From contig NZ_CP097463.1 of assembly GCF_027247405.1 (NCBI RefSeq), positions 1,984,001 to 2,048,000 of the forward strand: DNA of 64,000 bases, written 5' to 3'. Below the pieces are notes generated by a model. The model ran no database searches and had not been told where the DNA came from. It saw only the letters and a program-made list of their open reading frames with translations. Positions 1-64,000 of the stretch are shown here, one piece after another. Positions within the stretch are counted from its first letter, which is position 1, and every line of letters starts with the position of its first letter. The position numbers were made by a program, and so were the translations under genes. Source of the stretch: Jatrophihabitans cynanchi (GTDB taxonomy: Bacteria > Actinomycetota > Actinomycetes > Mycobacteriales > Jatrophihabitantaceae).

Positions 1-1
1 C

Positions 2-307
2 TTGTTGTGCCCGACGATGAGCTCAACTTCGTTGGTCGCCGGCGAGGACTATGTCGACTACGGCCCCGAGGTGGACGGTGTCGCAACGACCAAGCACCGC
101 GACGTCATGCCGACGCTGCTGTTCAACATTTGCAGCCGCAATCCGGTGATGTCAGTGCCGGTCGGCATGTCGAGTCAAGGGATTCCCATTGGCATGCAGA
201 TCGCCGGACGCCCCTTCGACGACGTCTCGGTGTTCATTGCCGCGCGGGCGCTTGAAGCCGCTGCGCCTTGGCCGCTCGCGATCGGCCGTCCACCGCTGGG
301 ACTATGA
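2..307 (+). CDS. Amidase (amidase-signature family), C-terminal fragment
   Basis: This is the last 101 residues of a protein that begins before the window. The stretch with NPVMSVPVG, GIPIGMQI and AGRPFDD followed by an alpha helix is the usual C-terminal part of amidase-signature hydrolases, which cleave carboxamides with a Ser-Ser-Lys triad. The triad lies upstream and is not visible here. The TTG at position 2 is not a credible start; the frame is simply open to the window edge. The stop is TGA at 305-307. An amidohydrolase follows on the same strand. The family assignment is good but the substrate is unknown. Confidence 0.8.
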   Translation: MLCPTMSSTSLVAGEDYVDYGPEVDGVATTKHRDVMPTLLFNICSRNPVMSVPVGMSSQGIPIGMQIAGRPFDDVSVFIAARALEAAAPWPLAIGRPPLGL

Positions 308-651
308 GGGTTCCGTTTCGCACCGGCTGTTCCGCTGCGATCACCCGGAGAGAGCCGGAGTGCAAGACTCCGCGCCGTGACAGCGACCACGGGAGACGGC
401 TCTGGCACGCATTTCGTGATCGGCGCGGGTCCGGTTTGCTCATGGCTGGGTTGAGGATTCGTTTGCGTAGTAGAGGAAGCTGCCGACCAGAACACCGGCG
501 AGGAACCCGACTTGCGCCACTCGGCGAGACTCTCCCCTACCGCGATCGTGCGCGAACAGCACTACAGTCAGGCAACACCCCACATCAGCGGCGATCAAGC
601 TGCATAACCCGTGTCGTCCCAACCGGGGAGGGTCAGTACGAAAGGACACCA
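308..651. other. Gap between amidase and amidohydrolase, no gene seen
   Basis: These 344 bases are formally open in the frame of the downstream gene, but the translation is arginine-rich and has no family character. A ribosome-binding site directly before the TTG at 652 makes an upstream start unnecessary. I see no RNA gene, repeat or clear terminator here. Confidence 0.5.
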
Positions 652-2283
652 TTGCCGGGCACACAAGCAGAATTGGCAATTGTGGACGCGCGAGTGTGGA
701 CGGGTAACCCCGCGAGCCCGGCTGCAGACGCTATCGCAGTCCGTCGCGACCGGATCGTGGCTCTCGGTGCCGAACCGGTGCGCGAACTGATCGGCCCGCG
801 CACGGAGGTGATCGAGGCAGGCGGGGGATCGGTGGTTCCGGGCTTCCAGGACGCCCACTGCCATCCTCCGCAGGCCGGCAACAACATGTTGCGGGTGTGG
901 CTCAACGACGACACCGGCCGTGAGGCCTACCTAGCCCACATCAAGCAGTACGCTGCCGACCACCCGGACGAGCCGTTCATCGTGGGTGGCGGCTGGGCGA
1001 TGGAGGAGTTCCCTGGAGGCACGCCGCGCAAGGAGGATCTCGACGCGATCATTCCGGATCGCCCGGTGTTCCTGTTCAATCGCGACGTTCACGGCGCTTG
1101 GGTGAACTCCAAGGCGTTGCAGGTAGCGGGCATCGACAAGGACACGCCCGACCCTGCTGATGGGCGCATCGAGCGCGATCCTCGAACTGGCGAGCCGACC
1201 GGCACGCTGCACGAAGGTGCGGCCTACTCGTTCAACGACCGCTACGTACCGCTGCCGGACGGGCATGCTTGGGAGGTCGCAATCCTCGCTGCGCAGCGGC
1301 ACCTGCACGCGATGGGCATCACCGGCTGGCAGGACGCGTGGGTCACTCCGGCGACGCTGGCGGCGTATCGCGCACTTGCCGAATCCGACGATCTCACCGC
1401 GAGGGTCGTCGGAGCGCTGTGGTGGGATCGACATTCGGGCCTGGAACAACTCGACCAGCTTCTTGACCAGCGAGAACACGGCCGTGCCGGGTCGTTCTTC
1501 CCCACCACTGTGAAGATCATGACCGATGGAGTGCTGGAGAACTTCACCGGCGCGCTGCTCGAGCCGTACTGCGACGGATGCGGCGGTGTCACCGACAATG
1601 CCGGCCTCACCTACGTCGATGCCGAACTGCTCAAGGCCGCGGTCACGATGCTGGACGAGCATGGGTTCCAGGTGCACATGCACGCGATCGGTGACCGCGC
1701 TGTGCGCAATTGCCTGAATGCCGTGGAAGCGGCGCGCACAGCAAACGGCATGAACGACCTACGTCACCACATCGCGCACATCCAACTGATGCAGGCCGAG
1801 GATGTACCGCGGTTCGCGCAGCTCGGGGTGGTTGCGAATTGCCAACCGTTCTGGGCACAGCACGAGCCGCAGATGCAAGAACTTACGATCCCATTTCTCG
1901 GCGAGCGGCGCGCGCAGATGCAATACCTGTTCGCGACACTGCAGCGCAGCGGCGCCACACTGGCGATGGGCAGCGACTGGCCGGTCACCACGGCGAACCC
2001 GCTTCGGGAGATTGAGGTTGCGACGCGGCGGATCGACCCGGATCACCGGGACAACGCCGCGTTCCTGCCTGAGCAGGCACTTACCCTGCAGACTGCGCTG
2101 CGCGCCTTCACGGCAGGGTCGGCGTACGTCAACCACGATGCAGACGGCGGCGTGCTGCGGATCGCCGCCCGCGCGGACCTCGCGATGCTTGATCGTGATC
2201 TATTCGCCGATGGCGTTCTGCCGGCCGACGCGACCGTGAGGGCAACCGTCGCCGCCGGCCGCGTCGTCTACCGCGCTCAGTAA
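652..2283 (+). CDS. Amidohydrolase family 3 (YtcJ-like) metal-dependent hydrolase
   Basis: This 543-residue protein belongs to the amidohydrolase-3 group (YtcJ/exoenzyme-regulatory type), TIM-barrel hydrolases with an N-terminal beta-sandwich. Visible motifs are the metal-binding H-x-H in DAHCHP (H69 and H71), the HMHAIGDRAV strand in the middle, HIAHIQL, and the late metal or catalytic Asp in MGSDWPV (D442). The open frame extends to 268, but I place the start at TTG 652 because AAAGGA lies at 641-646, five bases upstream, and the protein then begins like its family (AELAIVDARVWTGN). The substrate is unknown. The amidase upstream could belong to the same nitrogen-scavenging unit, 344 bases away. 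Confidence 0.85.
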   Translation: MPGTQAELAIVDARVWTGNPASPAADAIAVRRDRIVALGAEPVRELIGPRTEVIEAGGGSVVPGFQDAHCHPPQAGNNMLRVWLNDDTGREAYLAHIKQYAADHPDEPFIVGGGWAMEEFPGGTPRKEDLDAIIPDRPVFLFNRDVHGAWVNSKALQVAGIDKDTPDPADGRIERDPRTGEPTGTLHEGAAYSFNDRYVPLPDGHAWEVAILAAQRHLHAMGITGWQDAWVTPATLAAYRALAESDDLTARVVGALWWDRHSGLEQLDQLLDQREHGRAGSFFPTTVKIMTDGVLENFTGALLEPYCDGCGGVTDNAGLTYVDAELLKAAVTMLDEHGFQVHMHAIGDRAVRNCLNAVEAARTANGMNDLRHHIAHIQLMQAEDVPRFAQLGVVANCQPFWAQHEPQMQELTIPFLGERRAQMQYLFATLQRSGATLAMGSDWPVTTANPLREIEVATRRIDPDHRDNAAFLPEQALTLQTALRAFTAGSAYVNHDADGGVLRIAARADLAMLDRDLFADGVLPADATVRATVAAGRVVYRAQ

Positions 2284-2414
2284 GGTTCCGGTCACTCGTC
2301 GGCGGCCGTGCGAGCTGTCCGTCCACATCTGCAGATCGTGCGTAGCGTCGATGGGCGATCGGACGCGTCAATCGTCGGGTGCATCGTTCTGGCGTAGCTG
2401 AGAGGCTGCGGTCC

Positions 2415-2685
2415 ATGCCGGCAAAGCATTACGACCATATCGTTGTCGGCGCCGGGGCGCTCCGCGCCGCAGCCGCGTACTGGCTCAGCCGCGGCGGGAG
2501 CCGTGTGCTGGTTTGCGAGCAATTTCAGCCGGGCCATCCGTGGGGGTCCTCCGACGATCATTCGCGGATCATCCGACCTCGCCCGTGAGGGAACGACCGG
2601 ACGGATGCTCCTGGATACGTACCGGGCGTCACTGGACGCCGCCAAAATCGAATACGACCTGCTCGACGCACGCGAACGGAGCGGG
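2415..2685 (+). pseudogene. Decayed N-terminus of a monomeric sarcosine oxidase/SolA-like FAD oxidoreductase
   Basis: From ATG 2415 the translation shows an FAD-binding beta-alpha-beta unit (DHIVVGAGALR...AAYWLSRGG) and the GSSDDHSRIIR segment typical of monomeric sarcosine oxidase or N-methyltryptophan oxidase, normally about 370-390 residues. A stop occurs after 57 residues at 2586-2588. Similarity seems to resume one frame over (LLDTYRASLDAAKIEYDLLDARE, about 2604-2675) and then ends abruptly where the reverse-strand conjugation gene begins. The third glycine of the dinucleotide-binding GxGxxG is an arginine. Frameshift, truncation and a lost key residue all indicate a dead fragment cut at an insertion or recombination junction near 2680-2690. 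Confidence 0.65.
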
Positions 2686-4354
2686 ACGTCCACGGTTGCA
2701 GGTCGAGCGGGTTGGGCGGGGCTGAGCGCAGCAGCACGATGCCCTGCCCGAACGGCAGGGTGCGGAGGCGGCCGGTGTCCAGCAGCGGGACCTCATGCGT
2801 CGAGTAGGACACCGACTGGCGGCCGTCCGCGCCGATCGTCTCGCTGGCGCGGCGTTCCATGCGGGTGCCGATCAGCGCAGACACGTCCCGCAGATCGTTG
2901 GCATTGCCGGCACCGCCGAGGATGAGTTTGACGATCGCGGCGTCCCAGATCGCGGCAGCTGCATCCGTACCCCAGCGGTCACGTGCCTGCGCCAATGACT
3001 GCAGCACCACGATTGTCGTGATGCCGGTCCCGCCACCGTCACTCATCAATGACGGAAGTGAGGGCAGCGGGTAGTTCGCGGCCTCATCGAGGATCACCGC
3101 CAGCGGCGGGTCGAGCCTGGCACCGGCGGACGTTGCGGCGAGGCGGCGAGCGGTCTCCACGACGTCCTCTGCGAGCGCCGCGACGAGGTTCGCCGTCGCT
3201 GATGCGCCGGCAGCGGTGCCGAGCAGGTACAGCGTCCCGCGCTCGCGAAGGAACGGCTCGGGATCGAACTCCTCACCTAAGGGCGGTGAGACGGCGGCGA
3301 GCACCCGTGGGTCGGCCAGCGGCGCGAACACGTTGGCGACCATCGACCAGGTCGAGTCACGCTGCCGTGGGTCGGCGGCGAGGATCGACTCCAACGCGCT
3401 GTCCCACGCCGGCGCCGCTTCCGGCCTCTCGGTGAGGATGGCCACGGCGTCCTCGGCCGCGATCGGCGACAGCGACCAGCGGTACAGCTCCACCGCCGCC
3501 CGGCCGCCCAACGCTGCCGCGTGCAGCAGGCACCGCACGGCCGTGTAGCACTGCTGCGACCAGAACGTCGCGTTCTCCATGCCGCGACTCGGCTCACTGC
3601 ACAACGCACGAGCACGCGCCATCGCCACGTGAGGTTCGGCGCAGCCACGCACCGGCGACCACCTAAGCGAGGACGGCAACCCGGCCAGTTGCTGCGGGTC
3701 GAACACCGCGACCGGACCGCTACTGCGCTTCCGTGACCGCATGGTGGCGGTCAGGTTGTCCGGACGGGTACTGGTCGTGACCACCGCGCCCGGTGCATCC
3801 AGGATCGCGGGAATCACCGTGTTCAAGCCCTTGCCCGACCGCGGCGGTCCGAGCAGCACCATGGAGTCCTCCACGGATACCCAGCAGTCGGCGCCGCGGG
3901 AGCGCCCCAGCCGGTAGCCCAGCTCGTAACGTGCCGGCTCCGCGATGGCCGGACGCAACACACGTCCGCGCTTGCGCAGCCGACGCACGCCCGCGGCACG
4001 CTGCACCTCCCCACGGGTGGCCATGCCTACTACGGAGCCAGCTGAGCCACTCCGACCTTCACTGTCCCCGACGAAGACTCGTCGCAGGACGACCAGGACT
4101 GCGGCGGACGCGGCGAACACGAGCACTGTCAACGCCCAGTAGAGCAGCGGTGGTCCGACCGGGGCGTGCCACGCTTTCGACGGATCACCGAGGTGCGCGA
4201 ATGCCAGCACCGCGCCGTCCGGATGGTGACGCGGGACGGCGTGCCCAGTCAGGAGGGCAGACGCGGCGGCAGCAGCCCACAGCATGCCGGCAACGGCGAC
4301 GCCGGCCGCGAGCAGCATCGGCACGGTGTCTCGTCGGCCGTACGGCTCGATCAC
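2558..4354 (-). CDS. TraD/VirD4-like conjugative coupling protein, 3' end probably rearranged
   Basis: This protein of up to 598 residues has two N-terminal membrane segments (about residues 11-37 and 69-92), a Walker A motif GPPRSGKG at 169-176, and a Walker B-like AVILDEAANY near residue 400. A TraM-recognition-like C-terminal domain contains GTGITTIVVLQSLAQARDRWG. It is the DNA-pumping ATPase of actinobacterial type IV secretion or conjugation systems. The family-typical sequence ends around LDLQPWT (about 2687-2710). The following 40 or so residues are arginine-rich, unlike the family, and lie antisense to the SolA fragment, so the native end was probably lost at that junction. No relaxase lies nearby, so the gene is likely a remnant. 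Confidence 0.8.
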   Translation of the reverse strand: MIEPYGRRDTVPMLLAAGVAVAGMLWAAAAASALLTGHAVPRHHPDGAVLAFAHLGDPSKAWHAPVGPPLLYWALTVLVFAASAAVLVVLRRVFVGDSEGRSGSAGSVVGMATRGEVQRAAGVRRLRKRGRVLRPAIAEPARYELGYRLGRSRGADCWVSVEDSMVLLGPPRSGKGLNTVIPAILDAPGAVVTTSTRPDNLTATMRSRKRSSGPVAVFDPQQLAGLPSSLRWSPVRGCAEPHVAMARARALCSEPSRGMENATFWSQQCYTAVRCLLHAAALGGRAAVELYRWSLSPIAAEDAVAILTERPEAAPAWDSALESILAADPRQRDSTWSMVANVFAPLADPRVLAAVSPPLGEEFDPEPFLRERGTLYLLGTAAGASATANLVAALAEDVVETARRLAATSAGARLDPPLAVILDEAANYPLPSLPSLMSDGGGTGITTIVVLQSLAQARDRWGTDAAAAIWDAAIVKLILGGAGNANDLRDVSALIGTRMERRASETIGADGRQSVSYSTHEVPLLDTGRLRTLPFGQGIVLLRSAPPNPLDLQPWTSRSVRVRRAGRIRFWRRPVTPGTYPGASVRSFPHGRGRMIRE

Positions 4355-4458
4355 GAGCGACCTCCAGAGACGTTGACGTCACGAAGGCGGCGATGTCGGT
4401 GAAAGCCGGTCCCGGCACGGCGCACGAATCGGGTGCGGCCGCGGTTCGCGAGCGTGGC

Positions 4459-4899
4459 TCAGGAACGGCGGCGAAGCACCCGCTCAGTCTCGTTGTGCAG
4501 TGCCGCGGCGAGCGCACGAAGTGGCGAGGCGCGGGCCTCGTGTGCCGCGGCTTCGGCTTGTTCGAGGTGTTGTTGTGCGTAGCGAACGACTCGCCGGCCG
4601 TCGGTCGTGAGGGTGATGTGGATCCGGCGCCGGTCGCGCGGGTGCGGGCTACGTTGCACGTGGCCGTTGTCGGCCAGCCGGTCGATGATCGCGGTGAGGG
4701 TGCCGGAGCCCACGAGCATGCGCTCGCTCAATTCGCTCGGCATCAGCTGGCCGCCGGCGTCGGCGAGATGACCCAGCACAACTGCCTCGCTCAGGCTGAG
4801 CCCGAAACGGTCGGCTAGTGCCTGACGGAATCGCTGCCCGGCCAGCAGCAGCGCCCGCAGCTCGCCCACGCCGTCTTCAGGTTCACGCCCGTCAGTCAT
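4459..4899 (-). CDS. MarR-family transcriptional regulator
   Basis: This 146-residue winged-helix protein has the MarR layout: an N-terminal dimerisation helix, a helix-turn-helix (LMPSELSERMLVGSGTLTAIIDRLADNGHVQR) and a basic wing (PHPRDRRRIHITLTTDGR) around residues 85-105, where the family signature DxRxxxxxLT appears as DRRRIHITLT. I use ATG 4899; a GTG two codons upstream (4905) is also possible. It lies 104 bases upstream of the coupling-protein gene on the same strand. Target and ligand are unknown. Confidence 0.8.
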   Translation of the reverse strand: MTDGREPEDGVGELRALLLAGQRFRQALADRFGLSLSEAVVLGHLADAGGQLMPSELSERMLVGSGTLTAIIDRLADNGHVQRSPHPRDRRRIHITLTTDGRRVVRYAQQHLEQAEAAAHEARASPLRALAAALHNETERVLRRRS

Positions 4900-5309
4900 G
4901 ACCACACCACCCTATCGAAAGATCATCAGTATTGCTCGGATCCCAAGCCTCTTGTTTTTCGAGAGAATTCTGGCTAGCCTGACCCGCGCAGGTAGGGCAC
5001 CGTCAGGCAGCCGGCGCGGTACCGGATCCAGGCTAGGGGGAGCCGTCCGACGGGCAGGGGCAGTAGGGCACCGTCGTCGGCAGCGTGACCGGCCGCGACG
5101 ACTGCCGGCGGTGCCCGACCCGCCCATCGGCGCATCAGAACGCCGAGCGAGGAACAGATGATCACCATGACGGCGGACGCAGGTCAACACGACGTCAGGC
5201 ACACCCCAGGGCACGTATGGGACCGGCATCCCCATCGCCTTACACGCCACCATCGTCCAGACCGCACGCAGTCAGGTCGATGACATTCAGGTTCGGAAAG
5301 GGAGCAGTC
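4900..5309. other. Gap holding probable promoters for the MarR gene and small ORF, no gene supported
   Basis: The first 80 bases (about 4915-4985) are markedly richer in A and T than the surroundings and lie just upstream of the MarR gene, so its promoter is probably there. A 12-base element TAGGGCACCGTC occurs twice in the middle of the gap. Short open frames on the reverse strand have no recognisable family. This may be debris between element remnants. Confidence 0.4.
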
Positions 5310-5600
5310 ATGCGGTGCATGCTCAAACTGGAACTCGACACCGAAGCCGGTAACAAGGCCATCAGCGACGGCACGCTGCCGAAGATCATGCAGGAGGTGA
5401 TGGACAAGACCAAGCCCGAGGCGAGCTACTTCAGCACCGAGTCCGGCTGCCGCACCGCGTTCATATTCTTCGATCTCGCCGGCCCGTCGGACATTCCGGC
5501 GATCGCCGAGCCGGCGTTCGCACAGCTCCACGCGCGGGTCACGTTCACGCCGGTGATGAACTCCGACGACCTGCAGAAGGGACTCGCCCAGCTCGGCTGA
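5310..5600 (+). CDS. Small conserved actinobacterial protein, function unknown (DUF3303-like fold?)
   Basis: This 96-residue cytoplasmic protein starts at ATG 5310 behind GAAAGGGA (5296-5303). Its features (MLKLELDTEAGNKAI, KPEASYFSTESGCRTAFIFFD, IPAIAEPAFAQLHARVTFTPVMNSDDL) match a widespread family of roughly 95-residue actinobacterial proteins, often left hypothetical, with a ferredoxin-like alternation of strands and helices. No catalytic residues can be proposed. It is followed 88 bases later by a DUF1059-type gene on the same strand. Both sit between two conjugation-gene remnants. Confidence 0.7.
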   Translation: MRCMLKLELDTEAGNKAISDGTLPKIMQEVMDKTKPEASYFSTESGCRTAFIFFDLAGPSDIPAIAEPAFAQLHARVTFTPVMNSDDLQKGLAQLG

Positions 5601-5688
5601 GCCGTCAGCACCGATCCAAGCTCCACCGAAGGCGCGCCGGACCTACCGATTTACGCAATCCACGCAACACACTCGCAAGGAGGCCACC

Positions 5689-5883
5689 ATGGGCCGCAAG
5701 ATGGTCGACTGCCGGAAGATGCCGAGCGACAGCAACTGCTCACTCTCCATCGCCGGCACCGAAGACGAGGTCCTCGAAACCGCAGTGGCGCACGCCGTCG
5801 CGCACCACGGTCACGAAGACACACCCGAACTTCGCGAGGGCATCCGCGCCAGCATGGAAGACGCCGAACCAGCACTCGCCTAG
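5689..5883 (+). CDS. DUF1059 family small protein
   Basis: This 64-residue protein begins MGRKMVDCRKMPSDSNCSL and continues with a helical part ending in a histidine-rich segment (AVAHAVAHHGHEDTPELREGI). This is the layout of DUF1059, small proteins with conserved Cys and His residues sometimes described as metal-binding; the metal role is not established. A very strong ribosome-binding site AAGGAGG (5677-5683) precedes ATG 5689. The stop codon shares the palindromic CTAG (5880-5883) with the stop of the convergent VirB4-like fragment. Confidence 0.8.
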   Translation: MGRKMVDCRKMPSDSNCSLSIAGTEDEVLETAVAHAVAHHGHEDTPELREGIRASMEDAEPALA

Positions 5884-6776
5884 CCGCGAAGCTGGCGCGT
5901 CACAGGTTGGGTGACCATTCGACCGTTGGTGTCGAACAAGTCCAGTTCGCCGTCGGTGCACAGGTGCCTTACAACGAAGGCGCGCTCCCTGATCCGCCAC
6001 AGCCCTTCGCCCTGGACGAGCTGCGGCAACTCCTTCGCTTCCGTGCTGGACAGCCCGAGAGCCGCTGCTGCCTTGGCCGCCTCACCGGACTCCTGCGCGT
6101 GGATGATCTTTGTGGAGCAGTCGGCGAGCAGACCGAGCGCGAGATTGCGCGCCTGCGAGTTCGCCTCGCCGACCGCGTCCAGGTCAGACAGCCGGTGGAT
6201 GACCATGAGGTTCGCGATACCGAGCGCACGCGACAACTTCCACTGCGACTGCATCCGCGCCAACAACGACGCCTGACGCAGCAACCGCCAGGCCTCGTCG
6301 TAGATCACCCAACGCTGCCCGCCATCCGGATCAGCAAGTGCGGCTTCCATCCACGCCGATGAGCAGGTCATCACCAGAGCGATCAGCTGATCGGAACCTT
6401 GGATACGCGAGAGGTCCAGCGAAACCATCGGCAGCGATGGATCGAACCGGGTCGTGGACGGGCCGTCGAACAGCCCGGAGAGGTCGCCGCGCACCAGGCG
6501 GTTCAGCGCGTGGGCAACCTGCCGACCGTCCGACAGCAGTTGCTCGACCGTCGAGCCGTCCACGTCGTGCGGTGGTCGGAACATCGCGTCGACAACCTGC
6601 GGTAAGACTGGAACGGCGTTGTCGCGCACGGCCGCGTCGAGCGCGGCGAACAGCGCGGTGGACTCGACTGCGCGCAGGTCCCGCCCGAGCGCCGAAGCCG
6701 CCACCGCCCGCAGCAAGTCGCGACGCCGGCCGGCGACAGCCACCAGCCAATCCGATTCAGCGCATCGAGACCGCAC
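5880..6776 (-). pseudogene. VirB4-like conjugation ATPase, C-terminal half only
   Basis: The 298 residues correspond to the C-terminal part of the large VirB4/TraC-type ATPases of type IV secretion systems. The Walker B segment RWVIYDEAWRLL is present (D160, E161), followed by the SRALGIANLMVIHRLSDL region, a Gln/His-containing helix and a terminal VVRHLCTDGELDLFDTNGRM. The first half, including the Walker A loop, is missing. The first few residues (MRSRCAES) do not look like the family, so the gene was cut near 6750-6780, about 200 bases from the tRNA-Tyr attachment repeat. It is very likely non-functional and left from an older conjugative element. Confidence 0.75.
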
Positions 6777-6868
6777 TTCTCAGCCTCTGACGGCACGGCA
6801 CCGTCAAGCCACTTAGCTGCAACCCATCTGGGTGTCGCCGTCAGCGAATTCAAAACGATCTTGGTCCA

Positions 6869-6888
6869 TCCCGCGTATATCCCGCGAG
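6869..6888. repeat. GC-rich 20-bp repeat, copy 1 (possible integrase arm site)
   Basis: TCCCGCGTATATCCCGCGAG is a direct pair of TCCCGCG separated by four bases. Near-identical copies occur at 7136-7155 and 43550-43569, all within about 220 bases of a tRNA-Tyr attachment core, and all preceded by GATCTT. Arm-type binding sites of tyrosine integrases are often short direct repeats placed like this. That function is inference. Confidence 0.5.
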
Positions 6889-6959
6889 GTCTGACATACG
6901 GCTGCATCTGGCGGCATTTCATGGCATCCGGCTGCACCGCCGCGGGCGGCGCCCACGAC

Positions 6960-7016
6960 CCCGCCACAAACCCCTGTAGGCCCCGGAATCCGGGACCTAC
7001 AGGGGTTTGTGGCGGG
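6960..7016. terminator. Very long perfect hairpin beside the att repeat
   Basis: Arms of 27 bases (6960-6986 and 6990-7016) pair completely except for one G-T wobble around an AAT loop. The right arm runs into the 3' end of the tRNA-Tyr fragment. The apex, GGCCCCGGAATCCGGG, is also the apex of the hairpin behind the intact tRNA-Tyr at 43733-43755, so it probably derives from the tRNA terminator. There is no T-tract. Confidence 0.6.
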
Positions 7017-7062
7017 TGTTGGGTTTGAACCAACGTAGGCTGAGCCGGCGGTTTTACAGACC
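7009..7062 (-). repeat. att-like 54-bp duplication of the tRNA-Tyr 3' end (left end of island)
   Basis: This segment is identical over 54 bases to 43763-43816. It covers tRNA-Tyr from the anticodon stem to the discriminator base; the 5' part of the tRNA is absent, so this copy cannot form a tRNA. Its orientation relative to the intact gene is that expected when an element integrates into a tRNA 3' end and displaces the original end to the far side. The span between the copies is about 36.7 kb. Confidence 0.85.
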
Positions 7063-7135
7063 ACCCCGTCCCATTTCTGCACGTCCCGTACTTGCTGGGC
7101 TACAGGCGCCCGTGGTGATCTTCGACCATGATCGA

Positions 7136-7155
7136 TCCCGCGTATGTCCCGCGGC
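7136..7155. repeat. GC-rich 20-bp repeat, copy 2 (possible integrase arm site)
   Basis: TCCCGCGTATGTCCCGCGGC differs from copy 1 (6869) by two bases and from copy 3 (43550) by three. It lies just inside the island, 74 bases from the att-like repeat. It is preceded by GATCTT at 7118-7123, like the other copies. Confidence 0.5.
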
Positions 7156-7276
7156 TTTCATCAGCAGCAAGTCGCCTGCGCGCGTGCAGCTTGAGGTCAT
7201 GTGTGCGTCATGCCACGCCGGCCGGCGCAATGTCGCCACCCTCCGCTGGGCGATAGATGCGTCTACTGTGGTCGGC

Positions 7277-7495
7277 GTGGACATCACGTCGTTGATTGAG
7301 ACGCGGCCGGGGGTGCGCAGCGGCAAGCCATGCTTTGTCGGAACCCGGATCGCGGTTTACGACGTGCTGGAGTACCTGGCCTCCGGCATGAGTAGCGACG
7401 AGATCGTGTCCGATTTTCCGGAACTGACCGCCGAGCATGTCCGTGCCGCGATCGAGTTCGCGGCACTTCGTGAACGCCGCCTCGCCACAGCGTGA
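7277..7495 (+). CDS. DUF433 family protein, probable antitoxin
   Basis: This 72-residue protein contains RPGVRSGKPCFVGTRIAVYDVLEYLASGMSSDEIVSDFPELTAEHVRAAI, the defining pattern of DUF433, a small helix-turn-helix domain related to VapB-type antitoxins. GTG 7277 is chosen because the family normally begins a few residues before the RPGV/RPTI motif; a GTG three codons earlier is possible. It overlaps the next gene by four bases (GTGA), the tight coupling typical of toxin-antitoxin pairs. The pair is the first thing inside the left att repeat, where island-stabilising modules are often found. Confidence 0.8.
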   Translation: MDITSLIETRPGVRSGKPCFVGTRIAVYDVLEYLASGMSSDEIVSDFPELTAEHVRAAIEFAALRERRLATA

Positions 7496-7836
7496 AGTTG
7501 CTCGTCGACCAGAACCTGTCCAGGAAGCTGGTCGACCAACTACAGCACGAGTTCCCCGACAGCATCCACGTCACTGCGGTCGGCCTCGGCACCGCGACCG
7601 ATCGCGAACTCTGGCAGTTCGCGCGCGAGCACGGATTCGCCATCGTGTCCAAGGACTCCGACTTCCGCCAACTCGCATTCCTGTACGGGCCGCCCCCAAA
7701 GGTGATCTGGCTACGCGTAGGCAACGCCTCGACCGCCGGCGCGCTGCAGGTGATCCTCGATCACCTCGACGACGTCCTCGCCTTCGATGAATCCGCGGAC
7801 GCCGCTCTGCTAGTCGTTCCACGATTGCCGAACTGA
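7492..7836 (+). CDS. DUF5615 PIN-like nuclease-fold protein, probable toxin
   Basis: This 114-residue protein begins MKLLVDQNLSRKLVDQL and contains the acidic positions of the PIN-like fold: D6 near the N-terminus, the central DRELWQFAREHG segment and IVSKDSDFRQL. DUF5615 members are usually paired with DUF433 proteins and are predicted RNases by fold; activity has not been shown for most. It starts at GTG 7492, inside the stop of the upstream gene. Together they form a probable type II toxin-antitoxin module. Confidence 0.8.
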   Translation: MKLLVDQNLSRKLVDQLQHEFPDSIHVTAVGLGTATDRELWQFAREHGFAIVSKDSDFRQLAFLYGPPPKVIWLRVGNASTAGALQVILDHLDDVLAFDESADAALLVVPRLPN

Positions 7837-7989
7837 TCCTCCACACGGTCCAGTCCGCAAAGTCCCTCGAGCAACATTGGTCGGTACAGCTGACCCAGAC
7901 AAGTCCCCCGTGCGCCGTCAGAGGTCCGTACGACAGACCGGTCCAGTCGCGGCGGAGCACCACCTTGCGGGGGTGGGTCGTACACCGCG

Positions 7990-9468
7990 TCAGAAGTCGG
8001 TCGCTACGTATACGGTCTCGAGATACTCGTCGATGCCTTCGTAACCGCCCTCGCGGCCGAGCCCGGACTGCTTGACGCCGCCAAACGGCGCTGCGGCGTC
8101 GGACAGCACGCCCCGGTTCAGGCCGACCATTCCCACCTCAAGCCGCTCGCAGGCCGCTAGCCCTCGACTGAGCGAACGTGAGTACACGTAGGCCGCCAAG
8201 CCCATCTCGGTGGCGTTGGCGAGGGCGATCGCGTCGTCATCGTCGTGCACGGCGATGACCGGTGCGACCGGACCGAAGATCTCCTCGATCGCGACGGCGC
8301 TGTCGCGCGGCACGTCGGTCAGCACCGTCGGCGGATAGAAGAAGCCGGCGCCGGCGGGAGTGCGGCCTCCCAACAGGGCCGAGGCACCGGCACTGATGGA
8401 GCGATCCACCTTGTCGGCGATGCCGGTGACGGCGCGGGCATTGATCATCGGGCCGATCTGCGTTTCTGCCGTCGTTGCGGGACCCATGCGCAGTCCGGCC
8501 ATCGCTGTGGCCAGCTTCGTAGCGAATTCGCCAGCGAGTGATTCGTGCACCAAGAAGCGATTCGCGGCGGTGCATGCCTGGCCGCCGTTGCGGATCTTCG
8601 CCAGCATCGCTCCCGCGACAGCCTGATCGACATCAGCGTCGGCAAGCACCAGGAACGGGTCGTTGCCGCCAAGTTCCATGGAACAGTTGACGATCCGGTC
8701 CGCCGCCTGTTTCAACAGAAGCGATCCGACGCTGGTCGAGCCGGTGAAGGAGAGCTTGCGGATCCGCGGGTCGGCGAGTGCTGTTGCAACAAGCGCGGCG
8801 GGACGGTCGGTGGTGACGACGTTCAGCACGCCTGCCGGCACGCCGGCCTCCTCGAGCAGGCCGGCCAGCGCCAGAGCCGTCAGTGGGGTGTCCTCGGCGG
8901 GCTTGAGGACGACCGCGCAACCTGCCGCGAGGGCGGGCGCGACCTTCCGGGTGATCATCGCGGCCGGGAAGTTCCACGGCGTCAACAGCAGTGCGACGCC
9001 GACCGGCTTGCGCCAGGTCAGGATCTTGTTGGTGCCCGCCGGGGCGGTCCGATACGTCCCGTCCGCACGCACAGCTTCCTCGGAGAACCAGCGAAGGAAC
9101 TCGGCCGCGTAAGTCGCTTCACCGCGCGCTTCCGTCAGAGGTTTGCCCATCTCGAGCGACATCAGGAATGCCAGTTCGTCCGCGCTGGCTGTCACGAGTT
9201 CGAATCCCCGTCGAAGGATCTCGGCGCGTTCGCGCGGCGCTGTGGCGGCCCAGACCGGCTGTGCGGCCGCGGCTGCACAGATCGCATGTTGGGCATCCGC
9301 CACGCCGGCCCGTGGCACATGCGCGATGACTGTCCCGATGGACGGGTCTAGGACGTCGAATGTGCCGTCGGCGCCGTCTACCCAGCCTCCGGCGATGTAC
9401 ATCTGTGCCGGCACTATCGAGCCGTTCCGCGCCGCGACATCGGCGAGCAGACTGCGCATGAGTGTCAC
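7990..9468 (-). CDS. gabD: NAD(P)-dependent succinate-semialdehyde dehydrogenase-like aldehyde dehydrogenase
   Basis: This 492-residue aldehyde dehydrogenase resembles GabD. It oxidises aldehydes, in the family typically succinate semialdehyde to succinate. The full catalytic set is visible: PWNF with N166, cofactor lysine K189 in LKPAED, the base E265 in MELGG and the nucleophile C299 in GGQACTAANR. It is the last gene of a minus-strand run (permease, ATPase, binding protein, MFS, this gene) and overlaps the MFS stop by GTGA. A start at ATG 9459 is an alternative, since AGAGGAG lies between the two options. In this context it could finish breakdown of a GABA-type compound. The exact substrate is inferred from similarity only. 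Confidence 0.85.
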   Translation of the reverse strand: MTLMRSLLADVAARNGSIVPAQMYIAGGWVDGADGTFDVLDPSIGTVIAHVPRAGVADAQHAICAAAAAQPVWAATAPRERAEILRRGFELVTASADELAFLMSLEMGKPLTEARGEATYAAEFLRWFSEEAVRADGTYRTAPAGTNKILTWRKPVGVALLLTPWNFPAAMITRKVAPALAAGCAVVLKPAEDTPLTALALAGLLEEAGVPAGVLNVVTTDRPAALVATALADPRIRKLSFTGSTSVGSLLLKQAADRIVNCSMELGGNDPFLVLADADVDQAVAGAMLAKIRNGGQACTAANRFLVHESLAGEFATKLATAMAGLRMGPATTAETQIGPMINARAVTGIADKVDRSISAGASALLGGRTPAGAGFFYPPTVLTDVPRDSAVAIEEIFGPVAPVIAVHDDDDAIALANATEMGLAAYVYSRSLSRGLAACERLEVGMVGLNRGVLSDAAAPFGGVKQSGLGREGGYEGIDEYLETVYVATDF

Positions 9469-10739
9469 TTCTCCTCTGTAATGCGTTGCGTTGGGCCGAT
9501 CGATGCACGGTCCGTTGCGGCGGCCAGTGTCGACTCGGCAGCTGAGATCTCGTCGAACGGCGACGACACCTCGATGGTTGTGTTCCTACCAATGAGCAGC
9601 CCCACGACGACGAGCACGAGGGCGATGACTGCGAAGAGACCGACGCTGACGAGTGGTACTTCGCTGGGTTCGATGTACGACTGCAGGACACCGTTGACGG
9701 CAACGCCGAGGCCGCCCCCGACCTGTACTGCACCGATGAAGATCGCGAAGATCCGGCCCCGGCCGTGATCACCTAGCTGCGCTTCGATTTCTGCGGCTGC
9801 CAGGCCGGACAGCGGGACGAGCATCAGTGAGGCGAACAGCAGTGTGGAGCCGAAGGTCAGCACCGATGTGGCGAGTGTGCTGGGGATGATGAGTACGGCG
9901 AAGAGCGCGAACAGGCCAGCGCCGAGTAGAGCCGGACGCCTGGTGCTGATCGGAACGAAGCTGACGATGAGTCCGCCAATCACGCTGCCGACCGACAGCA
10001 ACGCGAGGAATACCCCGGCAGCATCGGCGGAGTGACCGAGCTCTGCCATTCGCGAGGGCACATTGCCCTCGACGAGGCCGAAGCCGAAACTCTGGAAACC
10101 TCCGACCGCGCAGATGAACACGATCGGTACGGTGAGTCGGCCGGCACGTCGGTCCGACCGCTTGCCAGGCGCTAGCGGTGCTACCTGGCGGAGCATGACT
10201 GCAGCACAGATGAACACGGCGGTCATGACGGTAAGCGCAACGACCACCCCGGCGAGTGCTGCGATGAGCGTCACGGCAAGCGGTCCCAGGCCATAACCGA
10301 TCTCGGTGCTTAGTGACTCGACGAAGTGGGCGCGACGTAGCAACGCCGGCGGCACCGAGTTGAGCAGCAATGCCCGGAAGCCGCCCCATATGCCGCCGAT
10401 CGACAGCCCGAGGAGGATCGCCAGGGTGAGCAGCACCAGGAATGGCGCCTTCGCAGCCACTGCGACCGTGAACAGGCCCATGAACAGAGCGGCTGCGTAA
10501 CAGCTCAGTTGCAGGCCGCCGCGCATCTCACGCCGGTCGAGCCATGCACCGCGCAGCGGGCCGGCGGCGCCGGCCGTAAATGCAGCGATGCCGGCGAGTT
10601 CGGCTCCTCGCGCGATCGAGTGCACTGCGTAGAGGCCAGCGAGTTGAAATGCCAGTAGGGACATCGAGGTCGGTAGGCGAGCGAGGAATGATGCCGCCGC
10701 CCACACGCGCCACGCGCGGTGCCCTAATAGGCGACGCAA
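9465..10739 (-). CDS. Major facilitator superfamily transporter
   Basis: This integral membrane protein of about 424 residues has some twelve hydrophobic segments, an MFS-type loop (LRGAWLDRREMR) after helix 2, and a shared motif RRAHFVESLSTEIGYGLGP. The open frame extends to 10853, but TTG 10739 is preferred because AAGGGAG lies about five bases upstream of it and the longer N-terminus is not MFS-like. The protein is a clear paralogue of the MFS gene at 17756-19120 (shared motifs HFVESL-TE, YGLGP, E-NVP-RM). Both are next to aldehyde dehydrogenase genes. Substrate and direction of transport are unknown. Confidence 0.8.
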   Translation of the reverse strand: MRRLLGHRAWRVWAAASFLARLPTSMSLLAFQLAGLYAVHSIARGAELAGIAAFTAGAAGPLRGAWLDRREMRGGLQLSCYAAALFMGLFTVAVAAKAPFLVLLTLAILLGLSIGGIWGGFRALLLNSVPPALLRRAHFVESLSTEIGYGLGPLAVTLIAALAGVVVALTVMTAVFICAAVMLRQVAPLAPGKRSDRRAGRLTVPIVFICAVGGFQSFGFGLVEGNVPSRMAELGHSADAAGVFLALLSVGSVIGGLIVSFVPISTRRPALLGAGLFALFAVLIIPSTLATSVLTFGSTLLFASLMLVPLSGLAAAEIEAQLGDHGRGRIFAIFIGAVQVGGGLGVAVNGVLQSYIEPSEVPLVSVGLFAVIALVLVVVGLLIGRNTTIEVSSPFDEISAAESTLAAATDRASIGPTQRITEEK

Positions 10740-10914
10740 GACCACTCCCTTGTGCTCGAGATATGTCCGCCGCGTGCAAGGCGGTAGGAACGCGGACGCG
10801 GTAGCCGCGTGCCGCCGGGGGTTTCTGGGTTGAGTACGGCCGCCGAAGCGCACGGCGAACCAGCAGAGCGGGCGGCGCTGTGGGGACGCGCCGCCCGCTC
10901 GCTTTCAGAGGTTC

Positions 10915-11850
10915 CTAGCTCAACGCGCCGTTGAGCAGCGCTTCGTCCAGGCCGGCGCCGGCCAGGTCGTACTTCGTGAGAATCTTCGCGTAGGTGCCGT
11001 CGTCCATGATCGCCTGCATTGCCGCTTGGACGGCCAAGGCGAACTGGTGGTTCGACTTGTTCACGGCTATGCCGTAGTAGGCGGGCTCGAACGCCGGGAT
11101 GTCGAGCACGACGTACTTGCCCTTCGCCTGCGCCACCGCGTCCGCGGACAACTCGACCCCGTTGAGCACGGCCACCGCTCGACCTTGGTCCAGCTGCAAC
11201 AGCTGCTCTGGGATGGAGCCACCGGCCGAGAGATTCTTCATCGCCGGCTTGCCTTGAGCCTCGCACTCGCGCTTGGACAGTTCGGCGAGCTGCGCGGTGT
11301 AGCTCGCACCCACGCCGGTGTTGACCGTCTTGCCGCAGAGGTCGGCGTACGTGGCGTACTTGGACTTGTCGCCCGTCTTGCCGATGAACGCGTTACCTGT
11401 CTTGAAGTAGTCGATGTAGTCCAGCTTGGCCTGGCGTTCCTTCAGATCCTTCATGCCGGACATCACAAAGTCTGCGCGATTGGTGGTGATCGCCGGGATC
11501 AGGGCGCTGAAGTCGTTGACGGTGGTGACCTCAGCTTTCAGGCCGAGCTTGGCCAGCATGGCATAGCCGAGATCGACGTCGATGCCGGCAAGCTCACCGC
11601 CCTGCTTGAACTCCATCGGAGCGGCGGGAATCTGCATCAGCCACTGCACGGTGCCCTTCTTGCGCATGCCCTCGGGCACCATCGCGGCCACCTTGGCGTC
11701 CGCCGTGGTCGACACCGACGGGCCGCCCTTGGTGTCGCCGGACTTCTTGTCCCCGCTGCTGCTTCCGCATCCGGCGAGCAAGCCCACGGCGAGGACGCCG
11801 GTGAGCAGTGTTGTCGTAGCGGTTCGCAACCGGTTTACAGGATTCGACAT
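10915..11850 (-). CDS. Amino-acid-type ABC transporter substrate-binding lipoprotein (family 3)
   Basis: This 311-residue secreted binding protein has a lipoprotein signal peptide (basic start, hydrophobic core, lipobox LLAGC about residue 26) and then a Ser/Lys/Gly-rich linker. The body has family-3 features: AGIDVDLGYAMLAKLGLKAE, FSALIPAITTNRADFVMSGM and YYGIAVNKSNHQFALAVQAAM. Its role would be capture of an amino acid or related amine outside the membrane and delivery to the permease encoded upstream. ATG 11850 is chosen over upstream in-frame starts because the signal peptide begins there; AAGGAG is 11 bases upstream. It lies 82 bases after the ATPase gene, in the same operon. Confidence 0.88.
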   Translation of the reverse strand: MSNPVNRLRTATTTLLTGVLAVGLLAGCGSSSGDKKSGDTKGGPSVSTTADAKVAAMVPEGMRKKGTVQWLMQIPAAPMEFKQGGELAGIDVDLGYAMLAKLGLKAEVTTVNDFSALIPAITTNRADFVMSGMKDLKERQAKLDYIDYFKTGNAFIGKTGDKSKYATYADLCGKTVNTGVGASYTAQLAELSKRECEAQGKPAMKNLSAGGSIPEQLLQLDQGRAVAVLNGVELSADAVAQAKGKYVVLDIPAFEPAYYGIAVNKSNHQFALAVQAAMQAIMDDGTYAKILTKYDLAGAGLDEALLNGALS

Positions 11851-11932
11851 GACGGGGCGCACTCCTTGAGGTTCGGCGTAACGGGACGGACGGGACTGGG
11901 TGACTAGCGATGGGAGCGATTGTGCGGGACTG

Positions 11933-12712
11933 CTACTTCTGCACCCGCGAGAGGAACTTGCACGTACGTTCGTGCTGCGGATTGACGAGGACGTCCGCCG
12001 GCCGGCCGCGCTCGACGATCTGGCCGTCGTCCATGAAGATTGCTTGATTGGCGACCTCACGAGCGAACTGCATCTCGTGGGTGACCACGAGCATCGTGAT
12101 CCCGCCGGCCGCCACGTCCTTCATCACGGCGAGGACGTCACCGACCAGTTCCGGGTCCAATGCTGAAGTCGGCTCGTCGAACAGCAGTACCTTGGGCTCC
12201 ATACTCAGCGCACGCGCAATGGCCACCCGTTGTTGTTGACCACCGGACAGCTCGCGCGGAAACGCCTTCCCGCGGTTGGCCAGGCCGACCTTCGCCAGTG
12301 CATCCTCGGCCATCCGGTGCGCCGCGCCCTTGGCGATGCCGCGTGCCTTGACGAGGCCCAGTGCCACATTCTCGGCGGCGGTCATGTGGTTGAAGAGATT
12401 GAAGCGCTGGAACACCATACCGACCTCGCGTCGCTGACGGTCGATGTCCTTGGCCTTGCGCTCTATCAGGCGGCCGTTGCGGTGCCGCTCGTAAGCGATG
12501 AGTTCGCCGTCGACGTAGATTCCACCGCTGTCCGGGGTCTCCAGATGATTGATGCAACGCAACAGGGTGCTCTTGCCGGAGCCGGACGGCCCTACGATGC
12601 ACACGACGTCGCCTGGCTGGCATTCGAAACTGACACCACGCAGAACCTGCACGTCGTCGAAGGACTTCTTGAGATTCTGCACCGACACCATCGGTTGTTG
12701 CGCCACAGTCAT
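11933..12712 (-). CDS. Amino-acid ABC transporter ATP-binding protein (GlnQ/HisP type)
   Basis: This 259-residue ABC ATPase has Walker [10 protein letters not shown], the Q-loop VFQRFNLF, signature LSGGQQQR, Walker [13 protein letters not shown] and the switch histidine in VVTHEM. The sequence from Q-loop to signature is typical of polar amino acid importers. It starts at ATG 12712 with GAGGAG eight bases upstream and overlaps the permease stop by ATGA. It powers the importer formed with the neighbouring permease and binding protein. Confidence 0.93.
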
Positions 12713-13767
12713 GACGACGACTCCTCTTCGTTCGAGTCCGGCGTTGCCTCGGTCGGACGCGGGACACGCGGCACAGACGTCGCCACCACATTCTCGGGAT
12801 CTGATCTGGTCGGCTCGCTGCGTCGCACCCTGCGAATGACCGAGATGATCATTCGGTCGGCCATGCTGCGCCGGCGAACGCGCGACTTGCTGAACTTCTG
12901 CTCCACGTAGTACTGGCCCACGCTCGTGACCGAAGTGGCGACGAGGTACCAGCAGGCCGCAACGACCAGCAGTTCCATCACGCGACCGTTGACGTAGTAG
13001 ATCTGCTGGGAGGTGCTGAGGAGTTCTCCGTAGGAGATGATCGCGGCCAGCGCGGACGTCTTCAGCATTCCGATCGCCTCGTTGCCGATCGGCGGAATGA
13101 TCGCGGTCATCGCCTGTGGCAGCACTATGCGCGTCATAGTGGTCCACTTCGAGAGTCCGATGGCCGCGGCCGCCTCGGCCTGGCCGGGGTCTACGGAGAG
13201 CAGGCCCCCGCGGATCGTCTCGGTGAGGTAGGCGCCCTCATTGATACCGAGACCGAGCAGTGCTGCGACGAACGGCGTCATCACCTCGATCGTCTCGATG
13301 TGGAACAGGCCCGGAAGCGATAGCGACGGAAAGACCAGCGCAATGTTGAACCACATCAGCAACTGCAGCAGAACCGGGGTACCACGGAAGAGCCAGACGT
13401 AGCCCCATGCAACCGTTGACGTCACCGGGTTGGACGAAAGGCGCATCATCGCGAAGACGGTCCCGATCGCGATGCCCATCAGCATGGCGAGCACCGAGAT
13501 CAGGACGGTGTTGAGGAAGGCTGAACGCAATTCGCTGGAGAACAGATAATCACCGACGACGTGCCAGTCGATCTGACCTTGCGAGAACGAATAGACGATG
13601 AAGGCCACGACCGCGAGCGCGAGCGTGCCGGTCAGGTAGCGCGTCGGATGTGGTCGCGGGTGTAGCGGTGCATCGTCGGCTGCGAAGGCTGGACGGGGCT
13701 GCGTCCCGGTGCGTGTGACAGCGGTGCTGGTCATTGCTGAACACGGCCTCTCTGTTTGGTGGGTCAT
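12709..13767 (-). CDS. Amino-acid ABC transporter permease
   Basis: This 352-residue membrane protein has the His/Glu/Gln/Arg-opine permease layout: a hydrophobic N-terminal segment, [21 protein letters not shown], the segment [18 protein letters not shown] and the ATPase-coupling EAA loop [24 protein letters not shown] long charged C-terminal tail (about 60 residues, rich in R, S, E and P) is unusual for the family and of unknown role. The start at ATG 13767 is used; an internal ATG 11 codons downstream (MTSTAV) is possible. It is the first gene of the permease-ATPase-binding protein-MFS-aldehyde dehydrogenase run. Confidence 0.9.
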
Positions 13768-14059
13768 TCGTGTGCCGGCTTCGGCTGCCGACGCCTGGCC
13801 CCGCAGTCCTGGAGAACAGCGCGGCAGGTCGGGGTGTCTCGAGGCAAGCGCACCCCTAAGGTCAGCCGGCTAGTTCGACCGTCCGACCTGGCCAATGTGG
13901 TGTTGTCACAACTCGCGTCTTAGGAAAGCGATGTTTTCCTGATATGGATTGTCTGCTCGGGAAGTTAGCAGGATCACCCTAGCTAGGCAAGCGTTCTTCG
14001 TGCATCGATATGCGACGGTTCTCGGCCCGTCGTCTTTCCTGAAGCCATGCGTGCTCCGG

Positions 14060-14563
14060 TCACGCGGCTTCCTCGCCCGTCGGGCGCCAGCTGAGCGAGA
14101 GCATCACCGCAGTTCCGGTCACTGCGGCGCCGACAGCTATGAGAACGCCCCACCCACCCTCTGGCAGGCTCGGAACCACGTGATCGAGAGCGAGCCGGCC
14201 GGGACCGATCGCCGACAACGCGGCGGCGGCGACGGACACGAAGAGCACATATTCGTATCCGTCGCGGAACACGAAGAATCCGTTCGGCCGATGTGCCACA
14301 ACGCCGGCCACGGCCATGACTCCGATGACGGCGGCACAGCTCAGCGGTGTGAGCAGCCCCGCCAGAAGGGCAAGGCCGACGCCGCATTCGAGCAGACCGC
14401 TTGTCCATGCGTGCACCTTGGGCGGCCGCAGTCCGATCGAGGCGAACCAGCGTGCTGTTCCTGCAACGCCGCCCGCGCCGAAGAGGTGGTTGTATCCGTG
14501 CGCCAGCATCGTCGCGCCCAGGACCGCACGCAGGAGCAGCGCAGCGATTTCGGTATCGGTCAT
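14060..14563 (-). CDS. DoxX family membrane protein
   Basis: This 167-residue protein has four hydrophobic segments and the DoxX family pattern (LLLRAVLGATMLAHGYNHLF near the start, ARWFASIGLRPPKVHAW, LLECGVGLALLAGLLTPL). DoxX-like proteins are small membrane proteins linked to redox functions, but biochemical roles are mostly undefined. ATG 14563 is chosen over GTG 14593 because GGAGG lies five to six bases before it. It follows the ThDP enzyme by 33 bases on the same strand and is probably co-transcribed. Confidence 0.82.
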   Translation of the reverse strand: MTDTEIAALLLRAVLGATMLAHGYNHLFGAGGVAGTARWFASIGLRPPKVHAWTSGLLECGVGLALLAGLLTPLSCAAVIGVMAVAGVVAHRPNGFFVFRDGYEYVLFVSVAAAALSAIGPGRLALDHVVPSLPEGGWGVLIAVGAAVTGTAVMLSLSWRPTGEEAA

Positions 14564-14596
14564 CCCCACCTCCGGATGGTCCTTCGGCACCACATG

Positions 14597-16207
14597 TCAG
14601 ACAGCGATCTCGATGAGCGTGGGCCGGTCCTGTTGCAGCGCTTCCAGGACGAGTTGCGGGATATCCGCCGCCGCGTCGGCGTGCGTGCCGTAGCCGCCGC
14701 ACGCGACGCAGAGGGCGGCGAAGTCGGGCATGTGCAGGTCTGTGCCGAGCGGATCGATTCCACGCTCGAGCATCTGTTCGCGGATCTCGGCGTACCCACC
14801 GTTGTTCATGACGACGATCGGTATCGGTAGGCCGAGTTCGACCGCCGTGACGAGCTCCTGGATCGAGAACATCAAGCCACCGTCACCCTGGAGCACGATG
14901 ACCGGACGCTGCGGGTTGCCGACCTTCGCACCGATGGCGGCGGGCAGGCCGTAGCCGAGCGTCGCGAAGCCAGCCGGATAGAGGAACTGACCCGGTCGAG
15001 CCATCGGCCAGCGATACATCGTGCCCTTGTACGAAACCTGCGAGCTGTCTCCGGCAACGATGGTGTCGGGCGGCAATGCAGCGGACAGCAGTTCGTTGAT
15101 CTCGCCCCACGCTGCCCCGCCCTGACTGATGGACCTGTCGAGATCCGGACGGGCGGCGCGGACGCGCGCCGCGGCGACGCGAGGTCGCTCGTCGGTCAGC
15201 GCCGCCGATGCGCGCCTCATGAACTGCGCGGCGTCCATCCTTATCGCGATCTGCGGGCTCCATCGTGCTGTCAGCTGATCTGGGTCGACGTCCACTCGCA
15301 CAAGGGTTCCGCTGGGCTTCCAGTCGTTGGATCCGAGCTCGGACTCAGCGAGTTCGCTCCCGATCACCACCAGTGCGTCCGCGTCGGACATCACGCGGTG
15401 GGCTACCGGCTGATCGATGACGGCGCCGAGCGTCGTCGGATCGGTTTCGGCTATCACTCCCTTGCCGGACGCCGTCGTGATCACGAGCGCATCGATCGCC
15501 TCGACGAACCGCCGGGCCTCCGGTGCCGCCGTACGGGCTCCTCCGCCGAACACGACGACCGGAGTGACTGCTCGGCGCAAGAGGGCGATTGCCTCGGCGA
15601 CCTGTTCGGCTTGTTCGTCGGACTCGGCGACTGCGCGCTCCTGGGCTGCCCGCTGTGCCGGCTCGATCCAGGGCAAGCGCGACAGGAGGTCGTACGGGAT
15701 CTCCAGGTAGGCGGGCCGGGGGCGGCTTGAACGCCACTCGGCAAAGACCGAGTGCACGAATTCCGCGCCCTCTTGTCCGCTGGCGACCCGCGCGCTGCGA
15801 CCGACGATGGCCGAGAGCGCAGCGAACTGGTCGCGCAACTCGTGCAACTGCCCGAAGCCCTGCCCGACACTGTCGGTGCGCATGCCCGGCGCGATGACGA
15901 GGATGGGGATCGAGTCGGCGTAGGCAGTCCCCAGCGCGGTACCGGCATTGGTGACGCCGGGACCGCTCGTCGTGATCAGTACCCCTGGTCGGCCGGTTGA
16001 GCGAGCGTAGCCGTCGGCGGCATAGCCACCCCCTTGTTCGTGACGGGGCGCGATGTGCCGGATCCCGGATCGCCCGAGCGCGGCGTAGAGGCCGAGGTTG
16101 TGCGTGCCGGGGATGCCGAATACGACATCGACACCCTCGGCCTCGAGCGCGTCGATGACGAGGTCCGAGTCGGACAGGAGTCCTGATGAGGCGGCAGAGT
16201 GGGTCAC
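14597..16207 (-). CDS. Thiamine-diphosphate-dependent decarboxylase/acetolactate synthase-like enzyme (AruI-like)
   Basis: This 536-residue enzyme has the three ThDP-enzyme domains. The N-terminal PYR domain has the cofactor-activating Glu in PRHEQGGGYAADGYAR, the middle domain has VVVFGGGARTA, and the C-terminal PP domain has the metal/ThDP motif GDGGLMFSIQELVTAVELGLP ending in NN. Among relatives it reads most like the acetolactate-synthase-like proteins that include 5-guanidino-2-oxopentanoate decarboxylase (AruI). The aldehyde dehydrogenase 17 bases upstream would oxidise an aldehyde product. Start GTG 16207 has AGAGGA six bases upstream. The catalytic class is secure; the substrate is inferred. 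Confidence 0.82.
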   Translation of the reverse strand: MTHSAASSGLLSDSDLVIDALEAEGVDVVFGIPGTHNLGLYAALGRSGIRHIAPRHEQGGGYAADGYARSTGRPGVLITTSGPGVTNAGTALGTAYADSIPILVIAPGMRTDSVGQGFGQLHELRDQFAALSAIVGRSARVASGQEGAEFVHSVFAEWRSSRPRPAYLEIPYDLLSRLPWIEPAQRAAQERAVAESDEQAEQVAEAIALLRRAVTPVVVFGGGARTAAPEARRFVEAIDALVITTASGKGVIAETDPTTLGAVIDQPVAHRVMSDADALVVIGSELAESELGSNDWKPSGTLVRVDVDPDQLTARWSPQIAIRMDAAQFMRRASAALTDERPRVAAARVRAARPDLDRSISQGGAAWGEINELLSAALPPDTIVAGDSSQVSYKGTMYRWPMARPGQFLYPAGFATLGYGLPAAIGAKVGNPQRPVIVLQGDGGLMFSIQELVTAVELGLPIPIVVMNNGGYAEIREQMLERGIDPLGTDLHMPDFAALCVACGGYGTHADAAADIPQLVLEALQQDRPTLIEIAV

Positions 16208-16224
16208 GGTCGTCCTCTCGTTGA

Positions 16225-17700
16225 TCAGTCGGCCAGCGGCTGGTCGGGTTCCTGGATGGCTTTGAGTTCGACGAACTCATCTACCGCGGCCGACCCGAGT
16301 TCGCGGCCGATGCCGGACTTCCCAAAGCCTCCGAACGGTGCGTCGTGGGGTGGCGATGCGCCGTTGATCGCCACCTGACCGGCACGCAACCGCCGCGCGA
16401 GGGCACGGGCGTGCGTGAGGTCGCCGGACCAAACGGCCGCTGCGAGTCCGTACGACGTGCCATTGGCGATCCGCACCGCGTCGGCGTCGCCGTCGTATCC
16501 GAGCACGGTCAACACCGGCCCGAAGACCTCATCCTGGGCGATCTCGCTGTCTGCCGCCGCACCGCTCACGATCGCGGGGCGTACGTAATGCCCGCGCTCC
16601 GGCAGACGCGTGCCGGCCCGGTGCACCGTTGCGTACTCCGCTGCACGGTCAAGAAGCCGCTCGACCCGTTCACGCTGTAGGCCGCTGACCAGCGGCCCGA
16701 TGTCGGTGGCGGGATCGGTCGGGTCGCCGACCTGTTGGAGATCTGCCTGGTCACGCGCTATGTCCACCGCCTCCGCCAATCGGCCGGCCGGAACCAAAAG
16801 CCGCGTCAACGCGCTGCACGTCTGTCCGGAGTTGTAGAAGCTCGAGTCCACGCTGGCGCGAACCGCCCGTTCGAAGTCGGCATCCGCCGTCACGATGCTG
16901 GCGGACTTGCCGCCGAGTTCGAGGCACACGCGCTTGATGGCACCACCGGCCTGAGCTCCGATCGTTCGGCCGACCTGGGTCGAGCCGGTGAAGGAGACGA
17001 CTTCGACGTCGGGGTGCTCCACCAGCGCCGCACCGACCTCAGGGCCCGCGCCCGGTAACACGTTCACCACGCCGTCGAGCAATTCCGTGGCGACGACCGC
17101 GTCCGCGAACAGGTAGGCATTGAGCGGGGTCTGCTCCGGAGGTTTGATCACGACCGTACAGCCGGCCACCAGCGCGGGCGCGACCTTCGCGACGATCTGG
17201 TACAGCGGAAAGTTCCACGGGGTGATGCAGCCGACCACCCCGGCCGCCTCGCGTAGCACCCGTCCGCCGAGCGGCGTGCGGGACTCGTCGTCGTATTCGC
17301 GCGCGATCGCCACGTACGACTCGAGCACGCGCAATGCGAGACCTACGTGATCCTCGCGCACCAGCCGCACCGGCGCACCCAGTTCAGCGACCGTGGTCGC
17401 GACGAGAAGCTCGCGGCGCTCCTCGAGCTGAGCGAGCAGATGCTCCAGCACATCCGCGCGGTACCGCGCATCAGTCATGGACCAGGTCCGGAACGCGCCG
17501 CTGGCGGCTTGCACCGCGCGATCGACATCGGCCCTGTCGGCAATTGCAGTCGTGCCGATGGCTCGCTCGGTCGCTGGGTTCTCGACGCGGTCTGTTCGCC
17601 CTCCTTCGGGGGGACGCCACCCGCCCCCGATGAGGATCTCGCTGCGCTGCCACTCGGCGCGAAGCGGCGCGACCGGCTCGACCGTGTCCAGGTGGGTCAT
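16225..17700 (-). CDS. Aldehyde dehydrogenase family protein
   Basis: This 491-residue NAD(P)-dependent aldehyde dehydrogenase has PWNFPLYQIVAKVAP, cofactor lysine in IKPPEQTP, base Glu in LELGGKS and nucleophilic Cys in NSGQTCSALTR. It belongs to a different branch from the GabD-like gene at 7990. ATG 17700 is chosen because GGAGGAG lies four bases upstream; the longer open frame to 17889 gives a non-family N-terminus. It is followed after 17 bases by the ThDP decarboxylase gene, suggesting that the pair converts a 2-oxo acid to an aldehyde and then to the carboxylic acid. That coupling is inferred. Confidence 0.88.
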   Translation of the reverse strand: MTHLDTVEPVAPLRAEWQRSEILIGGGWRPPEGGRTDRVENPATERAIGTTAIADRADVDRAVQAASGAFRTWSMTDARYRADVLEHLLAQLEERRELLVATTVAELGAPVRLVREDHVGLALRVLESYVAIAREYDDESRTPLGGRVLREAAGVVGCITPWNFPLYQIVAKVAPALVAGCTVVIKPPEQTPLNAYLFADAVVATELLDGVVNVLPGAGPEVGAALVEHPDVEVVSFTGSTQVGRTIGAQAGGAIKRVCLELGGKSASIVTADADFERAVRASVDSSFYNSGQTCSALTRLLVPAGRLAEAVDIARDQADLQQVGDPTDPATDIGPLVSGLQRERVERLLDRAAEYATVHRAGTRLPERGHYVRPAIVSGAAADSEIAQDEVFGPVLTVLGYDGDADAVRIANGTSYGLAAAVWSGDLTHARALARRLRAGQVAINGASPPHDAPFGGFGKSGIGRELGSAAVDEFVELKAIQEPDQPLAD

Positions 17701-17755
17701 CGGGCTCCTCCATCGGTGCAGATCCGCACGCGGGTGCGGGCAACTTGGCGGCCGG

Positions 17756-19120
17756 TCAACTCTGCGGCCCGGTCGTAGCGGCCGTGCGCATCGGTCGACG
17801 CCGGCTGGGCGGTGCACAGCTGGCCAACAGCATTGCGCCCACCACCCCGAACAGCGCGGCCGCGAGCCACGGCATGGTGCTGGCGGCAAGCGGTCCGATC
17901 AGAAGTCCGTTCCCCAGGTAGCCGACCGCACCGCCAAGGGTGAGAGCGGTGACGAAGTAGGCGAAGCCTTCGCCGCGCTGAGCCACCCCGAGGCGGGACT
18001 CGAACTCCGCCGCGAGCAGACCGACGATGGGAACGAACGCAAGGGTGCTGATCACCAGGGTGAACCCGTACAGCGGTGCAGTCCGTGCGAGAGCGCTCGG
18101 GATGATCAGGACCGCGAAGGCCAGCGCGAGCACAGCCGCGACGAGACGCGGATATCGCGCAGAGGTGGGTCGGATGCTGGCGAGCATCCCGCCTATGCAA
18201 CTGCCGGCTGCCAGGATGCCGAGGAACCATCCGCCGACCTCGGTGGACAGCCCGAACTCGCCCATCCGCTGTGGGACATTGCTCTCCAACGTCCCGTAGC
18301 CGAGGCTGACGAAGAAGGTCAAGGCTGTCAGGCGCCGCACGTCGCGGCGGCCGAGGAGCTTCGTGCGACTCACCCGCCGAGGCGCGAACGTCCCGATTCG
18401 ACGCAGGCTCAGCGCCGCCGATGCCTGGATCGCGAACATCACCAGCAGAACGAGCTTCGCACCGCCGAGCAGGCCGAGGACCCCAACGAGAATCGGGCCG
18501 AGCCCGTAGCACAGCTCGGTGAGGAGCGACTCCACGAAGTGTGAGCGGCGCAGCTGTTCGGCCGGCACCGCAACCACCAACAACGCACGCAGGCCGCTCA
18601 TCATCCCGGCAATGGACCAGCCACCGCCGACGCTCAGCACGAACAGCAGTGCGGTCGGCAGATCGAACTGAAGCACGACCAACAGGAGCGCGAACACGCC
18701 GGCCGCGACGAGGCTGTCTATCTGCAGGGCCCGGCGCAGCTCCTGCCGATCCAGGAGCCGGCCGCGCGCCGGCGCTGCGAGGCACGCGCACAGCGAACCG
18801 AAGCCGGTCAGCGTCGCGCCGAGAGTCACTGAGCCATCTGCGGCCTGACCGACAAGCACGAACGCGAGCGGCAGCATCGAGAGCGGCAGACGGGCGGCCA
18901 TCGAGGCGACGAGCCACCGACGCCACGGTCCGTGGCCGATCAGTTCTCGCAGCGTCGGTGCGGCTTCACTCGATTCGTTCGCCGCCACAGGCTTGCTCAG
19001 GACCGGCGAGAGCATTGAAGTCGCGAGTTCGGTCGCCCCGCAGGTCGGCGCCACAACATGGGCAGCGGCCGCCGCGTCAGGAGCCGGTGCGAGACCGTCG
19101 GTCGCGCTGTCTGGGTGCAC
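17756..19120 (-). CDS. Major facilitator superfamily transporter (paralogue of the one at 9465)
   Basis: This 454-residue membrane protein has about twelve hydrophobic segments after an N-terminal soluble extension of some 55 residues. It shares LLDRQELRRALQ, RRSHFVESLLTELCYGLGP and ESNVPQRMGEFG with the paralogue. Start GTG 19120 has AGGA eight bases upstream. It heads the minus-strand unit MFS - aldehyde dehydrogenase - ThDP enzyme - DoxX, and faces a divergent Lrp-type regulator 208 bases away, which is the obvious candidate controller. Substrate unknown. Confidence 0.82.
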   Translation of the reverse strand: MHPDSATDGLAPAPDAAAAAHVVAPTCGATELATSMLSPVLSKPVAANESSEAAPTLRELIGHGPWRRWLVASMAARLPLSMLPLAFVLVGQAADGSVTLGATLTGFGSLCACLAAPARGRLLDRQELRRALQIDSLVAAGVFALLLVVLQFDLPTALLFVLSVGGGWSIAGMMSGLRALLVVAVPAEQLRRSHFVESLLTELCYGLGPILVGVLGLLGGAKLVLLVMFAIQASAALSLRRIGTFAPRRVSRTKLLGRRDVRRLTALTFFVSLGYGTLESNVPQRMGEFGLSTEVGGWFLGILAAGSCIGGMLASIRPTSARYPRLVAAVLALAFAVLIIPSALARTAPLYGFTLVISTLAFVPIVGLLAAEFESRLGVAQRGEGFAYFVTALTLGGAVGYLGNGLLIGPLAASTMPWLAAALFGVVGAMLLASCAPPSRRRPMRTAATTGPQS

Positions 19121-19328
19121 TGCAGAGTCCTCTAGGTGCGAGAGAAGGCGGTCCGGATCCGGTTCTTGCCGTCACGGCTGTCCGTGGAAAGCATCATTGC
19201 CCAACTGAACCGCAGATGGCAAGCAGAATTTTCACCACTAGCTTCGCGTGCCAGCGTTGTTGATGCCCGTAAGCTGCAACTCCAGCGATCCTGCAATACT
19301 CGGGGCTCTTCACAGGCAGAGGACGGAC

Positions 19329-20411
19329 ATGGCCCGCTACCAGCTCGACCCCACGGACAACGCAATCATCGAGATGCTGCGTGAGGATGGCCGCGCACCT
19401 CTGGCAAAGATCGGCGAGGCCGTGGAGCTGTCGGCCGACGCCATCCGCGTCCGCCTGGCCCGGCTGACCGCGGACGGCATCGTGCGAGTCATCGGGATCG
19501 TGCATCCGTCCAGCCTCGGTTACGGCGCCCTCGGCACCGTCGTCATCGACTATGACGGACCACTGCAGGACCTTGTCGACGAGCTCCGCAAGCACCCAGA
19601 GGTCACCTTCATGGCCTTGATGTTCGGCGAATACAACGTCATGTGCGAGATCGCGGCGCGTGATGACCAAGCGCTGCAGGACTTCGTCAACAACATCATC
19701 CGACAGCTCGATCACGTAGAACGAGTCGAGTGCTGGCGAACGCTCGAGGTGGTCAAGTGGGCGGTGCAGGGACGCCCGCCGCCGCCGCACACCGCCATCT
19801 CGAACCCGCAGACACACGTCGAGTTCGACGAGCTGGACATCCGCCTGCTGAAGGTCCTTACCGAGTCGCCTCGGCTGACGTATCGGGAACTGCAGGATCG
19901 AGTCGGGGCGCCGTACTCCGTAGTCCGTCGCCGTGCCCAGGCCCTGTTTCGGGCCGACGTCATCGTCGCCACTGCGGTGGTCGACGTGGTCACGGCCAAT
20001 CCGCACATCATGGCCCAGATCTGCGTGCAACTCGGCCCCGGCGCAAGCCAGGCGCTGGATACCCTGGCCGCGGACGAGCAGGTGCACATCATCGTGCGGA
20101 TCAGCGGGCGGTACAACGCGCTCATCGAACTCTCGTGCGAGTCCCACGAACACCTGGCGGAAACGATCGACCGCATTCTGCATCTGGAGGGGATCCGAAG
20201 TGCGACCTCCTACGTGGTGACGCACTACCCGATCCTGCCGGTTCCGTGGGCGCTCGCAGGGCACCAGCGCAACGGCAACGGTAGGCATCCTGAGATCGGG
20301 TCCAGCGATGCGAGCCCATCGCCCTCCGACCCGCAGAAGGCTGCGGGTCGGACCACCGCCCGCGCCGCAGCGGCCGTGCAACGGCGAGTAAGCAAGTCCG
20401 CGAAGCGCTGA
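19329..20411 (+). CDS. Lrp/AsnC-family regulator with two tandem modules
   Basis: This 360-residue protein has two Lrp modules in one chain. Each has an AsnC-type helix-turn-helix (LDPTDNAIIEMLREDGRAPLAKIGEAVEL... and FDELDIRLLKVLTESPRLTYRELQDRVG...) followed by a ligand-binding alpha/beta (RAM-like) region. Ordinary Lrp proteins have one module of about 150 residues; double-length versions are common in actinobacteria. The last 50 residues are low complexity. ATG 19329 follows AGAGGA by five bases. The gene is divergent from the MFS-aldehyde dehydrogenase-ThDP-DoxX unit and likely regulates it in response to an amino acid or derived metabolite. Confidence 0.9.
   Translation: MARYQLDPTDNAIIEMLREDGRAPLAKIGEAVELSADAIRVRLARLTADGIVRVIGIVHPSSLGYGALGTVVIDYDGPLQDLVDELRKHPEVTFMALMFGEYNVMCEIAARDDQALQDFVNNIIRQLDHVERVECWRTLEVVKWAVQGRPPPPHTAISNPQTHVEFDELDIRLLKVLTESPRLTYRELQDRVGAPYSVVRRRAQALFRADVIVATAVVDVVTANPHIMAQICVQLGPGASQALDTLAADEQVHIIVRISGRYNALIELSCESHEHLAETIDRILHLEGIRSATSYVVTHYPILPVPWALAGHQRNGNGRHPEIGSSDASPSPSDPQKAAGRTTARAAAAVQRRVSKSAKR
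20325..20352. other. Perfect 12-bp hairpin inside the 3' end of the Lrp gene
   Basis: Arms at 20325-20336 and 20341-20352 are perfectly complementary around an AAGG loop, inside the low-complexity tail (SDPQKAAGR) of the Lrp-type protein. It could act as an RNA stability or early-termination element, or simply reflect compositional bias. No T-tract follows. Confidence 0.4.
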
Positions 20412-20419
20412 CAGCCGAC

Positions 20420-20449
20420 CCGCCCGGTTCGGGGTCAGCGACCGGGCGG
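20420..20449. terminator. Hairpin between convergent lrp-type and amidohydrolase genes
   Basis: CCGCCCGGT (20420-20428) and ACCGGGCGG (20441-20449) pair over nine bases with a 12-base loop, between two convergent stop codons (20411 and 20474). It is probably a bidirectional terminator without a U-tract, as is usual in high-GC actinobacteria. Confidence 0.5.
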
Positions 20450-20473
20450 CTCGGATGCCTTCTGCAGGCCGTC

Positions 20474-21682
20474 TCAGACGCCGACCAGTTGGTCGACCTG
20501 GTCGAGGCAGTAGAGGCCGGCGGCGTTGTCCCGCAGCAACTTCTTCTGTGTCGAGAGCGGAAGATGACCAATGAGCTCCTTGATGATGCTCTGACTCTCC
20601 AGGAAAGTGCCCTCGTCGTGCGGCCAGTCGTTGGACCACATGAGGCGGTCCTCGCCCAGGTATTCCAAGGTGTCGATGGCCACCTTGTCCTCGAGGAAGG
20701 TGCCCCAGCCCTGCCGGCGGAAGTAGTCACTGGGCTTGAGTTCGAGATCGATCATCGCAAACCGTCTGCGCTGCTGCATGAGGTCCAGGGCCTGCAGCGC
20801 CCAGGGGATCCAGCCGGCCTCGGACTCCACCAGAGCGAAACGAAGGCGTGGGTGCCGGTCAAGAATGCCCGACCCGATCAGGTGCATCATCGGCGACATG
20901 TTCGAGGCCATGCACATGACGGTCGTGCTGAGCCGCTCGTCGACGCGCTCGGTGCGAAAGCGGGCCCGGCCGACCTCCACGAGATCCGGTGGGATGACCC
21001 ACAGGTTCCCGAAGTCGACACCCTGTGCGGTGTTCCCGGTGAACACGTGGAAGTTCACGACAAGGTCGAGTTCCTCGAGGGTGCGCCACAGCGGTGCCCA
21101 GTCGGCGTGCCAGTAGGGCAGCCACGGCACGACGGGCGGAAGCATTACGCAGACGAAGCCGAGCTCCTTCGCGCGCACGGCCTCCGCGACCGCATCCGCC
21201 GGTTCCAGGGTCGACAGCAGCGCGGACGGCGCGTAGCGGTCTCGATGCGCCGAAGTGGTCAGGAACGTCTCGGCACAGAAATTGTTGTAGAGACGGCCCA
21301 TTTCGCGCTGGTACTCGGCGTTCGGGTGCGCACTCAGTCCAAGGAACGAGTGGGGGAACACCACCTCGCCCCAGACCCCGTCGCGCTCAAGCTGCGCACT
21401 GCGCTTGACCAGGTCGCGTCCGCCGTCGGGATCGTTACGGAATTCCCGCTCGAACTCCCGCTCGTCGCCAGCGCCAGCCATCTGGCCGTCCGCGAACGAC
21501 TTCGTGATCGGAGCCAGCCCGGGGATGTCGAGATACTCCACACCATCCCGCACAACCGTTCCGGGCGCCCACTTGCGCAGGTGCTCGGGCAGCTTGGCTA
21601 CGAGTTCGTCGGCGGGCGGGTCTACGTGACAGTCGGTTGAAATGATCCGAAAGTCGTATCCAGTGATCGGGTTGAAAGCCAT
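20474..21682 (-). CDS. Amidohydrolase family 2 protein
   Basis: This 402-residue TIM-barrel metal hydrolase or decarboxylase is of the amidohydrolase-2 type. Motifs are the N-terminal ISTDCHVDPP (metal-site His region), AHRDRYAP, NFHVFTGNTAQ in mid-protein, and the C-terminal LMWSNDWPHDEGTF with the conserved Asp and His. The family includes decarboxylases of aromatic or unsaturated acids and various hydrolases; the exact reaction cannot be named. ATG 21682 is used, with GGAAGGAA nine or so bases upstream; the frame open to 21874 is not family-like. It is divergent from the PucR regulator gene 227 bases away. Confidence 0.82.
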   Translation of the reverse strand: MAFNPITGYDFRIISTDCHVDPPADELVAKLPEHLRKWAPGTVVRDGVEYLDIPGLAPITKSFADGQMAGAGDEREFEREFRNDPDGGRDLVKRSAQLERDGVWGEVVFPHSFLGLSAHPNAEYQREMGRLYNNFCAETFLTTSAHRDRYAPSALLSTLEPADAVAEAVRAKELGFVCVMLPPVVPWLPYWHADWAPLWRTLEELDLVVNFHVFTGNTAQGVDFGNLWVIPPDLVEVGRARFRTERVDERLSTTVMCMASNMSPMMHLIGSGILDRHPRLRFALVESEAGWIPWALQALDLMQQRRRFAMIDLELKPSDYFRRQGWGTFLEDKVAIDTLEYLGEDRLMWSNDWPHDEGTFLESQSIIKELIGHLPLSTQKKLLRDNAAGLYCLDQVDQLVGV

Positions 21683-21909
21683 CGGTTGGTGTTCCTTCCT
21701 GCCAGGCGGTTGAGGTCCGAGACCGGCAGCGGCTGAGCGCCGCAACGTCTGGAAGACGACGCTACGAATTCGCCACGTCCAGGAGTAGGGCGTGAATGTC
21801 CAAGTCGGCCCGGCCCGACCTGCCACTTTGTCCAACGATGCGGTCGGGCGCCGGTTCGCAAGGCATGGGCACAATGGCCGTCGTCGGCCGTTGTCCCGGG
21901 AAGGGGAAC

Positions 21910-23505
21910 ATGTCCAAGCCGGAGGAAGAACTCAACAACACGCGCCGTACCGGAGTGAGTGCCGCGCTGCCGATCCGCACCCTTGTGCGGGAAACGAATC
22001 TCGGGCTGCAAGTCGTGGGCGACGCCGCAATCGGCGGTCGCTCGATCAGCTGGGTGTACGTCAGCGAACTCCCCAATCCCGGGCCGTGGCTCGACGGTGG
22101 CGAGCTCGTCCTGACCATGGGCCAATGGCTGAGGAACGGAACCAGCACGGCCGAGGACTACGTTCGCCGGCTGGTCGAATGTGGCGCCGGGGCGTTGGCC
22201 GTCCTAGCCGCCGCCGATCAAGGAGAGTTGCCCACCTTCCCCGAGGTGCCCGCCGAGATCGTCGAAGCCGCCAACAGGCACGACCTGCCGTTGCTGCGCG
22301 TCCCCGGTGAAGTCACGTTCCTCGCCGTCACGAAGACGATCGCCTACGCACTCGCGTCGCAGAGCGCGGCGATGCTCTCCGAAGCCGTCGAAGCGCAAGA
22401 ATTGCTCGCGCGCGACGCCGTCGGTCCCGGCGGCCTGCGTTCCTTGCTGTCCCGCCTTGGTGAGCTGCTGGACAGCTGGGTCCTGGTCAGCGGGCCGACA
22501 GGCGAGGTGATCCATCGCAGTGAGACCCTGGCGGCGTCCCACGCACACACTGTGCTGGACGATCTGGGTTCTCGTGCGGGGACGAGAACCCAGGTAGTGC
22601 CTCTGCTCGCCGCCGGCGAATCCGTAGTGGCCTACCGTCTGCAGGCTGCGGATAGATACAAGGGACACCTGATACTGGGTCGTCGCGCTGCCCTGACCAC
22701 GCCCGAACGGCGAATGGCCATCGTGGCCGCAAGCCTGCTGGCCCTCCTACTCGATCGCGACGAGCGCGTCCACGAAATCAGCACCCGGCTCCAGGACAGT
22801 TATGCCCGAGCCCTGCTGACCAGTGACCACGATACGGCCAACCGACTCTCGAGCGTTCTCGGCGTTCAAGTCCCATCGGGGCTCGTACATGTCGTGAGTG
22901 TCAGCAGCCGCCTCCCGGGCGAGGCCACTCGCACCGCCGCGTTCCACGCCGCGCGCGATCAGCTTTACAGCACGCTCGTCGCCGCTGAGAGCAGCACCGG
23001 CGTCCTCGTGCTCGACGGCGATAGCGGTAACGCGGCCGACCTACTGCGACCCGTACTCGATCACGTACCCGACCTCATCGTCGCAATCTCGGAGCCAGCG
23101 CCCATTACTGCCATCGAAGCGGCCTATAGGAAGGCAAGCGCGGCATTGCGCGAAGCGCAAAGTCATGACCAGCGGCTCGTGGACCTATCGGCCGCGGGAA
23201 AGCGCCGCCTGATCGATTTCATCCCGCCTGCCGACGCGACCGCCTTCGCCGAAGACCTGCTTCGCCCGCTGCGCGAATACGATCAGACGCAGGGTGGTTC
23301 GCTGATCCGGTCGCTGGCAACCTGGCTGGAGAACTTCGGGCAGTGGGAACCAGCGTCTAGTGCACTAGGGGTGCACCGGCACACCCTGCGACATCGAATA
23401 GGCCGAATCGAGGACATCCTCGGGCTCTCCCTCAACGCCGTCGAAAGCCGAATGGAACTATGGGCCGCACTCCAGATCACTGGTTACGAATCAAGCCCGA
23501 CCTAA
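21910..23505 (+). CDS. PucR-family transcriptional regulator
   Basis: This 531-residue protein has an N-terminal PucR domain (LPIRTLVRETNLGLQVVGD, SWVYVSELPNPGPWLDGGELVLTMG), a variable centre and a C-terminal PucR-type helix-turn-helix (LATWLENFGQWEPASSALGVHRHTLRHRIGRIEDILGLSL). Such proteins regulate purine, amine or other catabolic operons. ATG 21910 follows GGGAAGGGGA; an earlier in-frame ATG at 21796 would add 38 residues unlike the family. The divergent amidohydrolase is the likely target. Confidence 0.88.
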   Translation: MSKPEEELNNTRRTGVSAALPIRTLVRETNLGLQVVGDAAIGGRSISWVYVSELPNPGPWLDGGELVLTMGQWLRNGTSTAEDYVRRLVECGAGALAVLAAADQGELPTFPEVPAEIVEAANRHDLPLLRVPGEVTFLAVTKTIAYALASQSAAMLSEAVEAQELLARDAVGPGGLRSLLSRLGELLDSWVLVSGPTGEVIHRSETLAASHAHTVLDDLGSRAGTRTQVVPLLAAGESVVAYRLQAADRYKGHLILGRRAALTTPERRMAIVAASLLALLLDRDERVHEISTRLQDSYARALLTSDHDTANRLSSVLGVQVPSGLVHVVSVSSRLPGEATRTAAFHAARDQLYSTLVAAESSTGVLVLDGDSGNAADLLRPVLDHVPDLIVAISEPAPITAIEAAYRKASAALREAQSHDQRLVDLSAAGKRRLIDFIPPADATAFAEDLLRPLREYDQTQGGSLIRSLATWLENFGQWEPASSALGVHRHTLRHRIGRIEDILGLSLNAVESRMELWAALQITGYESSPT

Positions 23506-24010
23506 CGGGATAGACGGGCCTCGCGAATCGGTTCGCATGTGTTACTGGATCCTTCCCGAACATGATGCCCTGACGGACCGGCCCTACTTGTCAGGTCATC
23601 GGAGTCGAATCGCAAGAACACGCACACGCCACGAGCCATCCGAGCGGTCGTCGTCCTTCGAGCTGCCCGCCAATGACGCCGCCGCACCACTGGGCCACCT
23701 CGACCTTCGCCCGATGGACGCCCTCGGTTTCAGCAACGGCGGCGCAGCTATTCTCTCGCTTTCAAGCAAGCCTGGAGTGATAGTCGGCCGCCTGCGTCAC
23801 GCGCGCGCCTCGATCGTGCGTTCGGTACGCGTCTTGCCCGTCTCGACCAGGTTCTTCTGCGATCGTCCCGCCATGGCCCGCCGGTTGGCAGCCGCCAGGA
23901 TCGCGCCGCGCTCGAGCATCGGCGTACCGCGCCCGCGACCCACCCGACCGCTGCCGCCGTCACTGTCATCACCCAGCCGGCCACAATCTGGCTCGGTAAG
24001 ACGACCCAGA
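23506..24010. other. 505-base gap with no supported gene
   Basis: A long open frame crosses this gap on the plus strand, but it continues antisense through the whole hydrolase gene that follows and its translation is arginine/proline-rich without motifs. I see no RNA gene, operator or repeat. The gap separates the PucR block from the sugar-transporter block. Confidence 0.45.
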
Positions 24011-24844
24011 TTAGCGTTCGAGTTGATCGAGCAGGAAGCCCAGAGACGACCACACGTCAAAGGACTCGTGAGCGTAGCGGCCCGGCTCTTGGCCTTCAGT
24101 GGGGTGGTTGGTGACGATTCGCTCCGAAACTGGTGCGCCGCGTTCGCGAAGCAGTTTAGCCAACCGCCCAGCGTGCTTGGTCTTGCCGTTCGGGATCAGG
24201 TTGTCGATCGGCGACCAGACGACCTGTACGGGAACCACGCTCAGTTCGTCCAGGTATCCGACTGCCGAACGCTCCAGGTACAGCTCCGGAACGTCGGCCG
24301 GGGTCCCGCCGACTTCTTCAGCGACCTGGGCCGGCACACCGATGTCGGCCAGCAGCGAAATGGGCAGGTTGACAATGTCGTCGTACCACGCCGCAAGGTC
24401 GACGATCGGGTTCACCGCGCAAACCCCGCTGATGGCATCGCTGTGGCGCCCGGCCGCCAAGAGTGTCTCCTGGCCGCCGAGGGAAACGCCGAGGGTGACG
24501 ATCGGCAGCCCGCCAAGATCTTCGGCCGTGGCGACTGCGGCCTCGACGGCCGCATCAATGTGCTCGGGATAGCCGAGGGTCCCCGCGAGCGGTTCCACCT
24601 TGCCAAGGCCACGAGGCGCGACGGCGGCGAAGCCCAGGCGGGCAGCGGGCGTGGCCAGACCCGGGAAGGGTCGCTCGAGGCGGAGTCCGGGCATCTCACC
24701 GTCGAGAACAGCCTCCGGATCGAAGCCGTAGGGGTGAAATGCCAGCACCACGGCCCGCGGCGACTCGGGCACCGTGATCTGGTACTCGCGGGTGCGCCCG
24801 TCCGCGCCGACCCGCTGCACCGCTTTCCGGGTCAACGTCTCCAT
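24011..24844 (-). CDS. Alpha/beta-hydrolase fold protein
   Basis: This 277-residue protein has the nucleophile elbow GVSLGGQ, an upstream VVLAFHPYGFDP strand-turn and late acidic and histidine candidates (SPIDNL, NHPTEGQEP). It is a probable esterase or related hydrolase; no subfamily can be fixed. The second ATG (24844) is preferred to 24856 since GGAGG lies five bases before it. It follows the sugar-binding protein gene by about 100 bases on the same strand and may be the last gene of that operon, processing the imported compound. Confidence 0.75.
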   Translation of the reverse strand: METLTRKAVQRVGADGRTREYQITVPESPRAVVLAFHPYGFDPEAVLDGEMPGLRLERPFPGLATPAARLGFAAVAPRGLGKVEPLAGTLGYPEHIDAAVEAAVATAEDLGGLPIVTLGVSLGGQETLLAAGRHSDAISGVCAVNPIVDLAAWYDDIVNLPISLLADIGVPAQVAEEVGGTPADVPELYLERSAVGYLDELSVVPVQVVWSPIDNLIPNGKTKHAGRLAKLLRERGAPVSERIVTNHPTEGQEPGRYAHESFDVWSSLGFLLDQLER

Positions 24845-24947
24845 CTGCGCCTCCATCTGCTGGGCCGGCGTGGGCTAGGCCGAGCGACCGCGGCCGCTCG
24901 GCCCGACCCGTCCAGGCTTGTTCAACGATGCGGTGCGACAGGTCAGA

Positions 24948-25973
24948 CTAGAACTGACCCTTGTCGGCGTACTCGGCGATATTGGACGAGTCGACCAGTA
25001 CCTGCGGCAGCTGGATGCACTGCCCCATAGCGGTATTGGTGCCGTTGATGTGATCGACAAGCATCTTGATGATGTCTTGACCGGCGACCTCGAGCGAGCT
25101 CCACACCGTGGCCGTCATCTCGCCGGCCTTGATCGAGGCCATGGCCGCCTTTGAACCGCCGATGCCGATTACCTTGATCTTGTCCAGACGGTGGGCGGCC
25201 TTGATGGCCTGAACGGCCGCGACGGCCATGGTGTCATCAGCGGCGTAGACGAGGTCGAGATCCGGGTGAGCCTGCAGGATGTTCTCCATGGCTGCACGGG
25301 CTTTGTCCGCTGCGAAATCGCCGGGCTGGTCGGCAACGACCTTGATGTTGGATTGCGCGGCGATGGTCTGCTTGTAGACGTCGTCCCGGATCTTGGTCGA
25401 GGCCAGGCCTGCCAGACCGGAGAGGATGGCCACGTTGCCGCCGTTGGGTAACAGCTTCATCGTCTCCTCGCCCTCCTTCTTCGCCCAGCCGTTCTCGTCG
25501 TAGCCCACGCTGCCGACGGTGCCCGGGTACGCGCAGTCCGTGCCCTTGCCAATCTGCCCGAATTCGGCCACCGGGATGCCTGCTGCAAGTGCCGCCTTCA
25601 CGGGCGCCTCGATCGACACGCTGTCGAGGGGGTTCACGATGATTGCGTCGACCCCACGCGACGTGAAGTCATGCAGGTCATTCACCTGCTTGTCGGCCTT
25701 GGCGCCACCGTCGGCGATGGTCAACGTGACATTCTGGGTTGCGGCAGCAGCCTTGAGGCCGTTGTCGAAGGACACGACTGCCGGGAATGCGGTTCCGATC
25801 ACCGAAGCGCCGAAGTTGTAGTGCTTTGCGGGCGCCGCGGCGCCGGATCCCGAAGGAGTGCTGACACCGCTGTCTGAGCTCGAGTCTGCCGGGGTGGAGT
25901 TCTTGGAACTGCTGCAGGCCGTCAACGCCAGAACTGCGGCGGCGACGAGTACGACCGACTTCCTTCCGTGCAT
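24948..25973 (-). CDS. Ribose-type ABC transporter substrate-binding lipoprotein
   Basis: This 341-residue protein has a lipoprotein signal (MHGRKSVV, hydrophobic core, lipobox LTACS at about residue 19), a Ser/Gly-rich linker and a periplasmic-binding-protein-4 domain typical of RbsB relatives (GVDAIIVNPLDSVSIEAPVKAALAAGIPVAEF, DLDLVYAADDTMAVAAVQAIKAA, KVIGIGGSKAAMASIKAGEMTATV). It would bind a sugar or sugar-like compound for the adjacent permease and ATPase. ATG 25973 gives the complete signal peptide. The ligand is not deducible. Confidence 0.9.
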   Translation of the reverse strand: MHGRKSVVLVAAAVLALTACSSSKNSTPADSSSDSGVSTPSGSGAAAPAKHYNFGASVIGTAFPAVVSFDNGLKAAAATQNVTLTIADGGAKADKQVNDLHDFTSRGVDAIIVNPLDSVSIEAPVKAALAAGIPVAEFGQIGKGTDCAYPGTVGSVGYDENGWAKKEGEETMKLLPNGGNVAILSGLAGLASTKIRDDVYKQTIAAQSNIKVVADQPGDFAADKARAAMENILQAHPDLDLVYAADDTMAVAAVQAIKAAHRLDKIKVIGIGGSKAAMASIKAGEMTATVWSSLEVAGQDIIKMLVDHINGTNTAMGQCIQLPQVLVDSSNIAEYADKGQF

Positions 25974-26032
25974 AGCCGACTGCCCTTCTGTTGTGACATG
26001 GAGTGGTGCGATGGTGGTGCGGTGATGAACTT

Positions 26033-27022
26033 TCATCGCCGCACGCGCCGCGTGTAGATCGCGACGCTGAGGATGACGACGAGGCCTTTGACGACGTACT
26101 GGTAGTACGGATCGATGTTGAGCAGGTTGAAGCCGTTTCCCAGCACGGTGAGCAAGAAGACGCCGACGAGGCTGCGCCAGATCGACCCGCTTCCGCCCAT
26201 CAGGCTGGTCCCGCCGATGATCACGGCGGCGATGACGTCGAGTTCGGAGCCCGATCCGGCGGTGGGATCGATTGATCCGAGGCGGCCGGCGTAGAGCATG
26301 CCGCCGATGGCCGCGAGAGCACCCATCAACACAAAGGCGAGCACCTTGTAGCGGTCGACGTTGATGCCGGCGAGGTCGGCCGCGTCGGGGTTGCCGCCCG
26401 AGGCCTGCATGTACCGTCCCGCCGTGGTGCGGGTCAGTACGAACGTCATGACAAGCGCGATGATCAGCATCACCCAGGTGCCATTGGGCAGCCACTCGCG
26501 GTCGTTGGCGAAGGTCCCCAGCCCGTGCGTATGGCTCTCGCCGGCGACGGTCTGACCCTTGGAGTAGATCAGAACGATTCCTTGGATCAGCGACATGCTG
26601 CCAAGCGTCACGATCAGGGAGTTGATGCCCGCCTTCACGACGATGAGCCCGTTCACCGCACCGGCTACGATTCCCACCGCGAGGGCGACGAGAGCGGCCA
26701 GCGGGAATCCCATGCTCGGCGCCAGACCGAGAGTCAGCGCGCCGGTGAGGCTGAGCGTGCTGCCGATCGAAAGATCGAACGAGCCAGTGATCATCAGCGT
26801 CGTCATGCCGACCGCCAGCAGCCCCTCAACGGCGGACTGGTCCAGCATGTTCAGCATGTTCGCCGTTGTCAGGAAGTGTGGCGACCGTGCCGTCACGTAC
26901 GACATCACCAGAACGAGTGCGACCAACACGCCGTAGCGCTGCGCGTAGCGCTCCAGTGCCCGTCCGGACAGGCGTCTGCGCATCGAACTCGCGCTCGCGG
27001 CGGCACTGGCTGTGAGGGTCAT
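26033..27022 (-). CDS. Ribose-type ABC transporter permease (RbsC-like)
   Basis: This 329-residue membrane protein has around ten hydrophobic segments and RbsC-family motifs (MLDQSAVEGLLAVGMTTLMITGSFDLSIGS, AGINSLIVTLGSMSLIQGIVL, GSGSELDVIAAVIIGGTSLMGG). It forms the channel of the importer with the ATPase gene upstream (overlap of four bases, ATGA) and the binding protein downstream. Confidence 0.93.
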   Translation of the reverse strand: MTLTASAAASASSMRRRLSGRALERYAQRYGVLVALVLVMSYVTARSPHFLTTANMLNMLDQSAVEGLLAVGMTTLMITGSFDLSIGSTLSLTGALTLGLAPSMGFPLAALVALAVGIVAGAVNGLIVVKAGINSLIVTLGSMSLIQGIVLIYSKGQTVAGESHTHGLGTFANDREWLPNGTWVMLIIALVMTFVLTRTTAGRYMQASGGNPDAADLAGINVDRYKVLAFVLMGALAAIGGMLYAGRLGSIDPTAGSGSELDVIAAVIIGGTSLMGGSGSIWRSLVGVFLLTVLGNGFNLLNIDPYYQYVVKGLVVILSVAIYTRRVRR

Positions 27023-28635
27023 CGGTCCTCCATGGAGCTGACACGGCCGGTGGCCGCCTCGAAGAGCAGGTCATCGACGGTCGGGCTGCCGAGCGCGAGG
27101 TCGTGCTCGTTGATGACGGCACCCTTGTGCAGCGTGAGGATGCGGCTGCAGACGGCGAGCAGGTCGCCGAACTCGGCGGCCACCACGATGAACGCCTTGC
27201 CTTGCCCGGCGAGGCCCCGGATGATTGCGAGGATCTCGGCCTTGGTGTGCACGTCGATGCCGTGCGTCGGCTCATCGAGCAGAGCGACGGGCGCCTCCGC
27301 CGCGAGCACGCGAGCGAAGGCAACCTTCTGCTGGTTGCCCCCGCTGAGCGTCGAGACCTTGGCGTCGGGGCTAGCGGCCTTCACCGAGAGGCGATCAAGG
27401 AACTCCACGGCGCGTCGACGTTCGGCGCGCGGACGGAGAAACCCACCGGCACTCGTTCGGCGCAGGCTCGCGAGACTGACATTTCGCCACAGCGACCAGT
27501 CCATCAACAGGCCGGAGCGCCGATCCTCGGGCAGGAGCAGAAGGCCATTTCGGACGGCGTGACGCGGCGTGTGAATGGCTACACCGTTGAGGTGAACGTC
27601 GCCACCGGTGCGGCCCCGAGCCAGAGCGACGGCCCGTAGGAGTTCGGTGCGACCGCTACCCACCAGGCCGGCCAGACCCACTACCTCACCCCGGTGCAAC
27701 TGCAGGTCGACGGGGGGAGCGCCCAGTGCCCGCAGCCCGGTGATCTTGAGGACGACAGGTTGCCCGGTCCCCCGGTCGATCGTCGGCTCGGCGTCCGCAG
27801 CCGGGGGTAGCTCAACGTCGCCACTCTCCAAGATGCGGTCGCGTGCCATCATGCGAGCCAGGACACGCGCGCCGACTGGACGCTCTGCGATCTCGCCGGC
27901 CACCCGCCCGTTGCGCAGGACCACGGCACGATCGCAGTGCTGCTCGAGCTCGTCCAGAAAGTGCGAGACGAGGATGAAACTGGCCCCACGCTCCACGCGC
28001 AAGCGCTGCAACAGGTCAAACATGCGGCTGCGGTCCTCCGGGCTAAGCGCAGCAGTGGGCTCGTCCAGGATGATGATCCGGGCATCGATCGCGACCACGC
28101 GCAGGATCTGCACCAACTGCCGTTCCGCCACTGAGAGGGTGGCCGCGGTTCGGGTCCCGACGAGCTCGATGCCGGTCTGACGACACAGCTCGGCGTACTC
28201 CCGGCGGATGGCGCGTCGATTGATTCGGTGCGACCACCGTGAGCGCGGCTCGCGACCGAGGAAGACGTTATCGACGACGGTGAGATGCGGGACGAGCGCT
28301 GCCTCCTGGTAGACAACGCCGATGCCGCGAGCCCGGGCGTCGGACGGGCGGGCGAATTGAACCAGTTCGCCTTCGACGCAAATCTCACCGGCGTCCGGCC
28401 GACGCGCACCGGCCATGATCCCGATGATCGTCGACTTACCGGCACCGTTCTCACCGGCCAGCGCGAGTATCTCGCCGCGCCGCAGTTCGAAGGTAACGGC
28501 GTCGACCGCGACAACCCCGCCGTAGCGTTTGGTGACCTCCCGGACGGCGAGTACCGCATCCGACCAGGCACGGGTCGGCATACCCGACTGCGCAGCCGAC
28601 GTGCTGCTGTGCGCTGGAGCGACTTCCACCGACAC
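27019..28635 (-). CDS. Sugar ABC transporter ATP-binding protein with two ABC domains (RbsA-like)
   Basis: This 538-residue protein has duplicated ABC domains. The first has Walker A GENGAGKST, a signature replaced by LSVAERQLVQ, and Walker B IIILDEPTAALS. The second carries a degenerate Walker A region (GLVGSGRTELL), a canonical signature LSGGNQQKV and VALLDEPTHGID. This asymmetry is normal for RbsA/MglA-type importers. GTG 28635 is chosen (AGGA five bases upstream), because the frame further upstream runs through the double LacI-type operator at 28660-28692 and its promoter. First gene of the transporter operon. Confidence 0.9.
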   Translation of the reverse strand: MSVEVAPAHSSTSAAQSGMPTRAWSDAVLAVREVTKRYGGVVAVDAVTFELRRGEILALAGENGAGKSTIIGIMAGARRPDAGEICVEGELVQFARPSDARARGIGVVYQEAALVPHLTVVDNVFLGREPRSRWSHRINRRAIRREYAELCRQTGIELVGTRTAATLSVAERQLVQILRVVAIDARIIILDEPTAALSPEDRSRMFDLLQRLRVERGASFILVSHFLDELEQHCDRAVVLRNGRVAGEIAERPVGARVLARMMARDRILESGDVELPPAADAEPTIDRGTGQPVVLKITGLRALGAPPVDLQLHRGEVVGLAGLVGSGRTELLRAVALARGRTGGDVHLNGVAIHTPRHAVRNGLLLLPEDRRSGLLMDWSLWRNVSLASLRRTSAGGFLRPRAERRRAVEFLDRLSVKAASPDAKVSTLSGGNQQKVAFARVLAAEAPVALLDEPTHGIDVHTKAEILAIIRGLAGQGKAFIVVAAEFGDLLAVCSRILTLHKGAVINEHDLALGSPTVDDLLFEAATGRVSSMEDR

Positions 28636-28659
28636 CGTCGTCCTGTCTCGTAATACTGT

Positions 28660-28692
28660 CTGGTCAAACGTTTGAGTCAAACGTTTGACCAG
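28660..28692. promoter_or_regulatory. Double LacI-type operator in front of the sugar ABC operon
   Basis: The 33-base segment is a perfect inverted repeat with 16-base arms around a single central base. It contains two TCAAACGTTTGA palindromes (28664-28675 and 28677-28688) on nearly the same helix face, 13 bases centre to centre. It lies 25 bases before the RbsA-like start. A -35-like TTGACT (28680-28675, minus strand) lies within it, so bound repressor would block the promoter. The probable binder is the LacI-family protein encoded at 31447. Confidence 0.85.
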
Positions 28693-28749
28693 CACCATAG
28701 AACTATCCCCCGCATGTTGCAAGACTCCGAGTCGCTCGCGTCCGGGCCG

Positions 28750-30243
28750 TTATCTTTTCGCGTCTAGCGAGCCGTGAGCCCAGGTCTGTCGACGTCGTGC
28801 GCGGGGATCGATGCTGACCCCCCTCACTGCGCCGAACGTACCGACTTCACGCGTCTGCGCATAGGGACTCCAGCCCGGGTCGCCGTCCCGGATGAAAGCG
28901 ACAAACGCGCCGTGCAGGTCGTCGGCCAGCGACTGCGGAGCATGCGCACCGCGGAGCGGCCGGGCCCAGTCCACAGAGAGATTGTCGAACGCGAAGGCCA
29001 CCTCGAGCGCGTGCGTTGCGCCGAGTCGCCCGTCGTAGAGCGGCGATGGCCAGGTGAACTCGTAAATAAACGTTCGGCCGGGCCCGGCGGAGCGCGCCTC
29101 GGCCGCTCGGATCGCCGGCAGCCAGAACGCCGAGTCCGTCATGACGTCGCAATAGAGCAGCGCCGCCGACTTGCCAATGCCCTCGGCCGCATAAGCCTCG
29201 ATCGCGGTGGGCGGATCAGCGCCGAGCGCCGCGAGCAGCCCGGCCAGCGCGTCGTCATCGAGCGCGTCGGCCAGACCGGTAGGCACCGCCCAAAGTGTGA
29301 ACTCGTCGGTGTTGGTGCCGGTGAGCAAATCCAAGTCGGCACCGACGCCTGCTTGCAAGCCTTCGATCGGAAGCGCAGGCAGCGTACTGCCGTCGATCAC
29401 CGGCTGGAAGACCATCGCCTTCTGCCGCACCTCGTCCCAGCGAGGGTCGGGGTCGGTCGGAAGTCGGGCGATCAGGGCGTCGACGGCGGCCATCAGCGCG
29501 GCCATAGGCACAGCCGCAAGCGCATCGGCCTCCGGCGCGACCTGGAGATCCCTGCACAGCGCTGCGGTCACGTGCTCGGCCGTGTGCACGGTGAGCGCAT
29601 GGTTGCCCGCCCCGCTCTCGGCGATCACGCGCACGAAGAGCCCTTGCGCCCGAGGCATGGAGAGCAGCGTGGTCACCGCCATCGCGCCGGCCGACTGACC
29701 GGCCAGCGTCACCCGAGTCGGGTCACCGCCCAGGGCTGCGATGTTCTCGCGCACCCATTCCAGTGCTGCAATCACGTCGAGAAGACCGCGGTTGGGGGGG
29801 CGGTTCGGCAGCTGGGCGAACCCGTCGACGCCGAGCCGGTAGTTGAGCGTCACGCACACCACTCCGTCACGGGCGAAGGCCGTGCCGTCATAGATCGGAA
29901 CCGCTCCGCTGCCCGTTAGGTAACCGCCGCCGTGTACCCACACGAGCACCGGGAGATCGGTTGCGTCGTCCGGCGTCCATACGTTGACGGTGAGGCAGTC
30001 CTCCCCCGCAATGTCAGGATCGGGTAGCAGTTCCTCGAAGACGTCGGGCTGTGGCGGCTTGAGCGCGGTGGGGCCGTAGGTGGTGCAGTCACGGATGTCC
30101 GACCAGCGCGCCGGCGGCTGGGGCGCGCGGAACCGATGGGCTCCGTACGGCGGTGCCGCGTATGGGATCGCGAAGAAACTGCGCACGCCCGCTGCGCGCC
30201 TACCCCGGATTCGGCCCTGGGGGATGACAGCCTCGACGTCCAT
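28750..30243 (-). CDS. Type B carboxylesterase
   Basis: This 497-residue serine esterase of the carboxylesterase-B/cholinesterase fold has the signature EDCLTVNVW, oxyanion-hole HGGGY, nucleophile elbow GQSAGA, and acid and histidine regions TNTDEF and LGATHALEVAF. No signal peptide is visible, so it probably acts in the cytoplasm on an imported ester. ATG 30243 has AAAGGA six bases upstream; the ATG at 30270 lacks this. An operator at 30277-30288 lies 34 bases before the start and is shared with the divergent oxidoreductase gene. Confidence 0.9.
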   Translation of the reverse strand: MDVEAVIPQGRIRGRRAAGVRSFFAIPYAAPPYGAHRFRAPQPPARWSDIRDCTTYGPTALKPPQPDVFEELLPDPDIAGEDCLTVNVWTPDDATDLPVLVWVHGGGYLTGSGAVPIYDGTAFARDGVVCVTLNYRLGVDGFAQLPNRPPNRGLLDVIAALEWVRENIAALGGDPTRVTLAGQSAGAMAVTTLLSMPRAQGLFVRVIAESGAGNHALTVHTAEHVTAALCRDLQVAPEADALAAVPMAALMAAVDALIARLPTDPDPRWDEVRQKAMVFQPVIDGSTLPALPIEGLQAGVGADLDLLTGTNTDEFTLWAVPTGLADALDDDALAGLLAALGADPPTAIEAYAAEGIGKSAALLYCDVMTDSAFWLPAIRAAEARSAGPGRTFIYEFTWPSPLYDGRLGATHALEVAFAFDNLSVDWARPLRGAHAPQSLADDLHGAFVAFIRDGDPGWSPYAQTREVGTFGAVRGVSIDPRARRRQTWAHGSLDAKR

Positions 30244-30276
30244 CTGGCGTCCTTTCGCCGTCTGGATCACAATTGA

Positions 30277-30288
30277 TCAAACGATTGA
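30277..30288. promoter_or_regulatory. LacI-type operator between divergent esterase and Gfo/Idh-lacI units
   Basis: TCAAACGATTGA belongs to the same palindrome class as the sites at 28664, 35803, 38413 and 43244. On the plus strand it overlaps a TTGACC (30285-30290), which with TTGTAT at 30308-30313 (17-base spacer) makes a plausible promoter for the oxidoreductase-lacI operon. This implies autoregulation. Confidence 0.8.
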
Positions 30289-30367
30289 CCTTTTTAGCAT
30301 ATCCATGTTGTATGGGGAAGCCGCGGATGACGAGGCCGGACGCCCATTCACGAAATGCGGGGGCACC

Positions 30368-31450
30368 ATGCTCGATGTTTTCATACCGATCGCGCGAGCC
30401 TGCGACCTGAGAATTCCCCCCTATCACCTGCGCGGCGTCGGGATCGTTGGGGCCGGATCGATTGTGGGCGTAGCCCATCTGCCTGCCTACCGGCGCGCGG
30501 GCGTACCGGTGCGCGGCGTCGTCGATCTCGATCCCGCGAAGGCACAGTCGCTCGCCGATCGGTTCGGCGTTGCTCGGGTGCGCGATCTGGGCGAACTGCT
30601 TGCCGACCCGCTCGTCGAAGTCATCGACATTGCCGTGCAGCCGAGCGCACAGCCCGCCATCGCGCGGCGCGCCCTGAAGGCAGGTAAACACGTCCTTGCG
30701 CAAAAGCCCCTGGCGGAGGATAGCGAGCAGGCCGCCGAACTGGTCGACGTCGCGTCGTCGCACGGGCGTGCGCTGGTGGTGAATCACCAGATGCGTTACG
30801 GCGAAGGCATGGCCGCGAGCCGGGCGATGGCCGAGGCGGGTTGGATCGGTGAACTTACCGCCGTGCTGTTCGACGTGAACATCAGCACTGACTGGAGTGC
30901 CTGGCCGTGGCTGCTGGGCTCGGCCCGCCTGGACCTGATGTATCACTCGATCCACTACTTCGATTCGATCCGTGCGCTGCTCGGGACCCCCGAGCGGGTG
31001 TTCTGCGCGGCGGGGCGGCGGCCGGGCCAGCTCGCTGATGGCGAGACGCGCACCATGACGACCTTCATGTACGCGGACGGCCGGCGGGCGCACGTCAACG
31101 TCAATCACGAGAACATCGTCGGTGACTACGAAGCCCGCTTCCGGATTGACGGATCGGCCGGCGGAGTACGGGGCACGGTGGGCCTGTTGTACGACTATCC
31201 GCACGGTCGGCCCGATACTGTCGAGGTGAACAGTTCGGTGCTGCCGACCGACGGCTGGCTGCCGTACCCCGTCACCACACGCTGGATCCCTGACGCGTTC
31301 GCAGGCCCCATGCGGGCGCTGCTGGCCGAAGTCGCCGAGGGCACAAGTGCACCGACGACGGGCCTCGACGCGCTGCAGACGCTAAGGGTCGTCGAAGCCT
31401 GCTACGCCTCGGTGGCAAGCGGCCAAGTCGAACCGGTCGAAGCCGCGTGA
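30368..31450 (+). CDS. Gfo/Idh/MocA-family NAD(P)-dependent oxidoreductase
   Basis: This 360-residue protein has a Rossmann domain (GIVGAGSIVGVAHLPAY) and a C-terminal substrate domain. The usual E-K-P motif at the domain boundary reads QKPLA here: the lysine is kept but the glutamate is replaced. The histidine region YHSIHYFDSIRALLG is present. Family members oxidise or reduce sugars, inositols and related polyols. The start at ATG 30368 lies after the inferred promoter; about 20 residues precede the Rossmann fold, so a later start is possible. It overlaps the LacI gene by GTGA and is thus co-transcribed with its regulator. Confidence 0.85.
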   Translation: MLDVFIPIARACDLRIPPYHLRGVGIVGAGSIVGVAHLPAYRRAGVPVRGVVDLDPAKAQSLADRFGVARVRDLGELLADPLVEVIDIAVQPSAQPAIARRALKAGKHVLAQKPLAEDSEQAAELVDVASSHGRALVVNHQMRYGEGMAASRAMAEAGWIGELTAVLFDVNISTDWSAWPWLLGSARLDLMYHSIHYFDSIRALLGTPERVFCAAGRRPGQLADGETRTMTTFMYADGRRAHVNVNHENIVGDYEARFRIDGSAGGVRGTVGLLYDYPHGRPDTVEVNSSVLPTDGWLPYPVTTRWIPDAFAGPMRALLAEVAEGTSAPTTGLDALQTLRVVEACYASVASGQVEPVEAA

Positions 31451-32508
31451 GCCCCGCCCGTCCGCGCGCACGCCAGGGCGAGGACGCCACCCGGCGCGCC
31501 ACCATCGCCGACGTCGCCCAGCTGGCGCGCGTTGACCCCTCGGTTGTGTCTCGCGTCATCAACAGCGACGACCGGCTCGTGATCAAGGCGGAAACCCGGA
31601 CCCGCGTCTTGGACGCCATCCGGGAGCTGCGCTATCACCCCAACGCTGCCGCTCGTAGCCTGCGCACGTCGCAGTCGGGCACCTTCGGGCTGCTTATTCC
31701 CGACTTCACCAATCCGATCTACGCCGAGATCATCACCGGCGCCGAGCGCGCGGCCACCGAGCGCGACGCGCTGCTGCTGGTCGGTAGCGCGATCGAGACC
31801 CGGCCCGAGCGCTACGTCGAGATGCTCGCCTCGGGCCGGGTCGACGGACTGCTACTGGCGACCGACATGATGCAACCGGAGACGATCGAGGCGATGGCAC
31901 GCACCGGCCGCCCGTTGGTCTCGGTCAACCAGCGCATCAAGGGTGTCAAGCGCACCATCCTTGCCGACGACGAGGGCGCCAGCCGGATCGCGGTGCGTCA
32001 CCTGTTCGATCTGGGGCACCGTCGCATCGCGCATCTGCGCGGCCCCGAAAGCAGCGACACCGCGCGTCGCCGCCTGGCCGGTTACCGCAAGGCGCTGGTG
32101 TCCTGCGGAATCCCCGAGAGCGAGGCGGTCGTGCTGCCTGGCGGCTACACCACGGATTCCGGCGTCTCCGGAGTGGCCGAACTCCTCACCCTTGCTCGCC
32201 GACCCACCGCACTCGTCATCGCCAACATCGCGGCGGCGGTGGGTGCGATGTCGGCCCTTCGCGAAGCCGGAGTTCGGGTGCCTGAGGACATCTCATTGAT
32301 CGCTATTCACGACATCGCCCTCGCCGCGCACCTCGCGCCGGCGCTGAGCACGGTGAGCATGCCGCTAACGGAGATGGGCGCCGCCGGAGTCGCGGCGTTG
32401 AGCGGTGATGAAAGCGAGGGAACTACGGTCGTGAAGAAGCCCACCGAACTCATCGAGCGTCGTAGTACTGCCCCGCTGCGTTCCAGGGCACACTCTCGCT
32501 CCCGATGA
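31447..32508 (+). CDS. LacI-family transcriptional regulator, probable master regulator of the catabolic block
   Basis: This 353-residue protein has an N-terminal LacI helix-turn-helix (TIADVAQLARVDPSVVSRVIN, residues about 19-39, hinge helix NAAARSLRTSQSG) and a periplasmic-binding-protein-like effector domain (GLLIPDFTNPIYAEIITGAERAA, HLFDLGHRRIAHLRGP, PEDISLIAIHDI). GTG 31447 overlaps the preceding gene. Seven palindromes TCAAWCSWTTGA at five sites between 28.66 and 43.26 kb, each just upstream of a transcription unit in this block, are the obvious targets. Its 3' end overlaps the convergent E1-beta gene by 59 bases. Confidence 0.92.
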   Translation: MSPARPRARQGEDATRRATIADVAQLARVDPSVVSRVINSDDRLVIKAETRTRVLDAIRELRYHPNAAARSLRTSQSGTFGLLIPDFTNPIYAEIITGAERAATERDALLLVGSAIETRPERYVEMLASGRVDGLLLATDMMQPETIEAMARTGRPLVSVNQRIKGVKRTILADDEGASRIAVRHLFDLGHRRIAHLRGPESSDTARRRLAGYRKALVSCGIPESEAVVLPGGYTTDSGVSGVAELLTLARRPTALVIANIAAAVGAMSALREAGVRVPEDISLIAIHDIALAAHLAPALSTVSMPLTEMGAAGVAALSGDESEGTTVVKKPTELIERRSTAPLRSRAHSRSR

Positions 32509-33470
32509 TCGTCCGCGCCGCCGCGGCCACGCTCGACGCCGACGGCAGGACTGCCGACGAGAGGCCCGGGGCAGCCGGGACGCGCAGGTCGGGCAGCCCG
32601 ACCCGGCAGGCCGGGCTACGGAGCGATATTCCGGACTCGGCCACGCGCGCAAGAACTTCGGCGCCGAAACCGCCGGTGACGTTGGCTTCATGGACCACCA
32701 TCAGGCGGCCGGTGCGGGCGACGCTGTCGAGCACCGCGGGGGTGTCGAACGGGTTCAGCCATACGGCCTCGATCACGTCCAGGCCGATCTGCTCGGCGTC
32801 GAGCTCCGCGGCGGCCGCCACCACGTTGTGCGTCTGTGCGCCCCACGTGAGGACCGTGATGTCCTCGCCACGGTGCCTGTGCCGGCTCCCGCCCACCGCC
32901 GCGATCGGCCCGTCGAGCTCGACGTTCTCGCGCGGTCCGTTGTAGAGAGCACGCGCCTCGATCACGACCGTCGGGTCGTCACACGCGATGGCCGAAAGCA
33001 GGACGTCGTAGGCGTCCTGCGGCGTTGACGGCAGGGCGACGCGAATCCCCGGGACGTGGGCGAACAGCGCTTCGAGGGACTGCGAGTGCTGGGCGCACGA
33101 GCCAGGGACGGCACCCTGCTGGGTCCGGATCGTGAGCGGCGCCGTCAGCGCGCCCTGGGAGACGTATCGGACGTTGGCGGCCTGGTTGATCACTTGGTCC
33201 AGGCCGACCAGGGTGAAGTCGACCCACATGATCTCGACGATCGGCCGCCGACCCATCATGGCGGCACCCACGGCCGAACCGATGATCGCGCTTTCGCTGA
33301 TCGGGGTGTCGAAAACCCGTTCGCCGAACTCGCGGTACAGCCGCCGCGTGACACCGAAGACGCCACCGGGCTTGGCCACGTCCTCGCCGTAGAGCAGAGT
33401 CTCGGGCCACTCGGCGAGCGCCCGGCGCAGCGCGGCGTTGACCGCCTCGGCGTAGTTGAGCTCAGGCATA
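32450..33470 (-). CDS. ThDP-dependent dehydrogenase E1 component, beta subunit (AcoB/PdhB-like)
   Basis: This 340-residue protein has the transketolase-like pyrimidine domain (MPELNYAEAVNAALRRAL, YGEDVAKPGGVFGVTRRL, FDTPISESAIIGSAVGAAM, with the cofactor-activating Glu region) and a C-terminal domain (RTGRLMVVHEANVTGGFGAEVLA). It pairs with the alpha subunit upstream, overlapping it by nine bases. It resembles E1-beta of acetoin, pyruvate and branched-chain 2-oxoacid dehydrogenases. ATG 33470 is chosen since family sequence starts there. The extra C-terminal residues (SESVPWNAAGQYYDAR) run 59 bases past the convergent lacI stop. Confidence 0.9.
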
Positions 33471-34403
33471 GAGATGCTCCCGCACCAGCGAGACGTCGGC
33501 GGCCGGGGCATGCAGGGCGGCGGCGCGGGCCCGCTCGATCGTTGCAGCGGCCCGCTGCGACGCGGCCTCGCAATGCTGTGGCGCGACTCCGGAGGCGACG
33601 AGCTGGCTGGTCAGCCGCCCGATCGGCTCGCGCTCGCGCGCCCGGTCGACCTCTCCGGCCGGCCGATACTGCTCGACGTCACCGATGTAGTGCCCGGCCA
33701 GCCGTTCGGTCATCGCCTCGATCAGGCTGGGCCCACCCCCTGAGCGCGCCCGCTGCACCGCATCACGGGCGGCCGCGCGGACCGCGTCCACGTCGTTGCC
33801 GTCGACTCGCACTCCCGGCATGGCGTAGGCCGCAGCGCGGTGCCACAGCTCCGGATCGGCCACCATGGCCGCTATCGGGGTGAGTTCGGAGTAGAGGTTG
33901 TTCTCGCAGACGAACACGATCGGCAGCGCGAAGGCCGACGCGAAGTTCATCGCCTCGTGCATCGCTCCCTGGTTGAGGGCACCGTCGCCGACGCACACCA
34001 CGCTCACGCGTCCTGATCCGTCGAACTTGGCGGCCAGCGCGGCACCGACGGCGATCGGCGCGCTTCCGGCAACGATCGAGTTCTCGCCGTAGAACCCGTG
34101 GCGCGCCGAGCTCAGGTACGCCGATCCGCCACGGCCGCCGTTGGTCCCGGTGGCCCGACCGAGCAGTTCGGCGAACAGCTCCTCCGGCGGCACTCCTCGG
34201 GCCAGCGCCCACCCGTGTCCACGGTAGGTCGCGAACAACGCATCCCGTGGTTCGAGTGCAGCGCAGACGCCGACCGGGATCGCCTCCTGCCCGATGCACA
34301 GGTGCACTGAGCCGATCACTTCCCGTTCGAGCGCCAGTTCACGGACCTGTTCCTCGAAGATCCGGATGCGGCACAGCTCCTCGAGCTCGGCCAGGGACGT
34401 CAC
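33462..34403 (-). CDS. ThDP-dependent dehydrogenase E1 component, alpha subunit (AcoA/PdhA-like)
   Basis: This 313-residue protein has the E1-alpha pattern: RIFEEQVRELALEREVIGSVHLCIGQEAIPVG at the start, YRGHGWALARG, and the ThDP/Mg motif GDGALNQGAMHEAMNFASAFALPIVFVCENN. It would decarboxylate a 2-oxo acid or cleave an acetoin-like diketone and pass the acyl group to a lipoyl protein. No E2 or E3 gene is visible anywhere in the window, so partners must be encoded elsewhere or another acceptor is used. GTG 34403 has AAGGAG eight bases upstream and overlaps the lyase stop by GTGA. Confidence 0.9.
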   Translation of the reverse strand: MTSLAELEELCRIRIFEEQVRELALEREVIGSVHLCIGQEAIPVGVCAALEPRDALFATYRGHGWALARGVPPEELFAELLGRATGTNGGRGGSAYLSSARHGFYGENSIVAGSAPIAVGAALAAKFDGSGRVSVVCVGDGALNQGAMHEAMNFASAFALPIVFVCENNLYSELTPIAAMVADPELWHRAAAYAMPGVRVDGNDVDAVRAAARDAVQRARSGGGPSLIEAMTERLAGHYIGDVEQYRPAGEVDRAREREPIGRLTSQLVASGVAPQHCEAASQRAAATIERARAAALHAPAADVSLVREHLYA

Positions 34404-35785
34404 GGATGAGCTCCTTCGCTGGGGCGGGCGGTCGAGTAGTAGAGCGGCCCGCTGCGCGCCTCGCGCCACTGGACTAAGGCGGACGCGCAGATCTCGGACG
34501 TCTGGCCGAGGTACTGCTCGGGCCGGGGCAAGGTCGGCTGGACGGCAAGCCACACTTCGGGTGAGAGCGTCTGGGCCAAGGAATCGACCAGAGCGATACC
34601 ACCGTCACGGGAGTCACGCACGGCCTGGTAGACAGCCTCGTGCGCGTGCTCGCGGCCAAGCTGGGTCGCGAGGGCGATCATGTATGCCTCGGCCATGATC
34701 CGACCGCCGTCGAGGTTCAGGTTGGTCAGCATCCGGTCAGGGAAGACGCGCAGCCCGTCGGCCACGCTGGCGGCCGCGCGCAGGGAGCCTGCGATCGCGA
34801 CACACGCCTGCGGCACGGCTTGCCACTCGGCCTGCCACTCGCCCGCCGACCGCTCGTGGCCGGCCTCCGAGGCGCGGAACATCGAGCTGGCCGCCGCTTG
34901 AGCCATCACGCCGAAGCCAACGGCGAGTTCGCTCGCGATTGGGTTGGCCTTCTGCGGCATCGTCGAAGAGGCGCCGCGGTACACGCCGTCGGCCTCGGCT
35001 ACCTCGCCGACCTCGGTGCGCGCCAAGTCGATCACCTCACGGGCGAATCGTACGCAAGTCGCCGAGATCAGTGCTCCGGTGAGGACGAGGTGCGCCGGAC
35101 GGTCGCGCGAGACGTGCCACGGGACGTCGGCGATGCCCAGTCGCAGCCGATGCGACAGCTCAGCGCGCACGATTGGCGCTCGCGCGCCGAGAGCCGCAGA
35201 CGTGCCACCTGCCCCGTAGAGCGAGGAGGTCGCGACCTCCTCGACGGCCGCGACCAGGCGGCGCCGATGACGGGCGAGCTCGGACAGAAAGCCCGCGCAC
35301 TTGGCCCCGAAAGTGGTAGGCACCGCCTGCTGCGCATGAGTTCGCCCGGCCATCACGGTGTGCTCGTGTCGCTCGACGAGCAGCGCGAGCGCGTCGCCGA
35401 AGGAATCCAGGAGTTCCATCACGCGCAGGCCCGCGTCGCGCAGTTGTAGTGCCAGCGCCGTGTCCATGATGTCCTGCGTGGTGGCCCCGAAGTGCACGAA
35501 GCCGGCGTCCTGGTCCCCGAGCGCGTCGCAGATCATGCGAATCAACGGAAAGATGGGGTAGCCGACCATGGCGGTCTCGGCCCAGAGCCGATCCATATCG
35601 ATGACCTCGACGTGGCACGCGGCGGCGATTCGCTCGGCACGGTCGTCATCGATGAACCCGGCTTTGGCAAGTCCGTGGGCGAGCGCTGCTTCGACCTCGA
35701 GCCAGTCCTGCACGGCTCGCTGTTCGGTAAAGATCGCCGCCAGGGCGTCGTCGCCACCGACGGCGCTCAGTAGATCGAAGGTCAC
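34400..35785 (-). CDS. Lyase of the fumarase/aspartase superfamily (3-carboxymuconate cycloisomerase PcaB-like)
   Basis: This 461-residue protein carries the superfamily signature SSTMPQKANPI and the active-site region HFGATTQDIMDTALALQLRD, as in PcaB and adenylosuccinate lyase; HTHAQQAVPTTFG-like sequence appears as GRTHAQQAVPTTFG. Members add or eliminate across C-C or C-N bonds next to carboxylates, or lactonise carboxymuconate. Which applies here is unknown. GTG 35785 is chosen (GGAAGAG about five bases upstream); the TTG at 35806 would lie inside the operator. It is the first gene of a lyase-E1 alpha-E1 beta operon. Confidence 0.85.
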   Translation of the reverse strand: MTFDLLSAVGGDDALAAIFTEQRAVQDWLEVEAALAHGLAKAGFIDDDRAERIAAACHVEVIDMDRLWAETAMVGYPIFPLIRMICDALGDQDAGFVHFGATTQDIMDTALALQLRDAGLRVMELLDSFGDALALLVERHEHTVMAGRTHAQQAVPTTFGAKCAGFLSELARHRRRLVAAVEEVATSSLYGAGGTSAALGARAPIVRAELSHRLRLGIADVPWHVSRDRPAHLVLTGALISATCVRFAREVIDLARTEVGEVAEADGVYRGASSTMPQKANPIASELAVGFGVMAQAAASSMFRASEAGHERSAGEWQAEWQAVPQACVAIAGSLRAAASVADGLRVFPDRMLTNLNLDGGRIMAEAYMIALATQLGREHAHEAVYQAVRDSRDGGIALVDSLAQTLSPEVWLAVQPTLPRPEQYLGQTSEICASALVQWREARSGPLYYSTARPSEGAHP

Positions 35786-35802
35786 GGTTGCTCTTCCATC
35801 AG

Positions 35803-35827
35803 TCAATCGTTTGAGTCAAACCTTTGA
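35803..35827. promoter_or_regulatory. Double LacI-type operator before the lyase-E1 operon
   Basis: TCAATCGTTTGA (35803-35814) and TCAAACCTTTGA (35816-35827) stand 13 bases centre to centre, exactly the spacing of the double site at 28664-28688. The second site deviates at one central position. It lies 18 bases upstream of the chosen lyase start. Confidence 0.85.
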
Positions 35828-35874
35828 CTAGGTTACGAGCCAAGTGCAGTTCCGGCAAGGTCCGGTACGCGCGG

Positions 35875-36816
35875 TCAGGAGAGCAGCGCGGCGAAGCTCG
35901 CTACCGTCCGATCCACCGCGGCGGTCACTGTGGCCACGGCACCGGCCATCGCGCAGAATCCGTGTGGCAGCGTTGGGAACTCATGCAATTCGACCTGGCC
36001 GCCTTCGTCCAGCAGTCGCTGGGCGTAGACCCTGGACTCGTCGAAGAGCGGATCGATCCCGGCCGCGGCGATGACCGTCGGAGGCATCTTCGACAGGTCG
36101 GCGGCCTGTGTGGCGACCATCGTGGCCGGCAGCGGGTCGGGGATCGAGCCCGCGTACAAGCGTCGATACGCGCGAACGGCAGCAGCCGGCAGCGTCAGCT
36201 CCCGCCATGTCTGCGTCATTGAGGGCACCTCCGGCTGGATCAGGAAGCCCGGGTACCAGAGGCACTGCGCCATTATGGCCGGGCCACCGAAGTCGCGGGC
36301 CAGCAGTGACAGCGCCGCCGCGTTCGTCGCGCCGGCGCTGTCGCCAGACAGCGCCAGGCGGGTCGGGTCGGCGCCGAGGCCAGCGGCAGCCCCGGCGAAC
36401 CACGTCAAGGCGGCCCAGCAGTCGTCCATGCCGGCCGGATAGGGGTGGTCGGGCGCGAGGCGGTAGTCCACCGAGGCCACCAGTGCGCCGGTCCCGGCCG
36501 CTACCCGGCGGATGTGCGGGTCGGTGAACTCGAGATCACCGACCGACCAGCCGCCACCGTGCAGGTACAGCACGACTGGGCCTGCCGGCGTGAGGTTGTC
36601 CGGGCGGTAGAGCCGGATCGGGATACGGTGCCCGCCGGTTCCCGGTATCTCGATGTCCTCGGTTGCCATCGCGGGCCCGCGGACGTACGCGCGGGCCCGG
36701 ATCTTGTAACCCACGCGCTGTGCAAGCACGTCGTGGCTGTTCCACCACGGCGCCACCGGAGGAAGCGACCGGATGAACGCCCGGACGTCGGGGTCGAGTT
36801 CGAAGGCCTCGCTCAT
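35875..36816 (-). CDS. Alpha/beta hydrolase, hormone-sensitive-lipase family esterase
   Basis: This 313-residue hydrolase has the HSL-family oxyanion motif HGGGW (about residue 86), the nucleophile elbow GDSAGA and late Asp (GIDPLFDES) and His (TLPHGF) of the triad. Such enzymes hydrolyse short or aromatic esters in the cytoplasm. It starts one base after the stop of the acyl-CoA ligase gene and forms a two-gene operon with it, so ester cleavage followed by CoA activation of the released acid is a reasonable guess. Confidence 0.9.
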   Translation of the reverse strand: MSEAFELDPDVRAFIRSLPPVAPWWNSHDVLAQRVGYKIRARAYVRGPAMATEDIEIPGTGGHRIPIRLYRPDNLTPAGPVVLYLHGGGWSVGDLEFTDPHIRRVAAGTGALVASVDYRLAPDHPYPAGMDDCWAALTWFAGAAAGLGADPTRLALSGDSAGATNAAALSLLARDFGGPAIMAQCLWYPGFLIQPEVPSMTQTWRELTLPAAAVRAYRRLYAGSIPDPLPATMVATQAADLSKMPPTVIAAAGIDPLFDESRVYAQRLLDEGGQVELHEFPTLPHGFCAMAGAVATVTAAVDRTVASFAALLS

Positions 36817-36817
36817 C

Positions 36818-38359
36818 TCAGTTCACCTGCCGTTCCAGGCCCTGCCAGTAGGGCTCGCGGATCTTGAACTTCTGCAGCTTGCCGGTGGCGGTGCGTGGCA
36901 GTTCTTCGACGAACTCGATTTGCTTCGGGCACTTGTAGCCGGCGAGCAGCGACTTGCAGTGCGCGATCAGCTCGGCCTCATCCACGGGCGATCCGTCGCT
37001 GACGACGATGCCGGTGACGAGTTCACCCCAGGCCTCGTCCGGGACGCCGATCACTGCCGCTTCGCGGACAGCCGGGTGCGTGGTGAGCGCGTCCTCCACC
37101 TCGATGGAGCTGACGTTCTCCCCACCGGAGATGATCACGTCCTTCTTCCGGTCGGAGATGATGAGGTAACCCTCCTCGTCGATGCGGCCGCCGTCGCCGG
37201 TGTGGAACCAGTTACCGGCCTGCGCTTTGTGCGTCTCCTCGGGTTGGTTCCAGTAGCCGTCGAGGTTGTGGTTCGACGCGGTGATCACCTCGCCGTCGAC
37301 GTCGATGGACAGGCGTACGCCGAGGGCCGGGACGCCTGCGCGACTCAGCCGCTTGGCTCGATCCGCCGAGGACAGTTCGTCCCACTCCGCTCGCATCCGG
37401 TTCATCGTCACGATCGGCGACGTCTCGGTGAGGCCGTAGAGCTGACAGAACTCCCACCCGAGTTCATCGAGCACTCGCTGGATGGTTCGGGTCGGAGGTG
37501 GGGCACCGGCGACCAATATTCGAGTCAGACCACGTCCCGGGATCTCGCCGACCCACGTCGTACCGGCATCCAGCGCAGCGTTCACGACGGTCGGTGCGGC
37601 GCACATGAGGGTAATGCGATGTTGCTTCACGCGGCGCAGGATCTCCGCGCCGTCGATCTGCCGCAGCACGATCTGCGGTACTCCGCAGGCGGCCAACACG
37701 AACGGCATGCCCCACCCATTCGCGTGGAACATCGGCAGCGTATGCAGGTAGGCATCGCGGTCGTTGACACCGAGCTGCAGGCCCATGATCGTCGTGTTCA
37801 GCCACAGGTTACGGTGCGTCAGCTGTACGCCTTTGGGGCGGGCCGTGGTGCCCGAGGTGTAGTTGATCGTCGCGGTGGCCCCCTCGTCCGGCGTCTCCCA
37901 TTCCTTCGGCTCGGCGTCTTCCGCGAAGAGGTTCTCGTCGTGGCCGAGCATGAAGCAGTACCGCACGCCCTCGATCGCGCGTATCGCCTCGACGATCCGC
38001 TCGTTCGCCGGGTCCACGTACACGACTTCGGCGCCGGAGTGTTCGATGATGTAGACGACCTCGGCAGGGGCCAGACGAAAGTTGACCGGCACCAGCACGC
38101 GCCCCCAGCCGGGCCCTCCGAACAGCATGGCGAGGAAGCGTGCCGAGTTCTGCGAGACGACCGCGACGCGGCCGCCGACCGGGACGCCCAGCTGGTCGAG
38201 GCGGGCGGCGTGCGCCCGTGCCAGCCCGGCAAACTCGCGGAACGTGATCGATCCTAGCGACGGTGCCGGCTGGTCAGGCTCGTCGACCACAGCGACACGA
38301 TCCGGATAGACCTGCTCGGCCCGGTCGAGGAAGTCGCGCACCGTCAACGGGTAGTACAT
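36818..38359 (-). CDS. AMP-forming acyl-CoA synthetase/ligase
   Basis: This 513-residue member of the ANL superfamily has the phosphate-binding loop YTSGTTARPKG, QLYGLTETSP, the hinge region WFHTGDGGRIDEEGYLIISDRKKDVIISGGENVSS and the catalytic lysine near the end in RTATGKLQKFKIR. It activates a carboxylic acid to its CoA thioester with ATP. The closest general resemblance is to medium-chain or aromatic acyl-CoA ligases; the acid is unknown. ATG 38359 has GGAGG seven bases upstream. The operator at 38413-38424 lies 53 bases before the start. Confidence 0.9.
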   Translation of the reverse strand: MYYPLTVRDFLDRAEQVYPDRVAVVDEPDQPAPSLGSITFREFAGLARAHAARLDQLGVPVGGRVAVVSQNSARFLAMLFGGPGWGRVLVPVNFRLAPAEVVYIIEHSGAEVVYVDPANERIVEAIRAIEGVRYCFMLGHDENLFAEDAEPKEWETPDEGATATINYTSGTTARPKGVQLTHRNLWLNTTIMGLQLGVNDRDAYLHTLPMFHANGWGMPFVLAACGVPQIVLRQIDGAEILRRVKQHRITLMCAAPTVVNAALDAGTTWVGEIPGRGLTRILVAGAPPPTRTIQRVLDELGWEFCQLYGLTETSPIVTMNRMRAEWDELSSADRAKRLSRAGVPALGVRLSIDVDGEVITASNHNLDGYWNQPEETHKAQAGNWFHTGDGGRIDEEGYLIISDRKKDVIISGGENVSSIEVEDALTTHPAVREAAVIGVPDEAWGELVTGIVVSDGSPVDEAELIAHCKSLLAGYKCPKQIEFVEELPRTATGKLQKFKIREPYWQGLERQVN

Positions 38360-38412
38360 GGGCCGTCCTCCGTTCATTGCTCGATGTCGCCGGCAAGTAG
38401 GCAATCGACAAG

Positions 38413-38424
38413 TCAATCGTTTGA
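38413..38424. promoter_or_regulatory. LacI-type operator before the acyl-CoA ligase-esterase operon
   Basis: TCAATCGTTTGA is identical to the first half-site of the pair at 35803. It lies between the end of the upstream operon (stop at 38469) and the ligase start (38359), so it marks a separate transcription unit. Confidence 0.8.
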
Positions 38425-38468
38425 GTGCTGGGCCGAGACTAGGGAGCGCAGCGTCGTTTTGGCAAGGG

Positions 38469-39545
38469 TCAGTCTGCGGCGCGGGTGAGAACCGCCCACG
38501 GCGCTGACGGGTTCAGCTCGCGCGCGCCCGATGCTTCGACGACAACAGGTCCGCCGACGAATCCGGTCGCTCCTCCAGGAACCCGCACCGCGACATGGAG
38601 GGCGGTCACGACGTGGTCGGCGAGGACTCGCCCGGTGCCGCTGATCAGTCGCGGATGCGCCGGAGTGTCCCCGCTCAGGCCGTGCCCGAAGTCGTACTCC
38701 TTGGCATTGAGCACGCCCGCCGCGGCGAGGACACGGTCTCCGACGGCCACGACCTCATCGATCGCGACGCCGGGACGCATCGATGCGAGCATCGCCGCGC
38801 GAGCCGACGCGCAGACAGCCTGGGCGTCGTGCTCGGTGCCGCGCGCCGCAGTCAGTTGGGTGTTGACGTGCATGCACCACTCGTCGACGTAAAGGGTGAG
38901 TTCGAGACCGACCGCGTCGTGCGGGCCGATCACCGTGCCGAAGCATTCGGAGACGACTGCGCCAGGACCGACGCCGACAAGGCAGTACGCGCGCCGGGCA
39001 CCGGCGGCCCTGGCTGTGGCCTCGATGGCCGAGACCACCTGGTAGTCGGTCTTGCCCTCGGGCGCGCTATCCCCCCACGTCACCAGAGCTGCGTCCGCGA
39101 CGTCGCCGGCATGCTGCAGTGCAAGGACCTCGTCTTCCAGCTTCGACTCCTGCAGGTCGTCGACGACGTCGCGCAGATCGATGTGCTCGATGCCCGCGGC
39201 CTGAAGCGACGCGAGCAGAGCCGGGGTCGCCTCGTCGACCGCGATGTCACCGGCGACGAGGCCGATGCGGCGCGCGCCTTTCGGCACCACCGCGGTCGGA
39301 GCGGCCGCCACGACGACCGGCAGACCGGTCAGTGCCGCACGGGGTTGATCGAATCCGAAGCGCACGCCGAGTAGCTGCTCACCTCCCGCGCCGAGCCACA
39401 GCGACGCCGCGTTGGTGACGTAACCGGGCGAGTAGCCGGTCAACCAGCCGACGGTCTGACGATGCCAGGAGTGCACGAGGACCCCGTCGAGTCCGTTGGC
39501 CTGCGCGTGCGCGATCAGTTGCGCTCGGCGGATGTGCCGGCTCAT
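38469..39545 (-). CDS. M24 (creatinase/Xaa-Pro peptidase) fold protein with altered metal-site residues
   Basis: This 358-residue protein has an N-terminal creatinase-type domain (RRAQLIAHAQANGLDGVLVHSWHRQTVGWLTGY) and a C-terminal pita-bread domain (KTDYQVVSAIEATARAAGARRAY, AARAAMLASMRPGVAIDEV, FGHGLSGDTPAHPRL). The usual metal ligands are poorly conserved: the first Asp-containing strand reads LELTLYVDEWCMHVNTQ, and the E-P-G motif expected after the histidine is absent (ALHVAVRVPGG). It may be a metal-independent creatinase-like hydrolase rather than a peptidase. ATG 39545 overlaps the epimerase stop by ATGA. Last gene of a five-gene operon. Confidence 0.75.
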   Translation of the reverse strand: MSRHIRRAQLIAHAQANGLDGVLVHSWHRQTVGWLTGYSPGYVTNAASLWLGAGGEQLLGVRFGFDQPRAALTGLPVVVAAAPTAVVPKGARRIGLVAGDIAVDEATPALLASLQAAGIEHIDLRDVVDDLQESKLEDEVLALQHAGDVADAALVTWGDSAPEGKTDYQVVSAIEATARAAGARRAYCLVGVGPGAVVSECFGTVIGPHDAVGLELTLYVDEWCMHVNTQLTAARGTEHDAQAVCASARAAMLASMRPGVAIDEVVAVGDRVLAAAGVLNAKEYDFGHGLSGDTPAHPRLISGTGRVLADHVVTALHVAVRVPGGATGFVGGPVVVEASGARELNPSAPWAVLTRAAD

Positions 39546-40498
39546 CCGTGCAGCCAGGCGCGCTCTGCTGCGGTGCGTTGCCAGACTCGCCGCTCGGGCT
39601 CGGCGCGCAATGCGTCGAGCGCGACATCGATCGCCGAAGCGAGCGGTCGTGATACGGGCAGTACCCCTGCCGCTGCCGCCCGCGATACGTCCATCACGTA
39701 GGCCTCGTTCGGGAACGGGAAGACGCAATCGCCCGCGTCGAACGGGCCTTCGGCCCCAGTAGGCCCGGGCACGGGCCTGATGCGCACCGCGACGTCCGCT
39801 GCCTCGGCACACAGCTGCACGAAGCCCTCGGTAGTGCAAAGTCCCCGTTGGTCGGCGATGTTGTAAACGGCTACCCCCGCTTCCGGTCGTGAGCAGACGA
39901 GCAGGTTCACGCTTTCCCCGACCTGCTCGGCCGTGATGAAGTGCTGCACCGCCTTCCCGTCGCCGGGCAGCAGCACCTCCTCACCGTCAAGCAGTCGGTT
40001 GAGCACGAACTCCTCGCGAGGGGCGTAGTTGCGCGGGCCGAGCACGTACGGCAGCCGGAAGATCGTGACGGTGCGCTCACCGGTAGCGGCAGTTCGGGCA
40101 GCTTGCTCGGTATTGAGCTTCTCGCGGGCGTAGTCGCCCCACAGGTCCCATGGGCCGATCGGCGAGTCCTCGGCCCACGGCAGCTGCGGCACCGGCGCGT
40201 AGACGGCGCCGGTCGAACAGTGCACGAGGTGCACCGCCTCCGGAAGCACCTTGACCAACGAGGCAGTCTGCGCACCGCGATAGGCCGAGAAGTCGACGAT
40301 CGTGTCAATATCGAGTCCGGCTATCTGCGCGAGGTCTGTTGGCACGTCCCGATCACCGCGTAGCTGGCTCACATGATCGGCCCAGTCAGGCACCCGGCTG
40401 CCGCGATTGAAGACGCTCACGTGGTGTCCGGCGGCGAGCAGGTGGCGCACCGTCGCGTCGCCCATCATGCGGGTGCCGCCCATGACGAGGACCTTCAC
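39542..40498 (-). CDS. NAD-dependent epimerase/dehydratase family protein
   Basis: This 318-residue extended-SDR protein starts MKVLVMGGTRMMGDATVRHLLAAGH, a nucleotide-binding GGTxxxG variant, and has STGAVYA, DYAREKLNTE (YxxxK) and RLPYVLGPRN. It resembles sugar-nucleotide or sugar epimerases/dehydratases. Start GTG 40498 overlaps the VOC gene stop by GTGA. Its role inside the catabolic operon, probably on a sugar moiety or hydroxylated intermediate, is inferred. Confidence 0.85.
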   Translation of the reverse strand: MKVLVMGGTRMMGDATVRHLLAAGHHVSVFNRGSRVPDWADHVSQLRGDRDVPTDLAQIAGLDIDTIVDFSAYRGAQTASLVKVLPEAVHLVHCSTGAVYAPVPQLPWAEDSPIGPWDLWGDYAREKLNTEQAARTAATGERTVTIFRLPYVLGPRNYAPREEFVLNRLLDGEEVLLPGDGKAVQHFITAEQVGESVNLLVCSRPEAGVAVYNIADQRGLCTTEGFVQLCAEAADVAVRIRPVPGPTGAEGPFDAGDCVFPFPNEAYVMDVSRAAAAGVLPVSRPLASAIDVALDALRAEPERRVWQRTAAERAWLHG

Positions 40499-40989
40499 GA
40501 GGCGGCCAGACGCGCGCGGTACTCCTTGAGACGGTGCGGTGGTGGCTGCACGAGTTCATGTACCAGCTTGTCGAATCCATAGAGGTACACCATCGATCCA
40601 CCGGCGTTGACGCCCGCGGTGATGGTCTGCGGCTCGGAGAAGAACTCGACGCCGCCGCCGAGAAGGCGCCCGTACTCCTCATCGAGGTCTTCGACGGTCA
40701 GGGCCAGGTGGGCCTGACCGGGGTTGTAGATGTTGTGATCGCCGCGGTCGCCCTGCGGCACCACGTAGTGCACCAGTTCGAGGTCGTGGGTCGAGAGCCC
40801 GCGGGGCTGCCCGGGTACCACCAGCTGCGCCACGCGCAAGTGAGCGTCCGGGTAACCGACGACGCGCCTCGTGTACTCGTTGTTCTGCTCCTGTATGTGG
40901 ATCAACTCGAAGCGCAGCAGTCGTGTGTAGAAGTCGACTGCGCCGTCGAGATCGGAAACGGTGAAGCTGAAATGCCAAACGCCGAGCAC
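40495..40989 (-). CDS. VOC (glyoxalase/dioxygenase-fold) family protein
   Basis: This 164-residue protein has two beta-alpha-beta-beta-beta units: WHFSFTVSDLDGAVDFYTRLLRFELIH and AHLALTVEDLDEEYGRLLGGGVEFF. Candidate metal ligands are H6 of the first strand, the His of AHLAL and a Glu near the end (VHELVQ). The superfamily includes extradiol dioxygenases, glyoxalases, epimerases and resistance proteins, so the reaction cannot be fixed. It lies 13 bases after the SDR gene in the five-gene operon. Confidence 0.82.
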   Translation of the reverse strand: MLGVWHFSFTVSDLDGAVDFYTRLLRFELIHIQEQNNEYTRRVVGYPDAHLRVAQLVVPGQPRGLSTHDLELVHYVVPQGDRGDHNIYNPGQAHLALTVEDLDEEYGRLLGGGVEFFSEPQTITAGVNAGGSMVYLYGFDKLVHELVQPPPHRLKEYRARLAAS

Positions 40990-41002
40990 ATGCTCTCCTT
41001 GG

Positions 41003-41782
41003 TTAGTCGAACTCGAGACCGCCGCAGGCGTTGAGCGCCTGGCCGGTGACGTACGAGGCCTGCCGCGAAAGCAGGAAGATGATCACGTCCGAGACATCGT
41101 CGGTCGTCTGGATGCGCCCCAGTGGGATTCGGGCGGCAAGACGCTGCAGCGCCTCGGACTCGGTGATGCCGAGTTCGGCCGCGCGCTGCTGCTGGGTCCG
41201 CCTCGTCATCTCGGTATCGACGACTCCGGGGCAGACGGCGTTGACGTTGATCGCGTGCTCGGCGAGCGCGACGGCGGCGGAGCGGACCACGCTGATCACG
41301 CCGGCCTTGCTCGCGGCGTAGGCGGTGAGATCCGCACGTGGGCCGCGTCCAGCGACGCTCGAGATGCCCACCATCGAGCCGGGCAGCTTCGCGTCGACCA
41401 TCGCGTTGGCGCAAGCCTGCATGGTGAGGAATGTTCCGGTGAGGTTCACCGAGAGCTGCCGTTCGAACTCCGCTGCCTCGACGTCGAGGAACGGTCGGGC
41501 GCGGGCGATACCGGCTGCGGTAACCACCAGCGTGGGCGTGCCGAGTCGGTCGATCGTGGCGCGCAGGGCGGCGGCGACCGAACCCTGGTCGGAGACGTCG
41601 CAGCTAGCGGCGACGGCTTGGTGACCGCTCGCGCGCAGCTTCTCCGCCTGAGCTGATGCCCCGGCGCCGTTGAAGTCCCACAGTCCCACGGCGGCGCCGA
41701 GTTCGGCAAGACGTTCGGCGACCCTGCTGCCCATGCCCTGGGCGGCGCCGGTGATCACCGCAGTGCGGCCGTCGAAGCTCAT
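41003..41782 (-). CDS. Short-chain dehydrogenase/reductase
   Basis: This 259-residue classical SDR has cofactor motif TGAAQGMG, NNAG equivalent VTAAG, catalytic Ser in GISSVAG, YAASK (Tyr and Lys) and PGVVDTEM. It is an NAD(P)-dependent oxidoreductase of an alcohol or ketone. The start overlaps the stop of the binding-protein gene by ATGA. Substrate unknown; it is likely to oxidise a hydroxyl of the compound handled by this operon. Confidence 0.9.
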   Translation of the reverse strand: MSFDGRTAVITGAAQGMGSRVAERLAELGAAVGLWDFNGAGASAQAEKLRASGHQAVAASCDVSDQGSVAAALRATIDRLGTPTLVVTAAGIARARPFLDVEAAEFERQLSVNLTGTFLTMQACANAMVDAKLPGSMVGISSVAGRGPRADLTAYAASKAGVISVVRSAAVALAEHAINVNAVCPGVVDTEMTRRTQQQRAAELGITESEALQRLAARIPLGRIQTTDDVSDVIIFLLSRQASYVTGQALNACGGLEFD

Positions 41783-43008
41783 GCGCTACCACCGAGGAAC
41801 GCCTGCAGCTCGTCGTGCGCTTGTGCCAACTGCTTGAGCGGGTCGGTTCCGGAGACGACGGCGGCCATCATCTCGTTGAGGATCTCCGCCATCGTCGGCC
41901 AGCCCGGGTCGCGCGGGATCGCACGCGCACCGGCGTGCGCGGACTCCAAGGCTGAGTAATAGGGCGCGAGGGCCTGCACGTCCGGCCGGTTCCAAGTGTC
42001 GCGACGCACCGCACTGCCCTGGCTCTGTGCCGTGATCACGTCCATCTCCGGTGCGGCGAGGGCGCGGATGAGCTCGTAGGCGCGGTCAGGTTCGGTGCAG
42101 CCGGCGGCCATGGCCAGCACCCAGTAGGCGTTCATGGTGGCGACGGATCCGTCCGGCCCCGCGGGTGCGGACGTCGCGGCGACGAGGCCGTGGGTCGGCG
42201 AGCTTGGATCGGCCGACAGCGCGGCGAAACCGCACCAGTTCACCATCATCGCAGCCTCACCCGCGGCGAAGTGGACGCCCGATTCGACGCTGTCCCAACC
42301 GGCAGCCGCCGGATCGACGACTCTGTCGACGTGCCACAGGTCGTGCAGGAAGGTGATCGCCTCATGCGCCGCGCCGGAATCCAGGCCGGATGTCCGGTGG
42401 GGAAGGACGAGTTCGCCACCACGCGACCACAAATGGGTGAGGAAGTCGTAAATGTTGTTGTGCTGATCAGGCAGGCCGGCGAGCACCGTGCCGCGCAACC
42501 CTGCCTCGGGTCGATCGAAGAAGTGCGCGTGGTCGAGATACTCGCGCCACGTCCTGGGCGGCGCGAGCGGGTAGCCAAACTTCCCGACGAAGGCGGCCTG
42601 CTCGTCGGGGCTCTCGTACAGGTCACGGCGATAGATCAGCATCACCGGGCCGTCGTGATATGCGATCCCGTATACGCGCCCGTCTGGACCTGTCTGCAAT
42701 GCGCGAAGGGACGGCACCCATGCGTCGGGCCAGCCGTCCGGCGGGGAGTTGGCCAGATAGGTGTCGAGCGGCAGCACCCGGCCGGAGGCAATGAGGCTGG
42801 GCAGCCAGTCCGTGTTGAGCAGCAGCAGGTCGATCGACCCGTCCAGCACTTCCGGCCCGTCGAGCACGATGTCCTCGAGTGCCTTGATCTCGATCAGCTC
42901 GGCTCGTGCCGGAAGCTCGGGCACGAGCGCGAACTGCTCGCTGAACGCTCGGGTGAAACCGTCGAACTCGCGCCCGTAGAGGACGAGAGTTCGATCTAAG
43001 GGCGACAT
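41779..43008 (-). CDS. Family 1 solute-binding-protein-like protein without a visible signal peptide
   Basis: This 409-residue protein has the body of an extracellular sugar-binding protein: DLLLLNTDWLPSLIASGRVLPLDTYLA, DGRVYGIAYHDGPVMLIYRRDLYE, AAGEAAMMVNWCGFAALS and AYELIRALAAPEMD. It starts MSPLDRTLVLYGREFDGFTRAF with no hydrophobic signal sequence. Even the longer frame to 43131 adds only polar residues. ATG 43008 has GGAG five bases upstream. No permease or ATPase is adjacent. Either it acts in the cytoplasm, or its export signal was lost. It heads the five-gene operon (this gene, SDR, VOC, epimerase, M24). Confidence 0.8.
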   Translation of the reverse strand: MSPLDRTLVLYGREFDGFTRAFSEQFALVPELPARAELIEIKALEDIVLDGPEVLDGSIDLLLLNTDWLPSLIASGRVLPLDTYLANSPPDGWPDAWVPSLRALQTGPDGRVYGIAYHDGPVMLIYRRDLYESPDEQAAFVGKFGYPLAPPRTWREYLDHAHFFDRPEAGLRGTVLAGLPDQHNNIYDFLTHLWSRGGELVLPHRTSGLDSGAAHEAITFLHDLWHVDRVVDPAAAGWDSVESGVHFAAGEAAMMVNWCGFAALSADPSSPTHGLVAATSAPAGPDGSVATMNAYWVLAMAAGCTEPDRAYELIRALAAPEMDVITAQSQGSAVRRDTWNRPDVQALAPYYSALESAHAGARAIPRDPGWPTMAEILNEMMAAVVSGTDPLKQLAQAHDELQAFLGGSA

Positions 43009-43243
43009 CGGAGCTCCGTTCAAGAGTGGCCAGCCGTTGTTCTGCCAAGCCTTGCCGTGGTTATGGGCTGACCACAAGGTCGTCGAAGGGGGTCCATTTG
43101 GTACCCGGACCGCCGACGAACGCAGCGACATTCACAGCTTCCCCAATACGTGCGACCGACTAGACCTCTCATCTCTACTCCTCAAGGCGTGGTAGCCGCT
43201 CAGTGCGATGCGAGATCCCGATGAACGCTGGTCGGTCGGTCGG

Positions 43244-43255
43244 TCAATCGATTGA
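43244..43255. promoter_or_regulatory. LacI-type operator upstream of the five-gene operon
   Basis: TCAATCGATTGA is a perfect 12-base palindrome of the same class as the other sites. It lies 235 bases before ATG 43008, farther than the other operators, so the transcript probably has a long leader. It is preceded by four tandem GGTC units (about 43230-43245). Confidence 0.75.
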
Positions 43256-43732
43256 TCGACGTCACTGAAGAGGCTACGGCCGAGCGACAAAGTATTCAAG
43301 GTTTGCGGAGCAGATTCGCCGAACCGCGCTACCCACAGCGAACCGCGGTGAGCAGTCGAACCTTGGCGACGCCAGGTGCAACGACGAGCAACTCGAGCCG
43401 ACGAGTGCCAGAGCGACTGACCTCGGACCTCGCGGAGGTGTCCGGCAGGGAGACAGCATTGCTTGTGACAGTCGCCCCACGTCGCAACTCCGGCGCCCGA
43501 CAACTGCCATATCGAACGGAGATTGATGGCGGAACTTGATCTTGATCTGTCCCGCGCATGTCCCGCGAGCTAGCGATGCTTCCCTCCGCCGCGTTCCGCG
43601 CTTCGCCGAGACTTCACGCGGAGGTCAGCAGTTCCGGGGCTTGCAACTGCGAGGCGCCGCCCGAATCAGAAATGCGACGGTCATCCGAACCGCCGGATCT
43701 AGCGCATCCCAGCTCAGGATTCGAACGCGCTC
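43256..43732. other. Non-coding right end of the island
   Basis: The 470 or so bases between the last operator and the tRNA-Tyr terminator contain no supported gene. Apart from the arm-like repeat at 43550, I see no integrase, insertion sequence or RNA. Confidence 0.45.
43550..43569. repeat. GC-rich 20-bp repeat, copy 3 (possible integrase arm site)
   Basis: TCCCGCGCATGTCCCGCGAG matches copies at 6869 and 7136 with two or three differences, and like them follows GATCTT. It lies about 190 bases inside the right att repeat. Confidence 0.5.
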
Positions 43733-43755
43733 AAGGCCCCGGAATCCGGGGCCTT
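43733..43755 (-). terminator. Terminator hairpin behind tRNA-Tyr
   Basis: AAGGCCCCGG and CCGGGGCCTT pair perfectly over ten bases around AAT, starting eight bases after the tRNA 3' end on the minus strand. The apex is shared with the longer hairpin at 6960-7016. Confidence 0.7.
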
Positions 43756-43762
43756 CAGCAGG

Positions 43763-43816
43763 GTGGCGGGTGTTGGGTTTGAACCAACGTAGGCTGAGCC
43801 GGCGGTTTTACAGACC
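43763..43816 (-). repeat. att-like 54-bp repeat at the 3' end of intact tRNA-Tyr (right end of island)
   Basis: This segment is identical to 7009-7062. Integration here leaves the tRNA complete, as is usual for elements that carry the replaced 3' end. The island would extend from this point to lower coordinates. Confidence 0.85.
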
Positions 43817-43845
43817 GCTCCCTTTGACCACTCGGGCAACCCGCC
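43764..43845 (-). tRNA. tRNA-Tyr (anticodon GTA)
   Basis: The 82-base gene folds with a seven-pair acceptor stem (GGCGGGT with ACCCGCC, discriminator A at 43764), an anticodon arm GCGGT-CTGTAAA-ACCGC with GTA at 43811-43809, a long variable arm as in bacterial tyrosine tRNAs, and a T arm GTTGG-TTCAAAC-CCAAC. The 3' CCA is not encoded (ACCC follows). It is followed by a hairpin terminator and serves as the probable integration site for the adjoining 36.7-kb island. Confidence 0.93.
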
Positions 43846-43961
43846 GTGCACCGGAGTAACTCCGGCGACGCGAGGTAGCCTACCCGATCCCGAGTAGGCA
43901 CGGACGCGGCCTCCGCTACCGTCGACGGTGCGCACCGAAGGACCACCGCAGGAGGCACTAG

Positions 43962-44453
43962 ATGGCAGATCCGTCGTTCGACGTCGTGAGCAAGATCGAC
44001 CGGCAGGAGGTCGACAACGCGCTCAACCAGGCGGCCAAGGAACTCAGCCAGCGCTTCGACTTCCGCGGCACCAACGCCTCGATCGACTGGTCCGGCGAGT
44101 TCGGCGTCACCATCAAGGCCGACAGCGAGGAACGGGCCAAGGCCGCGCTCGACGTGTTCAAGGAGAAGCTGGTCAAGCGCTCGATCTCGCTGAAGGCGTT
44201 CGACGCGGGCGAGGCGAAGGCGTCCGGCAAGCAGTACGTCATCTCCGGCACGCTGAAGCAGGGCATCAGCCAGGACGACGCGAAGAAGATCACCAAGCTG
44301 ATCCGCGACGAGGGGCCCAAGGGCGTCCAGGCGCAGATCCAGGGCGATCAACTGAGGGTGTCCGGCAAGAAGAAGGACCAGCTGCAGGACGTCATCGGGC
44401 TGCTGAAGAACGCCGACCTCGGCGTGGCCCTGCAGTTCACCAACTACCGCTGA
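43962..44453 (+). CDS. yajQ: YajQ-family nucleotide (cyclic-di-GMP)-binding protein
   Basis: This 163-residue protein matches the YajQ family over its full usual length: [24 protein letters not shown] at the start, [26 protein letters not shown] and the closing [12 protein letters not shown]. The fold consists of two RNP-like domains. Some members bind cyclic di-GMP and act as effectors; in actinobacteria this has not been settled. GCAGGAGGC precedes ATG 43962. It is the first gene on the core side of the tRNA. Confidence 0.95.
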
Positions 44454-44475
44454 GCGGCGGCAGACCGCACCGGCG

Positions 44476-44967
44476 TCAGACGGTGACTTCGGTGATCCTG
44501 CCGGCGGCGACGTCGAACACGAATCCGCGCACCTCGTCGCGGTGCGGGATCCAGCCGCACGAGCGCACCGCGGAGACCGACTTGCGCACCTGATCCTCGA
44601 TGTCGGTGAAGCCGGGCACGTCCCAACCCGGCTCGACACCGGAGTCCGCGGCGAGCTGAGCGCGGAACGCGACGTCGTCGAACCCGGTCATGCCGCAGTT
44701 GGTGTGATGCATGATCATGACCTCACGGGTGCCCAGATACCGCTGCGACAGCGCGAGCGAGCGCAGCACGTCGTCGGTGATCAGGCCGCCCGCGTTGCGA
44801 ATGATGTGCGCGTCGCCGATCTGCAGGCCCAGCGCGGCGAAGGTGTCCAGCCGCGAGTCCATGCACTCGATGATCGTCAGCGCCAGCTTGGGACGTAGCG
44901 GGCGAGCGCCGGGGAACGTCTCGACGTAGACGGAGTTGGCGTGGATGAGGTGATCGGTCGCCGACAT
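44476..44967 (-). CDS. Beta-class carbonic anhydrase-like protein
   Basis: This 163-residue protein has the zinc site of beta carbonic anhydrases: C35-x-D37-x-R39 in [10 protein letters not shown] and H88-x-x-C91 in MHHTNCGM, plus IIRNAGG. It interconverts CO2 and bicarbonate. The short form is typical of actinobacterial members. ATG 44967 is chosen since family sequence starts there. It is divergent from the htpX gene, with 66 bases between starts. Confidence 0.92.
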
Positions 44968-45033
44968 GAGGCGAGTTTCCCAGATCGCCGCGTCCCGGGA
45001 ACGAGCAGGTGCCCGGAAAGCGTTGGACCAGAC

Positions 45034-45900
45034 GTGAACGGAGTACGCAACGGCCTGAAGACAGCCTTGCTGTTCGGGCTGCTCGGCGCGGTGCTCGTGG
45101 TGGGCGGCGGCGCGATCGCCGGCCGGACCGGCCTGCTCGTCGGCCTGCTCATCGCTGTCGGCATCAACGCGTTCAGCTACTTCAACTCCGACAGGATCGC
45201 GCTGGCCTCGATGCGCGCTCGCCCGGTGAGCGAGGTCCAGCAGCCGGCCATGTATCGCATAGTGCGGGAACTGGCCGCCGGCGCGCACCAGCCGATGCCG
45301 CGCCTGTACGTCTCCCCGACGTCCCAGCCGAACGCGTTCGCCACCGGCCGAAGCCCGCGGCACGCCGCCGTGTGCGCGACCGAGGGCATCCTCGGGCTGC
45401 TGAGCGAGCGGGAACTGCGGGCCGTGCTCGGCCACGAGCTGAGCCACGTCTACAACCGCGACATCCTGATCTCCTCGGTCGCCGGCACGCTCGCCGCCTG
45501 CATCACCTACCTCGCCCAGTTCGCGCTGTTCTTCGGCGGCGGTCGTGACCGCGACCGCAATCCCTTTGCCGGGCTGATCATGATGATCGTCGGGCCGATC
45601 GCGGCGATGCTGATCCAGCTGGCGATAAGCCGGTCCCGCGAGTACCAGGCGGACGCGTCGGGAGCCGAACTGTCCGGCGATCCGCTCGCGCTGGCGTCCG
45701 CGCTCAGCAAGCTGCAGGCCGGTGTCGCGGCGCACCCCCTGCCGCAGGAACCGTCCCTGGTGACCACCAGTCACCTGATGATCGCGAACCCGTTCCGCGG
45801 CGGGGGCCTCGGCAACCTGTTCTCGACGCACCCGCCGATGCAGGCGCGGATCGCCCGGCTGCAGCAGATGGCGCAGTCCGACCCGCGCTACCGGCACTGA
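45034..45900 (+). CDS. htpX: HtpX-type membrane zinc metalloprotease
   Basis: This 288-residue M48 peptidase has two N-terminal membrane segments (about 8-30 and 33-50), a zinc-binding HELSH at 134-138, two more hydrophobic segments, and the third ligand Glu in [11 protein letters not shown]. It takes part in membrane protein quality control. GTG 45034 is used; the frame upstream runs through the carbonic anhydrase promoter region and is not family-like. Confidence 0.93.
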
Positions 45901-45904
45901 GTCA

Positions 45905-45990
45905 GCACGGCACCGCGAGTTTGCACAGCACCGCGAGTTTGCACAGCACCGCGAGTTAGCACAGCACCGCGAGTCAGCACAGCACCGCGG
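45905..45990. repeat. 18-bp tandem repeat (about 4.8 copies)
   Basis: The unit GCACAGCACCGCGAGTTT is repeated head to tail starting at 45905, 45923, 45941, 45959 and 45977 with few changes. It begins five bases after the htpX stop. It is intergenic, has no protein role, and is likely prone to copy-number variation. Confidence 0.85.
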
Positions 45991-46090
45991 GAAGAGCGCA
46001 CTACCCGCGGGGTGGTCGCGGCCGGCCAGGACTTCCGGCCGCGACCCCGCCCGACCCGAACCGGGCCGGGCGTACGCCGAACGAGCTGCC

Positions 46091-46489
46091 TCAGGCGGCC
46101 CAGCGGAAGGAAACCATCAAGGACTCGATCCGGTCGACCACGTCGCGGTCGGCTCCCTCGGCCATGGAGAACTCCGCCAGCAGCGCCAGCCGCCGGTCCG
46201 GCGCCGGCAATACGTACCGGACGCAGCCACCGGAGTCCTCGGGATCGACCAGCTCGGCGGCGACACAGTCCGGCTGAAGCGGCCGGCCCGCGGGGGAATC
46301 GTCGTCGAGCAAGCCGACGGTCAGCACACCGCTCGCGGGGACGAAGGACTCGTCCCCGAGAACGACCGTGCTCAGCACAGCGAGCAAGGGCGCACCTGCG
46401 ATCTCGTCCGGCAGACCGGCTTCGGCGGGGGTGACCACAAGCCAGTCCCTGCAATCCATCTCAAAGGCGGGCAGAACCAGGTCCTTCAC
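46091..46489 (-). CDS. Hypothetical actinobacterial protein
   Basis: I do not recognise this 132-residue acidic protein. It has no signal peptide or membrane segment; predicted strands and helices alternate (LLAVLSTVVLGDES, SGVLTVGLLD, CVRYVLPAPDRRLALLAEFSMAEG, VVDRIESLMVSFRWAA). The C-terminal pattern, a query-like strand then a helix and a final strand ending in SFRW, resembles small proteins found beside secretion genes, but this is weak. GTG 46489 has GGAGCGGA upstream. Codon use is as in neighbours. Confidence 0.6.
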   Translation of the reverse strand: MKDLVLPAFEMDCRDWLVVTPAEAGLPDEIAGAPLLAVLSTVVLGDESFVPASGVLTVGLLDDDSPAGRPLQPDCVAAELVDPEDSGGCVRYVLPAPDRRLALLAEFSMAEGADRDVVDRIESLMVSFRWAA

Positions 46490-46786
46490 GTCCGCTCCTT
46501 ACCGTTTCGAGGGGCTCCGACGGGGGGATCGGGGCTCGTCGAGCTGTGCTGCCTGCGGTCGTACCCGCCGTGTGCCGGCGAATCACAGGGCAGCTTCGAA
46601 TTCGCGGCACAAGAACGGCAAACCGGGCCTACGGGTCAGGAACAGCTCCGACCGGGGCTGCAGGCCCGAGCCGTGAGCCAAGCCACCCGCACAGGTACGG
46701 CTTCGCCGACCTAGGATGGGGAGGTTGCGACCACGCAGTGTGGCGCCCGTCGCAGCTCCCCCTTCAGCCGGGAGGCCGTCAGCAGC

Positions 46787-48634
46787 ATGTCCAAGAACGT
46801 CGAACAGCTCGACCGGGTCGTCATCCGTATCGCCGGGGACTCCGGGGACGGGATGCAGCTGACAGGCGATCGATTCACCCAGGAGACGGCGCTGTTCGGC
46901 AACGACCTGGCGACGTTTCCGAACTTCCCGGCCGAGATCCGGGCACCGCAGGGGACACTCGCCGGCGTCTCCTCGTTCCAGCTGCACTTCGCCGATCACG
47001 ACATCCTGACCCCCGGCGACCGGCCGGACGTGCTGGTGGCGATGAACCCGGCGGCGTTGAAGGCGAACCTGGGCGACCTGCCCAAGGGCGCGACGCTGAT
47101 CATCGACACGCACGATTTCACCAGCCGCGCGCTCGCGCGGATCGGGTGGACGTCCAGCCCGCTCGAGGACGGCACGCTGGACGGGTTCTCGGTGCACGCA
47201 CTGGACCTGACCCAGATGACGCTGGACGCCCTGGCCGGCAGCGAACTGTCCCGCAAGGACGCCGGGCGCTCGAAGAACATGTTCGCTCTGGGGCTGCTGT
47301 CCTGGATGTACTCGCGCCCGACCGAGCACACCACCGAGTTCATCACTACCAAGTTCGCGGCCAAGCCCGACATCGCGCAGGCGAACCTGGCCGCGTTCAA
47401 GGCGGGTTACCACTTCGGCGAGACGACCGAGGCGTTCGCGGTCAGCTACGAGATCAAGCCGGCGGCGCTGCGTTCGGGCCGTTACCGCAACATCACCGGC
47501 AACCTGGCGCTGGCGTACGGCCTGATCGCGGCGTCGCGGCGCGCCGAACGGCCGCTGTTCCTGGGCGCCTACCCGATCACGCCGGCCTCGGACATCTTGC
47601 ACGAGCTGAGCAAGCACAAGCGCTTCGGCGTGCGCACCTTCCAGGCCGAGGACGAGATCGCCGGCATCGGCACCGCGCTGGGCGCCGCGTTCGGTGGCGC
47701 GCTGGCCGTCACCACCTCGTCCGGTCCGGGCATCGCGCTCAAGGGCGAGGCGATCGGCCTGGCCGTCTCGCTCGAGCTGCCGTTGGTCATCTGCGACATC
47801 CAGCGCGGCGGTCCGTCCACCGGGCTGCCCACCAAGACCGAGCAGTCCGACCTGCTGCAGGCCATGTTCGGGCGCAACGGCGAGGCGCCGGTGCCGATCG
47901 TGGCCGCGCAGTCGCCCGGTGACTGCTTCGACGCGGCGATCGAGGCGTGCCGGATCGCGCTCACCTACCGCACGCCGGTGTTCCTGCTCTCGGACGGCTA
48001 CCTGGCCAACGGCTCCGAGCCGTGGCAGGTGCCCACGACGGCCGAGCTGCCCGATCTGCGGGTCGCGAACGCGACCGAGCCGAACGGGCCGGACGGGGAG
48101 TTCCTGCCGTACCTGCGCGACCCGCAGACCCTCGCCCGCGCCTGGGCGGTACCGGGAACGCCGGGGTTGGAGCACCGGGTCGGCGGCATCGAGAAGGCCG
48201 ACAAGACCGGCAACATCTCCTACGACCCGGACAACCACGACTTCATGGTCCGCACCCGGCAGGCGAAGGTCGACGGCATCGCCCGCTCGCTGGCGCCGCT
48301 GGTCGTCGACGACCCCGACGGCGATGCGCGCGTTCTCGTCCTCGGCTGGGGCTCGACGTACGGGCCGATCGGCGCGGCCTGCCGGCAGGTGCGCGCGGCC
48401 GGCGCGGCCATCGCCCAGCTGCACCTGCGCCACCTGAACCCGTTCCCGGACGACCTGGGCGAGATCTTGCGCCGCTACGACAAGGTCGTCATCCCGGAGA
48501 TGAACCTCGGCCAGTTGGCCACCCTGATCCGCGCGAAGTACCTCATCGACGCGCTCAGCGTGACCCAGGTGCGCGGCCTGCCGTTCAAGGCCGACGAGCT
48601 CGCCGAGATGCTGCAAGGAGCAATCAACTCATGA
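46787..48634 (+). CDS. korA: 2-oxoacid:ferredoxin oxidoreductase, alpha subunit (gamma-alpha fusion)
   Basis: This 615-residue subunit has an N-terminal gamma domain (IRIAGDSGDGMQLTGDRF) followed by the alpha domain (GAYPITPASDILHELSK, FQAEDEIAGIGTALGAAFGGALAVTTSSGPG, DIQRGGPSTGLPTKTEQSDL). With the beta subunit it oxidatively decarboxylates 2-oxoglutarate or a related 2-oxo acid to the CoA ester with ferredoxin reduction. This is the KorAB arrangement common in mycobacteria and relatives. ATG 46787 is used, with GGGAGG about 11 bases upstream. It overlaps korB by ATGA. Confidence 0.93.
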   Translation: MSKNVEQLDRVVIRIAGDSGDGMQLTGDRFTQETALFGNDLATFPNFPAEIRAPQGTLAGVSSFQLHFADHDILTPGDRPDVLVAMNPAALKANLGDLPKGATLIIDTHDFTSRALARIGWTSSPLEDGTLDGFSVHALDLTQMTLDALAGSELSRKDAGRSKNMFALGLLSWMYSRPTEHTTEFITTKFAAKPDIAQANLAAFKAGYHFGETTEAFAVSYEIKPAALRSGRYRNITGNLALAYGLIAASRRAERPLFLGAYPITPASDILHELSKHKRFGVRTFQAEDEIAGIGTALGAAFGGALAVTTSSGPGIALKGEAIGLAVSLELPLVICDIQRGGPSTGLPTKTEQSDLLQAMFGRNGEAPVPIVAAQSPGDCFDAAIEACRIALTYRTPVFLLSDGYLANGSEPWQVPTTAELPDLRVANATEPNGPDGEFLPYLRDPQTLARAWAVPGTPGLEHRVGGIEKADKTGNISYDPDNHDFMVRTRQAKVDGIARSLAPLVVDDPDGDARVLVLGWGSTYGPIGAACRQVRAAGAAIAQLHLRHLNPFPDDLGEILRRYDKVVIPEMNLGQLATLIRAKYLIDALSVTQVRGLPFKADELAEMLQGAINS

Positions 48635-49665
48635 CCGACCTCGGACTCAAGGCCAAGGACTTCAAGACCGACCAGGAAGTGCGCTGGTGCCCCGGCTGCG
48701 GCGACTACGCGATCCTGGCTGCCGTCCAGGGCTTCATGCCCGAACTCGGCATCCCGCGCGAGAACATCGTGTTCATCTCCGGGATCGGCTGCTCCTCACG
48801 GTTCCCGTACTACATGAACACCTACGGGATGCACTCCATCCACGGCCGCGCACCGGCGATCGCGACCGGGCTCTCGTCCTCGCGCCCGGACCTGTCCGTG
48901 TGGGTGATCACCGGCGACGGTGACGCGCTGTCCATCGGCGGCAACCACCTGATCCACGCGCTGCGCCGCAACGTCAACCTCAAGATCTTGCTGTTCAACA
49001 ACCGCATCTACGGCCTCACCAAGGGCCAGTACTCCCCCACCTCCGAACTCGGCAAGATCACCAAGTCGACGCCGATGGGTTCGCTGGACTACCCGTTCAA
49101 CCCGGTCTCGCTCGCGCTCGGCGCCGAGGCGTCCTTCGTCGCGCGCACGCTCGACTCGGACCGCAAGCACCTCACCTCGGTGCTGCGCGCCGCTGCCGAC
49201 CACAAGGGCACCGCACTGGTGGAGATCTACCAGAACTGCAACATCTTCAACGACGGCGCCTTCGACGTCCTCAAGGACAACGACACGCGCGATGACTGGA
49301 CGATCCGGATGGAGCACGGCCAGCCGCTGCGCTTCGGCGCCGGGGGACGCAAGGCCGTCGTGCACAGCGAATCCGGTGCGTTCACCGTCGCCGAGGACGT
49401 CGCCGACGACGACCCGCGCATCATCGTCCACGATGCGCACACCGACGACCCGGCCTACGCGTTCTCGCTGTCCCGGCTCTCCTCGCTCGATGCCCGGTAC
49501 GCGCCCATGGGCGTGTTCCGCGATGTCGACCGGCCCGTCTACGACGAGCTGATGGGTGCCCAACTCGCCGATGCCGCGGTCAAGGCCGACAGCTCCGGGC
49601 TGGGCCGCGACGACGCCGCACTGGACGTCCTGCTGGCCGGCACCGACACCTGGACGGTCGGCTGA
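48631..49665 (+). CDS. korB: 2-oxoacid:ferredoxin oxidoreductase, beta subunit
   Basis: This 344-residue ThDP- and iron-sulfur-binding subunit has cluster cysteines C20 and C23 in WCPGCGDY, C54 in GIGCSSRF and a fourth in YQNCNIFN. The ThDP/Mg motif is GDGDALSIGGNHLIHALRRN with the following NN. It completes the KorAB enzyme. ATG 48631 overlaps the korA stop, and CAAGGAG precedes it. Confidence 0.95.
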   Translation: MTDLGLKAKDFKTDQEVRWCPGCGDYAILAAVQGFMPELGIPRENIVFISGIGCSSRFPYYMNTYGMHSIHGRAPAIATGLSSSRPDLSVWVITGDGDALSIGGNHLIHALRRNVNLKILLFNNRIYGLTKGQYSPTSELGKITKSTPMGSLDYPFNPVSLALGAEASFVARTLDSDRKHLTSVLRAAADHKGTALVEIYQNCNIFNDGAFDVLKDNDTRDDWTIRMEHGQPLRFGAGGRKAVVHSESGAFTVAEDVADDDPRIIVHDAHTDDPAYAFSLSRLSSLDARYAPMGVFRDVDRPVYDELMGAQLADAAVKADSSGLGRDDAALDVLLAGTDTWTVG

Positions 49666-49808
49666 TCATCGGCCGGCGCGGCGATCTCAGCGCCTCCGAA
49701 CTGCCGAACCGCCGAACTCGCCGGGTCGCGCCTCCCCAGCGTCACGCCGCAGCCGCATCGCAGGTACCGCTCGCGTAGTCCAGTTGCCGCGCCCGCGAGG
49801 ATGGGCTG

Positions 49809-50258
49809 ATGCAGCTGAACTCCGAAGTAACCCTCTCCGCCGACCCGGCGCTGCTGGACATGGATCGGACCGCCGGCTGGCTGGCCGGCTCCTACTGGGC
49901 GCACGACCGCGACCGGGCGACGGTGGAGCGTTCGCTCGCGGGCTCGCTCATCTGGGGCGCCTACGCCGGCGGCGGCCAGGTCGGTCTCACCCGCGCCGTG
50001 ACCGACCGAGCGACCTTCGCCTGGCTGTGCGACGTCGTCGTGGACGAGGCCTGGCGCGGGCACGGGATCGGTCACCGGATGGTGGGGGCCGTTGTCGAGG
50101 AGCTGCGCGCGGCGGGCGTACCGCGGATCGTGCTCGCCACCCGCGATGCCCACCGGGTGTACGCCGACCTCGGCTTCAGCGCGCTGCGCGTCCCCGCGGC
50201 CTGGATGGAGATCGACACCCGCGCCACTCGACCCGACCCGCAGGACGTCCGGCTCTGA
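49809..50258 (+). CDS. GNAT-family N-acetyltransferase
   Basis: This 149-residue protein has a GNAT core with acetyl-CoA-binding motif VVVDEAWRGHGIGHRMVGAVVEELRAAG (the R/Q-x-x-G-x-G/A loop appears as RGHGIG) and the terminal YADLGFSALR. It transfers an acetyl group to an unknown amine. ATG 49809 follows a weak purine-rich region. It is followed by two membrane-protein genes on the same strand. Confidence 0.88.
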   Translation: MQLNSEVTLSADPALLDMDRTAGWLAGSYWAHDRDRATVERSLAGSLIWGAYAGGGQVGLTRAVTDRATFAWLCDVVVDEAWRGHGIGHRMVGAVVEELRAAGVPRIVLATRDAHRVYADLGFSALRVPAAWMEIDTRATRPDPQDVRL

Positions 50259-50271
50259 TTAGGCTGGCGCG

Positions 50272-50748
50272 GTGAGCACCCACGCGGCCCCGCCACAGGC
50301 GCGTCGAGCCCGGGTCCCGCACGCGCTCGTCGCGGCGCCAGGGGCCGCCGGCCTCGTGCTGGTCGTGATCGGCACCTTCTTGCCCTGGCTTCGGTCCGGA
50401 CGCCGGCTGCGCAACAGCTACGAGACGGACGGGGCGATCCGCCGCCTGCTCGAGCCGGAGGGCATCGCCCACACCGCGCTGTCGGTGTGGCCGGTGGTCA
50501 GCTTGGCCTGCGCCGTCGCCATCGCGCTGTACGTGTTCGGCCTGCGCGTGCCGGCCATCGTGCTGGCCCTGTTGATCGCGCTGACCGCGGGAGCGGTCGC
50601 CGTCGGTGCGCTGTCGGCGCCCACCATCCACTCGGTTGCGGTGGCCGCTACCGGACCGGTGACCACTTTGTGCGGGGTCGCGTTGATCTTGGCGGCGGTT
50701 AGCATTCGCTTCATCAGTTTCGTTCGCGACGACCGGAGATACCGATGA
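50272..50748 (+). CDS. Small membrane protein with four hydrophobic segments
   Basis: This 158-residue protein has hydrophobic segments at about residues 18-40, 67-92, 94-114 and 120-146, with charged loops [18 protein letters not shown] and a basic C-terminus. It resembles unnamed actinobacterial membrane proteins encoded before proline-rich DUF proteins. GTG 50272 starts 13 bases after the GNAT stop, and the 3' end overlaps the next gene by four bases (ATGA), so the two membrane proteins are translationally coupled. Confidence 0.7.
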
Positions 50749-52241
50749 CGCAGCCGCCCTACCCGCCGCAGCAGCCTTGGGGGCAGCCGGCGCCCGGCCC
50801 GAACGACCCGGCCGGAGCGGGGCCGCGCAACCAGCCCTCACCGCCACAGCAACCCCAGTACGGGCAACCGCAGTACGGGCAACCGCAGTACGGGCAACCG
50901 CAGTACGGGCAACCGCAGTACGGGCAACCGCAGTACGGGCAACCGCAGTACGGGCAACCGCAGTACGGGCAACCGCAGCAGCAGTACGGCTCGGCTCCGG
51001 AGTACCCGCAGCCGGCCCCGGCGAAGCCGAAGGGGCGCGGCAAGCTGATCGCCGGGGTCGCGGCGCTCGTGGTGCTCGCCGGCGGCGGCGTCGCCACCTA
51101 CGCGGCGTTCTCCGACAGCAGCGACAACCAGGCCGGGGCGTCCAGCCCGAAGGCGGCGGTGCAGAAACTGGTCGCCGACCTGAACAACGCCGACCTGCTC
51201 GGCGTGCTCGATGACCTCGCACCGGCCGAGAAGCGGGCGCTGGCCGATCCGATCCGCGAGGACATCAGCACGCTCAAGCGGCTGCACGTGCTCAGCACGA
51301 GCGCCGACCCGAACAAGGTGTCCGCGGTGCAGTTCCAGGCCAGCGGGGTGAGCTACGCAGCCAAGACGATCACGGTCAACGAGAGCGTACAGGTCGTCAC
51401 GGTCACCGGTGGCACGCTGCGGGTCAGCGCGGACGCGGCCAAGATCCCGCTGACGAGCCAGTTCCTGCACGCCGCGTTCCCGGGGGGTGCTCCGTCCGGC
51501 ACCAGCACCGCCACCACCGACCTCGCCACCCTCGCCGAACACGGTGGCCGGCCGCTGCAGGTCGCCGTGCAGAAGGTCGACGGGCGGTGGTACCCGAGCC
51601 TGTTCTACACGATCGCGCAGAACGCGGCCGCTGCCGCGCACGCCGGAGCACCGACGCCGTCCGACCGCATCGCCGCGGCAGGTGCCGCCACGCCGGACGA
51701 CGCGGTCAAGGGCCTGCTGCTCGCTGCGACAAAGGGCGACTGGCGCCGCGTGATCGAGCTGACCTCACCCACCGAGATGGCCGTGCTGCACGACTACGGC
51801 TCGCTGGTGCTGCAGAACGCACCGAGTTCCGGTACCGCCGGCTTCACGATCGACGAGGTCCGCTTCGCCAGCAAGGACATCTCCGGCGGCAAGCGACTGA
51901 CCGCGACGTCGATGGCCGGGCAGGCCGGCGGCCGGCAGTTCAGCGTGACGATGGACGGCGATTGCTACCAGGTCAGCATCGCCGGCGATCAGCGCAAGCT
52001 GTGCGGCAGCGACTTGATCGGGCAGATCGCCGCCGCCGCGGGCCGCGGGAACCTCACCGAAGCACAGCGCACCGCGCTCACCCACCTGATGCACGGGGTG
52101 ACCCAGTTCGGCATGGACGTGAGCCAGAGCGACGGCAAGTGGTACGTCGACCCGGTGCGGACCGTGGCGGACGAGTTCGGGACCGCGCTGGCCAGCCTGC
52201 AGGGCAACGACGTCCTCGAGCTGATCACGCTGTTCCGCTGA
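50745..52241 (+). CDS. Single-pass membrane protein with a Pro/Gln/Tyr repeat head and a large extracytoplasmic domain
   Basis: This 498-residue protein has a cytoplasmic head rich in P, Q, G and Y, including eight identical YGQPQ units. One membrane segment follows near residues 100-120 ([22 protein letters not shown]), then an extracytoplasmic part with two similar halves, each beginning with a helical segment ([52 protein letters not shown]). This looks like a duplicated lipoprotein-like fold seen in actinobacterial membrane proteins of unknown function. The Tyr/Gln-rich head suggests protein-protein contact. Function unknown. Confidence 0.75.
50856..50975 (+). repeat. Eight perfect 15-bp tandem repeats in coding sequence
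   Basis: CAGTACGGGCAACCG is repeated eight times without a single change, coding QYGQP each time. Perfect identity at synonymous sites points to recent expansion or ongoing slippage. Unit length is a multiple of three, so copy changes keep the frame. Confidence 0.97.
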
Positions 52242-52328
52242 ACAACGCGCCGCGGATCGGTGTCCGCTCGGCCACACCCTGGCGATTGGCCGGGGATCGG
52301 CTGCGTGCCGGCCCGTAGCCTGGGCGGC

Positions 52329-53255
52329 GTGCACGAGGACGCCGAGGTCCGCGCGGGCCTGACGTACGGCGCCGCCGCGTACCTGCTGTGGGGGCTGTTC
52401 CCGCTGTTCTGGCCGCTGCTCGAACCGGCCGGCACGATCGAGATCCTGGCGCACCGCATGGTGTGGTCGCTGGTGGTCATGCTCGTCGTGCTGCGCTTCT
52501 CCGGCGGCTTCGCCGGCGTGCGCGCGGTGCTGCGCAACCCGCGCCAGCGCACCCTGCTCGTGCTGGCCGCCGCGGTCATCACCGTGAACTGGGGCACCTA
52601 CATCTGGGGCGTCAACTCCGGCCATGTGGTCGAGAGCAGCCTGGGCTACTTCATCAACCCGCTGTTCACGATCGTCCTCGGGGTCGTGGTTCTCGGTGAA
52701 CGACTGCGTCCGGTGCAGTGGATCGCGGTCGGCATCGGCGCCGCCGCCGTGCTGGTGATCACCATCGACTACGGCCGGCTGCCGTGGATCGCGCTGACCC
52801 TGGCCGCCTCCTTCGGCCTCTACGGATTCTTCAAGAAGCAGGCAGCGGTGGGGGCGGTCGACTCGCTCGCCGTCGAGACCGGCGCGTTGTTCGTTCCCGC
52901 GCTCGCGACACTGATCGTGATCGCGGCGCAGGGCGAACTCGCCTTCGGACGCCACGGCGCCGGGAACACGCTGCTGCTCATCTCGACCGGCCTGGTCACC
53001 GCGATCCCGCTGCTGCTGTTCGCGGCCTCAACACGACGGCTGCCGCTGAGCGTGCTGGGCCTGTTGCAGTACCTGGCTCCGGTGCTGCAGTTCTCGGTGG
53101 GCGTCGGGATCCGGCACGAACGGCTGCCCGCGGCCGAACTGATCGGCTTTGCGATGGTGTGGCTCGCGCTGATCGTGCTCACCGTCGACGGCCTTCGCTC
53201 CCAGCGACGCCGCGGCGGCACGCCTGCCGAGTGCGCCGAACTGATCACCGGCTGA
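52329..53255 (+). CDS. rarD: RarD/EamA-family transporter
   Basis: This 308-residue membrane protein has about ten hydrophobic segments and the RarD pattern (GLTYGAAAYLLWGLFPLFWPLLEPAGTIEILAHRMVWSL, WGTYIWGVNSGHVVESSLGYFINPLFTIVLGVVVLGERL, LGLLQYLAPVLQF). Family members are drug/metabolite-type carriers of unknown substrate, and chloramphenicol sensitivity was the original phenotype. GTG 52329 is chosen as the first codon giving the family N-terminus. Confidence 0.9.
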   Translation: MHEDAEVRAGLTYGAAAYLLWGLFPLFWPLLEPAGTIEILAHRMVWSLVVMLVVLRFSGGFAGVRAVLRNPRQRTLLVLAAAVITVNWGTYIWGVNSGHVVESSLGYFINPLFTIVLGVVVLGERLRPVQWIAVGIGAAAVLVITIDYGRLPWIALTLAASFGLYGFFKKQAAVGAVDSLAVETGALFVPALATLIVIAAQGELAFGRHGAGNTLLLISTGLVTAIPLLLFAASTRRLPLSVLGLLQYLAPVLQFSVGVGIRHERLPAAELIGFAMVWLALIVLTVDGLRSQRRRGGTPAECAELITG

Positions 53256-53292
53256 CCCGAGCGGCGCTGCCCGGCTCTGCGAGGATCAAGGC

Positions 53293-54018
53293 ATGACGAC
53301 ACCCACCGCCGTCCTGGCCGCCTTGCGTGACTCGAGTGCCGCGCTGGTTCGCGGCATCAGTGCCGAGGCATGGTCCGACGCGGACGTCCGGGCGCCCTCG
53401 CTGCTGCCGGGTTGGAGCCGGGCGCACGTGCTGACGCACCTCGCCCGCAACGCCGACGGGATCTTCGCGACGGTCACGGGCGCGCTGCGCGGCGAACGCG
53501 TCCCGCGTTACCCACACGGACCGCAGGGGCGCAACGCGGACATCGAGGCCGGGGCGGAGCGATCGGCCGAGACGTTGCTCGCCGACGTCCGATCGTCGGC
53601 GGACGCGCTCGATCGGCTCTTCGGCGAGGTGGCCGGTACCGACGGCTGGCAGTTGCAATGCGACGACCGAACCATCGGTGCGTACCTGACGGCGCGCTGG
53701 CGCGAGGTCGAGATCCATCGCGTCGACCTGGCCGGCAGCTACACCGCCGACCGGTGGCCCGCGGAGTTCGTCGACTACCTCCTGCCGCTTCTCGTCGAAT
53801 CGCTGGCAGATCGGGCCACCGGCGCCCTGCGGGTCACCGTCACCGATGCCGGTTCACGCAGCGCCGGCCTGCCCGGAACGTCCTGGTCCGTCGACGGGCC
53901 GGGCGCGGTGCAGCAGGTCTCGGGCCCGGACTGGGCGCTGCTGGCCTGGGCACTCGGGCGGCCGGCAGCCACAGAAGGCGCGCTGGACAGCATGCCGGAA
54001 CTCTCCCGTTGGACCTGA
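53293..54018 (+). CDS. Maleylpyruvate isomerase family (DinB-like, mycothiol-dependent type) protein
   Basis: This 241-residue protein has the MDMPI N-terminal four-helix domain with metal-ligand pattern: His in SRAHVLTHLARNADG, and Glu and His in WREVEIHRVDL. These three positions bind zinc in the mycothiol-dependent maleylpyruvate isomerase. The C-terminal alpha/beta domain ends WALLAWALGR. No aromatic-degradation genes are adjacent, so it is more likely a general mycothiol transferase-like protein. ATG 53293 starts 37 bases after rarD. Confidence 0.88.
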   Translation: MTTPTAVLAALRDSSAALVRGISAEAWSDADVRAPSLLPGWSRAHVLTHLARNADGIFATVTGALRGERVPRYPHGPQGRNADIEAGAERSAETLLADVRSSADALDRLFGEVAGTDGWQLQCDDRTIGAYLTARWREVEIHRVDLAGSYTADRWPAEFVDYLLPLLVESLADRATGALRVTVTDAGSRSAGLPGTSWSVDGPGAVQQVSGPDWALLAWALGRPAATEGALDSMPELSRWT

Positions 54019-54037
54019 TCGGAGATATCGTCGCGCG

Positions 54038-54601
54038 GTGACCGGTTTCGACAACGACTCCGACGCTGCCTGGATCAGCGATTGGGAGGCGCTGCATCGC
54101 GCGGTGTCATCCGCTCACGCCCAGGTGATCTCGCGCGTCGAGGCGCTAGGCGTGTCCAGCCAGTTCTTCGCCGTGCTGCACCTGCTGTTGCGACTGCCGG
54201 ATCACCGCATGTCGATGAGCGGGCTGGCCCGCGAGCTGGCGATGACGTCCGGCGGCTTCACCAAGCTGTGCGACCGGATGGGACGCGAGGGTCTGATCGA
54301 CCGGCGCGGATCCGACGGCGATCGGCGCGTCGTCTTCGCCACGCTCACGACGTCCGGCATCGACGTGGCCGAGCGTGCCGAGGCCGCCTATGTCGCCGCG
54401 GTGCGCGAACTGGTCGTCGCCGCGGCAACCCCTGCGACGCTCGCCCGGTTGGCGGTCGACGCGCGCACCCTCGACGTGCTGCGCTACGCGACCGAGACGC
54501 CGATGCTCACGTCCGCCTGGGATCCGGCCCTGCCCGACCGGCGCGATGTCGCCTCGGTGTCCTCGCTGGACAGCGCCCGCGAGCACCGGGACATGCTCTG
54601 A
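54038..54601 (+). CDS. MarR-family transcriptional regulator
   Basis: This 187-residue winged-helix protein has the helix-turn-helix MSMSGLARELAMTSGGFTKLCDRMGREGLIDR and wing GSDGDRRVVFATLT with the family Asp-Arg. Helices at both ends would form the dimer. GTG 54038 is chosen, 19 bases after the isomerase-like gene; earlier in-frame starts fall inside that gene. It may regulate the preceding gene. It is convergent with the EAL gene (10 bases between stops). Confidence 0.85.
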   Translation: MTGFDNDSDAAWISDWEALHRAVSSAHAQVISRVEALGVSSQFFAVLHLLLRLPDHRMSMSGLARELAMTSGGFTKLCDRMGREGLIDRRGSDGDRRVVFATLTTSGIDVAERAEAAYVAAVRELVVAAATPATLARLAVDARTLDVLRYATETPMLTSAWDPALPDRRDVASVSSLDSAREHRDML

Positions 54602-54611
54602 GTTCGACGGC

Positions 54612-55907
54612 TCAGCCGGTCAGCAGCGCTGGGTCGACCCGCCCGGTCGCCAGCAGCGGCTCCAGCTGCGCGGCGGGCGCCGGCGCGGCCAGGTAGCGGC
54701 CCTGAGCGCGCCAGCAGCCCAGCTCGAGCAGCGCGGCGACGGTCTCGCGATTCTCGACACCCTCAGCCACCAGATCCAGCTGCCAGATCCGGGTGAAGCC
54801 CACCAGCATGCTCACGATGACCGGATCGACCGCGTTGCCGGGCAGGTCCGCGACGAATTCGCGGTCGATCTTGAGGACGTCGATCGGCATCACCTTGAAG
54901 CGGCGCAGCGAACTGTAGCCCGCGCCGAAGTCGTCCAGCGCGATCAAGGCACCGAGTTGCCGGATCCGGTCCAGGTTCGCCACCACCGCCTGCGGGTCCG
55001 GCGCGGCGAGCACTTCGGTGACCTCGAGGCAGAGCAGTTCGGCCGGCAGCCCGGATTCGGCCAGCACGGCGGTGACCTGGTCGATGATCGCCGGATCGGT
55101 GAGGTCCGGCGGTGAGACGTTCACCCGGATGACGAACCGCTGCTCCGGGTACGCCGCCAGCCACGCCGCGCGTTGCGCGCAGGCCGTGCGCAGCGCCCAC
55201 TGGCCCAGCTCGCGGGTTGCGCCGGTGCGTTCGGCCACGCTGATGAACTCAGCCGCGCCGACCAGGCCGAGGGTGGGGTGCTGCCAGCGCATCAGCGCCT
55301 CGACGGCGAGGATCGCCCCGGTGCGCAGGTCCACCTCGGGCTGGTAGTGCAGCACCAGCTCGCCGCCTGACACCGCCGCGCGCAGGTGCAGCTCGATCTG
55401 GGCCAGCGCCATCGCGTCCTGGTGCAGTTGCGGGGTGTAGCCGATCGCGACGTCCCCCGGCAACCTCCGTGCCTGCCCGAACGCGTCGTCGGCGCGGTGG
55501 ACGAGCTCCGCGACGCTCGCATCCTGCAGGCGGGAGTGGGCGTAACCGACGCTGACGTGCCGTGTCACGGTGCCCCCGTCGAGCGCGACAGGCTGCGACA
55601 GCCGCACCCGCAGCAACTCCGCCGCGGCGGCCGCAGCGGGTTCGCCGTCCAATCCGGGCACGATCGCGCCGAACGTGCCCAGCCCCAGATCGACCACGTA
55701 CGCGCCGGCGCCGGCCCAGTCGCGGACCCGCCGTTCGAGTTCGTCCAGCAGCTGATCGCCGGCGCGGTAGCCCAGCGCGTCATTCACGGCCTTGAGCCGA
55801 TCGACGTCGACGACGAACGCGCCGACCTGCTCCTCGGGGGACAGGTCGGGCAGCCTCGCCCGGGCCTCGAGCAGGGCCTGCCAGGGCCGCACGTTCGGAT
55901 CAGTCAT
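54612..55907 (-). CDS. Cyclic-di-GMP phosphodiesterase (EAL) with degenerate GGDEF domain
   Basis: This 431-residue cytoplasmic protein has a GGDEF-like domain at about 25-160, whose active-site loop reads GLGTF (75-79) instead of GGDEF, so it should not make cyclic di-GMP. The EAL domain (about 170-420) keeps E203-A-L, NVSP, the Glu of LEVTE, DDFGAGYSSL, LKIDREFV and AEGVEN, so hydrolysis of cyclic di-GMP is expected. The usual QGY/F motif near the end has one inserted residue (QGRYLA). ATG 55907 has AGGAGA about five bases upstream. It lies downstream, on the same strand, of three micro-ORFs and is back to back with a GGDEF cyclase gene. Confidence 0.9.
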   Translation of the reverse strand: MTDPNVRPWQALLEARARLPDLSPEEQVGAFVVDVDRLKAVNDALGYRAGDQLLDELERRVRDWAGAGAYVVDLGLGTFGAIVPGLDGEPAAAAAAELLRVRLSQPVALDGGTVTRHVSVGYAHSRLQDASVAELVHRADDAFGQARRLPGDVAIGYTPQLHQDAMALAQIELHLRAAVSGGELVLHYQPEVDLRTGAILAVEALMRWQHPTLGLVGAAEFISVAERTGATRELGQWALRTACAQRAAWLAAYPEQRFVIRVNVSPPDLTDPAIIDQVTAVLAESGLPAELLCLEVTEVLAAPDPQAVVANLDRIRQLGALIALDDFGAGYSSLRRFKVMPIDVLKIDREFVADLPGNAVDPVIVSMLVGFTRIWQLDLVAEGVENRETVAALLELGCWRAQGRYLAAPAPAAQLEPLLATGRVDPALLTG

Positions 55908-56317
55908 CAGTTCTCCTGACCTTCGACCGCGCCGCACACCCAAGGTCCGATCGCGAGGCGCGAGACCGCCCGCCAGCATCGCACGTGGCCCTGTGCGGCC
56001 GGCAGGCGCACGCTCTGCTCGGCCGCGATTGCCCGTTCGGCTCGCGAAATCCTCTCGGGGCGGGCGCGCCGCCGGGACACAGGCGACGATGCGGTGTTGC
56101 CAGGACCGGCGCCCCGGCATCGGGTTCGCTAAACATCAGGTCGGCGGCCGGAACCGCCGACAGTCACCACATCGTGCAGCTGCGCCCTCGTCGGCGCCGC
56201 TCGGCAGCCACCTGCCACCGTCCCGGCGCGTTCACGCGGACCGTGCTTCGGTGCGGGCGCCCGGGTGGCGACGACTAGACCGGAAGTCGCCGACGCGTCG
56301 ATACGTCCGCAGTTGTC
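55908..56317. other. 410-base stretch between the micro-ORFs and the EAL gene
   Basis: No family-like ORF on either strand. It could be the long leader of the EAL transcript if the micro-ORFs and EAL gene are co-transcribed. The sequence is GC-rich with several short inverted repeats but no clear riboswitch architecture that I recognise. Confidence 0.4.
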
Positions 56318-56344
56318 TCACTTGCCCCAGCCCCAGTTGCTCAT
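56318..56344 (-). CDS. Micro-ORF A: octapeptide MSNWGWGK
   Basis: This 27-base ORF (ATG AGC AAC TGG GGC TGG GGC AAG TGA) is preceded by AAGGAGGTGA (56360-56351), ten bases complementary to the 16S rRNA 3' end, ending six bases before the ATG. It is the copy nearest to the EAL gene. The same ORF and ribosome-binding site occur in copies B and C. Short length precludes homology-based assignment; the repeated pairing of ideal SD and identical peptide is the evidence that it is translated. Confidence 0.65.
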   Translation of the reverse strand: MSNWGWGK

Positions 56345-56392
56345 TTGCGGTCACCTCCTTCGTCGCTTCATTCCTCACGGTCCAAGATCAAT

Positions 56393-56419
56393 TCACTTGC
56401 CCCAGCCCCAGTTGCTCAT
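56393..56419 (-). CDS. Micro-ORF B: octapeptide MSNWGWGK
   Basis: This copy is identical to micro-ORF A through the SD (56435-56426), spacer and coding part, while the flanking bases differ. It lies 75 bases upstream of copy A on the minus strand. The spacers between copies share a weak GGAATG-AAGCGA core, so the set seems to come from duplication of a unit of about 77 bases, of which only the SD-ORF part has been kept. Confidence 0.65.
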   Translation of the reverse strand: MSNWGWGK

Positions 56420-56471
56420 TTGCGGTCACCTCCTTTTCGAATTCGCATTCGCTCATCGCTTTACATTCCTT

Positions 56472-56498
56472 TCACTTTCCCCAGCCCCAGTTGCTCAA
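56472..56498 (-). CDS. Micro-ORF C: octapeptide MSNWGWGK from a TTG start
   Basis: TTG AGC AAC TGG GGC TGG GGA AAG TGA, with AAGGAGGTGA at 56513-56504. It differs from A and B by the start codon and a synonymous Gly codon, so the peptide is unchanged although the DNA has drifted. An in-frame GTG three codons upstream overlaps the SD and is unlikely. It is the first of the three on the minus strand and follows the hairpin at 56575-56605. Confidence 0.6.
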   Translation of the reverse strand: MSNWGWGK

Positions 56499-56574
56499 GT
56501 CGCTCACCTCCTTGCCGATAGCACCGATCAGGCGGGCCCGGCCGCAGCCTATGGGCTGGCGGCGCGCTCGCCAA

Positions 56575-56605
56575 GAGGCTGTGCCCCTAAGCTGGGCACA
56601 GCCTC
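56575..56605. promoter_or_regulatory. Perfect 12-bp hairpin upstream of the micro-ORFs
   Basis: GAGGCTGTGCCC (56575-56586) pairs with GGGCACAGCCTC (56594-56605) around a seven-base loop. On the minus strand it is 60 bases before the SD of micro-ORF C; on the plus strand it is about 100 bases before the GGDEF gene. It could be an attenuator or terminator element or a protein-binding palindrome shared by the divergent units. Confidence 0.55.
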
Positions 56606-56702
56606 ACAGTTAACGGGCCGGTCACGACATCGGGACCGGCGATATTAAGCATATGGAGCGTACGCTTCGCCGCGATCGCTTCGTAATCGGATAGGTGAAT
56701 CC

Positions 56703-58004
56703 ATGCACACCGAGGAATCGCAGCCGCGCCCGCTGGGTGCTGCGTTTTGCGATGTCCCGGTGCGGCTGCGTGCGCTTATTCTGTGCGTCGACGCCGGAGC
56801 GATCGCACTGGCCGCTGTGATGGTCGCCAGGGATCATCCGACCGCCGTGACGTGGCGCTACGCGACAGTCCTGCTCGTCCTGGCGGTCCTGTTCGAGGAG
56901 ACGTCGCGGCGCATCGGACGGATGCGCTTGCTGGTCGGCGGCGACGGCGCGCTGCAAGACATGACGTCGGTGTGGACGTTCGCCGGGGCGCTGATCCTGC
57001 CGGCGGGCTACGCGGCGCTCTTTGCTGCGGTGATCGCCGTGCATGCGTGGTTACGACAACAGCGGGACGTCGGCCAACTCTTGTACCGCCGTATCTACAC
57101 GGCAGCCACCGTCATGCTCGCTTGCATGGCTGCAGGCCCACTGGTCGCGGTGGACCTGCAGTGGGACACCGGCCTCCTGTCGCTGGCCTCACTCCTCAGG
57201 GTCCTTGGAGCCCTACTCATCTACACGGCGGTCAACCGGCTGCTGATCTCGGCCGCGATCGTGTTGACCGGCGCCCCGCCCTCGGCGCGGGCGCTGATCG
57301 GCACCTGGGACGACAACGGGCTGGAGTTCGCCACGCTCTGCCTCGGTTTCATGACCGCGGTTGTGGTGGTCGGGCAACCGCTGCTCGGCGTGATCGTGTT
57401 GCTGCCCGTCGTGCTCCTTCAGCGCGCGGCGCTGGTCAAGCAGTTGGAGACCGCAGCGTCGACCGACGCCAAGACCCAGCTGCTCAACCCGCTCGCCTGG
57501 CGCCAGCGCGCGCAGCGCGAACTGGAGTTGTCGCGCGTGGGTCACATCGCCTTGCTCGTGCTCGACCTGGACTCCTTCAAGGCCGTGAACGACCTGCACG
57601 GGCACCTGGTCGGCGACGCCGCGCTGCTGGCCACCAGCGTGCGGATCACCGGCGAGCTGCGCACCGGGGACATCGTCGGGCGCTTCGGCGGCGAGGAGTT
57701 CGTCGTCCTGCTGCCCGGGCTGAACGCCGAGGGTGCGATGGCTGTAGCCGACCGTCTGCGGCTGCGCATCGGCGGCGTCCGGCTGTGCGACCTCGGCGCC
57801 ACCCACCAGGACGACTCGCCCTGCGAGCACACCCTGTCGACGTCCATCGGAGTCGCGGTCTTCCCGGACAACGGCGCGGGGTTGACCGCACTGCTGGCGG
57901 AGGCGGACAAGGCGCTGTACGCCGCGAAGGACGCCGGCCGCAACACCGTGGTGCTGGCCGAACCGAGGCCGTCGAGCGCCTCCGGCGAGGAACGCGTCGG
58001 ATAG
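56703..58004 (+). CDS. Membrane-bound diguanylate cyclase (GGDEF)
   Basis: This 433-residue protein has an N-terminal membrane region with about six hydrophobic segments (residues 24-235) and a C-terminal GGDEF domain (about 250-420). The active-site loop GGEEF is intact at 329-333 and the inhibitory I-site RTGD (320-323) lies five residues before it, so feedback-controlled synthesis of cyclic di-GMP is expected. DLDSFKAVNDLHGH provides the metal-binding Asp. ATG 56703 is used. It is divergent from the micro-ORFs and the EAL gene, so synthesis and breakdown genes sit back to back. Confidence 0.92.
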   Translation: MHTEESQPRPLGAAFCDVPVRLRALILCVDAGAIALAAVMVARDHPTAVTWRYATVLLVLAVLFEETSRRIGRMRLLVGGDGALQDMTSVWTFAGALILPAGYAALFAAVIAVHAWLRQQRDVGQLLYRRIYTAATVMLACMAAGPLVAVDLQWDTGLLSLASLLRVLGALLIYTAVNRLLISAAIVLTGAPPSARALIGTWDDNGLEFATLCLGFMTAVVVVGQPLLGVIVLLPVVLLQRAALVKQLETAASTDAKTQLLNPLAWRQRAQRELELSRVGHIALLVLDLDSFKAVNDLHGHLVGDAALLATSVRITGELRTGDIVGRFGGEEFVVLLPGLNAEGAMAVADRLRLRIGGVRLCDLGATHQDDSPCEHTLSTSIGVAVFPDNGAGLTALLAEADKALYAAKDAGRNTVVLAEPRPSSASGEERVG

Positions 58005-58295
58005 TTTCCGACAGCTACTTGACACCGATATAACTTCCTGGGAAGCTATTCCTACAGCAGGGGGAGCACGGTCGGGGGACCGGCCGAGGCGGCTTTCGGG
58101 GGGAAGCAGGCCACGGCCACATCGCTTCGGTGGTCCCGGTGCGGACGGGGGGTCCGGGCTGGGAGCCGCGGAGCGAGCAGCACAGGTGCGACGGCAGGCG
58201 CGTTTGCAGTGGGGGTGCGCGCCTACCGACGCCGCGGGCAGGATGCAGGCCGACGGACCCGGGGGGGCCGGGCCTGAGCCGCGTGGTGGGGTTCA

Positions 58296-58328
58296 GTTGG
58301 GCGGTGCCGCGAAGCGGCACCGCCCAAC
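58296..58328. terminator. Strong hairpin between convergent GGDEF and polyprenyl synthase genes
   Basis: GTTGGGCGGTGCCGC (58296-58310) and its exact complement (58314-58328) flank a GAA loop. It sits in the 390-base gap between convergent stops (58004 and 58395) and is probably a bidirectional terminator without T-tract. The rest of the gap is GC-rich, with no gene or riboswitch I can support. Confidence 0.7.
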
Positions 58329-58394
58329 CTGCATTGTGCGGCTGAGCGTGGCACTGAGCGTCGCGCTCACTGTCGGCTCACGGCGACCGCCGGC

Positions 58395-59399
58395 TCAGCC
58401 GGTGCGCTCGACCACCTGCGCGGTGAGCGCCTGGAACGCGCGCCGGGCGGGCACGTCCGGTAGGACCCGCAGCGCCAGGTCGGCCTCACGCGCATAGCCG
58501 CGCAGCGTCTCACGCGCCTCCTGCAACGCCGCGGACTTGCGCAGCAACCCGAGCGCCTCGGCATGCTCGTCGTCGTCGACCAGCGGATGCCCGACCAGCT
58601 CGCGCAGCCGCTCGGAGTCGGCGTCGGACCCGCGCAGCGCGTACAGCACGGGCAGGGTCGCGACGCCCTCACGCAGGTCCGTGCCGGGTGTCTTGCCCGA
58701 CTCCACGCTCTCGGACGCGATGTCCAGGATGTCGTCGCTGAGCTGGAAGGCCATACCGACCAACTGCGCGACGCTGCGCAGCGCCGCGATGGTCGGGGAG
58801 TCCACGCCGGCGAAGTGGGCGCCGAACTCTGCGGCCGTGGCGATCAGCGACCCGGTCTTGTCGGCGAGCACGCCCAGGTAGTGCTCGATCGGGTCGGCGC
58901 CCGCCTGCGGACCCACCGTCTCGTGGATCTGACCGATCACCAGCCGCTCGAAGGTCTGGGCCTGCAGCCGCACCGCCCACGGGCCGAGGTCGGCGAGCAG
59001 GTTGGAGGCGCGGGAGAACAGGAAGTCGCCCGTCAGGATCGCGACCGTGTTGTCCCAGCGCGCGTTCGCCGACTCCGCGCCGCGGCGAACAGGCGCCTCG
59101 TCCATCACGTCGTCGTGGTATAGCGTCGCCAGGTGCGTCAGCTCGACCACGACCGCGGCCGCCACGATCTCGGGACGGGTGGGGTCACCGAAGTGGGCCG
59201 CCAGGGTGCTCACCAACGGGCGGAACCGCTTGCCGCCGGCGTCCACCAGGTAGCCGGCCGCCTCGGAGACGAACTCGTCGTCCGAGCGGACCGACCGCGC
59301 CAGCGACTGTTCGATGGTGGCCAGCCCGGCGCGGACCGACGCCTCGAGCTGCGGGTCGTCGAACTCGACGCCGATCGCGGACGGCGTGGTGCTGCTCAT
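58395..59399 (-). CDS. Trans-polyprenyl diphosphate synthase (menaquinone side chain type)
   Basis: This 334-residue isoprenoid synthase has the first Asp-rich motif DDVMD at 96-100 and the second DDILD at 222-226, the substrate-binding GGKRFRP (55-61) and the KTG loop. The residues just before the first motif are small to medium (ATLYH), consistent with a long-chain product such as hepta- to nonaprenyl diphosphate for menaquinone. Position directly after nuoN, as in many actinobacteria, supports a respiratory role. ATG 59399 starts 13 bases after the nuoN stop. Confidence 0.92.
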   Translation of the reverse strand: MSSTTPSAIGVEFDDPQLEASVRAGLATIEQSLARSVRSDDEFVSEAAGYLVDAGGKRFRPLVSTLAAHFGDPTRPEIVAAAVVVELTHLATLYHDDVMDEAPVRRGAESANARWDNTVAILTGDFLFSRASNLLADLGPWAVRLQAQTFERLVIGQIHETVGPQAGADPIEHYLGVLADKTGSLIATAAEFGAHFAGVDSPTIAALRSVAQLVGMAFQLSDDILDIASESVESGKTPGTDLREGVATLPVLYALRGSDADSERLRELVGHPLVDDDEHAEALGLLRKSAALQEARETLRGYAREADLALRVLPDVPARRAFQALTAQVVERTG

Positions 59400-59412
59400 T
59401 GCGCCAGCGTAC

Positions 59413-61002
59413 TTAGCCGATGAGCGAGGACGCCGCCTTGGTCGCCAGGTCCAGCACCGGCTGCGGGAACACGCCCAGGATCACCGTGACGACCACGCCG
59501 ACCGTCAGCGCGACGGACGAGGACCAGCCCGGAATGGCGATCGTCGGGCCGTTCTCCGGCGGGTCGGCGAAGTACATCATCACGATGATGCGCAGGTAGT
59601 AGAACGCCGCGATCGCCGAGAACACCAGAGCGAGCACGACGAGCGGTCCGGCCGTGTGCCAGGCGGACCGGAAGACGAAGAACTTCCCGGTGAATCCAGC
59701 GGTGAGCGGGATACCGGCCATGGACATCAGCAGGACGGTCATCACGAGCGCGACGACCGGGCTCTTGCGCGCCAGCCCGGACCACTGCGACAGGTGCGTC
59801 GCCTCGCCGTCCGCGTCCCGGACCAGCATGAGCAGCCCGAACGCGGCCATCGTGCTGAAGCCGTAGGTGAGCACGTAGAACAGCACCCCGGCCGAGGCGT
59901 CCCTGGTGACGGCGACCAGCCCGACCAGGATGAAACCGGCGTGCGCGATCGAGGAGTACGCCAGGATCCGCTTGATGTCGGTCTGGGTCAGGCCGACGAT
60001 CGCGCCGACCGCCATCGACGCGATGGCCACCGCCCAGATGATCGGGCGCCAGTTCCAGGCGGTGCCGCTGAAGGCCACGTACAGCACCCGCAGCAGCCCG
60101 CCGAACGCGGCAACCTTGGTGCACGAGGCCATGAACGCCGATACCGGGGTGGGCGCGCCCTGGTAGACGTCCGGCGTCCAGTTGTGGAACGGCGCGACGC
60201 TCGCCTTGAACAGCAGGCCGACGAGCAGAAGCGCCAGCCCGCCGTAGAGCAGCACGTCCGACTTGGTCGAGGTCCGGGTGGCGTCGAAGATCGCCGACAG
60301 GTCCACCGAGTCCGCGTAGCCGTAGAGCAGTGCGATGCCGTAGAGGAAGAACGCGGACGCGAACGCCCCGAGCAGGAAGTACTTGAGCGCGGCCTCCTGC
60401 GACAACAGCCGCCGGCGCCGGGCCAGGCCGGCCATCAGGTACAGCGGCAACGACATGACCTCGAGGGCGACGAACATGATCAGCAGGTTGTTCGACACCG
60501 CGAAGATCATCATCCCGGACACCGCGAACAGCAGCAGCGGGAAGATCTCGGTCTGCACGCGGTCGGTCGCGGCCAGCCGGCGGTCGGTCGGCGACCCGAC
60601 GACGACCGCGGCCGAGGCCACGATCGGGCTGCCGACATCGACGCTGCGCTCGGCGATCAGCAGCGCCGCCATGATGGCCAGCGCCAGCAACGTCCCCTGC
60701 ACGAACAGGCCGGTCCCGTCGATGGCGAGCGAGCCGGAGAACAGGCTGTCGTTACCGGCCGGCGTGGGCGTCGTGACCCGCGCGTTGTGCAGCAGCCCGA
60801 CCGCCACCAGCGCACCGATCAGCCCGGCGATCGTCACGAACAGCTGGGCGCCGAAGCGTTCCTTGCGCGGCACCACGGCCTCGATCAGCACGCCGAGCAG
60901 CGCCGCGCCGAGCACGATGAAGATCGGTATCAGCGCGTGGTAGGCGACCGACGGGGTGGTGATCGTCGGCGTGGTGTCGGCGAGCAGCATCTGGGTACTC
61001 AC
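59413..61002 (-). CDS. nuoN: NADH-quinone oxidoreductase subunit N
   Basis: This 529-residue proton-pumping membrane subunit has some 14 hydrophobic segments and the antiporter-like motifs (ALKYFLLGAFASAFFLYGIALLYG, LLFKASVAPFHNWTPDVYQGAPTPVSAFMASCTK with the key lysines, LAYSSIAHAGFILVG). GTG 61002 overlaps the nuoM stop by GTGA; an ATG four codons downstream is an alternative. Last nuo gene of the operon. Confidence 0.95.
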   Translation of the reverse strand: MSTQMLLADTTPTITTPSVAYHALIPIFIVLGAALLGVLIEAVVPRKERFGAQLFVTIAGLIGALVAVGLLHNARVTTPTPAGNDSLFSGSLAIDGTGLFVQGTLLALAIMAALLIAERSVDVGSPIVASAAVVVGSPTDRRLAATDRVQTEIFPLLLFAVSGMMIFAVSNNLLIMFVALEVMSLPLYLMAGLARRRRLLSQEAALKYFLLGAFASAFFLYGIALLYGYADSVDLSAIFDATRTSTKSDVLLYGGLALLLVGLLFKASVAPFHNWTPDVYQGAPTPVSAFMASCTKVAAFGGLLRVLYVAFSGTAWNWRPIIWAVAIASMAVGAIVGLTQTDIKRILAYSSIAHAGFILVGLVAVTRDASAGVLFYVLTYGFSTMAAFGLLMLVRDADGEATHLSQWSGLARKSPVVALVMTVLLMSMAGIPLTAGFTGKFFVFRSAWHTAGPLVVLALVFSAIAAFYYLRIIVMMYFADPPENGPTIAIPGWSSSVALTVGVVVTVILGVFPQPVLDLATKAASSLIG

Positions 61003-62561
61003 TTCCGCGGTCCGGCGACGGTTCCGAGCTTGGGCGCCGGGTCGGTCTTCTGGACATCGTGCAGCGTCGCCTGGACCGCGGGGTTGATCACGTCCAGCAC
61101 CGGCTTCGGGAAGATGCCGAGGAACACGATCAGCACCAGCAGCGGCGCGACCGCCCACACCTCACGGGCGTTCAGGTCACGGAACTTGGTGACCTTCTCG
61201 CTCACCGCGCCCTGGAAGGTGCGCTGGTAGAGGTAGAGGACGTAGATCGCGGCCAGCACGATTCCGGTGGCGGCGAGGATCGCCAGCCCCTTGTGCCGGG
61301 TGAACGAGCCGACGAGCACCAGGAACTCGCTGACGAACGTCGACAGCCCCGGCAGCGCCAGCGCGGACATCCCGGCGAACAGGAACAGCCCGGCGAGCAG
61401 CGGCGTCACCTTCGCCGCCCCGCCGTAGTCGTCGATGTTGCGGCTCTTGCCGCGCGCGATCAACAGCCCCACCACGATGAACACGGCACCGGTCGAGAGC
61501 CCGTGGTTGACCATGTACAGCACCGCGCCGCTGCCGCCCTGGGACGTGAACGCGAAGATGCCGAGGCCGATGAAGCCGAAGTGGGCCACCGACGTATACG
61601 CCACCAGCCGCTTCATGTCCCGCTGGCCGATCGCCAGGAACGCCGCGTAGAGCACGCCGATCACCGACAGGATCAGGACGGTCGGCGCGGCCCAGCGCGA
61701 GGCGGCCGGGAACAGCGGCAGGCAGTAGCGCAGGAAGCCGAACGTGCCGACCTTGTCCAGCACGCCGACGAGCAGCGCGGCACCGCCCGCGGGCGCCTCG
61801 GCACCGGCGTCCGGCAGCCAGGTGTGGAACGGCACGAGCGGGGCCTTGATGGCGAAGGCGATGAAGAAGCCGAGGAACAGCCACTTCTGCGTCGCGTTGT
61901 CCGGGACCTTTCCGATCAGGTCGGCGATCGCGAACGTGCGCGAGCCGGTGGTGATGTACAGGCCGATGACCGAGGCCAGCATGAGCAGGCCGCCGACCAG
62001 CGAGTACAGGAAGAACTTCATCGCCGCGTACTGGCGGCGCGGGCCGCCGAAGCTGCCGATGATGAAGTACATCGGGACCAGCATCGCCTCGAAGAACACG
62101 TAGAACAGGAAGACGTCGGTCGCGGTGAACACGCCGATCATGAAGAACTCGAGCAGCAGCAGCAGGCCGAAGTAGTTCTTCACGCTGCGCGGCTTGGCCC
62201 CGGCAACCGGGAGTTCCTCGGCACCGGCCTTGCTGTCGAAGGAGTTCCACGACGCCAGGATCACGGCCGGCACCAGCACCACCGACATCGCGACCAGCAC
62301 CAGGGCAATGCCGTCGAGGCCGAACGCGAGGTGCACGCCGAAGCTCTTGATCCACACCCAACTGCCCTGGAACTGGAACCGGTCGGCGCCCTTGCCGGTG
62401 TCGAAGCTGAACCCGAGCACGGCGGTGTAGACCACCACGATCAGCGAGACGGCGAGCGTCACCTGCTTGGCGAGCGTCGCCTGGGCGTCCTTCATCGAGA
62501 AGACCAGGCCCGAGCCGGCGAGCGGGATCAGGACGAGGATCACCAGTGCCACGTTGTTCAC
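60999..62561 (-). CDS. nuoM: NADH-quinone oxidoreductase subunit M
   Basis: This 520-residue antiporter-like subunit of complex I has FEAMLVPMYFIIGSFGG, AFAIKAPLVPFHTWLPDAGAEAPAGGAALL (the transmembrane helix with conserved Lys and His), LVAYTSVAHFGFIGLG and a conserved central Glu/Lys set. GTG 62561 overlaps the nuoL stop by GTGA, so the long open frame to 63770 is an artefact of high GC. Confidence 0.95.
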   Translation of the reverse strand: MNNVALVILVLIPLAGSGLVFSMKDAQATLAKQVTLAVSLIVVVYTAVLGFSFDTGKGADRFQFQGSWVWIKSFGVHLAFGLDGIALVLVAMSVVLVPAVILASWNSFDSKAGAEELPVAGAKPRSVKNYFGLLLLLEFFMIGVFTATDVFLFYVFFEAMLVPMYFIIGSFGGPRRQYAAMKFFLYSLVGGLLMLASVIGLYITTGSRTFAIADLIGKVPDNATQKWLFLGFFIAFAIKAPLVPFHTWLPDAGAEAPAGGAALLVGVLDKVGTFGFLRYCLPLFPAASRWAAPTVLILSVIGVLYAAFLAIGQRDMKRLVAYTSVAHFGFIGLGIFAFTSQGGSGAVLYMVNHGLSTGAVFIVVGLLIARGKSRNIDDYGGAAKVTPLLAGLFLFAGMSALALPGLSTFVSEFLVLVGSFTRHKGLAILAATGIVLAAIYVLYLYQRTFQGAVSEKVTKFRDLNAREVWAVAPLLVLIVFLGIFPKPVLDVINPAVQATLHDVQKTDPAPKLGTVAGPRK

Positions 62562-64000
62562 TGGAACCTCACCGCCAGCAGCACGGCCACGACGGCGATC
62601 GAGCCGCCCAGCATGGACAGCGCGTAACTTCGCACGAAGCCGGTCTGCAGCCTTCGGAGCCGGCCGGAGCCACCGCCGAAGCCCGCCCCCAGGCCGTTCA
62701 CCGTACCGTCGACGCCTCGGTTGTCGAAGAAGACCAGCGCACGGGTGAGCCACTGGCCGGGCCGCATCAGCACCGCCTCGTTGAACGCGTCGCCGTAGAG
62801 GTTGGCGCGGGCCGCCGTGGTGAGCGGACTGCCCACCGGCTGCTCGACCGGCACCGGACGCGTCCCGAACGCGACCCATGCGCCGAACACGCCGAGCAGC
62901 GCCACCACGATGGTGATCACCGCGAGCACGACCGGCGAGATGGTGTGCACCCCCTCTTCCACGCTGTGGCCGACGGACGGGCTGAGCCAGTGCTGCACGC
63001 CGCCGCCGAAGATCAGCAGGTAGCCGCCGACCAGGGACAGGACGGCGAGGATGCCCATCGGCAGCGTCATCACCCGGGACGCCTCGTGCGGGTGCACGTC
63101 GTCCTCCCAGCGGCGCTCGCCGAGGAACGTCATCACCAGCGCACGGGTCATGTAGGCCGCGGTCAGCCCGGCGCCGAGCAGGGCGGCCAGCCCGAGGATC
63201 CAGCCGGACGTCCCGCCCTTGTCGAACGCCGCTTCGATGATCTTGTCCTTGGTGAAGAAGCCGGTGAACGGCGGGATGCCGATGATCGCCAGCCAGCCGC
63301 TCGCGAACACCGCGAACGTCACCGGCATCACCCTCGCCAGGCCGCCGAAGCGGCGCATGTCGATGCGGTCGTTCATCGCGTGCATCACCGCACCCGCCGA
63401 CAGGAACAGCGCGGCCTTGAAGAAGCCGTGACCGAGCAGGTGGATGATGCCGATCGCGTACACGCCGGGCCCGAGCCCCACGGCCAGGAACATGTAGCCG
63501 ATCTGGCTCACCGTCGAGTAGGCGAGCACCTTCTTCAGGTCGTCCTGCCCGAACGCGCTGATGCAGCCGTAGAGGATCGTGACCGCACCGACGATGACCA
63601 CCAGCGTGCGCGCGGCCTGCGATGCGTTGAAGATCGGTGCCGAGCGGGCGATCAGGTAGACGCCCGCGGTGACCATGGTTGCGGCGTGGATGAGGGCCGA
63701 GACAGGCGTCGGGCCCTCCATGGCGTCCGGCAACCAGGACTGAAGCGGCACCTGGCCGGACTTGCTGCACGCACCGACCAGCAGCATGATGCCGATCGCC
63801 GCGGCCACACCCTTGCTCGCGTTGCCGTCGGCGCCGAAGTGCGCGAAGACGCCGGCGAAGGAGGTGCTGCCGAAGTAGGCGAACATCAGCATGATCGCGA
63901 TCGACAGCCCGACGTCGCCGACCCGGTTCGCGAAGAACGCCTTGTTGCCGGCCGTGGCCGCGCTGTTGCGGTTGTAGTAGTAGGAGATGAGCAGGTAGGA
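62558..64000 (-). CDS. nuoL: NADH-quinone oxidoreductase subunit L, C-terminal part
   Basis: The gene enters from beyond the right window edge and ends at 62558. The 480 or so visible residues include YLLISYYYNRNSAATAGNKAF, the antiporter motif GACSKSGQVPLQSWLPDAMEGPTPVSALIHAATMVTAGVYL, and the C-terminal extension with the lateral helix expected for NuoL. The start lies outside the window. Confidence 0.95.
   Translation of the reverse strand, partial: SYLLISYYYNRNSAATAGNKAFFANRVGDVGLSIAIMLMFAYFGSTSFAGVFAHFGADGNASKGVAAAIGIMLLVGACSKSGQVPLQSWLPDAMEGPTPVSALIHAATMVTAGVYLIARSAPIFNASQAARTLVVIVGAVTILYGCISAFGQDDLKKVLAYSTVSQIGYMFLAVGLGPGVYAIGIIHLLGHGFFKAALFLSAGAVMHAMNDRIDMRRFGGLARVMPVTFAVFASGWLAIIGIPPFTGFFTKDKIIEAAFDKGGTSGWILGLAALLGAGLTAAYMTRALVMTFLGERRWEDDVHPHEASRVMTLPMGILAVLSLVGGYLLIFGGGVQHWLSPSVGHSVEEGVHTISPVVLAVITIVVALLGVFGAWVAFGTRPVPVEQPVGSPLTTAARANLYGDAFNEAVLMRPGQWLTRALVFFDNRGVDGTVNGLGAGFGGGSGRLRRLQTGFVRSYALSMLGGSIAVVAVLLAVRFQ

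Follow-up and report, generated by a model that had tools for sequence, protein, structure and literature searches.

The micro-ORF array and its surroundings

The window, a 64-kb stretch of the Jatrophihabitans cynanchi genome, carries three tandem micro-ORFs on its minus strand, head to head with a gene for a predicted membrane-bound diguanylate cyclase. The features of this region are as follows:

54612..55907, minus strand: GGDEF-EAL gene next to the array, codirectional with it and downstream; not a constant part of the cassette
56140..56161, minus strand: terminator-like hairpin with a T-rich tail, separating the array from the EAL gene
56318..56344, minus strand: micro-ORF copy A, MSNWGWGK*, ATG start
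56351..56360, minus strand: Shine-Dalgarno (SD) sequence of copy A, AAGGAGGTGA
56393..56419, minus strand: micro-ORF copy B, MSNWGWGK*, ATG start
56426..56435, minus strand: SD of copy B, AAGGAGGTGA
56472..56498, minus strand: micro-ORF copy C, (L/M)SNWGWGK*, TTG start
56504..56513, minus strand: SD of copy C, AAGGAGGTGA
56575-56605: perfect 12-bp hairpin, GAGGCTGTGCCC/GGGCACAGCCTC, in the gap that separates copy C from the start of the GGDEF gene
56703..58004, plus strand: conserved partner gene, divergent from the array, for a 433-aa protein with a predicted membrane sensor and a GGDEF diguanylate cyclase domain

The original prediction had described three minus-strand micro-ORFs for one octapeptide, each with its own SD and spaced 75-79 bases apart, with copies A and B the same from SD to stop and copy C set off by a TTG start and a synonymous GGA codon, and this description was confirmed. 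Each copy has 8 sense codons and a TGA stop, the 43 nt of copies A and B are identical, copy C differs by TTG for ATG, GGA for GGC and an SD-to-start gap that is 1 nt shorter, and the start-to-start distances are 75 and 79 nt; the number of chance matches expected for a 43-nt pattern fitting A and B was 0.00 (100 shuffles). The array at 56318-56513 was also the sole call in the window by a detector whose criteria are at least two ORFs, each of 4-14 codons and behind an SD, that share 60% or more of their residues at 35-160 nt spacing; it does not demand Trp, and it reported 0 arrays in 1.9 million strand-bases of mononucleotide shuffles. A pattern of NWGWGK followed by a stop occurs 3 times in J. 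cynanchi, and none of 100 other genomes has it; a looser pattern of an SD plus WGWGK returned 0 stretches in a search of genome contigs. The micro-ORFs are thus confirmed as real, and their exact peptide is found, among the genomes searched, in J. cynanchi only.

Terminator-like sites number 2 on both strands of the region vs 0.7 expected in shuffles, and the hairpin at 56140..56161 is the probable end of the array transcript. The 101-nt stretch around the hairpin at 56575-56605 folds at z -5.5 relative to shuffles; the hairpin has no T tail. A search of the array region for sigma-70-type promoters gave no match, and an Rfam scan reported a tRNA only. Elsewhere in the window, a plus-strand ORF of 498 aa (50745-52241) carries a run of YGQPQ repeats at its N-terminus.

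The GGDEF domain of the window partner scores 113 bits and is the only domain that Pfam assigns to the protein, and the GGEEF motif is intact in 18 of 18 aligned partners. The N-terminal domain is helical in the AlphaFold model (mean pLDDT 86) and weakly MASE9-like (3 of 11 members, best E 4e-4). A sequence search of the PDB returned no relative of this sensor domain at E up to 1, and the 50 Foldseek matches listed for the partner were GGDEF-containing structures. With an intact active-site motif and a modelled multi-helix N-terminal domain, the partner has the properties predicted for a membrane-sensor diguanylate cyclase.

Related arrays in other actinobacteria

Exact-peptide searches, which gave nothing outside the genome of origin, would have suggested a lineage-specific oddity, a reading that was given up since searches with the partner genes as bait revealed relatives. 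Two neighbouring genes served as bait in 24 genomes of the family, and the flanks of their matches were scanned for SD-preceded micro-ORFs. This family scan disclosed micro-ORFs with Trp codons, frequently as tandem copies, that point away from GGDEF homologues; among the peptides are MNNWTW, MQGWSF, VNNHGW, MLDNWRWP, VNNNQWF, MTVVNWS (with a period of 71 nt) and VNVWDW. Of 20 larger loci, which were picked after arrays were already visible in some, 15 gave arrays with the detector; its lone Trp-less call in these 20 sits opposite one array, on the other strand. The conservation check set beforehand therefore divides, being negative for the letters of the peptide (0/100 other genomes) and positive for the arrangement, which recurs as arrays in relatives. 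A pattern of three AAGGAG motifs was discarded as too loose: it matched 11 of 61 genomes and its control 17, and arrays were recognised only in J. cynanchi and G014. The same pattern caught a CRISPR-like array (G005:C112 158-603, L075) with repeats around AAGGAGAGGGCCTCATTGCGGC.

The J. cynanchi genome itself holds three GGDEF-linked micro-ORF loci, namely the window array, a second cassette (L088) with HVEWS twice and an MFS gene, and a third GGDEF paralogue (L089) with the single micro-ORF MQHWNWG. Single Trp micro-ORFs occur in other genomes as well: MRLHTEWL in G001, at a locus without a detected array, and the seven-residue MNKAWES in G002 (L106), on the divergent strand and some 130-190 nt upstream of GGDEF. 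A 13-bp GC-rich hairpin closely follows the MNKAWES ORF, and this locus looks like a complete one-peptide mini-gene.

A profile of the sensor domain (A2) yielded 60 loci in named genomes, some of them the same records as G-numbered genome loci, and the detector found arrays in 25 of the 60. In Pseudonocardia there are 21 copies in P. dioxanivorans CB1190 ((M/V)RNKSW), 21 in Pseudonocardia sp. N23 and 14 in P. pini (RNRAW); P. acaciae has an RNRHW array, and Actinophytocola, Labedaea and Amycolatopsis arida have Trp-less peptides of the RSRDN, RNRDN, RNRDS and SNRDN types. No array was detected at 21 of 22 Amycolatopsis loci and 10 of 10 Kutzneria loci. Among the 35 loci without a detected array, five hold micropeptide ORFs found by eye. 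The detector missed three NNHSW-type ORFs at L108 and also NQGW repeats contained in one ORF at L117, which is the same locus as L095 of G019; there, on the minus strand at 9127 and 9037, a short ORF, MQNQGWNQGW, is followed by a longer one with seven NQGW repeats, and tandem ORFs have apparently been fused into one repeat peptide. Three Kutzneria loci (L157 at 7015, L161 at 7501 and L152 at 7516, all on the plus strand) have a single 26-residue ORF between the GGDEF and MFS genes, which ends in two GRPTEWR- or GRPSEWR-type repeats and replaces the tandem ORFs.

At the level of the class, the sensor domain occurs in 28 of 148 genomes. From 40 matches listed outside J. cynanchi, 20 stretches were picked blind to arrays, and 14 of these loci, for which the GGDEF sensor domain was the sole bait, contain arrays, 12 of them with an MFS gene. 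The peptides include RDNTWT, RDTTWS (x13), RGNSWD, RANSWD, RDNHWTP and others, and the arrays stem from families f34 and f21. Because many GGDEF homologues lie at loci without a detected array (35/60 in the profile search and 6/20 at class level), the sensor domain has other uses besides partnership with an array. In the converse search, a tandem M[RSNH]NxxW peptide pattern alone matched 8 of 397 genomes of the order (control pattern, 0) and had no match in viral contigs; all 8 genomes have GGDEF and MFS homologues at the locus, the GGDEF gene lying about 3 kb off in G246. An array also resides on a plasmid, NZ_CP080522.1 of Pseudonocardia sp. DSM 110487, where four copies of MRNHNW (L218, 5263-5460, minus strand) adjoin the gene of GGDEF protein WP_255622856.1; no listed gene covers this array in the one annotated record, whose gene table may be incomplete.

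Purged of repeated records, and without the detector reports of repeats within the spacers (L206, L207) and of an alternative start (L209), the list comprises 53 arrays with 278 copies (2-22 per array) and 38 consensus peptides of 6-8 residues; the arrays are not all independent because some genomes are close relatives (L102/L103, L142/L166). Trp is present in 34 of the 38 peptides, at the C-terminal position or one of the two positions preceding it, and Asn in 32; four peptides lack Trp, and four end in RDN or RDS. An SD core precedes 268 of the 278 copies vs 11% of background windows, an excess that is partly by construction because the seeds required an SD. The six compared genomes with several cassettes (G000, G007, G015, G492, G512, G521) have a different peptide in each, and related cassettes of different genomes can share one, as do G452, G467, G512 and G435 for RDNTWT and G512 and G521 for RGNSWD.

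Selection on the encoded peptides

Copies were also recovered by nucleotide similarity without regard to reading frame, at a 25% mismatch limit and with each variant counted once per array, giving 210 copies in 38 arrays. The seed arrays had been chosen for amino-acid similarity, which favours a result of selection, though not for codon choice. Distinct codon changes comprise 50 synonymous and 36 non-synonymous ones, vs 17.6 synonymous expected if substitutions ignored the code, and Ser codons switch between AGY and TCN 10 times among copies. An ATG, GTG or TTG start is kept in 203 of the 210 copies and a stop in 204 (152 TGA, 27 TAG, 25 TAA). Pairwise identity is 0.93 in the ORFs, 0.48 in the 12 nt with the unaligned SD and 0.46 past the stop, as computed over 844 pairs that are dominated by long arrays. 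A more permissive count, with a 35% mismatch limit and every copy included (96 synonymous, 210 non-synonymous, 43.8 expected), was set aside, as it draws in chance matches.

SD sequences and spacings vary between copies as the ORF stays in frame, and residues besides Trp are also kept within arrays. By this comparative evidence, the amino acids of the micropeptides are shown to be under selection, with the peptide kept while the spacers scramble, and the suggestion in the original prediction that the peptide functions through its translation gains support from the copies in relatives. In 32 of 34 arrays, the RNA near the start codons is less folded than shuffled sequence (mean z +0.94), which is weak support for translation because the antisense control is also positive (29/34 arrays, mean z +0.67; paired p 0.04).

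Composition and gene order of the cassette

In a survey of the window and 20 loci of the family, with genes from a home-made caller, the recurrent neighbours were a GGDEF family in 7 genera and an MFS family in 6; the next families, the EAL family among them, reached 3 genera, and no third gene family went beyond that. An early hunch that the array is linked to GGDEF/EAL genes accordingly holds in part: the partner that stays constant is the membrane GGDEF gene on the divergent strand, whereas the EAL neighbour recurs in 3 genera only.

Across the full set, 39 of 53 arrays have an MFS gene in their cassette, and three gene orders occur. The MFS gene most often follows the array in convergent orientation (33/53), the position that the EAL gene occupies in the window; it lies beyond the GGDEF gene for 4 arrays (L102, L103, L142, L166) and downstream of the array in the same direction for 2 (L149, L221). 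The fetched cassette flank lacks an MFS gene for the other 14 arrays, of which L107, L116 and L204 are cut by contig ends and one is that of the window, where tblastn found no MFS homologue within 64 kb. Among the A2 loci, an MFS homologue is present at 17 of the 25 with an array, in the cassette at 15 and at another GGDEF gene at L146 and L159, and at 5 of the 35 without a detected array, all five of which hold micropeptide ORFs. The MFS proteins match the MFS_1 and MFS_3 models, and their matches to 2A0121, EntS and further efflux models fall below cutoff; a PDB sequence search at E up to 0.001 returned no relative.

Distances between GGDEF proteins correlate with those between MFS proteins (Spearman 0.66, 40 cassettes), and peptide distance correlates weakly with both (0.28 with GGDEF and 0.26 with MFS); all three values are at the floor of 300 permutations, and shared ancestry contributes to each. 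BldD boxes show no excess in 37 divergent regions, of which 3, 14 and 20 have their best box at 1, 2 and 3 mismatches vs 1.4, 13.7 and 20.7 in shuffles. The tandem micro-ORFs, their stand-alone position and their linkage to GGDEF and MFS genes are shown by these genomic comparisons, and the window is, as judged from gene content, a member of a previously unnoticed actinobacterial cassette family that combines a micropeptide array, a putative membrane diguanylate cyclase and usually an efflux-type MFS protein.

A proposed peptide-to-c-di-GMP channel and its alternatives

The best reading of the window array is that of a self-contained gene with several copies of one predicted leaderless octapeptide, (f)MSNWGWGK; that it is a leader of the EAL gene is unlikely, because the EAL neighbour is inconstant, a convergent MFS gene is usually found there, and a terminator-like hairpin lies in between. 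Translation in the cell, export, sensing, a c-di-GMP output and a role as signal are the inferred parts of the following model, to which we assign a probability of roughly 0.45. With its own ribosome-binding site for each copy, one transcript would give rise to many peptide molecules, and the array might multiply output beyond the repeated translation of a single short ORF. The MFS protein would export the peptide, for the window array perhaps the MFS protein of the sister cassette, and the GGDEF protein of the divergent gene would then detect it through its membrane domain and c-di-GMP would change; a peptide of its own would give each cassette a private channel. An exported signal read by the cyclase is proposed because the coupling to a divergent cyclase, the coupling to an efflux-type MFS gene and the private peptide of each cassette all fit it, and among the roles named in the original prediction that of a secreted signalling peptide is the best supported.

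Two other readings retain a peptide product. The ORFs may be minimal precursors of a modified, RiPP- or microcin-like peptide that is exported by the MFS protein and modified by an enzyme encoded elsewhere, the cyclase regulating its production or sensing the product. Tiny multi-copy precursor genes do exist in the biarylitides, as described in the main text of PMC13417212, the conserved Trp and Asn would suit a modification site, and three MFS proteins weakly match, below cutoff, a ryptide exporter model; we nevertheless consider this reading unlikely, given that no third gene family recurs in more than 3 genera of the compared loci and that a P450 heme signature occurs once in 131 sequences (the window and L088-L217), at the array-less L123. 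That the peptide acts inside the cell by binding directly to the diguanylate cyclase or the MFS protein, with no cell-to-cell role, strikes us as improbable. Such a ligand would have no need of a leader peptide or processing protease, GGDEF is the constant neighbour (most loci having been fetched by GGDEF), and MFS genes are missing beside 14 of 53 arrays, yet linkage to an efflux-type MFS gene survives three gene orders and up to 22 copies would suggest bulk production.

We see little prospect for a translation-level device acting on a neighbouring gene, be it a Trp attenuator leader, a ribosome-loading element or a set of tRNA-draining minigenes. The original prediction had entertained a leader sensing Trp-tRNA or loading ribosomes for the EAL gene, and strong SDs, Trp codons, the codirectional EAL gene downstream in the window and the codirectional MFS genes downstream in G187 and L149 would suit it; this idea founders on the opposite direction of the MFS gene after the array in 33 of 53 cases, on the restriction of the EAL neighbour to 3 genera and on the hairpin that separates it from the array, as well as on the conservation of non-Trp residues, the 4 of 38 peptides that lack Trp, and the fused repeat ORFs at three Kutzneria loci and in G019. 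Hardly credible is a DNA or RNA element with no peptide product, such as protein-binding repeats or a plus-strand anti-SD antisense RNA: three copies of TCACCTCCTT, which we take to resemble the 16S 3' end, do lie on the plus strand, and folding of the array RNA is weak on either strand, but the excess of synonymous codons, the kept starts, the three kinds of stop codon, the scrambled spacers, and SDs and spacings that vary as the ORF stays in frame all speak against it.

Returning to the exported signal, the cassette family suggests a new kind of peptide signalling system. At somewhat less than an even chance, it may represent an unrecognised form of actinobacterial cell-to-cell signalling, in which a dedicated MFS pump would export leaderless peptides of 6-8 residues, made from up to about 22 micro-genes, and a membrane diguanylate cyclase would read them out directly, with several insulated peptide-to-c-di-GMP channels per genome. 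The second messenger c-di-GMP governs development in actinomycetes. Should the peptides prove to be signals, a family of orphan membrane diguanylate cyclases would gain its natural ligands, and peptide signalling would be tied directly to c-di-GMP; this ligand hypothesis is testable at once because peptides of 6-8 residues are cheap to synthesise. The arrays also bring to light a class of genes below the size of ordinary gene finding, with up to about 22 per locus, and pose the question of why whole ORFs were multiplied instead of one being strengthened.

Comparison with known systems

Nothing comparable to these micro-ORF arrays was found among the titles and abstract openings listed in searches of open-licence PMC papers, which does not prove their absence in print. 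Trp attenuators and uORFs lie upstream of the gene they control and in the same direction; here the MFS gene is convergent for 33 of 53 arrays, and the EAL gene of the window is codirectional but behind a terminator-like hairpin. Of the micropeptide array-MFS-GGDEF cassette as defined above, the window has the divergent tandem micro-ORFs and lacks the MFS gene.

MccC is an MFS exporter, and systems of the microcin C type are defined by a C-terminal Asn and an adjacent MccB/ThiF-like enzyme. As described in the text of PMC6495379, microcin C is encoded by the seven-codon mccA, which has a terminator after it and gives a formyl-Met peptide whose C-terminus receives a nucleotide from a dedicated enzyme. 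According to the same text, ORFs of 2-8 codons can be translated repeatedly with no dissociation of the ribosome, as tested in vitro for the seven-codon mccA (PMC6495379). The arrays resemble this system in their very short peptide genes and efflux-type MFS gene, and in the four consensus peptides that end in RDN or RDS; they differ in their many copies, their GGDEF partner, the lack of a recurrent enzyme gene (no third gene beyond 3 genera) and the Trp that is last or at most two before the end in 34 of 38 peptides.

The biarylitides have an 18-bp precursor gene, bytA, with five-residue precursors and a P450, and up to six precursor copies with the motif MQWNY occur in Lysinibacillus, overlooked by automatic gene detection, according to the main text of PMC13417212, in which the terms GGDEF, diguanylate and transporter are absent. 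Both systems have peptide genes of the smallest size in multiple copies; biarylitides, unlike the arrays, are defined by the cross-linking P450, and a heme-signature scan of 131 sequences found none beside the arrays.

The gene of a leaderless communication peptide (LCP) adjoins that of its receptor, a cytosolic Rgg-type transcription factor, and is present in a single copy. In the LCP/RopB system of Firmicutes, a very short signal peptide is made with no leader sequence (PMC10518010), and the main text of that paper does not contain the terms tandem, copies, exporter, c-di-GMP or Actinobacteria. No Rgg- or RopB-type neighbour recurs beside the arrays, where only the GGDEF and MFS families are found in more than 3 genera and GGDEF is the only Pfam domain of the partner. 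The two systems share a mature-length peptide with no leader, encoded here by ORFs of 6-8 residues with their own SD and stop, and what sets the actinobacterial cassettes apart is their organisation in tandem arrays, their putative membrane diguanylate cyclase partner and their MFS gene.
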